Virus record (IMG/VR): IMGVR_UViG_3300046785_000125
Coordinates: 1 to 42,944 of that record
DNA length: 42,944 nt
Reading direction: 5' to 3' (one strand)
Source of the DNA: a virus
Notes under the pieces: generated by a model
What the model was told of the DNA's origin: nothing
Database searches by the model: none
What the model saw: only the letters and a program-made list of their open reading frames with translations
Program-made: the position numbers and the translations under genes
Shown here: piece by piece, positions 1 through 42,944 of the stretch
Layout: the number at the start of each line of letters is the position of its first letter
Numbering within the stretch: position 1 is the first letter of the stretch

Positions 1-2
1 AT

Positions 3-470
3 TACTTCAGATCAGCCGAAGACATTCTCGAAGCAACAAAACCCTACCTATTAGAGTTAGGAGTATCAGTGACGATTAATGAAGAACTAATCGATAATCA
101 CGTTATGCCTATAATTCAAACAACTGCGACTGTATCGGACGGCGAAAATGCTATACACGCTACAGCCTTAGTAGGTGTTGACCTTAATCAAAAAGGTATG
201 CAAACACCTCAACAGTTCGGTTCTGCTTCGAGTTACGGAAAAAAGTATGCATTAGGTAATTTATTCCTAATAGACGACACGCAAGACTCAGATGCTGCAA
301 ACACTCATGGCAAAGCGCCAAAAGCTAAAACTAAAAACACCATAACCTCAAAAAAAGATCCAGCATATGAAAAAGCGGTTCAATACATAATATCAGGTGG
401 TAAATTAGAAGCTATTAAAGCAAAATACAATATTTCTAAAGAAATAGAAGGAATGTTAAATACTCTATAA
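3..470 (+). CDS. erf: ERF-family single-strand annealing protein (5' truncated by window edge)
   Basis: Single-strand DNA annealing recombinase of the ERF (essential recombination function) family, expected to pair complementary ssDNA during recombination-dependent phage replication. The frame is open from base 3, with no start needed before the edge, so the N-terminus is missing; the first in-window ATG (108) lies inside the conserved domain. The diagnostic segment is SSYGKKYALGNLFLIDD, which matches the family's conserved S-Y-x-(K/R)-(K/R)-Y-x-L core, followed by a D-rich stretch and a Lys-rich linker. A short helical C-terminal tail (about the last 40 residues) follows. It is translationally coupled to the exonuclease through a TAATG overlap. 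Annealer next to exonuclease is the classic Red/RecET-type pairing. Family assignment is by motif reading only. Confidence 0.85.
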   Translation, partial: YFRSAEDILEATKPYLLELGVSVTINEELIDNHVMPIIQTTATVSDGENAIHATALVGVDLNQKGMQTPQQFGSASSYGKKYALGNLFLIDDTQDSDAANTHGKAPKAKTKNTITSKKDPAYEKAVQYIISGGKLEAIKAKYNISKEIEGMLNTL

Positions 471-1195
471 TGAAAGACGTATTAAAAAAGTTAGAAAATG
501 ATGAACATTATTATGGTGAATTTGGAAAACAATACCTTAGTAATTCTGATATTTCTACATTACTTACAAACCCTTTAGCTTTAGGAAAGCAGCAAGCACC
601 ACGCCCTGCTTTCTTAGTTGGTGGTTATTTTCACACAGCTATACTAGAACCTGATAAGCTTAAAAAATATAAGATTATCGATGCTAGTACTAGAAACACT
701 AAAGCATATAAGGAGATGTCTGGTGGCGAATTATGTCTACTACAACACGAAGTTGATCAAATTGATCTAATGACTGATAAAGTCTTAGCTAACGACGTTT
801 GCAAAGATTTGATACGTGGTATAAATGTAGACTATGAAAAACCAGGTATTACAGAGCTTGAAGGTTTAAACTGGAAAGGTAAAGCTGATATTGTTAATCA
901 CGACGAAAAGCTTATTATTGATCTAAAGACTACTGCAGATCTTAATAAGTTCCGTTGGTCAGCTTCTAAGTACAACTACGACAGTCAAGCTTATATTTAC
1001 AGCAAGTTATTTGGCTATGAATTTGTTTTTATAGTCATTGACAAAACAACTCATCAACTAGGCATATTTGACTGCTCGCCTGAGTTTTATGAACGCGGTA
1101 AAGACAAAGTACAAAGAGCAGCAGAACAATATAAATTATTTTATAAATCAGAGGATTTTGATCCTCAACAATTTTTTATTAATCAAACCCTATAA
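470..1195 (+). CDS. RecE-like PD-(D/E)XK exonuclease
   Basis: Probable 5'-3' dsDNA exonuclease of the RecE C-terminal/DUF3799-like PD-(D/E)XK group, which would make ssDNA for the neighbouring ERF annealer. Visible catalytic elements are GYFHTAILEP (His55), the acidic residue in GKADIV (Asp140), the IIDLKTT core (Asp151-x-Lys153), and a downstream Tyr/Gln helix (YNYDSQAYIY, Gln173). The length of 241 aa suits a stand-alone nuclease domain. Its ATG overlaps the ERF stop by one base (TAATG), and the next small gene starts five bases after its stop, so this is one operon. RecB-type nuclease is an alternative name for the same fold; exonuclease is preferred because of the ERF partner. Confidence 0.85.
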   Translation: MKDVLKKLENDEHYYGEFGKQYLSNSDISTLLTNPLALGKQQAPRPAFLVGGYFHTAILEPDKLKKYKIIDASTRNTKAYKEMSGGELCLLQHEVDQIDLMTDKVLANDVCKDLIRGINVDYEKPGITELEGLNWKGKADIVNHDEKLIIDLKTTADLNKFRWSASKYNYDSQAYIYSKLFGYEFVFIVIDKTTHQLGIFDCSPEFYERGKDKVQRAAEQYKLFYKSEDFDPQQFFINQTL

Positions 1196-1200
1196 AAAAA

Positions 1201-1380
1201 ATGGCAAGAACCAGAAAAAACCAAACAAAAGTATGCAGCGTGACAGGATTAGAAACTTCTGTAAACAATTTTTACAAAAATCAAACACACGTTAAAGCTG
1301 TAGACAATTTGCGACGTAATAGCGGCGCTACTAAAGAGCAAATGCAACGAATGTTTAATCAATTAAATTCTTACGTATAA
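1201..1380 (+). CDS. Small basic protein, 59 aa, unknown function
   Basis: This short ORF exactly fills the gap between exonuclease and SSB, starting ATG after an A-run and ending in a TAATG overlap with the next gene, which supports its being real. The N-terminus (KVCSVTGLETSVNNFYKN) looks like a degenerate form of the small phage zinc-ribbon proteins that begin C-x-x-(T/S)-G...FYK. Here only one cysteine is kept, so zinc binding is doubtful. The C-terminal half is predicted helical and rich in Gln, Asn and Arg. Its position inside a recombination operon suggests a DNA-related accessory role, but that is inference from context. Confidence 0.6.
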   Translation: MARTRKNQTKVCSVTGLETSVNNFYKNQTHVKAVDNLRRNSGATKEQMQRMFNQLNSYV

Positions 1381-1688
1381 TGGCTAGTATAATTAAAGCT
1401 AGTATTAACCTTAATGAAATACCTAAAGAAAAAATTATTATAGGTAAAAAAGGTAAATACTTACCTATAACAATAACGATCAATGATGAGCCAGATCAGT
1501 TTGGTAATCAAGGTCCTATTGTTGTAGCTCAATCAAAAGAGGAAAGAGAAACAAAAACTGCTAAAACTTATCTAGGTAATGTTCAAGTAGTATGGACTAA
1601 CGGTGAAAATGTAGCCGCTGCTCCAAGACAAGACCAACAAGCTGCTCCACAACAAGTTGCAGCACCAGCAGATGATTTACCATTTTAA
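1380..1688 (+). CDS. SSB-like single-stranded DNA-binding protein
   Basis: Small protein (102 aa) with a beta-rich N-terminal part of about 75 residues, compatible with an OB fold (for example KYLPITITIND, GNVQVVWTNG). It is followed by a low-complexity Ala/Gln/Pro linker and the acidic-hydrophobic tip DDLPF (residues 98-102). That architecture of OB domain, flexible linker and D-D-(I/L)-P-F tip is the hallmark of bacterial-type SSB proteins, whose tip docks repair and replication partners. Overlap by one base with the preceding small ORF and location between exonuclease and primase-helicase fit this role. The OB part itself was not recognised by specific residues, so the call rests mainly on tail and context. 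Confidence 0.75.
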   Translation: MASIIKASINLNEIPKEKIIIGKKGKYLPITITINDEPDQFGNQGPIVVAQSKEERETKTAKTYLGNVQVVWTNGENVAAAPRQDQQAAPQQVAAPADDLPF

Positions 1689-1705
1689 ATTAAATTAAAT
1701 TAAAT
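1686..1705 (+). repeat. TAAAT x4 tandem repeat upstream of primase-helicase
   Basis: Four perfect copies of the pentamer TAAAT occupy the whole short gap between the SSB-like gene and the primase-helicase ATG; the first copy contains the SSB stop codon. It has no Shine-Dalgarno character. It may act as an unstructured A/U-rich ribosome landing site or simply be replication-slippage sequence. Confidence 0.7.
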
Positions 1706-1707
1706 TA

Positions 1708-3417
1708 ATGCAAACAACAGAGATCAATGGATTTGTTATTGACCAGTTCAATCAACATAAGCTAGAAGAAGGGAAAAAACAAGGGACTTGTCCTTTGTGC
1801 TCGCACACTAGAAAACCCAAAAACCAAAAAGCAAAATGTGCTTCATATGATTGGGAACGGGGTCTCGGTACTTGTCACAACTGTAATACAACTTTTCAAT
1901 TGCATACATATAAACGCAAAGGTGAAACTGTTAAGGTATATGAAAAACCTAAACAACAGGTTATAAAACCACCTGACAGTAAAGTTGTTGAATGGTTTAA
2001 ATCAAGAGGTATATCTCAGAAAACCCTTACCGATTTAAAAGTCGGTGAGGGATCTGAATATATGCCACAAACCGGTAAAACCGAGAACACAATAAAGTTC
2101 AATTATTTTATAGGTGGTGACTTAATAAACATTAAATATCGCGATGGAAGAAAGAACTTTAAATTATATAAAGGAGCTGAAAAAGTATTTTATAATATTG
2201 ATAGTACCGTAGGTTATGACTCTTGTGTCATAGTTGAAGGTGAAATGGACGTACTAGCTTTGTATGAAGCTGGTATTACAAACGCTATATCTGTACCAAA
2301 CGGAGCTACATTAAATACTAATAACTTAGATTATCTTGATAATTGTATTGACTACTTTGAAGATAAAGAAAAAGTTATATTAGCTGTAGACTCAGACGAA
2401 GCTGGTCAAGCACTACAAGCAGAACTTATAAGAAGATTAGGTTCTGAGGTGTGTTACTTAGCTACGTTTGATGATTGCAAAGATGCTAACGAATATTTAC
2501 AAAAATATGGAAAACAAAAATTGGCAGAACGTATTGAAGGATCAAGACCGGTACCACTTGAAAATGTCACGACATTTAGGGACATTGAAGACGAAGTCAC
2601 GGACTTTGTACGTAACGGGTTTAAACCTGGATATCAAATTGGTCTTCAAAATTTTGACGACATCTTTTCAACTTATACTGGTCAGTTTATTACTGTTACT
2701 GGTATTCCGAGTAGCGGGAAGTCAGATTTTGTCGACCAGATGGTTGTTGGGTATAACCAAAACTATGGCTGGAAAACGGCGTTTGCTAGTCCGGAAAATG
2801 TCCCAACTTACCTTCACGCACACAAGTTAATGCGTAAGGTTTGGCAAGGTATGCCAACGTCAGCAGATATACACAGTGATAAATGGAATAAAGTTGCGGA
2901 TCACTGCAATAATAATTTTTTTCACATAGATATGGAGCGTTATACATTAGAATCAGTACTTAAAAAAGGCGCTGAACTTGTAAAACGTAAAGGTATAAAG
3001 TGTCTTGTTATTGATCCATTTAATAAAGTAAGAGATGTAGATTGTAAAAGCGAAGACGTTAATAGGTACACAATGGAGTATTTAACTAAGATAGAAATGT
3101 TTGCTAAAAAGTTTGACGTACTAGTTTTTGTAGTGGCACATCCAACTAAAATGTATAAAGATAAAGATGGAAAAATTGAAGAACCTACAATGTATAATAT
3201 CAAAGGCGGTGGTGAATGGTATGACGCTAGTTATCATGGTATATTGGTGCATAGGGATTATGAAGAAAAAACAGTCAAAGCTAAGGTGCTTAAGGTAAAG
3301 TTTCAAAACTTAGGTCAAAACGGAGCTGAAGCTTATTTTAAATGGGAACCAAAGTCTGGCTGTTTTATACCCCACGAAACAATTAGTATAAATGATGATC
3401 CAATGCCTTGGGAATAA
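1708..3417 (+). CDS. Bifunctional primase-helicase (T7 gp4-like)
   Basis: Replicative primase-helicase of 569 aa. Domain order: an N-terminal zinc-binding domain with Cys28-x2-Cys31 and Cys56-x2-Cys59; a TOPRIM primase domain with VIVEGEMDVLALYEAG (Glu178) and ILAVDSDEAG (Asp228, Asp230); and a RecA-like DnaB-family helicase domain with Walker A GIPSSGKS (332-339) and a Walker B-like strand, CLVIDPFNKV. The length is close to T7 gp4. It would unwind the fork as a ring and synthesise primers for lagging-strand replication. The next gene starts directly after the stop. Base composition rises over the Walker A region (about 2521-2880) relative to its flanks. No DNA polymerase gene is seen in this window; it presumably lies upstream. 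Confidence 0.96.
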   Translation: MQTTEINGFVIDQFNQHKLEEGKKQGTCPLCSHTRKPKNQKAKCASYDWERGLGTCHNCNTTFQLHTYKRKGETVKVYEKPKQQVIKPPDSKVVEWFKSRGISQKTLTDLKVGEGSEYMPQTGKTENTIKFNYFIGGDLINIKYRDGRKNFKLYKGAEKVFYNIDSTVGYDSCVIVEGEMDVLALYEAGITNAISVPNGATLNTNNLDYLDNCIDYFEDKEKVILAVDSDEAGQALQAELIRRLGSEVCYLATFDDCKDANEYLQKYGKQKLAERIEGSRPVPLENVTTFRDIEDEVTDFVRNGFKPGYQIGLQNFDDIFSTYTGQFITVTGIPSSGKSDFVDQMVVGYNQNYGWKTAFASPENVPTYLHAHKLMRKVWQGMPTSADIHSDKWNKVADHCNNNFFHIDMERYTLESVLKKGAELVKRKGIKCLVIDPFNKVRDVDCKSEDVNRYTMEYLTKIEMFAKKFDVLVFVVAHPTKMYKDKDGKIEEPTMYNIKGGGEWYDASYHGILVHRDYEEKTVKAKVLKVKFQNLGQNGAEAYFKWEPKSGCFIPHETISINDDPMPWE

Positions 3418-3672
3418 ATGGCTTGGAAAAAAACTAAAATAAACATGGGTAAGTATAATGCTACAGAGCATGATTTAAAAGCATATAGATGGTGTATACG
3501 TAATAAAATATACATTGCACCAAAAGCTATTAACGATGCTAAATGGTCTATAGTAATAACTAACAATGGTAGAACTCATGAAGATCCTAGTCATTATATT
3601 AGAGATTTAATATGGGAAAAGATTTACGAATACTATAAATATTATTATGAAAAACACATATCAAAACGCTAA
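3418..3672 (+). CDS. Hypothetical protein, 84 aa
   Basis: Not recognised. The ORF begins immediately after the helicase stop codon and overlaps the start of the TS-family gene by 26 bases, so it lies within the operon and its codon pattern matches the neighbours. It is basic and aromatic-rich (many Lys, Tyr and Trp, with a C-terminal KIYEYYKYYYEKH run), predicted as mixed helix and strand with no signal peptide or membrane segment. It has no cysteine pairs or catalytic motif that I can name. Its position between replication and nucleotide-modification genes is the only functional hint. Confidence 0.6.
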   Translation: MAWKKTKINMGKYNATEHDLKAYRWCIRNKIYIAPKAINDAKWSIVITNNGRTHEDPSHYIRDLIWEKIYEYYKYYYEKHISKR

Positions 3673-4288
3673 TCAAGCATATGAATCTGTACTTGATAAC
3701 ATTATAATTGAAGGTATAGATTTTGGAGATACAAAAGCTGTATTTAACTGTGGCTTTTATATTATGGATCCGCTAGATAATTATATATCAAATAAACAGC
3801 GTAACTGGAGTTTAAAATATGCTGAAGCTGAATGGCAGTGGTATTTATCTGGTGATCCTAGTATACACAAGCTAGGTGAGTTGTATGGCAAAATACCGCC
3901 AATATGGAAGCGTATGGCAGATGAACACGGTAATGTTAATTCAAATTATGGTTATCAATGGAAACGTGATTGTCAAATAGATTATGTTTGTGCTAAGTTA
4001 AAGTCTTGCAAAGACACACGTCATGCAGCTATAAGTATTTATGATGCTAAAGAAAACAGTAAATACAAGAAAGATACGCCTTGTACTTATGCAATACAGT
4101 TTAGTATTATAAACAATGAGCTTTGTATGTCAGTCTATATGCGTTCTAATGACATCTGGTACGGTTTCTGTAATGATCAGTATCAGTTTTCATCATTACA
4201 AAAAATGATTGCAGAGAGACTGAATTTAAAAATAGGTTGGTATTATCATCACGCACATAATATGCACTTATATAACGATAAATTATAA
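3647..4288 (+). CDS. Thymidylate synthase-family protein, likely dCMP hydroxymethylase type
   Basis: This 213-aa protein belongs to the thymidylate synthase/deoxypyrimidine hydroxymethylase superfamily. Family landmarks are the E-x-x-W helix (Glu62, Trp65), YGYQWKRD, DTRHAAIS (Arg125), catalytic Cys146 in TPCTYAIQFS, YMRSNDIWYG (Arg166) and HNMHLYND (His207, Tyr209). Aligned without gaps to the E. coli TS segment QRSCD..G.PFN, the Asn that reads the dUMP base (Asn177) is replaced by Asp (Asp177). Asn-to-Asp at this site is the known hallmark of dCMP-specific hydroxymethylases such as T4 gp42. The enzyme may therefore make 5-hydroxymethyl-dCMP rather than dTMP. It is shorter than cellular TS (about 264 aa) but keeps the core. 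Plain TS activity remains possible. Confidence 0.85.
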   Translation: MKNTYQNANQAYESVLDNIIIEGIDFGDTKAVFNCGFYIMDPLDNYISNKQRNWSLKYAEAEWQWYLSGDPSIHKLGELYGKIPPIWKRMADEHGNVNSNYGYQWKRDCQIDYVCAKLKSCKDTRHAAISIYDAKENSKYKKDTPCTYAIQFSIINNELCMSVYMRSNDIWYGFCNDQYQFSSLQKMIAERLNLKIGWYYHHAHNMHLYNDKL

Positions 4289-4290
4289 TT

Positions 4291-5067
4291 ATGTATTATT
4301 TATATCACATTCCGGGTAAAAAAATCGGAGTTACACGTAATCTTAACAATAGGGTTACCCTTATACAAGGATATAAGGAGAATGAGTATGAAGTTCTTGA
4401 ACAGTCAGAAGATATAGATTATATATCAGACCGTGAAATAGAACTTCAAAAGTCTTACGGCTATAAGGTCGATAGAAAATTATATAAAAACTTATTTAAA
4501 AAAATGAATATAAACGCAACACAACAAACCTCAACATTTCCTGTACCTATTAATAAATTAAAAGGTAGATTACGGGATAACATAGGTCTTACTTGGCGAA
4601 CGGATTTTGGCCAGTTTAAAATTACTAAACAAAATATTCCGTGGATAATGGCTAACGTTAAAGAGTCAATGTACAATAGCAACAGATGCTATGTATATAA
4701 TAAAGCTTTTTATGAAGCATTTTTCAACCCTCATCATACACCTCAACCTTATCCTTCAACTTCTAGGTTTGATCTTATAAGAACTTGGGCTCAAGATAAA
4801 GGTATTTATGATAAAGGTAATTCACATACACAATATGTAAAGCTACAAGAAGAAGCAGGAGAATTAGCAGCGGCATTGCTTAATGAAGACAAATTAGAAA
4901 TACAAGACGCTATAGGTGATATAGTGGTAGTGCTTACTAATTTAGCAGAGCTTGAGGGTTTTAAAATTGAAAAATGTATTGATGCAGCATATAATGAAAT
5001 AGCAAACAGAACGGGTGTAATGCATAATGGAACATTTGTTAAAACAGGAATTAAACAAACACTATGA
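4291..5067 (+). CDS. GIY-YIG-like domain fused to MazG NTP pyrophosphohydrolase
   Basis: Two-domain protein of 258 aa. The N-terminus (about 1-65) resembles a GIY-YIG endonuclease fold: a YLY strand (3-5), a KIGVTRNLNNR strand-helix start (Gly13, Thr15, Arg21), then a helix with acidic residues followed by a Gly-Tyr turn (SYGYKV). The first Tyr of YIG is Lys here, so nuclease activity is uncertain. A middle region (about 85-150) is unassigned. The C-terminus (about 155-252) is a MazG-type all-alpha pyrophosphatase with E187-E188-x-x-E191 and E203-x-x-D206 metal sites and a typical NRTGVMHNGTFVKT ending. MazG enzymes hydrolyse dNTPs or (p)ppGpp-like nucleotides. The fusion suggests coupling of DNA cleavage or binding to nucleotide policing. 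Confidence 0.8.
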   Translation: MYYLYHIPGKKIGVTRNLNNRVTLIQGYKENEYEVLEQSEDIDYISDREIELQKSYGYKVDRKLYKNLFKKMNINATQQTSTFPVPINKLKGRLRDNIGLTWRTDFGQFKITKQNIPWIMANVKESMYNSNRCYVYNKAFYEAFFNPHHTPQPYPSTSRFDLIRTWAQDKGIYDKGNSHTQYVKLQEEAGELAAALLNEDKLEIQDAIGDIVVVLTNLAELEGFKIEKCIDAAYNEIANRTGVMHNGTFVKTGIKQTL

Positions 5068-5378
5068 AAATAAAAACTAAAGATGCAATAGTTCAATCTG
5101 TTTTAAAGAAAATGGACGAACGCAGTTTAATTGGTCAAAAGAAATACGGAGCTACAATGATGCAGGAAATCGAGGGTCAAGAAAAAGATCTTAATCGTTT
5201 TTTAATTGACGTACAAGAAGAGCTTATGGATGCTTTGCTATACATTGAAGCCGCTAAACGCTGTTTACAAGATGAAGTTGAAGAATGTATGATTAACAGA
5301 ATAAACGTTGTAGGTCAAAACGGTAACGATGGTTTACATTATCACGATATAGAAATAAATGAAGAGGAGACCTTATAA
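5064..5378 (+). CDS. Second MazG-like all-alpha nucleotide pyrophosphohydrolase
   Basis: A 104-aa protein starting in an ATGA overlap with the upstream MazG fusion. The pattern RSLIGQKKYGATM followed by a long helix with VQEELMDALLYIEAAKR is typical of phage MazG-like or dNTP-diphosphohydrolase-like small proteins; the E-E-x-x-D-A motif supplies metal-binding acids. The C-terminal 30 residues are acidic and less conserved in appearance. It is likely cytoplasmic and acts on nucleotides, complementing the adjacent MazG domain. A pair of adjacent all-alpha pyrophosphohydrolases beside a TS-family gene suggests control of a specific dNTP pool. The exact substrate cannot be read from sequence. Confidence 0.65.
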   Translation: MKIKTKDAIVQSVLKKMDERSLIGQKKYGATMMQEIEGQEKDLNRFLIDVQEELMDALLYIEAAKRCLQDEVEECMINRINVVGQNGNDGLHYHDIEINEEETL

Positions 5379-5817
5379 ACGTAAGAAAAAACGCGGGCCA
5401 GTACAGTCAAAGAAAGTATCGTATGACGGTATTAACTTTGCATCTGGTCTTGAGCGTTATATGTATATGGCTTTAAAGAAAAATAAAATTAAAGCTAAAT
5501 ACGAAGGAGAAACTTTTGTTTTATTAGCAGGTTTTCATTTTGAAAACGAAGTATATGAAAGATGCGCTAATGGTAAAGGTGATTACAAAAATAGAGGTTG
5601 CAAACGCATACTACCTATTAAGTACACACCTGATTTTATTGGTGATGATTTTATAATTGAAACAAAAGGTAGAGCTAATGAGTCTTTTCCAATGCGCTGG
5701 AAGTTATTTAAAAGGCTTGTTATGACACAGTTTCCAAATGTAGCACTATATAAACCACAAAATCAAAAAGAATGCGACGAAACAATAAAGTTAATCCTTT
5801 CGAGGCGAAAAGGATAG
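5359..5817 (+). CDS. Holliday junction resolvase, T7 endonuclease I-like
   Basis: A 152-aa PD-(D/E)XK nuclease related to T7 gp3. Catalytic residues are visible in order: Glu32 in ASGLERYMY, Asp92 in YTPDF, and Glu101-x-Lys103 in IIETKGR, with the downstream helix and FPNVALYKP strand also typical. A Lys/Arg-rich N-terminal tail (about 1-20) should contact DNA. It would cleave branched recombination and replication intermediates before packaging. The start overlaps the previous gene by 20 bases. An insert with three cysteines or so between Glu32 and Asp92 (ERCANGKGDYKNRGCKR) is larger than in T7 and could be a small substrate-binding loop. Confidence 0.88.
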   Translation: MKRRPYKRKKKRGPVQSKKVSYDGINFASGLERYMYMALKKNKIKAKYEGETFVLLAGFHFENEVYERCANGKGDYKNRGCKRILPIKYTPDFIGDDFIIETKGRANESFPMRWKLFKRLVMTQFPNVALYKPQNQKECDETIKLILSRRKG

Positions 5818-5942
5818 CAAGACAAAAGTATGCCGAGCGTCAGATCGATAAATGGGTTAAATGGAGTTGGAAAATACGAGGAAAAATAAAATATAAAGAA
5901 CTAATAGAAATACAAGATAAATATGGAATCAAAGCAGAATAA
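5772..5942 (+). CDS. Small basic hypothetical protein, 56 aa
   Basis: Short ORF overlapping the resolvase end by 46 bases and the next small ORF by 20 bases. It is strongly basic (many Lys and Arg) with a Trp-rich centre (DKWVKWSWKIRGK) and predicted helical throughout. It has no recognised family. Support comes from its tight fit between resolvase and the next gene and the absence of any other ORF in the interval. A nucleic-acid- or membrane-surface-binding peptide would fit the composition, but this is speculation. Confidence 0.5.
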   Translation: MRRNNKVNPFEAKRIARQKYAERQIDKWVKWSWKIRGKIKYKELIEIQDKYGIKAE

Positions 5943-6072
5943 AGGCTGGAGTTTGTCAATAGGTACATATCCAGGTATATTATTTGGATTAAGATCATAT
6001 GAAGAAGACACTCAAACAACACACGTAGCATACCTACCTTTTATAGATGTTGCATTAGAAATATATAAGTAA
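5923..6072 (+). CDS. Small conserved-looking phage protein, 49 aa
   Basis: ORF of 49 residues ending in a one-base TAATG overlap with nrdB, which argues that it is translated. The sequence (GWSLSIGTYPGILFGLRSYEE, then a beta-strand THVAYLPFID and a hydrophobic end VALEIYK) has the look of small phage proteins I have seen beside nucleotide-metabolism genes, with the pattern G-W-x-L-x-x-G-x-Y-P-G-I-L-F-G. No catalytic residues are obvious; it is predicted as an all-beta hairpin. Function unknown. Confidence 0.6.
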   Translation: MESKQNKGWSLSIGTYPGILFGLRSYEEDTQTTHVAYLPFIDVALEIYK

Positions 6073-7040
6073 TGGGATTATTTGATGAAAGAATAGCGTA
6101 TAAACCTTTTGAATATCCTGATTATTATACAGAAGGTTGGTTAAAACAAGCACAGGCATTTTGGTTACATACAGAGATCTCAATGCAAAGTGATATTAAA
6201 GATTGGAAAGAAAAACTAAATGACAAAGAGAAGAACTTGGTTGGAAACATATTACTCGGCTTCGCGCAAACAGAATGCGCCGTCTCGGATTATTGGACGC
6301 AGAAGGTTGTCGGGTGGTTTCCTAAACACGAAATACAACAGATGGCAATGATGTTTGGCTCGCAAGAGACAGTACACGCGATTGCTTATAGCTATTTAAA
6401 TGAAACACTAAACTTAGAAGACTATGAAGCGTTTTTACATGAACCAGCAACCGCTGGACGTTTTGATAACCTGGTTGCTTATGACGGCACTAGCCAGCAG
6501 GGCATTGGTAGAAGTTTGGCTATATTTTCCGCCTTCGCAGAGGGTGTTAGTTTATACAGTGCTTTTGCTGTGTTATATAGTTTTCAATTACGTAATCTTC
6601 TCAAAGGTATCGGACAACAAATGAAATGGTCTGTAAGAGACGAGTCGTTACACAGTAAAATGGGTTGTAAACTTTTTCGCGATATGTGCAGTGAAAATGA
6701 TCAATTATTGCATTTATGTCGAGAAGACATAGTAAAAGCTGCGGAAACTATGATAAAGCTTGAAACTAAATATATAGATAAAATGTTTGAAGCTGGAGAC
6801 GTAGAAGGTATAAAAGCTAATGATCTTAAACATTTTATAAAAAAGAGAACAAATGAAAAACTGGTTGAACTTGGTTACATTGACCTTGGCTCGTACTTCG
6901 CATATGACAAAGATGCAGCGTCTAATCTTGATTGGTTCTATCATCTTACCGGCGGGGTCACTCATACTGATTTTTTCGCAATACGGCCGACAGATTATTC
7001 GAAAGCTAACGAAGGCGAAGACTTCGACGACATTTGGTAA
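6072..7040 (+). CDS. nrdB: Class I ribonucleotide reductase, beta subunit (R2)
   Basis: Small subunit of aerobic ribonucleotide reductase (322 aa), which holds the metal centre and radical. Ligands can be traced: Glu35 (WLHTEIS), Glu99 and His102 in SQETVHAIAY, Glu157 in FAEGVSLY, and Glu191 and His194 in RDESLH. Tyr106, seven residues after Glu99, matches E. coli radical Tyr122, so a tyrosyl radical is expected. The C-terminal acidic tail EGEDFDDIW fits the peptide that docks to the alpha subunit. It converts ribonucleotides to deoxyribonucleotides together with NrdA downstream. GC content is about 45% over 6241-6540 but near 28% at 6721-6840, a marked internal contrast. Confidence 0.97.
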   Translation: MGLFDERIAYKPFEYPDYYTEGWLKQAQAFWLHTEISMQSDIKDWKEKLNDKEKNLVGNILLGFAQTECAVSDYWTQKVVGWFPKHEIQQMAMMFGSQETVHAIAYSYLNETLNLEDYEAFLHEPATAGRFDNLVAYDGTSQQGIGRSLAIFSAFAEGVSLYSAFAVLYSFQLRNLLKGIGQQMKWSVRDESLHSKMGCKLFRDMCSENDQLLHLCREDIVKAAETMIKLETKYIDKMFEAGDVEGIKANDLKHFIKKRTNEKLVELGYIDLGSYFAYDKDAASNLDWFYHLTGGVTHTDFFAIRPTDYSKANEGEDFDDIW

Positions 7041-7075
7041 TATAATAACTGAAAAAGAAATATTTGAACAATTAT

Positions 7076-7288
7076 ATGAAAGAACAAGCATTAATACAGA
7101 TGAAAAACAAGATAGAGACATTGGGATCAGTAGTGCAAACGCTAATGATAGAAATGGATCGTCTAAAGACTTTATCTTTTGGAACTAGTAAAATAATTAA
7201 AAACATGCCAGATTATGAAGAAGCAATCAACAAGCTTAAAACGCAAGCTGCTGAAGAAGCTAGTACAGAGGCGGAGACTGAAAGCTGA
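7076..7288 (+). CDS. Hypothetical coiled-coil protein between nrdB and nrdA, 70 aa
   Basis: A small protein lying between the two reductase subunits. I prefer the ATG at 7076 to an in-frame TTG at 7064. The sequence is helical with heptad-like hydrophobic spacing (IETLGSVVQTLMIEMDRLKTL) and ends in an acidic Ala/Glu/Thr tail. No thioredoxin or glutaredoxin CxxC motif is present, so it is not the reductase's electron donor. Co-location with nrdB and nrdA may mean a regulatory or scaffolding role, or only insertion of an unrelated small gene. Confidence 0.55.
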   Translation: MKEQALIQMKNKIETLGSVVQTLMIEMDRLKTLSFGTSKIIKNMPDYEEAINKLKTQAAEEASTEAETES

Positions 7289-7481
7289 GGAACGTCTAGC
7301 AATTAGAATAGGTTACATGGGCAGTGGTTTTTTAATTGCTGCTCAATGGACTATACGGCCTGAGTTATACATACTAGGCTTTATATGCGTTGTGGTTCAA
7401 ACGTCATATAGAAAACAATGGAACCTTGTAGCGCTTAATATTAATGGGCTTATTGCCTGGATAACACACTTACTTATATAA
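7215..7481 (+). CDS. Small membrane protein, two hydrophobic segments
   Basis: Predicted membrane protein of up to 88 aa; the true start is uncertain because the ORF overlaps the upstream gene by 74 bases, and an internal ATG at 7317 would give a 54-aa form. Two hydrophobic stretches are clear: GSGFLIAAQWTI and LYILGFICVVVQT, followed by a third weaker one (LVALNINGLIAWITHLLI). A basic N-terminus precedes them, consistent with the positive-inside rule. Its stop overlaps the nrdA start (TAATG), so the two are coupled. Unknown function; a membrane anchor or early lysis/exclusion factor are possible but unsupported. Confidence 0.55.
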   Translation: MKKQSTSLKRKLLKKLVQRRRLKAEERLAIRIGYMGSGFLIAAQWTIRPELYILGFICVVVQTSYRKQWNLVALNINGLIAWITHLLI

Positions 7482-9202
7482 TGTGGAATGAAAACTGGAA
7501 AAAAGGTAAAGATTACCCTACGTGGGGTAATAACGATGTATACAAGAAAACTATATCCGGGGGATATTTACTCGACAACGAGTCACCGAGAGAAGCTTAC
7601 ATGCGGGTTGCTAAAACAGTTGCTCGTAGATTATATAAGCCGGAAATGGCGGAAACTTTCTTCGAATACATATGGAATGGTTGGCTATGTCTCGCTAGCC
7701 CGGTATTATCTAATACAGGTACTGATCGTGGCTTGCCTATTAGCTGTTTCGGTATTGATGTGGCTGATTCGATACAAGATATAGGACAAAAAAACTTAGA
7801 GATGATGCTACTCGCTAAGCACGGCGGTGGAGTTGGTATCGGAGTTAATATGATAAGACCCGCTGGCGCTAAAATAACAGGAAATGGAACATCAGACGGA
7901 GTCGTCCCGTTCTGCAAGATATACGACTCAACAATTCTTGCAACTAATCAAGGATCTGTCAGAAGAGGAGCTGCTTCAGTTAACATTAACATTGAGCACG
8001 ACGATTTTGAAGAGTGGCTTGAAATACGAGAACCTAAAGGAGACGTTAATAGACAGTCGCTTAATCTTCATCAGTGCGCAGTTGTTGGTGACAAGTTTAT
8101 GCGAAAGCTTGAACAAGGAGATAAGGAGGCTAGAAATAGATGGAGTAAATTACTTAGAAAACGAAAAGCAACTGGAGAACCGTATGTATTATTTAAAGGA
8201 AACACTAACAAATCAAATCCAAAAGCATATAAAGAAAATGGACTAAAAGTTCATATGACAAACATATGTTCTGAGATTACTCTACACACTGATGAAAATC
8301 ATAGTTTTGTTTGCTGTTTATCATCATTAAATTTAGCAAAATATGAAGAATGGAAAGGTACAAATCTTATATACGACGCCACTTGGTTTCTTGATGGCGT
8401 TATGGAGGAATTTATTCAAAGAGCCAAAGGACTTAGAGGTTTTGAAAATGCCGTTCGTAGTGCTACAAAAGGAAGAGCACTTGGGTTGGGCGTACTTGGA
8501 TGGCACACTTATCTCCAAGAGTTGGGTATTCCTTTTGAAGGTTTACTTGCTCAGTTTGAAACTAGGAAAATATTTTCGCAGATTAAAATCGAAAGTGAAA
8601 GAGCTTCCAGAGATCTTGCTGAAATTTATGGCGAGCCTTTGTGGTGTGCTGGTACTGGTTATCGCAATACTCACCTTCGCGCTATTGCTCCCACTGTTTC
8701 TAATAGCAAGCTTTCGGGTAATGTATCTCCGGGCATAGAACCATGGGCCGCAAACGTATTTACAGAGCAATCAGCTAAAGGAACGTTTATAAGAAAAAAT
8801 CCTACGTTACTAAAACTATTAAGAAAACTTAAAATTAATACTAATGAAACATGGGATAAAATACTCGCGGATGGCGGTAGCGTTCAAGGTTTATCTGAGC
8901 TTGATGACGTTACTGTGGGATCACACGAAATACCTGCGAAAGAAGTATTTAAGACGTTTAAAGAAATAAACCAACTAGAACTAGTAAATCAAGCTGGTAT
9001 TCGTCAGCAATACATAGATCAGTCGGTTAGTTTAAATCTCGCATTTCCTAGTGTAGCATCACCTAAATGGATTAATCAAGTGCATATGCAAGCTTGGAAA
9101 AACGGTATTAAGACTTTATATTATACTAGAACAGAAAGTGTTCTACGTGGAGATATTGCACAGCAAGCGATGAGTGAAGATTGTCTTGCGTGTGATGGTT
9201 AG
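7481..9202 (+). CDS. nrdA: Class I ribonucleotide reductase, alpha subunit (R1)
   Basis: Catalytic subunit, 573 aa, short compared with E. coli NrdA (761 aa). Active-site residues are present: Cys89 in PISCFGI (E. coli Cys225), Asn261-x-Cys263-x-Glu265 in TNICSEI (Asn437/Cys439/Glu441), Cys278 in VCCLSSLNL (Cys462), the radical-transfer pair Tyr547-Tyr548 in TLYYTR, and the C-terminal shuttle Cys568-x2-Cys571 in CLACDG. The sequence begins right at the catalytic barrel with no N-terminal ATP-cone, so dATP overall-activity feedback should be absent; that would favour a high dNTP supply during infection. GC is raised over about 7561-7980 (near 44% by hand count) and falls to about 27% by 8221-8280. 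Confidence 0.97.
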   Translation: MWNENWKKGKDYPTWGNNDVYKKTISGGYLLDNESPREAYMRVAKTVARRLYKPEMAETFFEYIWNGWLCLASPVLSNTGTDRGLPISCFGIDVADSIQDIGQKNLEMMLLAKHGGGVGIGVNMIRPAGAKITGNGTSDGVVPFCKIYDSTILATNQGSVRRGAASVNINIEHDDFEEWLEIREPKGDVNRQSLNLHQCAVVGDKFMRKLEQGDKEARNRWSKLLRKRKATGEPYVLFKGNTNKSNPKAYKENGLKVHMTNICSEITLHTDENHSFVCCLSSLNLAKYEEWKGTNLIYDATWFLDGVMEEFIQRAKGLRGFENAVRSATKGRALGLGVLGWHTYLQELGIPFEGLLAQFETRKIFSQIKIESERASRDLAEIYGEPLWCAGTGYRNTHLRAIAPTVSNSKLSGNVSPGIEPWAANVFTEQSAKGTFIRKNPTLLKLLRKLKINTNETWDKILADGGSVQGLSELDDVTVGSHEIPAKEVFKTFKEINQLELVNQAGIRQQYIDQSVSLNLAFPSVASPKWINQVHMQAWKNGIKTLYYTRTESVLRGDIAQQAMSEDCLACDG

Positions 9203-9223
9203 TTGTTTAGTTAGTTAGAAAGA

Positions 9224-9251
9224 GGGTGCTGGAAACGGCGCCCTTTTTTTT
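9224..9251 (+). terminator. Rho-independent terminator after nrdA
   Basis: An eight-pair stem (arms 9224-9231 and 9236-9243, including two G-U pairs) closes a GAAA tetraloop of the GNRA type and is followed by eight T residues (9244-9251). It stands 21 bases after the nrdA stop and is oriented for rightward transcription. The amidase gene ends inside the T-run, so this is the meeting point of the convergent blocks. On the opposite strand the stem is followed only by a short T-rich stretch, so it should work less well leftward. Confidence 0.9.
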
Positions 9252-9675
9252 ATATATTACAGTATTCTTTATTAGCGTCAAAGCACGGGCAACTTTTAGC
9301 AGCAAACTCGTTGTGACCGTGTATTGTAGCGCTTGAATGCATTTTTTTTAGTGTTTTTAGCAGCAATAACAAACTTTCCTTTTGTTCAGGTGTTCTAGTA
9401 TCTTTAGCAATCCATTTACCATTAGAACCGCGTTCTGATTCAACGCCTCCAATATAACAAATTCCTATAGAATTTTCGTTTTCACCTTTAACATGAGCGC
9501 CTTGTTTGTATATGCTACGGCCGTACTCTATAGTACCATCCAATAAAACTACATAGTGATAACCTATGCCATTCCAGCCTCTTTTTAAATGCCACCTATT
9601 TATTTCAGCTGCATCTAATTCTCTACCTTCTTGTGTTGCAGAACAGTGAACTATTATCTTATTTATCGATCTCAT
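9250..9675 (-). CDS. N-acetylmuramoyl-L-alanine amidase (T7 lysozyme-like endolysin)
   Basis: Amidase_2-family endolysin of 141 aa, cleaving the bond between the glycan chain and the peptide in peptidoglycan for lysis. Zinc ligands are His10 (IIVHCSAT), His121 (HGHNEF) and Cys129 (KSCPC), with Lys127 and the GYHYVV tyrosine matching the T7 gp3.5 catalytic pair. The spacings His-6-Lys-2-Cys equal those of T7 lysozyme. I chose the start at 9675 because the family begins a few residues before the IIVH strand; the longer frame to 9714 only adds an unmatched 13-residue extension overlapping the holin. No signal peptide is seen, so export needs a holin. Confidence 0.93.
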   Translation of the reverse strand: MRSINKIIVHCSATQEGRELDAAEINRWHLKRGWNGIGYHYVVLLDGTIEYGRSIYKQGAHVKGENENSIGICYIGGVESERGSNGKWIAKDTRTPEQKESLLLLLKTLKKMHSSATIHGHNEFAAKSCPCFDANKEYCNI

Positions 9676-9823
9676 CTTTTTTAATGTTAATCCATTTGGA
9701 AATAGTGTAACCAATAGTTATTACTAATAATATAATTTTCAAACCGTCTTCTATATGTGTAAAGGTTGTAACACCTAGAGTGCTAGCATTTAAAGTGTAT
9801 AATTTAATATCTGATATACTCAT
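9659..9823 (-). CDS. Putative holin, single transmembrane segment, 54 aa
   Basis: Small protein with one clear hydrophobic segment, GLKIILLVITIGYTISKWI, followed by a charged C-terminal tail (NIKKDEIDK). It overlaps the amidase start by 17 bases and sits directly upstream in the same transcript. A small membrane protein next to an endolysin without a signal sequence is the usual holin arrangement. The start at 9823 was chosen because it follows the upstream stop by four bases; the longer frame to 9916 would overlap the preceding gene by about 90 bases. There is no family signature, so holin is inferred from size, topology and position. Confidence 0.65.
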   Translation of the reverse strand: MSISDIKLYTLNASTLGVTTFTHIEDGLKIILLVITIGYTISKWINIKKDEIDK

Positions 9824-9827
9824 TTTG

Positions 9828-10175
9828 TTATTCGCCGCAAGGCTTTCCTGTTTTAACGTTAATCCAATTTTCATTTTCAAACCAATCGCGTAATGTAGCT
9901 CCTTTTTTACGAGCACCTTTTACATTTGATTTACTTGATCTTTTTTGATTTCCTTTAGAAGCTGCAGACTCTTTAGCTGATATTACTTTTTTTCTTTCAG
10001 CAGCACTCATTGATTTTACTTTAGAAGAAGGTAAACAAACTTTTCTAGTGCCACCTCCTTTTGGTTTTTTTAGAGCAGAAGAAGATTTTCTACAACTACC
10101 TTTTTCTCCGGGTTTTGTTCCAGGAACTCTTTCATATCCGCTCCAGCAAGGAAATGGTGATTGTTTGTAAGCCAT
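9828..10175 (-). CDS. Small basic Cys-containing protein, DUF5872-like C-terminus
   Basis: A 115-aa strongly basic protein. It has an N-terminal Pro/Gly/Cys-rich part (FPCWSGYERVPGTKPGEKG), a Lys/Ser/Ala-rich low-complexity middle (residues about 45-90), and the C-terminal signature TLRDWFENENWINVKTGKPCG. The last element resembles the DUF5872-type short domain found in phages and some large viruses, as I remember it; this was not checked by search. The composition (many Lys and Arg, SKGNQKRSSKSN) suggests nucleic acid binding or packaging of DNA in the virion. It shares a TAATG overlap with the following basic gene and precedes the lysis pair. Confidence 0.6.
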   Translation of the reverse strand: MAYKQSPFPCWSGYERVPGTKPGEKGSCRKSSSALKKPKGGGTRKVCLPSSKVKSMSAAERKKVISAKESAASKGNQKRSSKSNVKGARKKGATLRDWFENENWINVKTGKPCGE

Positions 10176-10432
10176 TACTTTTTGTTTTTGCTTTTATTAC
10201 CCCAGTTAGCAGCACCTACTTTTCTACACTTAGTTAAAGCTCCACTAGCATAAGCAGATGGCCATACGTCATACCTAGCTCTAACTTTATGGTAACACGC
10301 ATCTTTTTCTCCTTTTTTCTTAGCTATACTTATTGGCCCTCCAGATCCGTCAGCTTTTAAAGTAACTTCTTGGTTTAAAGGAAAACTTTTAGACATAGAG
10401 TCTTTTACTATTTTAGTTATTGGTTTATTCAT
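10175..10432 (-). CDS. Small basic protein with conserved CYHKVRARYDVWPSAYASG motif
   Basis: An 85-aa basic protein whose core, CYHKVRARYDVWPSAYASG followed by ALTKCRKVGAANWG, is a motif I associate with small proteins of marine phages and large viruses. Two cysteines flank a Trp-Pro-Ser-Ala-Tyr-Ala-Ser-Gly segment, and the C-terminus is NKSKNKK. It overlaps the neighbouring basic protein by one base (TAATG), and the two may work as a pair. The location after the giant ejection protein and before the lysis genes suggests a minor virion or DNA-associated protein. Function unknown. Confidence 0.6.
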   Translation of the reverse strand: MNKPITKIVKDSMSKSFPLNQEVTLKADGSGGPISIAKKKGEKDACYHKVRARYDVWPSAYASGALTKCRKVGAANWGNKSKNKK

Positions 10433-10435
10433 TTT

Positions 10436-13400
10436 TTAAAATTTTACTTTTTTTAACCTACTTCTTCTAAACTTATTTGTTTTTTTCTTTTTGGTTTGTT
10501 TTTCTTCTTTCATTCCTAACTGCCAATCTTGCCAACCAAGTAGCAATGAAACTCTTTCCCAATATTCAACATCTTCTTGTAAAGCAGCGTTTATGTTTTC
10601 TACTTTAGTTAAAAGTCTATCTACAGGTATGTTAGTAACACCTTCTGTTATTCTTAATGTACCTGAAATAGCTGGATTATCTATAGAAAATCCTTTTTCT
10701 ATTATATCAGACATACTAGTAAAACTAAATTCTTTTAATCCACCAGCTATTTTTCTGTATTTAGAAGAAAGAGGAGGTGATATATTTAGTAAAGCTGTTG
10801 CTGCTTTTTCATATTCAGGCCTGTCTTTTTTACCTTCAGTATATATTTTAATAGCAGCATCTTTAACTCCACTAGTTATAGCGCCGTACATGCCCATACC
10901 TCTTAATAAAGAGTTAGCCATACCGTTTGCCATGTTTATAGTTTTATCGTCTGTAACACCTTCATCGTCTCCAAACGCAACAGCAAAAAGAGCTTGTTGA
11001 AGAGCATTAAATAATACATTTTGAGCAAATGTATAATATACTATTTTAGATATATTAGACTTAGCATCTCCTCTACCGTTTTTAAGATCAAGAGCGGCTT
11101 TTTTTATTATTCTAGCATACTGACTAGGTGTGTTGGCAAAAGCTAGCACTAATCTACCTAAAGGTCCAGCTTGCTGTTGACTAATCATATCAGGTCTTGA
11201 TGACTGTTGAGAAACTTCAGCTAACTCTCTAAAATCTTTAAAAGCTTTATTTGCTGCTTCTTGTTTTGTGTATAGCAAATTACCATCAACGTCTTTTTGT
11301 TTTTCGTAGGTTTTAATTCTATTTCTATAAAAAGTAGCACCTCCAGAAGCAATAGCAAAACTATCAGCAAGTTGAGTTGGTGTAAAACCAAATTTTAACA
11401 AACCATTTATAACACCTCTTACTCCTCCTTTTTTAGCCATATTAGCTATATCAGCTTCATTTACATTTATTTTTAAACCGCTTCTTCTATCTACTAGAAA
11501 ATCAGAGTTAAATAAATCTTTAAAGTCTTTCCAGTATTGAGGTTGATTAGCAAATGCTTTACCTGCTTTAAATATATTGTTGTCAGATAAGTTTATAAAG
11601 TTTGTAGCAGAAAGTGTCTGTAAAACTGCCGATCTAGTATTAAAAAACATCACAGCACCTACAGAACCGTTTAACCAGTCTGACAATCTAGCGGTGTAAG
11701 TATCAGTTCCATAAGTTCTGTTTCTACCTGTTTTCATTCTTAAAAGCATGTTTTCAAGAGCTTTTCTATACTTAATACCATAAGCAGCTTGAAGCTTGTT
11801 TAAATTTTGTTCTGAAAAAAGTATATCAACATTGTCTTGCCACTTTTGCAAATACTTAGATCTTTTTGTTGTGTTTAAGCCTTCTAGTAAATCTGTAGTT
11901 ATACTTCCTGTTAACCAGTTGTTAGACGGTTTAGCATATGCATCGCCTTTATTTATTTGTATTAATTTATTAGCAAACTTTATTAAATCAGGGTTTTTAT
12001 TAAATTCTTGTAAAATTGTTTTAAAATCACCTTTTGAAAGACCTGGAATATCCATTCCTTGCTTAGCCCATATATATGTTCTTATGCCTTGCTCTTTTGT
12101 GAAACCGGTAGTACCTAATTCTTTTCTTAAATTTTTAGGAACAATACCAAGCTGTTCTTTTATTATTTTATAATCTTTAGTTATTGATCTTCTTTCTTTA
12201 GTTATAGCATCAACACCTCTTGCGTAAGGATCAATTAAATTTCTTTTATAAAAAGCTAAATCTTTATCACCTTGTTTTCCTTTTCCTACCGTTTTATATA
12301 ATAAGCCTAAAAAATCTTCTGCTCCTGGAGCTATAAAAAAGTCAAACCTTCCTTTTCCTTTACCCATTAATTGAGCTCTAACTGGTGAAATTTCAGAACT
12401 AGAACTAATGCCTGTTTTTCTTTCTATTATGTCATTAAATTCCTTGTTTATATCTATAGAAGCTTTTGTTCCATCTTTAAAAAATGTTAAATTATGATTA
12501 ACCATTTCTTGTTGAACAGCTTTTTTCTGCTCAAAATTCAATTTAAAGTAATCACTAACTTCAAAAAGTGCTGAAGAAACAACATCCCGCATTTCAAATA
12601 CGTCAAATTTTTTCATGTCTTCAAGATTTCTTTCTAAATCTATAGAAAATTTAGCATCTCTTACAACTTTATCTACAGCTAAAGCATCATCTAAAACCCA
12701 TGTGTTAGGATTTTCTACGTAGTTTTTAAAATCTACTAATTTGTTTTTATTATTTACTATAAATACTTGTCCGCTTTTAATCTTACTTCTAACACCTGGG
12801 GCTAATAATCTCAGTATACCGACACTAGTACTTGAAGCCATAGAGCTGTCTAAAATTTTTCTAAAAGACTTTGGTACTAACATCGCTCTGCTTTCTATAA
12901 AAGTATTTTTGTTTAAAAGTATATTGTCTAATGCTTTTATACCTGTCGACTGCGTAGCTGTGTCTAAGTGCTCTAAATAATATTCTCCTCTTCCTGTAAC
13001 TCCACCAACAATTTTAGCTAAAGCTTTTTCTCCATAATGTATTGAAGATGTTGATCCAGCTAACTGAACCATATATCTTAAAGCCGCTAATCTTTCTTTG
13101 CTACCTTTAGGTGTAGAATTAACAAAATCAATTTTTAAACTATTTATTAAATTTAAAGCTATAGATCTAGCATCATTATTTTTTTTATCAGTAGCAGCTT
13201 TTTTAATTATTTCTTTTTGTTTTAAAGAAGATACACCTTTTAAATTTTTTCTTAAAGTTTTATTTCTAGAACTACTTATTGCTTGCAGTTTTTTATCACC
13301 AATTTTTTCTTTTAATTGTTTTATTAAATCTTTAGTGTTTTTAGAATACAAGCTTGTGTCAACTTGTGAGTCTAGATAAATGTTTAATAAATCTGTATGT

Positions 13401-16400
13401 ATTTTATTTTTATATATTTCATCTCTAGTAGCTTCTTCACCATATATTTCACTGCCTTTTTTCTTAAAAACTTTTTTACTTGCGTTAGGTTCACCTATGT
13501 AATTGTAATTTGTTAAATCATTTCTATAATGTCTTCCTAATATAAAACCTATTAAAGTTCTATTTTCTGAAAGTTTTTTAGGTAAAAAACTAGCAAATTC
13601 AGCTTGTGTAGTTCTAAAATCTTCAATAGCCTCTAGAGAAAATTTTTGCGTACCCTGTGATTTATCTGATAATTTTACAAATAAATCTTTTGATTTTACA
13701 TTTAAGCCGTGTTCTTGTGCTATAACGCTTGAAACTACACTATCGTCAAGCATTATTTCAATACCTTTTTTTATAGTATTTTCATCTTTAGCAACCTTCA
13801 TTAACTCTTTGACTGTTCCAGACTGAATACCGTTGTATTCTAAAAAGTATTTTAATTTATCTGTGTCAAAAGAAGCTAATCTAGAGCTTGTTGCTGATTT
13901 AATATCAACTAGTATTTGCTCTATATTTGCGTCTACTTTAGGTTTTAATGACTCTATTTTATTTCTAGCAAGCTTATTAGCTAAGTTTTGCGCTACTATT
14001 TTTATATTTGCTTTTATAAACTCTACAGAAGAAGTTTCCATGTATTTTCTAACTGCAGATATAGTTTCTGGAGATATTCTACCTCTAAACTGAGGCTTAA
14101 GTCTAACAACTCCAGTTTGTGATGTTAATCCTTTACTTCTTCCAGAAGGACTAGATATGGCAAAATCTTTTTCAATAAAAGGTTTACCCATTTCGTTGCC
14201 TGACCCTTCTATAACTTTTGTGCTTTTTGCTTTTGGATCTATAAAAGGTTCGTAAAAATACTCTTTAAACAACTTAGCTTTTAACACAGACCTGCCTCTA
14301 ACGTCTTTAGAAACTAGCATTTGAAACTCTGTTGGAACTTCACCAGCTTCAGATCTAGACACATTAAATTCGGGAAGTGTTTTTATGTGTCTTTCTAAAT
14401 TATTACCTTTATCAAAATAGTTTAGAGCTTTTGTCTTATCTGAATAAAATTTAACACCACCTGTTTCACCTGGTTTTAGTTTTTTACCAGTACTTGGGTT
14501 TCCTATAAAATCAACTTCACTAAAGTTTTTATTTGTTCCAACAATTTTAGCAGCTGGAATTCCAGTTATAATCTGCCCAACATCACCAACAAAGTTTTTT
14601 TCTATGTACTCTGGAGTTACGTTTTGCACAATATCTTTGTCTATTTTTAAAACTCTGTCTAGTCTTTCTAGTTCTATAGTTTTTAGATCTCTTGTAGGAT
14701 CTATATCCTTTTGAATTCTTTCTTCAAAACCTTCTGATTCTGTTATAAGTTTATCAGCAGAATCTGTTCCAGCTATTTCTTTAACTGATCCAGTTTCTCC
14801 AGCTTCAACATCTAGGCTTTTAGCTTTAGTTACTTTTAATTTTTCATAAACATCTTGAGCTTTAAATCTAGCAGAACTAAAAGCATATGTTGAAAACTTT
14901 TGAGTAGCGTTGCCGTCTTTATCTTTTTTGGGGTCGTAAAGCTCTATTATTCTGGGCAAGTAAGTAGAAATAAGCTCTTGCTTAGCTTCTTCTCTATCTA
15001 TACCACCTTTTCTAGTATCAAACTTTATAGCTGTTAAAGCTAGCTCTCCAAAAGAATTTTGAAGCTCTTCTGTAGCTTTTTGTTTTTCAGCCGCAGTAGA
15101 TTGTTCATTCTTTATAACATCAACAAGATCTTCGTTGGTTCTACCTGATTCAAGAACTTTTGTAGTTTTTTGTTTTTCATCTTTTGGTTTTGTAGTTGTA
15201 ACGCTAGTTCTTTTAGATTTATCTATTATATTTCTTTTTTGTTGTTCGTAATCGTCAAAATCTATTATACCATCTAAATATTTATCTTCAAGCTCTTCTA
15301 GCTTTGTCTCTATATCTAAACTTGATTTTTTACCTGAAAGAAGTTCGTTTATTTCAGCAACATTACTTTCAAACTCTAAAGATTCTTTATTAGTAAGCTC
15401 GCCTTTGTCACTTAATTCATTTTGTCTAGCTTCTAGCTGACCAAGTCTATTAACAGTGCTTTGGCCTTTTATATCACCAACCCTAGCTTTTTCTGATACA
15501 CTAAATATTTGTTCGTAACCGTTAGGTCCTTTTATCATTAAACCACCTAAAGAAGCCCATGTTCTTTGAATATTAGAACCTTTAGCTAAATTAGCTATTA
15601 TATTTAACAGTTGCTCTGGCGTGTCTACCTGTAGTTTTAAATCTGAATTTTTATTAAATAAACTGTTTAATTTGTTTTTTATATTACCATAAACATTATT
15701 TCTTATAAGACCATCACCTCCTTTTCCAAGAAGTTCTACTAACTGCATTAAGTACTCTTCTTCGAAAGTTTCACTACTTTGTCTGTTTTTATATTTTTCT
15801 TGTATTTCTCTAAAAATATCTCTACCAATATTCTTTTTAACAAGAGGCTCTATAAATTTTCTTATTTTTTGTAGACTTTCTTTAGAATTTAATCCGTATA
15901 TTTCAGCAAAGACATGCCCTATTTCATGAGGTATAATTCCACTTTGGTATTTTCTTGCATCTACTACTATATCATATTTAGTACCGCCTTTTCCGTCTGA
16001 CGTAGGTATATATTCAGCGTTTTTGCCGTTTAAACCTCTGCCGTCCATTTGTATTTTAAGACTTATATTTAAGTTCTTTCCGGTTTCTTTTTTATATTTT
16101 TCTACTATGTTATTGTAATCTGTTTGAGCTTGTTTAGCTAGCAACTCTGGTGTTACTTCTATAGCTGCAATTTCAGCTGCAACTATATAGTCATTCGCCA
16201 TGTTCCAAGCTGCTTTATAAGCCTCTAAGTCTTTAGCTATTTTTACATCTTTTGGATTTGCTCCGTTTTCTTTTATGATAGCTTCTGCATTTTTTCTAGC
16301 TTCAGCTCTCATCGACTTAGCATTATTAAGAGTTTGAGTAATATTTTTAAGTTTAGCGTGCGGATAACCTAAAGCTAAACCCGTTATAAAATGACCTAAC

Positions 16401-19054
16401 AATCTTCTAGAAACACTGTTTTCACCAAACATAGGTAGTTGCGAAAAATTTTCTTCAAAATAAGTTTTAAAATCTTCGCCTCCTGTAAAATCTTCTGCTA
16501 CAGCTTCTAAAGCACCTGCCATTTCAGAAGCTGGTACTAAAGATAAACCAGACTTAAAAGGCTTAAAAACCAACTCATTTAACCTATGATAAGCAGTTCC
16601 TTTAAAAAAGCTACCACCTAATATTTTTTTAAAAGCTACGTTTGTTATTCTACTAGCTGGTATAAAAGCCATACCGGTTTCAAAACCTCCATCACCAAAA
16701 ATAGCTTCCATTTTAATACCTTCTATAACAGAAGAAATACCAAGCTCATATCCCCTGTCTAAAACATTTCCGCCTTTTTTAATAATAGAACCTGATTTAT
16801 TTAACTTTGACTGAGATTTAACAAAGTTTTGAACTGTTTTACTACCTATGGCGGCTTGTCTTCCACTAGCCATTCTATAACCTGCAGAAGCGGCTTTAGC
16901 TTGAACTTCAGCGTATGATATAGGTTTTTGTATCATTTTTCCAAGCTTAGGACTATATACGTTTTTAAAGTATTTTCCATTTTTTAAAACCAATCCTAGT
17001 CTAGTTAAACCAGTAATATTTGATAATCCTCCTGTAACAACATTAGCAATTCCAAATTCAATAGCTAATCTAGGGGCCGCTGACAAAGTCTCTCCTACAA
17101 ACTCTTTACTTGTTTGTTTGAAGTTTTGTATTTGACTTTCGGTAAAATTTATATTAGCTTCTTGACCTATTTCTTCTATAGCAGTCAAAACCTCAGAAGA
17201 GGTTGGATCCCAATTAGATTCTATTTTTTCTTTTGATGTAAAAGAAGCAGCAACTCCTCTACCAAAAGTTGTAAAAAACCCAGTTCTTTGTATGTCTTTT
17301 GGATCTATATTTGCTAAGTAAACAAAATCAAAAGCTTGTTTTTCAGATTTTAAATTTAAATATCTTTGAGTTAACTCTTTTATATTTTTTTCATCAAAAA
17401 TTTCATAAACTGTGTCTTTATCACTTTCTTTTATGTCTGTAGGGACTGCTTTCAAACCATCTCCAAAGTCTTTCATCATAAAGCCTTTGCTAGATATATA
17501 AATATCTACTAAATCTCTAATAGTTAAGTTTTTAAACTCATTAGCGTTCATGTCATATTTACGCTTTAAAGCATTTAACCAACCTTCTGCCAATATAGGA
17601 TTATCTCTTGTATCTGAAACGTTTACTTTTTTATTTAATATCTTATTTAAATTATCTGTTTCTTTTCTATGTAACCCATATGCAACTTCTAGAGAACCAA
17701 AATCAGTTTCTTTCATTGTTAAAAGTTGATCTATAACAGATTTTACGTTGTTAGTTATGTTTATTGTATTATCAGAATCTACAGATCCTTTTTCTTTACT
17801 AACATACTTAGTGTCTATGTTAAGAAAAAATCCAGCGTCTTTTCCAAGAAATTCATTTATTAAAGAGTTAGATACTTTTTTTAAATTTTTAAGTTTTAAT
17901 TCAAGACTTTGTCTATTATTATCAGTATATGGAGTGTTTTTAAGTTGATTAGAAATTTGTATTATATTATCATTTAATTCACCTAACTGTTTTAAATCCT
18001 TATCTAAAAGATTTATACCGTTTTTTCTAGCTCTTTCAAAATACTCTTCAACACTAATATCTTTGTTCTCTATATAGTTAGAAAAATTTTCTAATTCAAC
18101 TTGTTGATTTTCTTCTTGTTGTTGAAAAAGAAACTGGTCAACAGCATTATTCATTAATATATCTTGTTGGTAATCTGTAATACCTGTAACTTCACTTGCT
18201 TTAGTTCCTCTAAAACCATATTGATTATCTAAAAAAGTTATTTCAAAAAGAGGATCTTCGCCTAAATTTTTATTATATTCATTAAAACTATTTAATGCAA
18301 CTTGTTTTATTTCTTTTATCGTTTCAAGTCTTGTTTCTTCGTTTTCTAGACCATCTCTGTAGCTGTTAGGGCCTTGGTTTATTAAAGACTTAACTCTACT
18401 TAAAAATTGGTTTCTATATTTTTTATTATCTTTGAAAGCTTGTAAATCTTCATCTTTAGAGTTTTCTTTTAACCAATTGTTTAGATTTTCAAACTTAGCA
18501 AAACCTGTAGTAACATTAAAAGAAGTACTTTGCCCGTTAGGAGATTTTATAAATATAGTTGATGGAGTGTTTCTTACTTCAAAGCCATCTTTTTCTAAAA
18601 TGTTTTTATAATAATCAACTATGCTGTTAGCACTATTAGAACTCGTAAGATCTATGTCATTTGAAAGATCTATAATAGTGTCTTTATAAACTAGGCTTTG
18701 TTTAGGTATTTTTACTTTTTCTTTTTTAACGTATACAGGCCTAGAACTTTGAACTTTATTACCAGATATATCTGTGTCTAGTTGATCTTGAATAGCTTGA
18801 AATCCAAAAGGATCATCGCCTGTGAAGGCCGAAGAACCATCTACCGAACCTGAAACCGTACTCGGTGCTATATTTTTCTGCGACGACGCAACTGCACCCG
18901 GTACATCGTCCTTGCTCTTTACTTCTCTAGGTGTAACAGCTTCTAACCCGTTTTTAGAAATAATTTCATTTATTGTTGTTCCTCTTTTTTTAGCTAACTT
19001 AATTAGCTGATCTTCTGAAATTACTTTACCATTTTTTAGTTTATAATCTGGCAT
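10436..19054 (-). CDS. Giant internal virion (ejection) protein with zinc-peptidase and sigma-70-like segments
   Basis: A 2872-aa protein in the place of T7 gp16, last of the three ejection-type genes. The N-terminal about 40 residues form a small charged module (YKLKNGKVISEDQLIKLAKK), followed by a Ser/Gly/Ala linker. A metallopeptidase motif HEIGH (1043-1047) has acidic candidates for a third zinc ligand at 1098-1100. Residues about 1328-1450 resemble sigma-70 region 2 (YDP at 1373, FSTYAF at 1387, SLD at 1413). The middle is rich in Lys and helical. The C-terminal third has hydrophobic, possibly membrane-active segments (GSVGAVMFFNT; FAQNVLFNALQQALFAVAFG near 2670). T7-type ejection proteins form a conduit across the envelope during DNA entry; the same role is inferred here. 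The lytic transglycosylase domain of T7 gp16 is not seen. Confidence 0.85.
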   Translation of the reverse strand: MPDYKLKNGKVISEDQLIKLAKKRGTTINEIISKNGLEAVTPREVKSKDDVPGAVASSQKNIAPSTVSGSVDGSSAFTGDDPFGFQAIQDQLDTDISGNKVQSSRPVYVKKEKVKIPKQSLVYKDTIIDLSNDIDLTSSNSANSIVDYYKNILEKDGFEVRNTPSTIFIKSPNGQSTSFNVTTGFAKFENLNNWLKENSKDEDLQAFKDNKKYRNQFLSRVKSLINQGPNSYRDGLENEETRLETIKEIKQVALNSFNEYNKNLGEDPLFEITFLDNQYGFRGTKASEVTGITDYQQDILMNNAVDQFLFQQQEENQQVELENFSNYIENKDISVEEYFERARKNGINLLDKDLKQLGELNDNIIQISNQLKNTPYTDNNRQSLELKLKNLKKVSNSLINEFLGKDAGFFLNIDTKYVSKEKGSVDSDNTINITNNVKSVIDQLLTMKETDFGSLEVAYGLHRKETDNLNKILNKKVNVSDTRDNPILAEGWLNALKRKYDMNANEFKNLTIRDLVDIYISSKGFMMKDFGDGLKAVPTDIKESDKDTVYEIFDEKNIKELTQRYLNLKSEKQAFDFVYLANIDPKDIQRTGFFTTFGRGVAASFTSKEKIESNWDPTSSEVLTAIEEIGQEANINFTESQIQNFKQTSKEFVGETLSAAPRLAIEFGIANVVTGGLSNITGLTRLGLVLKNGKYFKNVYSPKLGKMIQKPISYAEVQAKAASAGYRMASGRQAAIGSKTVQNFVKSQSKLNKSGSIIKKGGNVLDRGYELGISSVIEGIKMEAIFGDGGFETGMAFIPASRITNVAFKKILGGSFFKGTAYHRLNELVFKPFKSGLSLVPASEMAGALEAVAEDFTGGEDFKTYFEENFSQLPMFGENSVSRRLLGHFITGLALGYPHAKLKNITQTLNNAKSMRAEARKNAEAIIKENGANPKDVKIAKDLEAYKAAWNMANDYIVAAEIAAIEVTPELLAKQAQTDYNNIVEKYKKETGKNLNISLKIQMDGRGLNGKNAEYIPTSDGKGGTKYDIVVDARKYQSGIIPHEIGHVFAEIYGLNSKESLQKIRKFIEPLVKKNIGRDIFREIQEKYKNRQSSETFEEEYLMQLVELLGKGGDGLIRNNVYGNIKNKLNSLFNKNSDLKLQVDTPEQLLNIIANLAKGSNIQRTWASLGGLMIKGPNGYEQIFSVSEKARVGDIKGQSTVNRLGQLEARQNELSDKGELTNKESLEFESNVAEINELLSGKKSSLDIETKLEELEDKYLDGIIDFDDYEQQKRNIIDKSKRTSVTTTKPKDEKQKTTKVLESGRTNEDLVDVIKNEQSTAAEKQKATEELQNSFGELALTAIKFDTRKGGIDREEAKQELISTYLPRIIELYDPKKDKDGNATQKFSTYAFSSARFKAQDVYEKLKVTKAKSLDVEAGETGSVKEIAGTDSADKLITESEGFEERIQKDIDPTRDLKTIELERLDRVLKIDKDIVQNVTPEYIEKNFVGDVGQIITGIPAAKIVGTNKNFSEVDFIGNPSTGKKLKPGETGGVKFYSDKTKALNYFDKGNNLERHIKTLPEFNVSRSEAGEVPTEFQMLVSKDVRGRSVLKAKLFKEYFYEPFIDPKAKSTKVIEGSGNEMGKPFIEKDFAISSPSGRSKGLTSQTGVVRLKPQFRGRISPETISAVRKYMETSSVEFIKANIKIVAQNLANKLARNKIESLKPKVDANIEQILVDIKSATSSRLASFDTDKLKYFLEYNGIQSGTVKELMKVAKDENTIKKGIEIMLDDSVVSSVIAQEHGLNVKSKDLFVKLSDKSQGTQKFSLEAIEDFRTTQAEFASFLPKKLSENRTLIGFILGRHYRNDLTNYNYIGEPNASKKVFKKKGSEIYGEEATRDEIYKNKIHTDLLNIYLDSQVDTSLYSKNTKDLIKQLKEKIGDKKLQAISSSRNKTLRKNLKGVSSLKQKEIIKKAATDKKNNDARSIALNLINSLKIDFVNSTPKGSKERLAALRYMVQLAGSTSSIHYGEKALAKIVGGVTGRGEYYLEHLDTATQSTGIKALDNILLNKNTFIESRAMLVPKSFRKILDSSMASSTSVGILRLLAPGVRSKIKSGQVFIVNNKNKLVDFKNYVENPNTWVLDDALAVDKVVRDAKFSIDLERNLEDMKKFDVFEMRDVVSSALFEVSDYFKLNFEQKKAVQQEMVNHNLTFFKDGTKASIDINKEFNDIIERKTGISSSSEISPVRAQLMGKGKGRFDFFIAPGAEDFLGLLYKTVGKGKQGDKDLAFYKRNLIDPYARGVDAITKERRSITKDYKIIKEQLGIVPKNLRKELGTTGFTKEQGIRTYIWAKQGMDIPGLSKGDFKTILQEFNKNPDLIKFANKLIQINKGDAYAKPSNNWLTGSITTDLLEGLNTTKRSKYLQKWQDNVDILFSEQNLNKLQAAYGIKYRKALENMLLRMKTGRNRTYGTDTYTARLSDWLNGSVGAVMFFNTRSAVLQTLSATNFINLSDNNIFKAGKAFANQPQYWKDFKDLFNSDFLVDRRSGLKINVNEADIANMAKKGGVRGVINGLLKFGFTPTQLADSFAIASGGATFYRNRIKTYEKQKDVDGNLLYTKQEAANKAFKDFRELAEVSQQSSRPDMISQQQAGPLGRLVLAFANTPSQYARIIKKAALDLKNGRGDAKSNISKIVYYTFAQNVLFNALQQALFAVAFGDDEGVTDDKTINMANGMANSLLRGMGMYGAITSGVKDAAIKIYTEGKKDRPEYEKAATALLNISPPLSSKYRKIAGGLKEFSFTSMSDIIEKGFSIDNPAISGTLRITEGVTNIPVDRLLTKVENINAALQEDVEYWERVSLLLGWQDWQLGMKEEKQTKKKKTNKFRRSRLKKVKF
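14705..15073 (-). other. Sigma-70 region-2-like domain inside the giant ejection protein
   Basis: Residues about 1328-1450 of the 2872-aa protein. Reading N to C: a helix ELALTAIKFDTRKGG, an acidic helix (DREEAKQELISTYLPRIIEL), then YDPKK, a short loop, QKFSTYAFSSARFKAQDVYE, and after a short gap SLDVEAGETGSVKEI. Sigma factors read FDP-x-x-G, FSTYA, a helix, then SLD-x-P-x-G in the same order and at similar spacing. The core-binding and promoter-melting helices would lie here. No clear region 4 helix-turn-helix was recognised. Assignment is by pattern reading only. Confidence 0.6.
15725..16102 (-). other. Zincin (HEIGH) metallopeptidase domain inside the giant ejection protein
   Basis: Residues about 985-1110. 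A strand-rich lead (KYDIVVDARKY) precedes GIIPHEIGHVFAEIYG, which carries the zinc-binding HExxH motif. About 50 residues further on, an acidic helix EEEYLMQL could give the third ligand, as in gluzincin-type peptidases. Metallopeptidase domains of this style are known in large multi-domain 'polyvalent' phage proteins that enter the host with DNA. The target could be a host envelope or defence protein, or the phage's own ejection proteins. Confidence 0.7.
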
Positions 19055-19076
19055 AATATATACTTATTAAATTTTA

Positions 19077-20489
19077 TTATTCTAAAGAATCATCTAGTTC
19101 ATCGTCACTTAGATATATGTAGTTTTCTGGACTATCATTATCTGGATTAGGATTAACAGTTACAACTTGAGGTACTAGAGAATTTACATATTCTACTATT
19201 TCGTTTCTAGATTCTGTCTTCTCGCCTACTGTATAACCTTGAGCATTACTCAACCTTACAGCTAAGTTCTTAAGTTGATTTTCATTTTCTATATTAAAGC
19301 TTTCAGTTTCACCATCTCCAAGATCTAATTCAATAAAACTTCCATTAACAACTCTTTGTTGGCCCGGTCCTAAAATTCTATCTATTGTACCATTAGGATC
19401 ATCTATTAAATTGTTAACTAAATTTATTGCGTTGTTTTTAACAGTTTTGTCTTTTTCCTTTGGCTTTTTTCGTTTTGCGTATTTTCTTTTAATTTTTTCT
19501 CTAAGTTCAGTTTTTAACTCTGTCTCAAATAGCTCCGCTTTTAATTTATCTTCATCTTCTTTTGTTTTTATTGCATAGCTATTATTAGCAACATCAACAA
19601 ATCCATTTGTTAATCTACTAATAACTTGCTCTCTTAAATTTGCAGAGTTTTCAATGTCAAAAAGATTTTCAAAACCTAAAGCACCGGCGTTTTTAGCTAA
19701 GTTTTCACCTATTAATATATCTAAAAACAAACTACTATCAACACCAGGTATGGCATCGTCTTTAACTATCATAGCCGCTATTTCAGGAGTTATTACAGCT
19801 TTAAGATCATTATAATATTCTTTTTTTTCTAGCTCAGTTAAAGGTCTTTTAAGCTTTTTAATTTCTTTTATTGTTTGTTTTATTTGATTACCAACAATTA
19901 TAGCTTTTTCTTTTTTTGCTAAAACTGGAGCTTCTGTTAAATCACCCCAAGTAGCGTTTCCAGTTTCATAGTCTATTTTTATGTTTCCAGTATAATAATC
20001 ATTAGCTTGTTTTATTTTGTCGCCGTTAATTAATGAAAATTCATTATTTTTTAAAGAATCAGCGTAATCAAGTTTGTTTGCTTTGTATGTTTTAAAGTTA
20101 TTTGTTAAGTTAATGAATTTATTGTTTATAGCATTTAACTTGCTAGAAAGCTCCATATAAAGTTCTGGGTTTTCTGAAGCAGAAACTTGAGATAATTGCC
20201 CAGCTATTTCTGAATAATCTTTTTTCCATTGCAAACCGACCTTTGCTACCTCCATTTGTTCTAACTGCGTTAACCCCGCTATATCGACATCTTCTAAACC
20301 TTCAAGATACTTAATCATTTTAGTGTCTTCAGCTTGCTTTTTTTCTTTTTCTTCTAGTAACTTAAGCTTAGCCATTTCCATCAAAGGTTCAAAAGTAGAG
20401 TCAAATCCTTGTGAAAACGATCCAAAATAATCTACTACTGGTCCTGCGGCCGTAGCTGCGCCTTGTATTAATGCTGTATTTATTGCCAT
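19077..20489 (-). CDS. Internal virion protein (T7 gp15-position), 470 aa
   Basis: Unrecognised by sequence family, but placed exactly between the Ala/Gln-rich small ejection protein and the giant one, the position of T7 gp15. It opens with a short hydrophobic, Ala/Gly-rich segment (INTALIQGAATAAGPVVDYFG), then becomes long charged helices (LLEEKEKKQAEDTKMIKYLEGL; KTEDEDKLKAELFETELKTEL) with a Lys/Arg-rich patch (KRKYAKRKKPKEKDK) and an acidic C-terminus (SDDELDDSLE). This fits a helical core-forming ejection protein. The gene is separated from the next one by only 22 bases. Confidence 0.65.
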   Translation of the reverse strand: MAINTALIQGAATAAGPVVDYFGSFSQGFDSTFEPLMEMAKLKLLEEKEKKQAEDTKMIKYLEGLEDVDIAGLTQLEQMEVAKVGLQWKKDYSEIAGQLSQVSASENPELYMELSSKLNAINNKFINLTNNFKTYKANKLDYADSLKNNEFSLINGDKIKQANDYYTGNIKIDYETGNATWGDLTEAPVLAKKEKAIIVGNQIKQTIKEIKKLKRPLTELEKKEYYNDLKAVITPEIAAMIVKDDAIPGVDSSLFLDILIGENLAKNAGALGFENLFDIENSANLREQVISRLTNGFVDVANNSYAIKTKEDEDKLKAELFETELKTELREKIKRKYAKRKKPKEKDKTVKNNAINLVNNLIDDPNGTIDRILGPGQQRVVNGSFIELDLGDGETESFNIENENQLKNLAVRLSNAQGYTVGEKTESRNEIVEYVNSLVPQVVTVNPNPDNDSPENYIYLSDDELDDSLE

Positions 20490-20499
20490 AGTTTGTTAT

Positions 20500-21114
20500 T
20501 TAAAAAATTGCATCGCCACTTCCAGCAACTGCACCTCCAATAGCGCCAATTCCTCCTACTATAGATTGAGTGGCTGCTGCTCTAGCTTGTTTAGCGGCTC
20601 CTAACCTTTGCTGTGACATGCCTAACAATGTACCTGTTTTATCATATTCAAGTTGTCTCGCTTGCGTAGCACCTTGCGCTTCTAGCTCTTGAAGTCTTTG
20701 CCCTGCTTGAGCTTGTAAAATTTGGTTTTGCTGTTCTTGAGCGCCTATTGAAGCTGATGCTTGTTGAGCTGCTTGCATTTGTTGACCAGCTAAAGACTGT
20801 GCTAACGCCGCTATACCTGATCCTCCAGCAGCGCCTTGTAAGCCAGTCATAGTGTTAGCTAAAGCTTGTTGTTGGGCTTGCTGAGCAAACTGAGCTTGTT
20901 GCTGGTTAACAGTTAAATCTTCCATTGTATTTTGCATGCCGGAATATAGGTTTGAAGTATCTAAAGCTTCATATTGAGATTTTCTCATATTCATTTCTCT
21001 TTGAGCAGCTTTTTCTTCTCGCTTTCTTTTGCGGCTACCTATGATACCTCCGGCTATACCGGCTACACCTTTTATTGCTCCTCCAACAAGGGCTGCTGTG
21101 CCAATTCCTGCCAT
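20500..21114 (-). CDS. Small ejection protein (T7 gp14-like), Ala/Gln-rich, 204 aa
   Basis: The sequence begins with a Gly/Ala-rich hydrophobic segment (GTAALVGGAIKGVAGIAGGIIG), then a basic stretch (SRKRKREEKAAQREM), a long Gln/Ala-rich helical region (about 70-180), and closes with another Gly/Ala hydrophobic segment (SIVGGIGAIGGAVAGSG). This two-ended hydrophobic, Gln/Ala-rich layout is typical of podovirus ejection proteins such as T7 gp14 and P22 gp7, which insert in the host envelope. It overlaps the upstream cupin-like gene by 43 bases. Family name by layout and gene order, not by close sequence match. Confidence 0.75.
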   Translation of the reverse strand: MAGIGTAALVGGAIKGVAGIAGGIIGSRKRKREEKAAQREMNMRKSQYEALDTSNLYSGMQNTMEDLTVNQQQAQFAQQAQQQALANTMTGLQGAAGGSGIAALAQSLAGQQMQAAQQASASIGAQEQQNQILQAQAGQRLQELEAQGATQARQLEYDKTGTLLGMSQQRLGAAKQARAAATQSIVGGIGAIGGAVAGSGDAIF

Positions 21115-21662
21115 AACTTTTTATTTTTTTCTATTATTTCTTTTGGTAATTCTTTATAGTCATTAGTATATACATCTAGTTCCGCTTCTTCAAAGCTTTT
21201 AGCTTCAGTCTTATATACGCAAGCCCAATGACAATCTTTATGTATATATAAAACTCTTTGGGTTCCTTGTTTTGTGTGTATAACATGAGGCCCTTTTATT
21301 CTTACAACCTCACCATTATCAGCTAAATAAGAAAGTTCACCTTTTAATAAAAAAGATGGATGGTTTTGCTTGTGAACCATACTTATAACTAGATGACCTT
21401 TAGGCATGAATATTTGCCTAGTGTACATACCGTTTTCAATATGTTGAATTAAAGGGTATGTTTCTTTCATTTCTTTTGATTGCTTAGTTCCAGCCTTATG
21501 GTGAACAGCGCCTTCTACGTTATTTAAAACTTGTTTTTCAAGTTCTAATATTTTTTCCCAAAGTATACCTCTTGTTTCAGGTACATTTTTTAAAATTTCT
21601 TTTAAAGGATTTTTTTTATAAATAACGCTTTTTTTATTTGATTTAATTTTATTTTTTGACAT
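21072..21662 (-). CDS. Cupin-like protein within the virion gene block
   Basis: A 196-aa protein with a basic N-terminal tail (SKNKIKSNKKSVIYKKN), a helical part, and a beta-rich core from about residue 78 to 152. The core reads TRQIFMPKGHLVISMVHKQNH, then PSFLLKGELSYLADNGEVV, then GPHVIHTKQGTQRVLYIHKD. Spacing of His97, His101, Glu109 and His126 fits cupin motifs 1 and 2, which hold a metal in a beta-barrel. The role is unclear: it may be a metal-binding enzyme or a structural barrel in the virion. The gene lies between beta-rich structural and ejection genes and overlaps the latter by 43 bases. Confidence 0.6.
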   Translation of the reverse strand: MSKNKIKSNKKSVIYKKNPLKEILKNVPETRGILWEKILELEKQVLNNVEGAVHHKAGTKQSKEMKETYPLIQHIENGMYTRQIFMPKGHLVISMVHKQNHPSFLLKGELSYLADNGEVVRIKGPHVIHTKQGTQRVLYIHKDCHWACVYKTEAKSFEEAELDVYTNDYKELPKEIIEKNKKLWQELAQQPLLEEQ

Positions 21663-21679
21663 ATAAATATTATTACATG

Positions 21680-22003
21680 TTATTTACTACTTTCAAACAC
21701 TTCACTGCCTACAGAAAACAATTCCGCGTATGCTGTAGTGTTGTTTCTAAACTGTGCTTCAGCATAGTAGCCCTTTAGTTGACCTATTCTAGCTGCTGGT
21801 GTTTTTTTGAAAAATATAAAATCACTAGTTTGAGGAGGTGTAGAACCTATTACAATATCTATTGTTAAAACTAAATTATTTATATTAGTTATAGTACCTA
21901 GTCTTACTTCGCTGCCTGTAGATACGTCTAAATACCAGGCTTCGTCTCCAGTTTGAAGTGTTACTGGTAAAGGATTTTCGAATGTTAAAGTTAATACTGC
22001 CAT
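21680..22003 (-). CDS. Small virion-associated protein, 107 aa
   Basis: Beta-rich small protein (VLTLTFENPLPVTLQTGD...) with a conserved-looking C-terminal segment, LKGYYAEAQFRNNTTAYAEL followed by FSVGSEVFESSK. I have seen similar endings in small tail-associated proteins of marine phages, but no biochemical function is known to me. It overlaps the stop of the 511-aa protein by one base (TAATG) and is therefore translated with it. Being downstream of the nozzle and beta-sandwich genes, it is probably a tail component or tail accessory factor. Confidence 0.6.
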   Translation of the reverse strand: MAVLTLTFENPLPVTLQTGDEAWYLDVSTGSEVRLGTITNINNLVLTIDIVIGSTPPQTSDFIFFKKTPAARIGQLKGYYAEAQFRNNTTAYAELFSVGSEVFESSK

Positions 22004-23538
22004 TATGTTGGATCGTAAGATATTATTTGTGCTAAATTTATTTCAAATATTGTGCTTTCATCACCAGATCTATCAACTTGTAGATCAAAGTTTAAGTCTA
22101 CCGAGTTATCAGTAACTCTAACAACCTCTGAGTTATTGACGCTGAGAATATTTCCGTTGTTTCTATAGAAAAATATAGAGTCGTTATCAGAAGCTGTTAT
22201 ATTTGGACTAACACTTATATTTGTTGCTGAGTTTACAGCTGTTACTTCGTACGTGAAAGGAGCATAACCACTACTGTCGTTAATATTAAATCTATCACCT
22301 ACAGCTAATGTGCCTTCATTTTGTGTTAAATCTTGTATGTTTATGCTACTAGCATTAGTTACAGAACCATCCACGCGACAACTAACATCGTAGCTAAATT
22401 CTTCTATATCACCAACTTCAACAGGTCTAGCTGAAATATCTGGAGCTGTTACCCTAAAACTCATGTATTGAGATCCAGCGTTTTCAGTATACGGTGTATA
22501 TTCTGAAACATAGCTAACAGGCGTCCAACTAACAAGGTTATTTATGTTAGAAGTTGTATAAGGTCTAAGCATTACTGTAATATCAGCTTCTTGACAAACC
22601 TGGACAGGGTTTGGTTGACCAAAAGGATTTTGTAAATCTCCTGTTAAAGTTATAGTCCAACAAACAGGTGTTTTTAGATTTCCTAAAGCGGGAAAATTTA
22701 TTAAAACTAAACTTGTTCCGCCAGAACCTATAGTTTCATTAGTAGCAAGAGTTATTGTAGTTGTTCCATCTGTCATAGAAGCACTATATTCTGCGGTTGG
22801 TTGTCCGTATATAGTCCAAGCTACAGTCTCTCCGCTTTCGCCTATATATAAAGGTAATTGGCTATAACTTGTTACTTTTATAGGTTGAGTTGGTCTAACA
22901 GAAGTAGCGTTAGGTACTGTTATATCTAATTTGTCACCAGAAACATCTTGATTTGGATATAAGTATTTAACTGTAAACGAAAGACCGGTTAGTCTATTAG
23001 AAGAATCAAAACTTCCAGTTTGAATTATATTATAATTAGACTGATTACCAACAGTTACATTTAAAGAAGGTGTTTCGCTTGTTGGCCAATAATAACCAGT
23101 GTTAGTTGTATATGCTCTAGTTAGTAAAGTTTCTAGTTGACCAAAACTTCCAGAGTTACTATAAGGTGTATTTGTTTCTTGAGAATTTCCACCTACATTA
23201 GTTCCAACAGTTGAAGATATTTTTCCAGAAATATTTATATCTTTGCCAACTCCACCCCCTGTTACACATATAGAAATAGTTATATCGTTAGAAGGCATTG
23301 TAACACCTTGTACTAAATAAATATTACACAAAACGTTATCACCATCTTGTGTGAAAGTTATAGCGTTTATGTAAGTTGAGTTAGGATTTACAGCAGAAAA
23401 ATCTGACGCAGTTGCTGTAAAACCATCTAAGGGTGTTATAGTTATAATAGCGTGGTAACCAGCTACTGAACCTATCTCTATACCTTCTTCCATTATGTAT
23501 GTTACAGGAGAAAAACTATAATTATTTATTATATCCAT
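22003..23538 (-). CDS. Beta-rich structural protein, likely tail or spike component, 511 aa
   Basis: A 511-aa protein rich in Ser, Thr, Asn and Gly with alternating beta-strands, looking like tandem Ig- or carbohydrate-binding-type sandwiches (for example PITVTSYSQL-like and VEVGDIEEFSYDVSC segments). The N-terminus, NNYSFSPVTYIMEEG, and the pattern TPLDGFTATASDFS recall repeat units seen in tail and adhesion proteins. There is no signal peptide or catalytic motif. It lies just downstream of the 1850-aa nozzle protein, one base apart, so it is likely a tail appendage or receptor-binding accessory. Specific family not recognised. Confidence 0.6.
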   Translation of the reverse strand: MDIINNYSFSPVTYIMEEGIEIGSVAGYHAIITITPLDGFTATASDFSAVNPNSTYINAITFTQDGDNVLCNIYLVQGVTMPSNDITISICVTGGGVGKDINISGKISSTVGTNVGGNSQETNTPYSNSGSFGQLETLLTRAYTTNTGYYWPTSETPSLNVTVGNQSNYNIIQTGSFDSSNRLTGLSFTVKYLYPNQDVSGDKLDITVPNATSVRPTQPIKVTSYSQLPLYIGESGETVAWTIYGQPTAEYSASMTDGTTTITLATNETIGSGGTSLVLINFPALGNLKTPVCWTITLTGDLQNPFGQPNPVQVCQEADITVMLRPYTTSNINNLVSWTPVSYVSEYTPYTENAGSQYMSFRVTAPDISARPVEVGDIEEFSYDVSCRVDGSVTNASSINIQDLTQNEGTLAVGDRFNINDSSGYAPFTYEVTAVNSATNISVSPNITASDNDSIFFYRNNGNILSVNNSEVVRVTDNSVDLNFDLQVDRSGDESTIFEINLAQIISYDPT

Positions 23539-23539
23539 T

Positions 23540-26500
23540 TTACAATGTGTTTATTCTTTGGTAAGTAGTTACAACACCAGAATCATTTGTTTCTATTAAG
23601 TAATAGTTGTTTGGCATGTTGCTTAAATTACTGTAATAAGAAGCTCCATAAGGCGCTTGACATGAGCTAGAGTTGTTTATATCTTGTATTCCTCTAAAGT
23701 TTTTAACTCTAGTAGCACAACCGTTTGGTTGAACAATTAAGTAATATAAAACAGAACCTAAACCTAATGTTTGACCTGAGTAATAGAATATATTACCGCT
23801 CCAAGATTTAGGGCAAGAAGGGCAAGAACTAGAATAGTTACTGTCCCAAGAGCTCATGTAAGATTGTATACCGCTAAACATAGCAGTGCTTGAGGCGTAA
23901 TTTTTAAAAGCATCTGTATTTTGTATTACTATAGAGCTTCCATCATATGGCAAGCTACCGAAAGAAGTTTGAAAATAAGTTCTATTGTTAGGTCTTTCTT
24001 CACAACCAGGCCCTTCGTCAGGACAACTATCTATTGTGTTGTATTGAGTAAAACTTTGTATAACACCGCTACTATTTAATATCATTATTGCATAAGAATT
24101 AGGAGCTGTGCTAGAATTATTTAAATCTAAAGAACCATGATCTATGCTAGATGTAGATTGATCAGAACCTTGCACCGTAAACAAGTAGGTTCCAGCTGAT
24201 GATATTGGTTCTTCTGTTTCAGAATTATACATTTGAGTTCCTGCAACTAACCCGTCGGATAAAAAGTAAGAAAAACTTACACCTTGATTAGTGACTATAT
24301 CATAACTACCTATAGGTATGTTATTATAAAAGTTTTCTATAACACATTTAGCATCTTGCGCTGACGTTTCATCTGTTATTATAGCAGGACCAAGGTTTTG
24401 ATCTTGCTTTATTACCCACCAATAGTTGTAGAAAAATTGCTGTTCATCTGGAGAATTTGGCGTTATACCACCTCCGTCTGGATCACCCAATCCACTGCAA
24501 GATTCGTCTATAGTTATAGTAAAATTATAATCCTGAGTTGTGCATTCTACTAAAACAGGTGGTCCAATACCTTCTCCTATAAACTCACAATCATTAAACT
24601 CTTGTAGTCCTTTTATATAGTTAAAGTATTTACCTTCTTTCTTTTCAAACTCTTTTATTTCTCCGCCTTCTAAATCTGTTTTAATATAATTAACATACCA
24701 GCCTGGTTGTTTTTGTTTTACAGAAGTTGGAATTATTTTATTAAAATTAACTTCAGATATAGAGTACCATTTATTATTATTTAAATACTCTAATCTTCTA
24801 CTTTGAGTTCCAGTGTAATTTAAAGTGCTGTAACCTTTTACGGACTGAGGATTTTCGTTTATAATTAAATTAAAAGCACTATCATACTGAACACCGTAAA
24901 AATTATTAGCTAAAACATTTAAACCATGCTCCCACAATCTTCCTTTTTTAAACGTATAATATCTATTATTTAGTGTCACACCACTTTCTTGTATAAAAGA
25001 TTTTCTAGAAGTCCAACCATCTACGCTTTCTTTAAAAGATACTGTTGTTTGTGTTATAGGTTTTCTTGTATCAACGTTACAATCTGGCTGTAATTGATAA
25101 TCTTTGTCTTCGCTAAAAGTGTTGCTCCAGCTTTGACTTAAATTATTTAATGTTAAATTATATATATCTTTATCATCATCATAACTTCCTATTATTTTAG
25201 TAGACACTCTTAAATTGTCTGCAAAAAAGTCTGACATGCCTTTATCGGCTATATTTGTTATACCGTCCATAGATAAACGTATAACAGCTCCTCTATTTTT
25301 GTCTGTAAAATAAGATCTAAAAGCATACTGAGCAAAAGATTCTGGGTTTTTAGATATACCAAACTCTCCAGCATAAGGCACGGCTTGCCCTAATACCGCG
25401 TTGTTTCCAGTTAAGTTAACATTTCCATCTGCATTATATAAAGCGTCTTTATTAGCTAGTATTCTCAAGCATTTGTCTTCGCAGAGAACTATAGCATCAG
25501 TATCTCTAGCGTGCAGCTTTTGTATTGTGCCATATATAGGATTAAGATCTTTAGTTATAGGTAAAGCTTGTATAAATTGGTTTAATCTATTTATACCACT
25601 AGTAGAGTTATATATTTGTGAAAATATCATACCGCTACCTCTTCTCTCCTCTGAATATGGTTCATCTAGTATAGTTGAAACTTTAGGCCCCTTATCTATA
25701 TAAACTGCGTTAAAATCGTCTCTTATTCTATTAGACTCAGCTCCATTACCAAAAGAATAACAATTAAACCAATTTAACTCATCAAATTGAGTTCCGTGTT
25801 GAGATATTGGCAAAGCATTAGAAGCTTCATAATATAACTCTAAATCAACAGCTTCTTTTGGTTCTGTTTCAAATATAGCTGGATTGCTAGAAGTTAATAT
25901 TTTATTGTCACCATCATATACATCAGTCACAACTTGTATGGCTATGTTTTTAGAATCAAGAAGATTCCAACCCGTATTACCTGCTTGACCCTCTGTAGGA
26001 AACCAGTCTTCTTGTATAGGAAAATCTAATCTAGCTACTACTGTATAAGCTCTGTTACCTTCGCCATCATAATTATTACAAAAAGGATTTGCAACTTTAG
26101 CGCCCCTACCTCTACCGTCTCCATAGCTTTCTTCTACTTGATATATTCTACTATATTTGCCATCTACGGTATTATAAAATCTAATTTTAGCTCCATTATT
26201 AAAATATCCACCCTGAAGGGTTCCAAAATGATTATGAGCAGAGCCTATAAAGTCGTCAATATTACCACTTTTTCTACCTATATATGTAAAACCAAACCAA
26301 TTGTGAGTTCTAGTAGGAGGTCTATAATTTTCCCTTATAGTTATACCGTTAGCGCTACCAACACCACCCCATGATCCTTGGCCTAAAGCTCTTTTTTGGG
26401 GAGCATCATTAGTACAATCTTGAATACCATCGTCTCTTGGCCAACCTGCATCACCCCACCAATAACCCCTAGCGTTACCGCTACTTGTTTTACCTCCTTG

Positions 26501-29092
26501 AAGATCTATCTCGTCTAAAACAACATATTGCTTTTCTAAGGCAGCGAAAGTTGCTATTATATTTTCATCAAAAGCAAAATCTCTATTTATTTTAGCGAAA
26601 AATCTACCTTCAAACTCTGGTAAATTTTTTCTTTCTTGCTCAAAAATAGTTAAATCAACAGTGTCATTAACAGATAAAGATTCTAACCAACCACCATCAG
26701 AAGCTATAGGTGATTTTAATTTTATTGAAAAAATATTATTAGAAGCTGTTTGACCTCCTTTTTCTATACCATAGTCATCAGTTTCAAAACCTCCTTTTGA
26801 TATTCTTAAATTATTAGCAGACGTAAGACTTTCTTGAAAAAGTCTCCGCGTGTCTTCGGTGTTGTTTACTAAAGAAACTCTTAACGTTATAAAACCTATT
26901 TCAATATTGTTTTGAAGAGTTACAGCCCCAAAAAACTTAGTAGATTCAAATGAAGCCACAAAGTCAGGAGCTTCATTTTCTATCGCTAGTATTTTATATC
27001 TATTTAATGTTTCTACAGCTTTATTGTTATCATGCTGTTTTTTCATTATTAAATAAGTCTCTTCGTCTAATTTGTTTCTTTCTGAAGAAGGAAACGATAG
27101 CCAAACATTTCCATCTTCTGCAGGATAAAACCTATCTAAAGCTAAATTGTAGTATTCATTTGAAGTTTCTTTTACAAAATACTTATAGTGAGTAGCAAAA
27201 GAAGGTGCGTCAGAATTTGGTTTTACAAGCAACTTTGTTATGGAATCAGAGTCTGATATATCTATATATTTTGATGCATTTTTACTACTAAAAACAGGTG
27301 TTTCTCTTCCATACTGATCTTTATAAACAACACCTACTTGATATGTTCTTATTGATTTTAACGAAGGTTCAGCATCTCCAATATATACATCGTTACTTAT
27401 TGATAAACCACCTTCTATTGTCACGGTATTGGCGGGATGAGGTTTCCTAGATATATCGGTAGAAAGATCTACTGTATCTACACTGTAGTTTTGAACGTAA
27501 TTTCCATATATAATTCTATTACCTACAATTTCTTGAGACTTAGCTTTTCTAGGCACGTTATCCCATGGTCTTAATATTTGATTGCCTTCTACGGTGGCGC
27601 CTATTAATTCGTTTTTAATTTCAAACTCTGTAATTAAAGTTTCACCTGTAGCAGATATTTGAGTGTAATCAACTTTTTTTATAGTGTCTACAACATAAAC
27701 ATTGTTACTGTTAGATTCTTTATATAGTATGTCTATTTCTGAAACCTCTTCAGTGCCCCAGTTTATATTTTTAAGTATTAATTTTCTAATATTATTAGTC
27801 ATACCTATATTATGACCGTCAGAAGAAACGTACTCAAACTTGTTGGGTATAAAAGCTACCTCTGTAAAAGGTGAAAAACAAGAATACTCATTATCTATAT
27901 ACTTCCATCTATATGCAAATCTAGGAAACACATACTCAAACATAGGTTCTTTTTCTTCTAAAACTACATCAAAAATAACAGGTACATTTTGCTGATTATT
28001 GTCTTGAAATCTTAATATTCTAGAAGATATAGACTGTATTTGACAAGTTATATTATCTCCGTTTACGTTGGTTATAAGAACTTTTAGTTGATACTTATAA
28101 TGCTCACCAAGTAAATCTACGTGGTCTGCATTTAAAGATAATATGTCACCGTTTTGCCAAACAGGATCGCCTGTATCTGGATCCACGCCGTAGCTGGGAG
28201 GTGAAAGTATACTAAAAGTAATCTCACCGTTCCAGTTAGCTCCTAAACTAGAATCGTCGTAATAATCAGGATCTGATTCTATATTAGCTAGGTATTGACC
28301 ATAAGTATCTATAGGAATATAATCATTAGGTGCTGAAGTTGTGTATAAAACGTATGTAAAATTTTCTTGATTAGAAACTGTATATTGTGTTCTTAACGGA
28401 TCAACACCAGTACCTGGTATGTCCGCGCCGTATTTACTAGCCGCTTTGTCAAGCGTTAAAGAGTTTAATGGGGATTTTTTTATAACAGTTATATCTGCTT
28501 CAACGAAATTTGGCTGTATAGAAGGCGTGCCAGAGCAGTTTACTTGAACGTAATTATTTTGAGATGGATTCCACTCACCCACTTTGGTGTGTGTTACAAA
28601 ATCACAAGAACCAGCCTTAAATTTATCTATATTGATTTTTTTCGGCTCAGTTTGATCGTCTGTCCAAAACAAAAACTTATCTAATATATTTATACCAGTA
28701 ATTAAATAGCTTTCAGAAAACTTTAAAATATTATTAGTATCTACTAAAACAGGTTCAACTATATTGTTTTTTTGATCATATTCAGCTATAGCGCTAATGT
28801 TGTCAGAAGCTATAAACCAATATATTTTTTCTTCTTTATCGTGTCTTATAGAACCTATTACAACAGGGTTAGACAACTCATCTATATAATCAGAACTCCA
28901 ATTGTCAGAACAACCATCACACCTTCTTTGTTCTATATTTCCTTTTACATTTTGCAAAGTACCTACGTTAGATCCATCTGAGTTTGCTAAATCTAAATTT
29001 AGCGCGTCACGATATTCACCATTTGGTATCAATCGCTCGTCAAGATCTTTATTCATTCTTCCTGATTGGAAGGTATGGATAAATTCTGGCAT
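23540..29092 (-). CDS. Large tail nozzle/stem-type protein, 1850 aa
   Basis: Giant tail protein. The N-terminus carries the motif GRMNKDLDERLIPNGEY followed by DALNLDLANSDGSNVGTLQN, which is the opening of podovirus tail-nozzle (T7 gp12-like or stem) proteins: N-K-D-x-D-x-x-L-x-x-G-x-Y-x-D-A-x-N, then an N-x-x-G-N turn. Beta-propeller-like strands follow (IGSIRHDKEEKIYWFIA). At 1850 aa it is over twice T7 gp12 (794 aa); the extra length includes Tyr/Asn/Gly-rich beta regions and three short Cys-containing repeats at the C-terminus (about 1664-1850). The gene order (connectors before, appendage proteins after) supports the nozzle role; receptor binding by the C-terminus is inferred. Confidence 0.75.
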   Translation of the reverse strand: MPEFIHTFQSGRMNKDLDERLIPNGEYRDALNLDLANSDGSNVGTLQNVKGNIEQRRCDGCSDNWSSDYIDELSNPVVIGSIRHDKEEKIYWFIASDNISAIAEYDQKNNIVEPVLVDTNNILKFSESYLITGINILDKFLFWTDDQTEPKKINIDKFKAGSCDFVTHTKVGEWNPSQNNYVQVNCSGTPSIQPNFVEADITVIKKSPLNSLTLDKAASKYGADIPGTGVDPLRTQYTVSNQENFTYVLYTTSAPNDYIPIDTYGQYLANIESDPDYYDDSSLGANWNGEITFSILSPPSYGVDPDTGDPVWQNGDILSLNADHVDLLGEHYKYQLKVLITNVNGDNITCQIQSISSRILRFQDNNQQNVPVIFDVVLEEKEPMFEYVFPRFAYRWKYIDNEYSCFSPFTEVAFIPNKFEYVSSDGHNIGMTNNIRKLILKNINWGTEEVSEIDILYKESNSNNVYVVDTIKKVDYTQISATGETLITEFEIKNELIGATVEGNQILRPWDNVPRKAKSQEIVGNRIIYGNYVQNYSVDTVDLSTDISRKPHPANTVTIEGGLSISNDVYIGDAEPSLKSIRTYQVGVVYKDQYGRETPVFSSKNASKYIDISDSDSITKLLVKPNSDAPSFATHYKYFVKETSNEYYNLALDRFYPAEDGNVWLSFPSSERNKLDEETYLIMKKQHDNNKAVETLNRYKILAIENEAPDFVASFESTKFFGAVTLQNNIEIGFITLRVSLVNNTEDTRRLFQESLTSANNLRISKGGFETDDYGIEKGGQTASNNIFSIKLKSPIASDGGWLESLSVNDTVDLTIFEQERKNLPEFEGRFFAKINRDFAFDENIIATFAALEKQYVVLDEIDLQGGKTSSGNARGYWWGDAGWPRDDGIQDCTNDAPQKRALGQGSWGGVGSANGITIRENYRPPTRTHNWFGFTYIGRKSGNIDDFIGSAHNHFGTLQGGYFNNGAKIRFYNTVDGKYSRIYQVEESYGDGRGRGAKVANPFCNNYDGEGNRAYTVVARLDFPIQEDWFPTEGQAGNTGWNLLDSKNIAIQVVTDVYDGDNKILTSSNPAIFETEPKEAVDLELYYEASNALPISQHGTQFDELNWFNCYSFGNGAESNRIRDDFNAVYIDKGPKVSTILDEPYSEERRGSGMIFSQIYNSTSGINRLNQFIQALPITKDLNPIYGTIQKLHARDTDAIVLCEDKCLRILANKDALYNADGNVNLTGNNAVLGQAVPYAGEFGISKNPESFAQYAFRSYFTDKNRGAVIRLSMDGITNIADKGMSDFFADNLRVSTKIIGSYDDDKDIYNLTLNNLSQSWSNTFSEDKDYQLQPDCNVDTRKPITQTTVSFKESVDGWTSRKSFIQESGVTLNNRYYTFKKGRLWEHGLNVLANNFYGVQYDSAFNLIINENPQSVKGYSTLNYTGTQSRRLEYLNNNKWYSISEVNFNKIIPTSVKQKQPGWYVNYIKTDLEGGEIKEFEKKEGKYFNYIKGLQEFNDCEFIGEGIGPPVLVECTTQDYNFTITIDESCSGLGDPDGGGITPNSPDEQQFFYNYWWVIKQDQNLGPAIITDETSAQDAKCVIENFYNNIPIGSYDIVTNQGVSFSYFLSDGLVAGTQMYNSETEEPISSAGTYLFTVQGSDQSTSSIDHGSLDLNNSSTAPNSYAIMILNSSGVIQSFTQYNTIDSCPDEGPGCEERPNNRTYFQTSFGSLPYDGSSIVIQNTDAFKNYASSTAMFSGIQSYMSSWDSNYSSSCPSCPKSWSGNIFYYSGQTLGLGSVLYYLIVQPNGCATRVKNFRGIQDINNSSSCQAPYGASYYSNLSNMPNNYYLIETNDSGVVTTYQRINTL

Positions 29093-29095
29093 ATA

Positions 29096-30001
29096 TTAAT
29101 GTTTTATTTGCTTGGATTTATTACGCATAACTTGCGTAATTTCTTCTATTTTAATATTTGATAATCTTAATTTAGCATTTCGTCTAGCAGCTTGTTTTTC
29201 ACGTTTAAACCTTGCTATAATATATTCTGGTGTATTTGATCTAGTTGATAAAATAGCATAAGCTATATACTTATATAAAGCTTCTTCTGCAAATTTATGA
29301 ACTGTCATCTCTTCGTCCTTAGCTAAACCGTCACTTATATATTTTAAAGTAACAACTCTGTTTACCATGTCAGAGCTAAAACGTATTAAACCTTTTATTT
29401 GGTCTATAAAAAACACTCCATTTGATTGAGCGTTTTCAGGAGTAAGTCCGTACCTTCTACCTAAAAAGTGCTCAGCCATTAAATCACTGTTATTTGTATT
29501 TTTGAAGTGCTCTTGGTTATGAGGTTTTGATTTAAATTTTTTCCAAGTCTCAGAATCTTGAGCATAAATTATTTCACCGTTATTATCGAAAGTATACTCG
29601 TAGTCGTTATCTTGTATTATAGGCAAAGGATCACTAGTTTTTATTGCAGGATATATTATATGCTCAACACCGTTGTCATCAGACCATGTTAACTTTACGT
29701 AATTAACATAATCCTGAGGTAGAACCATATAGAGTTGAGGTCCTATTTCTATTTCTTGTGATTTAAATGAAGGAAGAATATCAAAATTAAATTCTTGTAT
29801 ACCTCGCTGTGCGTGAAAAGCAACGTCAGTTCTTTTTATTTTACTTATAATTTTGTTTTCACCTACATAAGAAATAATAAAATTATTTATAATATCTTTT
29901 AACGATATAAACTGATAATTACCGTAATCTTCGTCTAAACTATTCCAAACACCATCTGGTCCTTGATAATATTGCTCATTAGTATAATTTATTAGTCCCA
30001 T
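29096..30001 (-). CDS. Head-tail connector / tail tube-like protein, 301 aa
   Basis: A 301-aa protein in the position of T7 gp11. The segment KIKRTDVAFHAQRGIQEFNF, followed by DILPSFKSQEIEIGPQLYMVL and PQDYVNYVKLTW, is typical of adaptor proteins of short-tailed phages: a helical N-terminal layer (DVAFHAQRGIQEFNFD) and a beta barrel with the P-x-D-Y-V-x-x-x-K loop. The C-terminus is a basic helix (ARFKREKQAARRNAKLRL). It starts four bases after the stop of the upstream connector. It probably forms the ring joining portal and nozzle. Confidence 0.7.
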   Translation of the reverse strand: MGLINYTNEQYYQGPDGVWNSLDEDYGNYQFISLKDIINNFIISYVGENKIISKIKRTDVAFHAQRGIQEFNFDILPSFKSQEIEIGPQLYMVLPQDYVNYVKLTWSDDNGVEHIIYPAIKTSDPLPIIQDNDYEYTFDNNGEIIYAQDSETWKKFKSKPHNQEHFKNTNNSDLMAEHFLGRRYGLTPENAQSNGVFFIDQIKGLIRFSSDMVNRVVTLKYISDGLAKDEEMTVHKFAEEALYKYIAYAILSTRSNTPEYIIARFKREKQAARRNAKLRLSNIKIEEITQVMRNKSKQIKH

Positions 30002-30004
30002 TTA

Positions 30005-30736
30005 TTAAGATTTTTCTTGTTGTATAGTTTCTATTTCTTCTTGATTAATTACGTTATATAAATTATAATCTTTAATTAGTAAACCAGACATTTCTAATAT
30101 TTTAATAACAAGTTCTGTTTCTTCAGATGGATTTAATTCAAAATCAACTGAATTAGCAGCGTCATAAAGCGGCTCGTCAAAAACAATTTGGTATGCCCAC
30201 TGTGGAGTAGATGGTTTTTTAATATAATTACACTTAACATTAGAAGTTAATTCAGAATCACCATAAACATTGATTCCAGACGTGTTTTGAGTGTATATAG
30301 GACGTGTATTTTTTGGTTTTGTAAGTGGAGATGAGTTGATATATAAAATTTCATTTTTAGCAACTCTCTCAGCTTCTATTTGCTCTGTTGTAGATGTGCC
30401 AAAACCGTCAGTTGTAGTGTTACTGTATATGATAGTACCTAATCTATATAAATCAGTAGGTAATGGAAAATAATTATCAGTTGAGTTATAATTTAAATTA
30501 TTAGTAGTTTCAAATGGACTTATTTTTTCATTTAAAATATTTAACATATCTGAATACTCTGTGTCATTTCCAGGTAATCTTCCAAATTGATTAATGTCAT
30601 AAAAGTATTGCTCAAATAAATCTAATTGAGCTTGATTAGCAAATAGATTAAATTCTTGAGCGGTAACATATCCACGTTGCTCTTTGTTTAATATAGCTAA
30701 AACTTTTTGATATACTGTATCTATGCTTATTGCCAT
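30005..30736 (-). CDS. Head-tail connector protein, 243 aa
   Basis: The N-terminus (IDTVYQKVLAILNKEQRGYV, then TAQEFNLFANQAQLDLFEQY) follows a pattern common in connector proteins of marine short-tailed phages: a helix, K-E-Q-R-G-Y-(I/V)-T, then E-F-N-x-x-A-x-x-A-Q. A beta part with FPLPTDLYRLGTIIYSN follows, similar in style to the P-x-D-(L/Y) loop of the 301-aa neighbour, so the two may be distant paralogues or successive rings. The ATG is preceded by an A-run and no Shine-Dalgarno. A hairpin lies in the gap upstream. Confidence 0.65.
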   Translation of the reverse strand: MAISIDTVYQKVLAILNKEQRGYVTAQEFNLFANQAQLDLFEQYFYDINQFGRLPGNDTEYSDMLNILNEKISPFETTNNLNYNSTDNYFPLPTDLYRLGTIIYSNTTTDGFGTSTTEQIEAERVAKNEILYINSSPLTKPKNTRPIYTQNTSGINVYGDSELTSNVKCNYIKKPSTPQWAYQIVFDEPLYDAANSVDFELNPSEETELVIKILEMSGLLIKDYNLYNVINQEEIETIQQEKS

Positions 30737-30755
30737 TTGTTTTTTTTATTTATAA

Positions 30756-30786
30756 TAGTTAGGCCACTATTACAGCGGCCTAGCTA
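30756..30786 (-). other. Intergenic hairpin between head protein and connector genes
   Basis: Arms TAGTTAGGCC (30756-30765) and GGCCTAGCTA (30777-30786) pair over ten positions with one G-U, around an 11-base loop. It lies in the 62-base gap between two leftward genes. In the leftward transcript it is not followed by a T-run, so it is more likely an RNA processing or stability element than a terminator. Confidence 0.6.
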
Positions 30787-30798
30787 CTATAATGTGAC

Positions 30799-31620
30799 TT
30801 ATAATTTTTTAATTATATGCTTGTAAACTTCCATACCTTCATCTGTTTTAAAGAAGGCGGCGAGTGCAGAATATGGATGCTCATCAAAAGGAACAGTCAT
30901 TAGTTTTCTGCTAGTTTCACCATATGTAAAAGTTCTTTGATCTTGAGAAAGTTTTATAATACCAGCGTTTGTTGCTTTTATTCCAACGTTTCTTAGTTCT
31001 ACATTTTCGTCATTAGCTAATTCTAAAAACAAAAAAGGATTTCTTTTAGCAAACAAAAAAGCATCTCTTTTTAACTCACTTGACGTTAAATCATCAACTC
31101 TACTACCATACTCAACTCTTAAAATAGCTTCTAATTCTTCTATTTCCATTTGCTTAGCTGATAATAAAGCTTGGAACTCATATTCCATGTAAGCAAGATC
31201 ATCAATAGACTCTTCAACCGCGTTGTACTCTTCATAAAGTTGGTCTTTAAGTGGGTGATATAATGATAATAGTTTTTGTAAAGCAACTTGTTCTTTTGGA
31301 ACTGCTAGTTGACCGTCTCTAAAAACTATTCTACCTAAAGTAACGGCTCCTTTTTGTTCGTCTACAAAAGGAGAGTTTTGATTAGTAGCATATCTTAGCT
31401 CTCTTTGAATGCCTTTTTCTTCGTCAAACCATAACAAAGATTTTCTTTGAGAATGTTTAGAAGCTATATTATATATAATAGGGGTTCTTCCATTTTTTAA
31501 AGTATATAATCTATCTCTATAGTCCCATTCTGGTTTTTTTGGTGCTGCAATTTTTTTTTCAGCTGCAATCACTTGAGGCGCAACCTCAATAGTTTCTTCT
31601 GCTTTGACTTTTTTAGCCAT
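30799..31620 (-). CDS. Head-associated protein downstream of MCP, 273 aa, unknown function
   Basis: A 273-aa protein with a Lys/Ala/Glu-rich flexible N-terminus (to about 30), a beta-rich part including LYTLKNGRTPIIYNI and GAVTLGRIVFRDGQL, and a coiled-coil helix (EESIDDLAYMEYEFQALLSA, continuing to about 160). Residues 180-230 contain KRNPFLFLELANDENVELRN. It is encoded right after the major capsid protein in a leftward operon, the usual place for head decoration, auxiliary capsid or completion proteins. No family was recognised; a capsid auxiliary or vertex protein is my preferred guess. Confidence 0.55.
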   Translation of the reverse strand: MAKKVKAEETIEVAPQVIAAEKKIAAPKKPEWDYRDRLYTLKNGRTPIIYNIASKHSQRKSLLWFDEEKGIQRELRYATNQNSPFVDEQKGAVTLGRIVFRDGQLAVPKEQVALQKLLSLYHPLKDQLYEEYNAVEESIDDLAYMEYEFQALLSAKQMEIEELEAILRVEYGSRVDDLTSSELKRDAFLFAKRNPFLFLELANDENVELRNVGIKATNAGIIKLSQDQRTFTYGETSRKLMTVPFDEHPYSALAAFFKTDEGMEVYKHIIKKL

Positions 31621-31649
31621 AATATAATAAAATTAAATAGTTAATAAAG

Positions 31650-31690
31650 GTAATAATTACCCCCGTAAATACAACGAGGGTAATAATTAC
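31650..31690 (-). other. Long imperfect hairpin downstream of the major capsid gene
   Basis: Two 16-base arms (31650-31665 and 31675-31690) pair except at two positions around a nine-base loop. Because the arm is itself near-palindromic, GTAATAATTAC also occurs as an exact direct repeat 30 bases apart. In the leftward transcript the stem ends 12 bases after the MCP stop and is followed by CTTTATTAA, only a weak T-tract. It could be a partial terminator or a 3'-end stabiliser that raises MCP mRNA over downstream messages. Confidence 0.75.
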
Positions 31691-31702
31691 ACTATGTTTA
31701 AA

Positions 31703-33175
31703 TTAGTCTTTACCGAAAAGGATAAAGTTGTTTGCTCCTTGAACACAAAGACATCTTTCTGATAAGAAGTTCACGTTCATTTCGTCGATGTCAGATGAGA
31801 AGTTTCCTCCAACAGATCCAGTCACCCAAGACTTTAAACGACGATCATCAGCTTCTGAAGCTCTGTATCGAACGTGTAAAAATGGTCTTTGAATGTTTTG
31901 ACCTAACATCTGATCATAAACAGTAGAAGTTCCAGCTGGCACTAAAACACCTAACACGTTGTCAACAAGACCTCGAGTTGTAGAATCGTTTAAGTATTTC
32001 CAGTCTGTTTTATAAAAATCATAAGATCCTCTTCTAAAACCGCTAAATCCTAAATTAAGAGCCATATCTCCGGAATTTTCAAAAACACCATAAGATGTTC
32101 CATCTGTTCCGTAGCTGTTTTGGTTAGCTAACATTATATCGATAGACAAAGAAGTACTACGATCTAAGAAAAGCATGTTTTCTTCAATAGCTCCTTGCTT
32201 ATCAAGCTCACCTAGTATAGTGTCAAACTCTGCAACACCTTCACCAGATCCAGTGCCACCAAAATTAGGATCATTGTAAACAAGACCTCTACTTTCAATC
32301 GCGGCAAATAAACCTTCGGAACCACTAAATCCTGCAGCTCCAGCCGAGTTAGCTGTAGTACCATTGTCAACAACAGCTTCAACCATTGACATTTCTAAAT
32401 AGTCTTCAAAACGAATACGAGCTTCGTGCTCTGATTTTAAATACCAAAGATATCCACCAGTTCCAGCTTCAGTAGTAACTTCAACCCAACCAATTTGAGC
32501 AACATCAGAACCATTTACGTTATATTTATCACGTAAAATAATTGGTTTGTTTTCAAATTTGGTAAACTGAGCGTCAATAGAATTTACTGGTCCAATATTA
32601 CCAGCAACACCAGTTCCACTACCTTTTTTATACTCAGATCCATAGACAAAAAGTTTAACGCCTGTTAAAGCTCCACTTCCAAGTGTGTTTAAGTTGCCAG
32701 CACCATAAGGAGCTACGGTAATAGTACCGTTTCCAGGTGAAGTAGCTACTCTAGCTTTTACTGTATTAACTCCTTTTGATATAACTACTGTAGCACCTAC
32801 TCCTACTAAACTTCCTTTTTCAGCTGCGTTTTGAGCACCTGCTGTTCCAGCTGCGTCATTTGTAAAAGAAACTGTTGTTGTTGGGCTACCGTTAGCTACT
32901 GTACAATCATCAAAAGCGATGTGTAAACGCCCTTGCTCAGACCAAATAACTCGGTCAGAAGCCATAGGCATTTCTGCTCCTACCATTCTTAAGAATCCAG
33001 AAACTGTACGGTTGCCGTAGCGTTCTACTTCTTTTTCGTATACTTCTGGTAGGAATTGAGAAGTAAACGCCATATCTGATAAAGATAGGTAATTGTCTCC
33101 AAATAAACCTTTTACGGGTCTTGGGGTAAGATGGTTAAGTTGTGCGCCTGTTCCGGCGAAATCACCTGCTGCCAT
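31703..33175 (-). CDS. Major capsid protein (HK97-fold type)
   Basis: A 490-aa protein in the invariant place after portal and scaffold. The N-terminal arm (to about 50) leads into LPEVYEKEVERYGNRTVSGF, an E-loop/spine-like region. A Gly/Thr/Ala-rich beta insertion follows (about 90-190, including TTTVSFTNDAAGTAG), which resembles a surface domain. The C-terminal half, with FLDRSTSLSIDIML, then FLHVRYRASEADDRRLKSWV and GGNFSSDIDEMNVNFLSERC, has the look of HK97-fold P and A domains. Codon use is somewhat richer in GC than neighbours, as expected for a highly expressed gene. HK97 fold is inferred from context and length; no signature residue proves it. Confidence 0.85.
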   Translation of the reverse strand: MAAGDFAGTGAQLNHLTPRPVKGLFGDNYLSLSDMAFTSQFLPEVYEKEVERYGNRTVSGFLRMVGAEMPMASDRVIWSEQGRLHIAFDDCTVANGSPTTTVSFTNDAAGTAGAQNAAEKGSLVGVGATVVISKGVNTVKARVATSPGNGTITVAPYGAGNLNTLGSGALTGVKLFVYGSEYKKGSGTGVAGNIGPVNSIDAQFTKFENKPIILRDKYNVNGSDVAQIGWVEVTTEAGTGGYLWYLKSEHEARIRFEDYLEMSMVEAVVDNGTTANSAGAAGFSGSEGLFAAIESRGLVYNDPNFGGTGSGEGVAEFDTILGELDKQGAIEENMLFLDRSTSLSIDIMLANQNSYGTDGTSYGVFENSGDMALNLGFSGFRRGSYDFYKTDWKYLNDSTTRGLVDNVLGVLVPAGTSTVYDQMLGQNIQRPFLHVRYRASEADDRRLKSWVTGSVGGNFSSDIDEMNVNFLSERCLCVQGANNFILFGKD

Positions 33176-33194
33176 AATTTTAATTTTTTAGTTG

Positions 33195-34388
33195 TTATTT
33201 TTTTATTCTTACTTTTAACTTTGAAGTATCAAGTCCATTAACAGATTTTACTGTCCAACCATTTGAAGTCGTAGTTTTTTCATGGCCCCGTCTCGGTTCC
33301 ATATCTACATTTTTAGCATTAGAAACACTTGATTTTATAGCATCGGATCTACCTTGCTCGTAAAAGTGTTTTGCTACTGCATCTGGATTCATAGCGGTAA
33401 ACAAAGATTTGTGATAACCTAAAGCATCTGACATTTCATTTTTATCGTTTAAGAACTTCTTAACAAAATTATTAATGTCGCTTTGACTAGATTTAACACT
33501 CTCAGCGTCTTTTACATTAAAACGATATTTTTTGTCTCCAACATTGTATTCAAAACCTTTGAAATTATTGTTGAAAACATCGTTTGTTTTGTTTAAAAAC
33601 GTTTTCTTTTGTTGTTCTGCAATTTTACTTGATTGTTCATTTTCTTTATTATAGCGGTTGAAAAACTCAACTGCTTTTTGCTGATCGGGATTTAACCTTG
33701 ATCCAGCTTTAATTTCTTCGTAATATTTAGACTTTAATCCATCTAAGTGGTTTTTAGCCTTTGCTAACTCTTCTTTATAAGCTATTTTCTTTTTACGTAC
33801 ATCTCTTTCTTCATCAAGCTCTTCATCGTATGAAAAATTATCTTCCATTAAAAAGTCAATTTCTTCTTTTTCTAAATGAGGACGAGTTGTTTCATAGTAC
33901 TCTCTTAAAAGTTGTGATTCACTTAGAGATGCATAGTCAGTATTTAGCTTTACATAATCTTCTAAGGTTCCACCCGTGTCATTCATAAAGTCTACAACTT
34001 TTTGAATATTTTCAGGGAGTTCAATACCTGTTTCTTTTTGTTCAGCAACAGCTTCAGCTACTTCTTCTTTAAGCTGCTCTGCTTGCTCTTGCTCCTTTTC
34101 TTCAATTATTTCTTCAATTATTTCTTCAATAACTGGCTGCTCTTCATCTTGAACGGTGTCTTGTACTTCTTCAACCACTTCTTTGCTACTTCCCTCGTTT
34201 TGGGGTTGCTCGATAGTATCATCGCTTGCATCTGCGCTTTGTTCTTGAACGGCATCTTCTTGTTTTTTGTTTAATTTTGATAAATCTACTTTAATTGTGC
34301 CTTCGCTGTCTTGAACAACTGGATTGTTGAGAGTTTTTTCATCTTTAACCTCTTCTTGCTGAACAAGTTTTTTTTCTTCTTTTTTCAT
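33195..34388 (-). CDS. Capsid scaffolding protein
   Basis: A 397-aa, highly charged protein between portal and major capsid genes. The N-terminal third is acidic and low-complexity (for example PVIEEIIEEIIEEKEQEQAE), then long charged helices (residues about 190-300, KKKIAYKEELAKAKNHLDG), and finally a basic C-terminus (SKLKVRIKK). Scaffolding proteins typically have this helical, disordered composition and a basic C-terminal capsid-binding end. A protease domain is not visible. Spacing to MCP is 19 bases, so the two are co-transcribed. Confidence 0.8.
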   Translation of the reverse strand: MKKEEKKLVQQEEVKDEKTLNNPVVQDSEGTIKVDLSKLNKKQEDAVQEQSADASDDTIEQPQNEGSSKEVVEEVQDTVQDEEQPVIEEIIEEIIEEKEQEQAEQLKEEVAEAVAEQKETGIELPENIQKVVDFMNDTGGTLEDYVKLNTDYASLSESQLLREYYETTRPHLEKEEIDFLMEDNFSYDEELDEERDVRKKKIAYKEELAKAKNHLDGLKSKYYEEIKAGSRLNPDQQKAVEFFNRYNKENEQSSKIAEQQKKTFLNKTNDVFNNNFKGFEYNVGDKKYRFNVKDAESVKSSQSDINNFVKKFLNDKNEMSDALGYHKSLFTAMNPDAVAKHFYEQGRSDAIKSSVSNAKNVDMEPRRGHEKTTTSNGWTVKSVNGLDTSKLKVRIKK

Positions 34389-34421
34389 GATAAAATATTA
34401 TATAATTGTTAATTACTATAA

Positions 34422-36851
34422 TCACCTGGGTTCAAAAGAACCTAAACCAAATCCACCTTGCATTACGTCATTTCCAGATGATTCAAAATTTTTCGGTGGT
34501 AAGTTGTCTTTTCTTTGTGCTATTAATTGACTTTGTTGTGTTGCTTGTATTTTTGTTCTTTCGTCTTTTCTATCTTCTTTAACTTCGTCTTTCATGGAAA
34601 CAACCTTGGATTCCATTTCTTTAAGCTTCATGTTAATCTGAAACTCGTAAGACATAAGTTCTTTCTTTAAATTAGCCTCTCTTATTAATTTCTCTGTTTC
34701 AAAATTAGACTTTGCTTGCTCTAACTGAATTTTACTTTGAGTCAAAGCGTTTTGTTTTTGAACTTCTAACTGAGCAGCAACTTGTTGAGACTGTTGATTT
34801 GCTTGAGCTTGAGCTTGTATATTTTGTTGTTGCGCTAGTTGATCTCTTTCAAACTTTTTCTTTCTTCTTAGTTTCAAAAGTTGATTAGCTAATTTTAAAT
34901 CTTTAACGTTTCTAATATCAATAGCGTCGTCTAAATCTAGAGATTTTTGAGCTATTGCCATTTGTATATTGTTTTCTAAAACAGCTTTTTCTTCTTCATC
35001 TGGTTGTAGTTCTATAAATATACCAAAATCATATAAATGAAGTTCTTTAAGCTCGTCTAGTGTCGCTACATTGTGAACACCTATTTGTTGTATAAAAGCT
35101 TCTCTTGTTGGTGAAAATTCTAATATATCTGATATTCTTAATGAAAGATTTTCTGCTAAATCTGAAGTTATAAACAAACCACTAGTTAATATATGCCTTG
35201 TTGCTGTATTTGAGTTAGCGGCCGCTAGTTTTTGAACGCCAACTAAAGCGTCTTTTGAAGGCGTACTGCCGTCCCTAGCTTCGTTAAGACCAGTGACATC
35301 GCGAATCATTTGTAAATAATAATTATATGTATTTATAAGCTGCGGTATTTTATTACCACCAGATCCACTTGCTATTTCTTGAATAGGTACTTTACCTGGA
35401 TTTAAATCACCCTCTTGAGTAAATGATCTACCAATTACAGAACCTGTTTGAAAAAACATATTCAAAGCTTCTTGTGGGTTATAATTAGTTCCATTACCTA
35501 AATCAACTTCAGCCAAACCATCAGCGTCTAAATAAACGCCATCTGGTACCATGCGTGATAATACTTGCTGTAGCTTTAAATGAGTTAATTGAATCATATC
35601 AGCAAAACCAGTTATACGGCTAACTAATGACTCAATCTGTCCTTTGTACATACGAGGTGCACAAATGCTATAATTCATTTTAACTTTAGTAAAATCACTT
35701 TTTGGCCGTAGCATATTTTTAGCCATTTCCCACTTAAGTAACTTATCTGTACCTAAAACTAAAACACCTTCGTATAAAACTTCTAAAGATCTACCAACTT
35801 TTTGTATACCATACTGCTCAAGTATTTCTTCTGGTGGATTAAACTGATCGTCTTTAATTATTATTTTTTCAGCACCAGTAGCTGTTTCTTTAACTTTATA
35901 AACCTCGTTCATGTAGGTTTTATAGTTAAAATACAGTATTTGAACACTGTTAGAATCAGATTCATCATAGTTAGTTATTGTCCTATCGTAAAATCCGTTA
36001 TTTTGAAACGAAGTTTTACTAATACTTTCTAAATCATCATCTGTTAAGCTAGGAAATTGTTTTTTTAATTCGTTTATGTGAACAGATTTTATTTCACCTA
36101 CGTAATATATATCATCAAAATAAGGTGATTCTGTGTAAGAATAAACCATATTAGCCGGATCAACATAATCTACTATAACGCCTTCAGAGGTTGAAAACCT
36201 GTTTTTAACAGCGCCAATACCTATAGTAGTTAAATCATAATTAACTCTTTTTCTTGTAAGATCATATTTATTACCTTCTAATAAAACATTTATTGCTTGC
36301 TCTTCTGCAATTTCAACATTTTGTTTATAAGTTAGTTGCATGTGAAGCTCAAGTTCTTCTTTTGTTTCTGGTAAAAAACTTGGTTTATTTTCAAATAAGT
36401 TTACTCCTAAATTTTCATTAACATATTCGTTAATTTCTTTAGTTTGCATGTCTCTAATTATAGATTCCATATAAGCTGTTCTTTTGCTTATACCGTAAGG
36501 ATCTTGAGAAAATGCTTTTATATCAAAAGTTCTTTCTGATATACCATTAACAACTATATCTACAAACTTAGGTATAATTGGCACTGGTTTCCAATCTAAA
36601 TTAAGATAAGACAAGTCGCCATTTATAGACAGCTCATCTTTATATTTTTGTATTGATTGCTCTCCTCTAGCGTACAACCTTAATCTATGAAAAGTGTTTT
36701 GATTACTTTTATATCTATTGTTGCCGTTAGTAGATTTAAACCACTCGTCTTGAATAGCTCTACCGACCTTTAAACCGTATTCTAAAGAGGCTTTTTCTTG
36801 ATCGCTAGCAACTTGACTAGGAAAAAAACTTTTTACAACTGACTCAGCCAT
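34422..36851 (-). CDS. Portal protein
   Basis: An 809-aa portal protein starting three bases after the TerL stop. The N-terminal half shows YDLTTIGIGAVKNRF and IVDYVDPANMVYSYTESPYF, typical of the portal wing/stem region. The centre has DGVYLDADGLAEVDLGNGTN and IRDVTGLNEARDGSTPSKDA, the (I/M)-x-x-(I/V)-(T/S)-G-(V/L)-(N/S) plus crown-like helix pattern of large podovirus portals. The C-terminus is a long Gln/Ala/Lys-rich helix (about 660-780, QNIQAQAQANQQSQQVAAQL), similar to barrel domains of P22-type portals. It forms the dodecameric DNA gateway at one capsid vertex. Confidence 0.9.
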   Translation of the reverse strand: MAESVVKSFFPSQVASDQEKASLEYGLKVGRAIQDEWFKSTNGNNRYKSNQNTFHRLRLYARGEQSIQKYKDELSINGDLSYLNLDWKPVPIIPKFVDIVVNGISERTFDIKAFSQDPYGISKRTAYMESIIRDMQTKEINEYVNENLGVNLFENKPSFLPETKEELELHMQLTYKQNVEIAEEQAINVLLEGNKYDLTRKRVNYDLTTIGIGAVKNRFSTSEGVIVDYVDPANMVYSYTESPYFDDIYYVGEIKSVHINELKKQFPSLTDDDLESISKTSFQNNGFYDRTITNYDESDSNSVQILYFNYKTYMNEVYKVKETATGAEKIIIKDDQFNPPEEILEQYGIQKVGRSLEVLYEGVLVLGTDKLLKWEMAKNMLRPKSDFTKVKMNYSICAPRMYKGQIESLVSRITGFADMIQLTHLKLQQVLSRMVPDGVYLDADGLAEVDLGNGTNYNPQEALNMFFQTGSVIGRSFTQEGDLNPGKVPIQEIASGSGGNKIPQLINTYNYYLQMIRDVTGLNEARDGSTPSKDALVGVQKLAAANSNTATRHILTSGLFITSDLAENLSLRISDILEFSPTREAFIQQIGVHNVATLDELKELHLYDFGIFIELQPDEEEKAVLENNIQMAIAQKSLDLDDAIDIRNVKDLKLANQLLKLRRKKKFERDQLAQQQNIQAQAQANQQSQQVAAQLEVQKQNALTQSKIQLEQAKSNFETEKLIREANLKKELMSYEFQINMKLKEMESKVVSMKDEVKEDRKDERTKIQATQQSQLIAQRKDNLPPKNFESSGNDVMQGGFGLGSFEPR

Positions 36852-36854
36852 ATG

Positions 36855-39065
36855 TTATTTTATTATTTTTGATAAATTACCACTATTACTAAACTTAGCG
36901 ATTTTTATATTTATTGGTTGTTTTTCTACTTTAGCAACAGGTCTATATAAATGCCTATTGCAAGCCATTATAGCTAAACCAGAGCTTATAGCGGCATCAA
37001 ACTTTGTTCTTTTATTTATATCAAACTTAGCCCAATCATTTAATGTTTTATTAAAATACATGTCTCCATATTGTGCATCTGATTTTAATCCTACATATTT
37101 ATCTATATAAGATTCAATAGCTGCTGCATGTGCTTGTTTAATGTCTTCGCTAGAGTTTGGTATACCTCCTATTTCTTTTTCTGCTATAGAAAGTTTATTC
37201 CAAAGTTTATCTGGCCTGTTCATAGAATATCCTCTATAACCTCTTCTTTTAAAGTAATACAAAAGTCTTGGTTTATTATTTTCAGCCAAAAGAGGCATGC
37301 CATAAAATACACAAGCCATTAATACATCTTCAAAAAACATTTCTGCCGTTTGAGGTCTAGCTATGTATTCAAGAAAAAAAGAATTTGGAGGCGCGTCTTC
37401 CATGCTAAACTTTGTTAAGCCGTGCAATGAACCTTTAGAACCTTGCCCATCAACTGTACCAGAAATATCATAACTATCACAACCAAAAGCGCCTATATGA
37501 TCGTTTCCAGGATATTTTATTCCATTTTTTAAAATTTGCTTGTTTTGCAAACTATAGCTAGGAACCCAAGTTATTTTAAACCTTCCGTTTTTATTTGGTG
37601 TAAATTTAACTTTAGTATCTTTTATTCCGTTTTCCCACTGAAAACTTCCTGTAGAAACAACGTTTGTGTTTGATAGATCTTCATTGTAATCTATTTGTTC
37701 GTATATTTTAACTAAATTAAATATACTGTTTTTTGTTTCATCTCTAAACGCGTGCTCTTCAGTTCTAGGAAACTGCCTATAATACTCGTTTAACGCATCT
37801 TGGTCGTTTTTTAAACCCTCGGCTTCATTTTGCCAATGTTCTATAACACCTGTCTCTATTAAATCACCATACGTATCTTCTACTGGTTTTTCTGGAGTAT
37901 CGAAAACAGGGTGTCCATAAGAATCAATGAATCCCTCGTAGTTCCACTCCATAGGTATGAACAAAGAATATAATCCTGAGCTAGTCTGTCCATTCCTGTT
38001 TCTTTTAGTAACATCGGAGTTGTAATATAGTTTTTTAAAATTTTCTCCACCTTTATCTAATGAATTAGAAGTTGATCCCATCATACACTTTCCAATAACT
38101 CTAGAACCTAATCTAAGACAGGTTTTTGTAACCCTCCAGTTATTTAATATATTATCTGGTCTTTCCCATTTACCGCTTTCATCGTGCACTAATAAAGCTA
38201 GTTTTTCACCATCATAACTATTATCTCCTGTGTTTTTCCAATCAATAGTAGTGTCTAATCCTTCGAGCGTTTCTTGTTCTTGTTTGTTTTGTATTGACTT
38301 TCTTGTGAGCCTACTGGCTGGTATTCTATAAGCGAGTTCTGTCTTGGGCCTGTCCATACCGTCCTGGATAGGTTTGAAAAAGAACGGGTAGTTGACTGAT
38401 ATTGGTACAACCTTGTCTGTGAACATTTTCTTAGCATCGGCTCCAGACTTAGACAAGATACCGTACCGTGCATCTGACGTAATTGTCGCCATATTAACGG
38501 CTTCTGCTGAAGACATGAACGAAAATCCTGAACGACGGTTTTTAAGGTAACACATTCCGTAAGATCGTGCGTCTGCTTTACAAGCCTCCCAGAATATAAA
38601 GAATAATCTGTTTGCTTCCCTAAAGTCTGGTTTCCCAACATCAATCTTGCTCCACTGCAAGTACATAAAGTGAGTGCCAGTAATGTAAGTAGCCACACCT
38701 CTATTATAGAACCAATGACCTTCTTCTCGTTTTTTAAATTCATTATCAATATAATTTTCCCATTTAGCTTTAAAATCTTCTGGATAATCTCTCCACTCAA
38801 ACACGCTATTAATGTTTTTAAGCTCTCTAGGGTATTCTTTAGGCTTCCACCTATCTTCACCTTTATGTATTTCTTTAGGTCGCTTAGGAAGCGCTATTTT
38901 AAGACCTTGTATTTCGTAAATTTCTCCAATTTGGCCAGTTTTACTTATAACTACAACATCATTTTCTTTGTTGTAACCGTATTTCCATTTTTTAGATTTA
39001 TTTAATCTATTTAATGTATTTATTTTTATAGGTTGTATAATTTTATATAAACTCTGCTCGTACAT
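36855..39065 (-). CDS. terL: Terminase large subunit
   Basis: DNA-packaging ATPase-nuclease of 736 aa, at the long end for the family. ATPase elements are a variant P-loop KNRRSGFSF (175-183), lacking the classic GK(S/T) and using Lys/Arg upstream; Walker B LLVHDES with Asp295-Glu296; and coupling motif GSTSN (330-334). The linker carries the family-typical YYRQFPRTEEHAF. The RNase H-like nuclease begins at FGCDSYD (Asp530, Asp533). About 130 residues precede the ATPase core. The stop-start overlap (TAATG) couples it to the upstream TerS candidate. GC is about 44% over 38341-38700, covering the P-loop, against about 27% in 38701-38820. Confidence 0.95.
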   Translation of the reverse strand: MYEQSLYKIIQPIKINTLNRLNKSKKWKYGYNKENDVVVISKTGQIGEIYEIQGLKIALPKRPKEIHKGEDRWKPKEYPRELKNINSVFEWRDYPEDFKAKWENYIDNEFKKREEGHWFYNRGVATYITGTHFMYLQWSKIDVGKPDFREANRLFFIFWEACKADARSYGMCYLKNRRSGFSFMSSAEAVNMATITSDARYGILSKSGADAKKMFTDKVVPISVNYPFFFKPIQDGMDRPKTELAYRIPASRLTRKSIQNKQEQETLEGLDTTIDWKNTGDNSYDGEKLALLVHDESGKWERPDNILNNWRVTKTCLRLGSRVIGKCMMGSTSNSLDKGGENFKKLYYNSDVTKRNRNGQTSSGLYSLFIPMEWNYEGFIDSYGHPVFDTPEKPVEDTYGDLIETGVIEHWQNEAEGLKNDQDALNEYYRQFPRTEEHAFRDETKNSIFNLVKIYEQIDYNEDLSNTNVVSTGSFQWENGIKDTKVKFTPNKNGRFKITWVPSYSLQNKQILKNGIKYPGNDHIGAFGCDSYDISGTVDGQGSKGSLHGLTKFSMEDAPPNSFFLEYIARPQTAEMFFEDVLMACVFYGMPLLAENNKPRLLYYFKRRGYRGYSMNRPDKLWNKLSIAEKEIGGIPNSSEDIKQAHAAAIESYIDKYVGLKSDAQYGDMYFNKTLNDWAKFDINKRTKFDAAISSGLAIMACNRHLYRPVAKVEKQPINIKIAKFSNSGNLSKIIK

Positions 39066-39340
39066 TATTTAGATCTCCTTTCTGCAAAACCACTAAAAGT
39101 TTTTTTAGTTTCTTCTTTTGGTTTGTCTTCTAAAATATGCTCTTCTTCTTGTATTCTAGTTAATATTTCAAAAGCATCAAATATTGCTAGCTTTTTTGTT
39201 GCCGCAGCATTTTTAAGTCTATCAGCTGAAACATCATCTTCTGTATTTGTAATAATTTTTTCTTCAGCAACTTTTATTAATTCCTCAACTGCTTTGTGAC
39301 CAGCTTGGATTATATTCTTTTTCGTCTCCTTGATGTTCAT
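39065..39340 (-). CDS. Candidate terminase small subunit, 91 aa
   Basis: A 91-aa all-helical, charged protein overlapping the TerL start by one base. Helices are EELIKVAEEKI and ADRLKNAAATKKLAIFDAFE, ending in a basic tail (FAERRSK). TerS proteins are small helical DNA-binding rings usually encoded just before TerL, and the position fits; no helix-turn-helix was recognised, so the name is provisional. It overlaps the upstream gene by 56 bases, an unusually long overlap, so an internal start is possible, although the ATG used here gives the full helix. Confidence 0.5.
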   Translation of the reverse strand: MNIKETKKNIIQAGHKAVEELIKVAEEKIITNTEDDVSADRLKNAAATKKLAIFDAFEILTRIQEEEHILEDKPKEETKKTFSGFAERRSK

Positions 39341-39875
39341 ATTTAATTGTAATAAATTTGTTTGGAACCCTATATAGTCTTTCGTTTTCTATAAAAAACT
39401 CGTATTCAAATCCAGGCTTAAAAGAAACTAATGCGTTTTCATCTACATAACCATCGCTATACTTAACAACTCCTTTTCCAACAATTTCTTTTTCTAAAGA
39501 AAAACTGTTGTTTTCTTTTAAAGGCTTTATAAAACAAAAACCTTTTATAGCTTTCCACTCATCATTTGATTTATAAGCGTAAACTTGATCCTGCTGAACA
39601 AAAAATAAATCTTCTTTAAAATAACTTTTACTATTTTTTTCTTTACCTCTTATGTCGTAGAATCTTCTAAACACATTATGGTGAACTATAATCTCATCAC
39701 CAATACTAACTTCAGTACAACCTACTAAAGGTGTTGAAATAACAATCCCGTGCCTACTAACATATTGGTGGTTTTGCATTTCAGTGTTAAGTATTAACTC
39801 GGATTCGTTTATTTTTAATTTATTATTTGTTCTTTCTTCAAAAGGTTTAATTATAAAATTAAATAAAGAATTCAT
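39285..39875 (-). CDS. Beta-barrel protein, possibly GroES-like co-chaperonin, 196 aa
   Basis: Beta-rich protein. The segment GIVISTPLVGCTEVSIGDEI, then IVHHNVFRRFYDIRGKEKNS, resembles the barrel of GroES/T4 gp31-type co-chaperonins (promoter-proximal strand, then 'GD-x-V-x-x-x'), and the FCFIKPL strand later on recalls the 'x-x-x-K-P-L' start of that fold. Capsid folding by host GroEL often requires such a phage cofactor, which would fit the nearby capsid genes. The similarity is weak and I saw no typical mobile loop, so an unrelated structural beta-barrel is possible. Confidence 0.4.
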   Translation of the reverse strand: MNSLFNFIIKPFEERTNNKLKINESELILNTEMQNHQYVSRHGIVISTPLVGCTEVSIGDEIIVHHNVFRRFYDIRGKEKNSKSYFKEDLFFVQQDQVYAYKSNDEWKAIKGFCFIKPLKENNSFSLEKEIVGKGVVKYSDGYVDENALVSFKPGFEYEFFIENERLYRVPNKFITIKYEHQGDEKEYNPSWSQSS

Positions 39876-40093
39876 TAGTACTCTAAGTTATATTCAACTG
39901 CAATAGCCATGTTTTTGTTAAAGTCTTTCCAAGGTAAAACTTCATTGTCTTTTTTAATATAAATAGAGTACTTGTTATCTTCTTCTATTATATTTTCTAT
40001 AATATGACCACCATACACTTCCTGTCCAACAGAATAGTGCATGGCATCATTTTTATAGTCTCTTCCTATACTAATCTTCCTTACTAGGCTCAT
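39875..40093 (-). CDS. Small conserved-looking protein, 72 aa
   Basis: The start at 40093 (MSLVRKISIGRDYKNDAMHY) was chosen over an ATG at 40135 because the text after it looks like small phage proteins I recall with the pattern VRKISIG-x-DYK-x-x-AMHY-x-VGQ. A later part reads GGHIIENIIEEDNKYSIYI, then KDNEVLPWKDFNKNM and VEYNLEY. It is predicted beta-rich with a Trp-Lys-x-Phe-Asn-Lys-Asn core. It overlaps the upstream gene by 23 bases and the next by one (TAATG). No function is known to me; likely a virion or assembly factor given its neighbours. Confidence 0.6.
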   Translation of the reverse strand: MSLVRKISIGRDYKNDAMHYSVGQEVYGGHIIENIIEEDNKYSIYIKKDNEVLPWKDFNKNMAIAVEYNLEY

Positions 40094-40313
40094 TTTTTGC
40101 AATTTTACCATCATTGATGTCAATGCTAACTTCACCGTAGGTTTCTTTTAATTCATCTTGAAACTTTTGAAGTTCTTCTTGAACATTTGATATACTGTGT
40201 AGTAATCTATGCTTTTCAACTTCTAGCTCGCCTAGTTTTAATTGATGTTGATTGTAGTTTTTCACTAAGTCTTGAAGCTTAGTTAATTCTTTTTTTGCGA
40301 TTTTTTCTGCCAT
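40071..40313 (-). CDS. Small coiled-coil protein, 80 aa
   Basis: An 80-aa helical protein with heptad-type spacing (LQDLVKNYNQHQLKLGELEV, then HRLLHSISNVQEELQKF), followed by a short acidic tail (NEPSKED). It looks like a dimeric or trimeric coiled coil. It is encoded between the DUF7936-like gene and the 72-aa protein, after a 56-base gap. No family is recognised. A role as an assembly chaperone for tail-fibre proteins would suit the location but is not shown. Confidence 0.55.
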   Translation of the reverse strand: MAEKIAKKELTKLQDLVKNYNQHQLKLGELEVEKHRLLHSISNVQEELQKFQDELKETYGEVSIDINDGKIAKNEPSKED

Positions 40314-40369
40314 TTTATTTAATTTAAATGTTTAACATATAGTTAAGTATTACGTATTTACGCATTACT

Positions 40370-40708
40370 TTAATTTTCTATTGTCATAGTTACAGAAGTT
40401 GGATTTTCTAATTCTGCTATTTGAGCCGCTAAACTATCTTCAATAGCTTGAGCTTTTTCTTCACCCATAGCATCTTTTGTCCACTCTACAACTATTTCAT
40501 TTGTTAGTTCGTCAAAAGGTATAAACTCAGCTTCAGGGTCTAAAGTTACTACTTGAGTTCCAATATTAGTTGCTGAATAAGCGTTTTCTTGTGGATCTAA
40601 TTGATCCGAAGTTCCAGTTACAATCCAGTGTACATTATACACTACATCTGTTTCACCTTCTGCTTGAGGGTGTACATCTACTGTTTTACAATTCCAATCG
40701 TATGTCAT
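40370..40708 (-). CDS. Small phage protein of the DUF7936-like type, 112 aa
   Basis: A 112-aa protein opening MTYDWNCKTVDVHPQAEGET and VVYNVHWIVTG, with a later FIPFDELTNEIVVEWTKDAMG and a helical C-terminus with AIEDSLAAQIAEL. That combination (M-T-Y-x-W, a beta region, then IPF-x-x-L-T-x-x-x-V-x-x-W) matches a small family common in marine T4-like and other phages that I know as DUF7936-like; the number is from memory and was not checked. It is usually encoded near structural genes, as here. Function unknown. Confidence 0.6.
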   Translation of the reverse strand: MTYDWNCKTVDVHPQAEGETDVVYNVHWIVTGTSDQLDPQENAYSATNIGTQVVTLDPEAEFIPFDELTNEIVVEWTKDAMGEEKAQAIEDSLAAQIAELENPTSVTMTIEN

Positions 40709-40715
40709 AATTTTA

Positions 40716-41186
40716 TTATTTTACTGATTTTAATAAACCTGCCTCAAATGTCCAAGTTTCTTTACCTACTGTTTTTTGACCTTTAAACCCACTTACAGAA
40801 GCGTCACTACCATTTTTACCATCGGCGCCAGCTGGGCCAGTTGCTCCTGTTGCTCCTGTGTCTCCTTTAGGCCCTTGTGGACCTGTAGCGCCTGTATCTC
40901 CTTTAGATGCAGCACTTGATGAATCTTTACCAAAAGCATCTTTAATAAACGCGTGAAGCTCTTCTACGTCCTGTCTTAAATCCTCAATTTGTTTTAATAA
41001 AAACTTATTAGTTTGATAAATATCGTCGTTGTTAAACAAGTCGCTAATATCTGTTAAACCAGTTAAATCATCAGATATTTCTTTAGATACGGTGTATTCA
41101 CCGTCAGAACCTTTAACAGCCTGTTGTTTTGAACCACCTTCTTTAAATAGTTTTTTGCCTCTTATGTTGTCGTTTATATTTGCCAT
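40716..41186 (-). CDS. Collagen-like tail-associated protein, 156 aa
   Basis: N-terminal part without recognised fold (to about 60), a coiled-coil-like helix (TNKFLLKQIEDLRQDVEELH), then eleven perfect Gly-X-Y triplets (residues 96-128, rich in GDT, GAT and GPx) and a short C-terminal head ending KETWTFEAGLLKSVK. The layout of trimerising helix, collagen stalk and small head is typical of phage fibre or tail-tip accessory proteins. It follows the tail fibre gene with one base between its ATG and the fibre stop. A trimer is expected from the repeats. Confidence 0.75.
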   Translation of the reverse strand: MANINDNIRGKKLFKEGGSKQQAVKGSDGEYTVSKEISDDLTGLTDISDLFNNDDIYQTNKFLLKQIEDLRQDVEELHAFIKDAFGKDSSSAASKGDTGATGPQGPKGDTGATGATGPAGADGKNGSDASVSGFKGQKTVGKETWTFEAGLLKSVK

Positions 41187-41187
41187 A

Positions 41188-42942
41188 TTAAGTTATATTA
41201 TATTCATACCATATTTGACAAGAACATCCCCCCATTCTTGGCTGAGTTGCTACCCCAGTCACAATTCCTATTTGCACTTCGTCTTCAGCGTTAAAAGTAA
41301 AATTAGTAGTTCCAAAATCAAAAGTAACTTTCATACCTGCCGAGCCTCCACCTGTGACGGTTCCAGCGTAAGTTGTGCCGCTTAATGTTCCATTTATTTT
41401 TTTGCGAAAAGTACAAGCCGTAGCAACTGGTGTACTTCCTGATATATGCTTTATTATAATTTTTCTAACTCTACCCGCGTATAAAGGCACCCAAGTATTA
41501 TAATATTGGTCTGATGAAGACATTCCTGTTGAATTTATAGGAATAAACAGTGGGTTGGCGCCATCTTGGCTTCTTGGGCTATGGAAAAATCCAGCATTAT
41601 GAAAATAAGAGACATATCCTTTATATCCGTCTACAGCTTTAACGTAATCGCTAACTTCAAGAGATCCATTTACATATCCACCAGCTTGTGTTGCGTAAAC
41701 TCTTAAAGCGTTATCACCATAAAGCGCTCCATATTTTAAAGTTGTATTACCAAAAACTTTCCAACCACCAGTGTAGAGCTCTATTGAGTCGCTTTGAAAA
41801 CGAAGATTTGTATTTTGGTCTCCAGAGTGATATAAATATTCTGGTATACTTAAACCACCAGTTAATGTTCCTCCACTAATTGGCAAAAAAGGGCCACCAG
41901 TAACAGCACCTATATCAGATGCTAATTGAGCACCTGTTCTGTATTGTACCGTGCCACTTTGTGAAACTAAAAACTTATCTGTATCAGTTGTGGCGTTAGC
42001 TATTGAACTTATTGAAGCAGTTCCTTGTATATAAAGATTTGTTGTATTACTAGAGGGTGCACCAAAATATATTGTTTCTCCAGAAGTGCCTGTGTTTATA
42101 AAAGTACTTCCGCCAGATTGTAATATATTTAAATATTGATTTGATGTACTACCTTGATAAAACTGCATTGAGCCAATAAATCTAGAATTACCATTAACTT
42201 CTAACTTTGCTCCTGGTGCTGTTGTCCCGATACCAACGTTTGTTCCAGTAACTCTCATTACTTCTGACGAATTACTACCCATTATACGAGTAGCATATCC
42301 TTCACCATCCCAATCACCTAGAGTAAGTAAATCTAAGGACCAAGTTGCAAAAGGTTTTGTTTCTATACGATAACCATCACCTCCATTAGCGTCAATTTCT
42401 CCGTTTACTTCTAGTCTTGATCCAGGACTAGTCGTACCGATCCCGACTTTGCCGTCTGCTTTAGCAATTAATACCGTACTGCTTTGTGTATTTAGTCTGA
42501 CATCATAGCCAGCAGATTCTGCATTTATTATAGCAGCAGTACCGTAACTAATTAATTGTGTTGGTCTCAATTGGTGTTGACTGCTACCATCTGTAGCTCT
42601 AATAGTTCCTACCACATCTAGTTCTTTTCCGGGACTAGTTGTTCCAATACCAACGTTGCCGGCGCTTGTAATACGCATTCTTTCAGCAGTTCCTGTCTCA
42701 ACCCTAACGTGATCGTTTGCTATAAATATACCATCACTACCATCCGCATTTTGCAAAAACATACCACTACTTCCGCCACGAGCATAAACAACGTTGTTTG
42801 TGTGTAAAACTGTAGTTGCTGTTGCGATAGTACCTCCAGTAAATTGAACACCTTTTTCTGCTATAATTTTACCTGCAAAAGTTGCGGCGCCAGTACTACC
42901 AATATTTAAAACTTCTGTACCTGTAATAGAATCATCTAACAT
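41188..42942 (-). CDS. Tail fibre protein with VGIGTT repeats (N-terminus beyond window)
   Basis: A 584-aa open frame running to the window edge; the Met at its right end may be internal, so the N-terminus is probably lost. Three repeats with the core VGIGTT(S/A)PG, at residues 97, 166 and 236 of the visible part (about 70-aa period), are typical of trimeric beta-helical phage fibres. A Ser/Gly-rich middle follows, then a C-terminal domain (RVRKIIIKHISGSTPVATAC; FNAEDEVQIGIVTG) that looks like a separate beta-sandwich head and is a good candidate for receptor binding. No peptidase S74 chaperone is evident at the C-terminus. Confidence 0.75.
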   Translation of the reverse strand: MLDDSITGTEVLNIGSTGAATFAGKIIAEKGVQFTGGTIATATTVLHTNNVVYARGGSSGMFLQNADGSDGIFIANDHVRVETGTAERMRITSAGNVGIGTTSPGKELDVVGTIRATDGSSQHQLRPTQLISYGTAAIINAESAGYDVRLNTQSSTVLIAKADGKVGIGTTSPGSRLEVNGEIDANGGDGYRIETKPFATWSLDLLTLGDWDGEGYATRIMGSNSSEVMRVTGTNVGIGTTAPGAKLEVNGNSRFIGSMQFYQGSTSNQYLNILQSGGSTFINTGTSGETIYFGAPSSNTTNLYIQGTASISSIANATTDTDKFLVSQSGTVQYRTGAQLASDIGAVTGGPFLPISGGTLTGGLSIPEYLYHSGDQNTNLRFQSDSIELYTGGWKVFGNTTLKYGALYGDNALRVYATQAGGYVNGSLEVSDYVKAVDGYKGYVSYFHNAGFFHSPRSQDGANPLFIPINSTGMSSSDQYYNTWVPLYAGRVRKIIIKHISGSTPVATACTFRKKINGTLSGTTYAGTVTGGGSAGMKVTFDFGTTNFTFNAEDEVQIGIVTGVATQPRMGGCSCQIWYEYNIT

Positions 42943-42944
42943 TC

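Follow-up and report, generated by a model that had tools for sequence, protein, structure and literature searches.

A sigma region 2-like module next to a zincin-type peptidase domain in a giant virion-type phage protein

How short-tailed phages that lack a virion polymerase make their first transcripts, and how proteins resembling T7 gp16 attract polymerase, are poorly understood. The window analysed here, a linear virus record of 42,944 bases (IMGVR_UViG_3300046785_000125) that is probably incomplete, raises this question because a first-pass annotation recognised words typical of sigma factors in its giant virion-type protein. The segment was proposed to enter the cell with the DNA and to steer host RNA polymerase to early phage promoters. 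We ask whether the segment is related to sigma factors and, if so, what it may do.

The phage is marine. The terminase encoded in the window is 63% identical to that of ctfjg026, a complete metagenomic podovirus genome, and 33-46% identical to the terminases of Flavobacterium (elemo), Cellulophaga and Tenacibaculum phages; among these isolates Gundel and Calle have podovirus morphology (PMC8776804). Viral contigs were scanned twice for relatives of the locus, yielding 84 loci. The phages that carry the segment are probably flavobacterial podoviruses, and they form a large, widespread and uncultured group. The sole relative of the C-terminal domain of the giant protein in a bacterial genome (L110) is on a contig binned as Aliivibrio, which is probably a phage contig inside a metagenome-assembled genome and, at 5 kb, is too short to be used for assigning Aliivibrio as a host.

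A minus-strand block (9250-42942) contains terminase, portal, capsid and tail-type genes, and ends with genes for proteins of 204, 470 and 2872 amino acids:

20500..21114, minus strand: gene for a 204-aa Ala/Gln-rich protein whose N-terminus is hydrophobic; by synteny only, it takes the position of a T7 gp14-like ejection protein
19077..20489, minus strand: 470-aa gene adjoining the giant gene; by synteny only, it takes the position of a T7 gp15-like ejection protein
10436..19054, minus strand: giant virion-type protein gene (P0001, 2872 aa), the final large gene of the structural block
10439..12466, minus strand: C-terminal domain by which the giant-protein family is defined, sharing about 50% identity with L003-L005

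The order of these three genes resembles T7 gp14-gp15-gp16 by position, without sequence similarity, and neither of the two smaller genes has a PHROG match. The giant gene sits near tail and head genes, and its syntenic counterparts in elemo and Cellulophaga phages carry a structural annotation. Given this gene order and the analogy with T7 gp16 and N4 gp50, the giant protein is probably ejected into the cell with the DNA. The protein is 84% identical to its close relative L001 over the full length. Searched alone against Pfam, PHROGs and the PDB it returned only chance matches, and its C-terminal domain has no match in the PDB.

Two domains flank the sigma-like segment:

15509..16261, minus strand: zincin-type metallopeptidase domain, aa 932-1182, with invariant H1043, E1044, H1047 and E1100
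14006..14758, minus strand: conserved domain just downstream of the segment, shared by relatives

In an alignment of the zincin domain with 26 relatives the H, E and H of the HExxH motif are invariant, as is another E 53 residues further. An HExxH motif is located 150-284 aa upstream of the sigma-like segment in 46 of the 50 proteins that bear it, against a chance expectation of 0.09 per 300 aa. This pattern groups the giant protein with the polyvalent proteins described by Iyer et al. (PMC5512222), a kind defined in part by great size, many domains and a zincin peptidase, features that the 2872-aa protein displays. The likeness probably extends to delivery with DNA, while the protein differs from catalogued polyvalent proteins in that no Pfam family for their domains (LPDs and others) scored above its cut-off. 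The domain downstream of the segment is marked by the motif GIPAAKI...SKGLTSQT...LKPQFR, common to relatives, and matches neither sigma region 4 nor anything else in the PDB. Region 4 or another DNA-reading domain at this position was rejected: one member matched HTH_Tnp_Tc3_2 (4.7e-4) and the others did not.

The three words noticed in the first pass are present at the positions reported, within 14705-15073 (aa 1328-1450), and were read as sigma region 2 followed by its linker to region 3. The elements of the segment, hereafter the module, which is about 85-100 aa long, are as follows:

14819..15076, minus strand: sigma region 2-like module, core aa 1327-1412, detected by a family HMM built without a motif pattern (E 1.9e-18)
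15029..15094, minus strand: predicted helix aa 1321-1342, in the position of region 2.1 (AlphaFold2 and alignment)
14939..14995, minus strand: predicted helix aa 1354-1372, in the position of region 2.2, which in sigma is the helix facing the RNA polymerase clamp
14924..14938, minus strand: YDPKK, aa 1373-1377, equivalent to the F-D-P turn of sigma
14879..14896, minus strand: FSTYAF, aa 1387-1392
14867..14896, minus strand: predicted helix aa 1387-1396, starting with FSTYAF, in the position of region 2.3; the equivalents of W433/W434 are S/S
14798..14860, minus strand: predicted helix aa 1399-1419 (AlphaFold2), in the position of region 2.4 but not alignable with it
14789..14818, minus strand: SLDVEAGETG, aa 1413-1422, initially taken for the region 3.2 linker, a homology that is unsupported

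The region 2 part of the original reading holds, as described below, while the linker part does not. SLDVEAGETG begins 26 residues past FSTYA, while by our count the SLD-like element of RpoD is about 75 residues past it; no profile alignment extends past region 2.3, where the module family has a motif of its own. The SLD word is therefore considered coincidental and is not counted in what follows.

Because the first seeds for the family were partly chosen with a motif pattern inspired by sigma, the search was repeated without the motif. Iteration from the window segment alone recruited 21 proteins, while iteration from the protein of L025, whose segment the motif pattern had missed, brought in 44, including the window protein (1.9e-18). 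Seed choice can be dismissed as the cause of the sigma signal described below: both motif-free iterations retain it, more weakly in the case of the window's own subfamily. A combined profile detected the module in 59 of the 71 giant proteins of a non-redundant set drawn from viral contigs, so that the segment, whose absence from homologous proteins would have spoken against the first-pass reading, is widespread. On the other hand, it is missing from the giant proteins of the cultured relatives elemo, Cellulophaga phi46:3 and phi38:1 and Gundel, and from that of the metagenomic genome ctfjg026. In a comparison of the window with L001, identity is 96.5% and dN/dS 0.08 for the core (aa 1327-1412), against 88.2% and 0.24 for the linker preceding it; the core is under purifying selection.

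The relation to sigma region 2 emerges at the level of the family. As a single sequence the window segment matches nothing in Pfam or PHROGs and no sigma factor in the PDB, where its best match, a TBX1 fragment at 0.002, is evidently due to chance. By contrast, a profile made from 35 core segments, when run against the complete PDB, returned sigma factors as 55 of the 60 matches listed, with the SigE N-terminal domain at 4.9e-6 and RpoS at 1.6e-4, and a motif-free profile of 42 segments likewise returned sigma factors as 55 of the 60 listed (best 2.4e-5), although these numerous matches represent one family and are not independent. The profile grown only from the window segment placed sigma factors first and second in the PDB (0.005 and 0.008). 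All of these alignments cover sigma regions 2.1-2.3. Sigma families also head the PHROG matches, and alignment with hhalign against four Escherichia coli sigmas gave E-values of 1.1e-6 (A3), 8.4e-6 (A5) and 2e-4 (A4). Control profiles of the domains immediately upstream and downstream, built by the same procedure, found no sigma in the PDB. The expected link to Sigma70_r2 (PF04542) thus exists for the family profiles, whereas individual members fall below the Pfam cut-off: two giant proteins match the family directly (1.3e-4 and 3.9e-4), and, among the 42 member segments, three match it (best 0.0023) and none exceeds the gathering score.

These data argue against the view that the module has no kinship with sigma and is a conserved helical domain of the giant proteins in which an aromatic-D/N-P turn, with an aromatic helix after it, arose by convergence. 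In the whole PDB sigma comes first for three profiles, of which two were seeded without the motif, and the alignment always falls in regions 2.1-2.3; the PHROG results and the silence of the flanking profiles also speak against this view. What convergence would explain is the lack of a sigma match for the window sequence by itself and the low scores in a sliding-block control, where the L025 module block, although first of 83 blocks, reached no more than 9.8 bits, and the window block took fifth place at 4.0. Furthermore, a designed repeat protein scored 2.6e-5 with the motif-free profile, showing that E-values of this order are no proof. The predicted structure also bears on this point. AlphaFold2, run on a trimmed alignment, returned a confidently predicted helical bundle (core pLDDT 80.5, pTM 0.68) with helices at aa 1308-1315 and at the four positions listed above. 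Foldseek placed the WhiG and SigE sigma factors first in the PDB, with weak scores (E 0.22 and 0.51), and among the top eleven BFVD viral models phage sigma factors dominate the named entries (probability 0.89-0.96, E 0.1-0.3). The sigma matches have TM scores of 0.37-0.52 and all have E-values of at least 0.05; an earlier model with long tails also gave sigma-dominated, insignificant matches. The model is therefore consistent with the sequence result, since a bundle is predicted and sigma factors rank at the top, yet its scores are weak enough to be accommodated by convergence and it would not stand alone. On balance convergence appears unlikely, and there is a strong probability that the module is remotely homologous to sigma-70 region 2, specifically regions 2.1-2.3.

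The module retains core residues of the sigma fold. In RpoD numbering D403 is kept as D/E in 35 of 42 module sequences, V416 as I/V/L in 38, F419 as Y/F in all 42 and P421 in 32, the last two forming the turn represented by YDPKK; F427 (as L/F/I), Y430 (as Y/W, 36 of 42) and I435 are also kept. Conversely, the equivalents of W433, W434, Q437 and T440, which serve promoter melting and -10 recognition, are lost, and the region 2.2 contacts are partly kept, with Q406 present as E/Q in 22 of 42 and E407 and N409 mostly absent. The module shares with bacterial sigma-70 region 2 (PF04542; SigE N-terminal domain 8b3z, RpoS, SigA) the profile alignment over 2.1-2.3, D403, the F-D-P turn, the (F/L)-S-T-Y helix and a predicted helical bundle; it differs in having no regions 3 and 4, in the loss of the melting and -10 residues, and in forming part of a much larger protein, of about 2900 aa, where it adjoins a peptidase. 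The label 'sigma region 2-like' is supported for the module. 'Sigma factor' is not supported for the giant protein, which lacks region 4, has not kept the residues for -10 melting and recognition, and matches SLD without homology.

This pattern of retention is compatible with a true descendant of sigma region 2 that has been re-used as a structural or protein-protein module of an ejection protein and makes no contact with RNA polymerase. Such a role would fit the preservation of core fold residues alongside the loss of the melting, -10 and several clamp-facing residues, and also the presence in relatives of separate complete sigma factors that serve transcription. It accounts less readily for a domain that is strongly constrained and retained at a fixed place in 59 of 71 giant proteins, which suggests a specific partner, or for the acidic residue kept at 403. 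We regard re-use of this kind as rather doubtful.

The transcriptional setting of the giant protein bears on what the module may do. As noted in the first pass, no RNA polymerase gene is apparent in the window: T7-type RNA polymerase (PF00940) was found neither there nor in 40 related records, with T7 itself as a control at 1e-110, although PF00940 may miss N4-type enzymes and the window is linear and probably incomplete. A divergent RNA polymerase within the giant protein was likewise discarded, with no PF00940 match and none in PDB sequence searches. Separate sigma factors occur in at least 14 relatives; all but one are about 250-260 aa long, and in most of them both regions were detected. 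The stand-alone sigmas L095-L107, of about 250-263 aa, with regions 2 and 4 and the conserved sequence MKKYNxxNYxRYK...SQVLDYL, come from the records of L023, L026, L030, L031, L032, L035, L045, L052, L067, L073, L076 and L077; the L067 record has two copies, and the L040 and L072 records show region 4 of a similar gene. No stand-alone sigma was found in the window or L001, both of which may be incomplete records. Derivation of the module from these proteins was not favoured, as in hhalign the module is closer to bacterial sigma (1e-6 to 2e-4) than to the stand-alone phage sigmas (0.0013-0.037). Region 4 (PF04545) occurs in no giant protein, only in separate frames of 150-261 aa and one elemo frame, a 200-aa frame of MT497017 (4503-4571) with a weak Sigma70_r4 match (1.9e-5). 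A search for Bacteroidota-type promoters in the window was uninformative (four found, 3.4 expected).

These data weaken the original proposal of a virion-delivered sigma that selects early phage promoters. In its favour are the sigma region 2-like module itself, the lack of a detected phage RNA polymerase in the 41 records and a gene order that makes ejection probable; T4 gp55, a sigma factor built mainly around region 2, provides a precedent. Without region 4 and the melting residues (the W433, W434, Q437 and T440 equivalents), however, promoter choice by the module is unlikely, the SLD word offers no linker, and the separate full sigma factors of the relatives are better candidates for that task. 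The probability that the proposal is correct in full is very low, and the same applies to promoter-specific sigma activity of the module.

We tentatively favour a different role, in which the giant protein is an ejected, polyvalent-type protein with a zincin and a sigma region 2-like module, and the module contacts or tethers host core RNA polymerase or competes with host sigma. From the gene order, the virion would contain the protein and, as with T7 gp16 or N4 gp50, release it through the tail ahead of the DNA or together with it. The module would then touch the sigma2 site of the host core enzyme, the β′ clamp helices, and the contact would tether polymerase to the incoming genome, or compete with or block host sigma, the module not acting as a complete promoter-selecting sigma. 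Contact with RNA polymerase is by itself a reasonable but unsecured possibility, and recruitment or tethering of the host enzyme is plausible. A broader proposal, that this group of probably flavobacterial podoviruses packages and ejects the giant protein so that the module binds host core polymerase as the genome enters and serves as a virion-delivered, sigma-like capture device in place of the N4 virion polymerase, is less likely.

Known systems offer partial parallels. N4 gp50 is also a giant podovirus protein, ejected with two smaller ejection proteins (PMC12633501), whereas no RNA polymerase domain was detected in the giant protein of the window. T7 gp16, described as recruiting host RNA polymerase (PMC12633501, introduction), belongs to the gp14-gp15-gp16 ejectosome, with the same order of small hydrophobic, mid-size and giant genes; it shows no sequence similarity to the window protein, which has a peptidase and a sigma region 2-like module. 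Stand-alone phage sigmas, found in the relatives and in phiEco32-like phages, redirect host polymerase (PMC8948821) and share sigma region 2 with the module, but they are proteins in their own right, about 250 aa long and equipped with region 4. The 2017 survey of polyvalent proteins by Iyer et al. names the jump-starting of transcription as a theme, suggests that processing of the polypeptide is the task of their zincins, and reports that N4-type polymerases are always fused to zincins (PMC5512222); the word 'sigma' is absent from its main text. In agreement with the first-pass annotation, which knew of no described case, a literature search of partial coverage found no virion-borne sigma-like domain, so that novelty is provisional. 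The protein belongs to a known kind but combines its domains in a new way, and the module would add to that kind a domain type missing from the published survey; the first-pass annotation saw a real element, one to which no single-sequence tool would have pointed, and over-read one motif and the function. Carried by most of the related phages, the module may help to seize the host transcription machinery at the moment of infection, and it provides a concrete, expressible domain of about 100 aa for testing RNA polymerase capture at DNA entry.

The surroundings of the module vary among relatives. The segment recurs, for example, in L077 as KIANKYQDVPGFDRQLLVDEILTGRRGVLDMISEYDPATNVPLAAYINKYLRSRAIEAANRIL; the L077 giant protein had no relative in the phage collection. 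The giant proteins of L014, L026, L033 and L076 carry a variant, FDPxxKRxDGxxxGxEGFGEFIFANTNF, in which inserted residues separate the FDP turn from the helix that follows, as in the longer loop of the window protein. In L005 (2735-12091, P0002) the giant protein contains, between the module and the C-terminal domain, an HAD-like stretch, VRVFDFDDTLATTKSD, that the window protein lacks.
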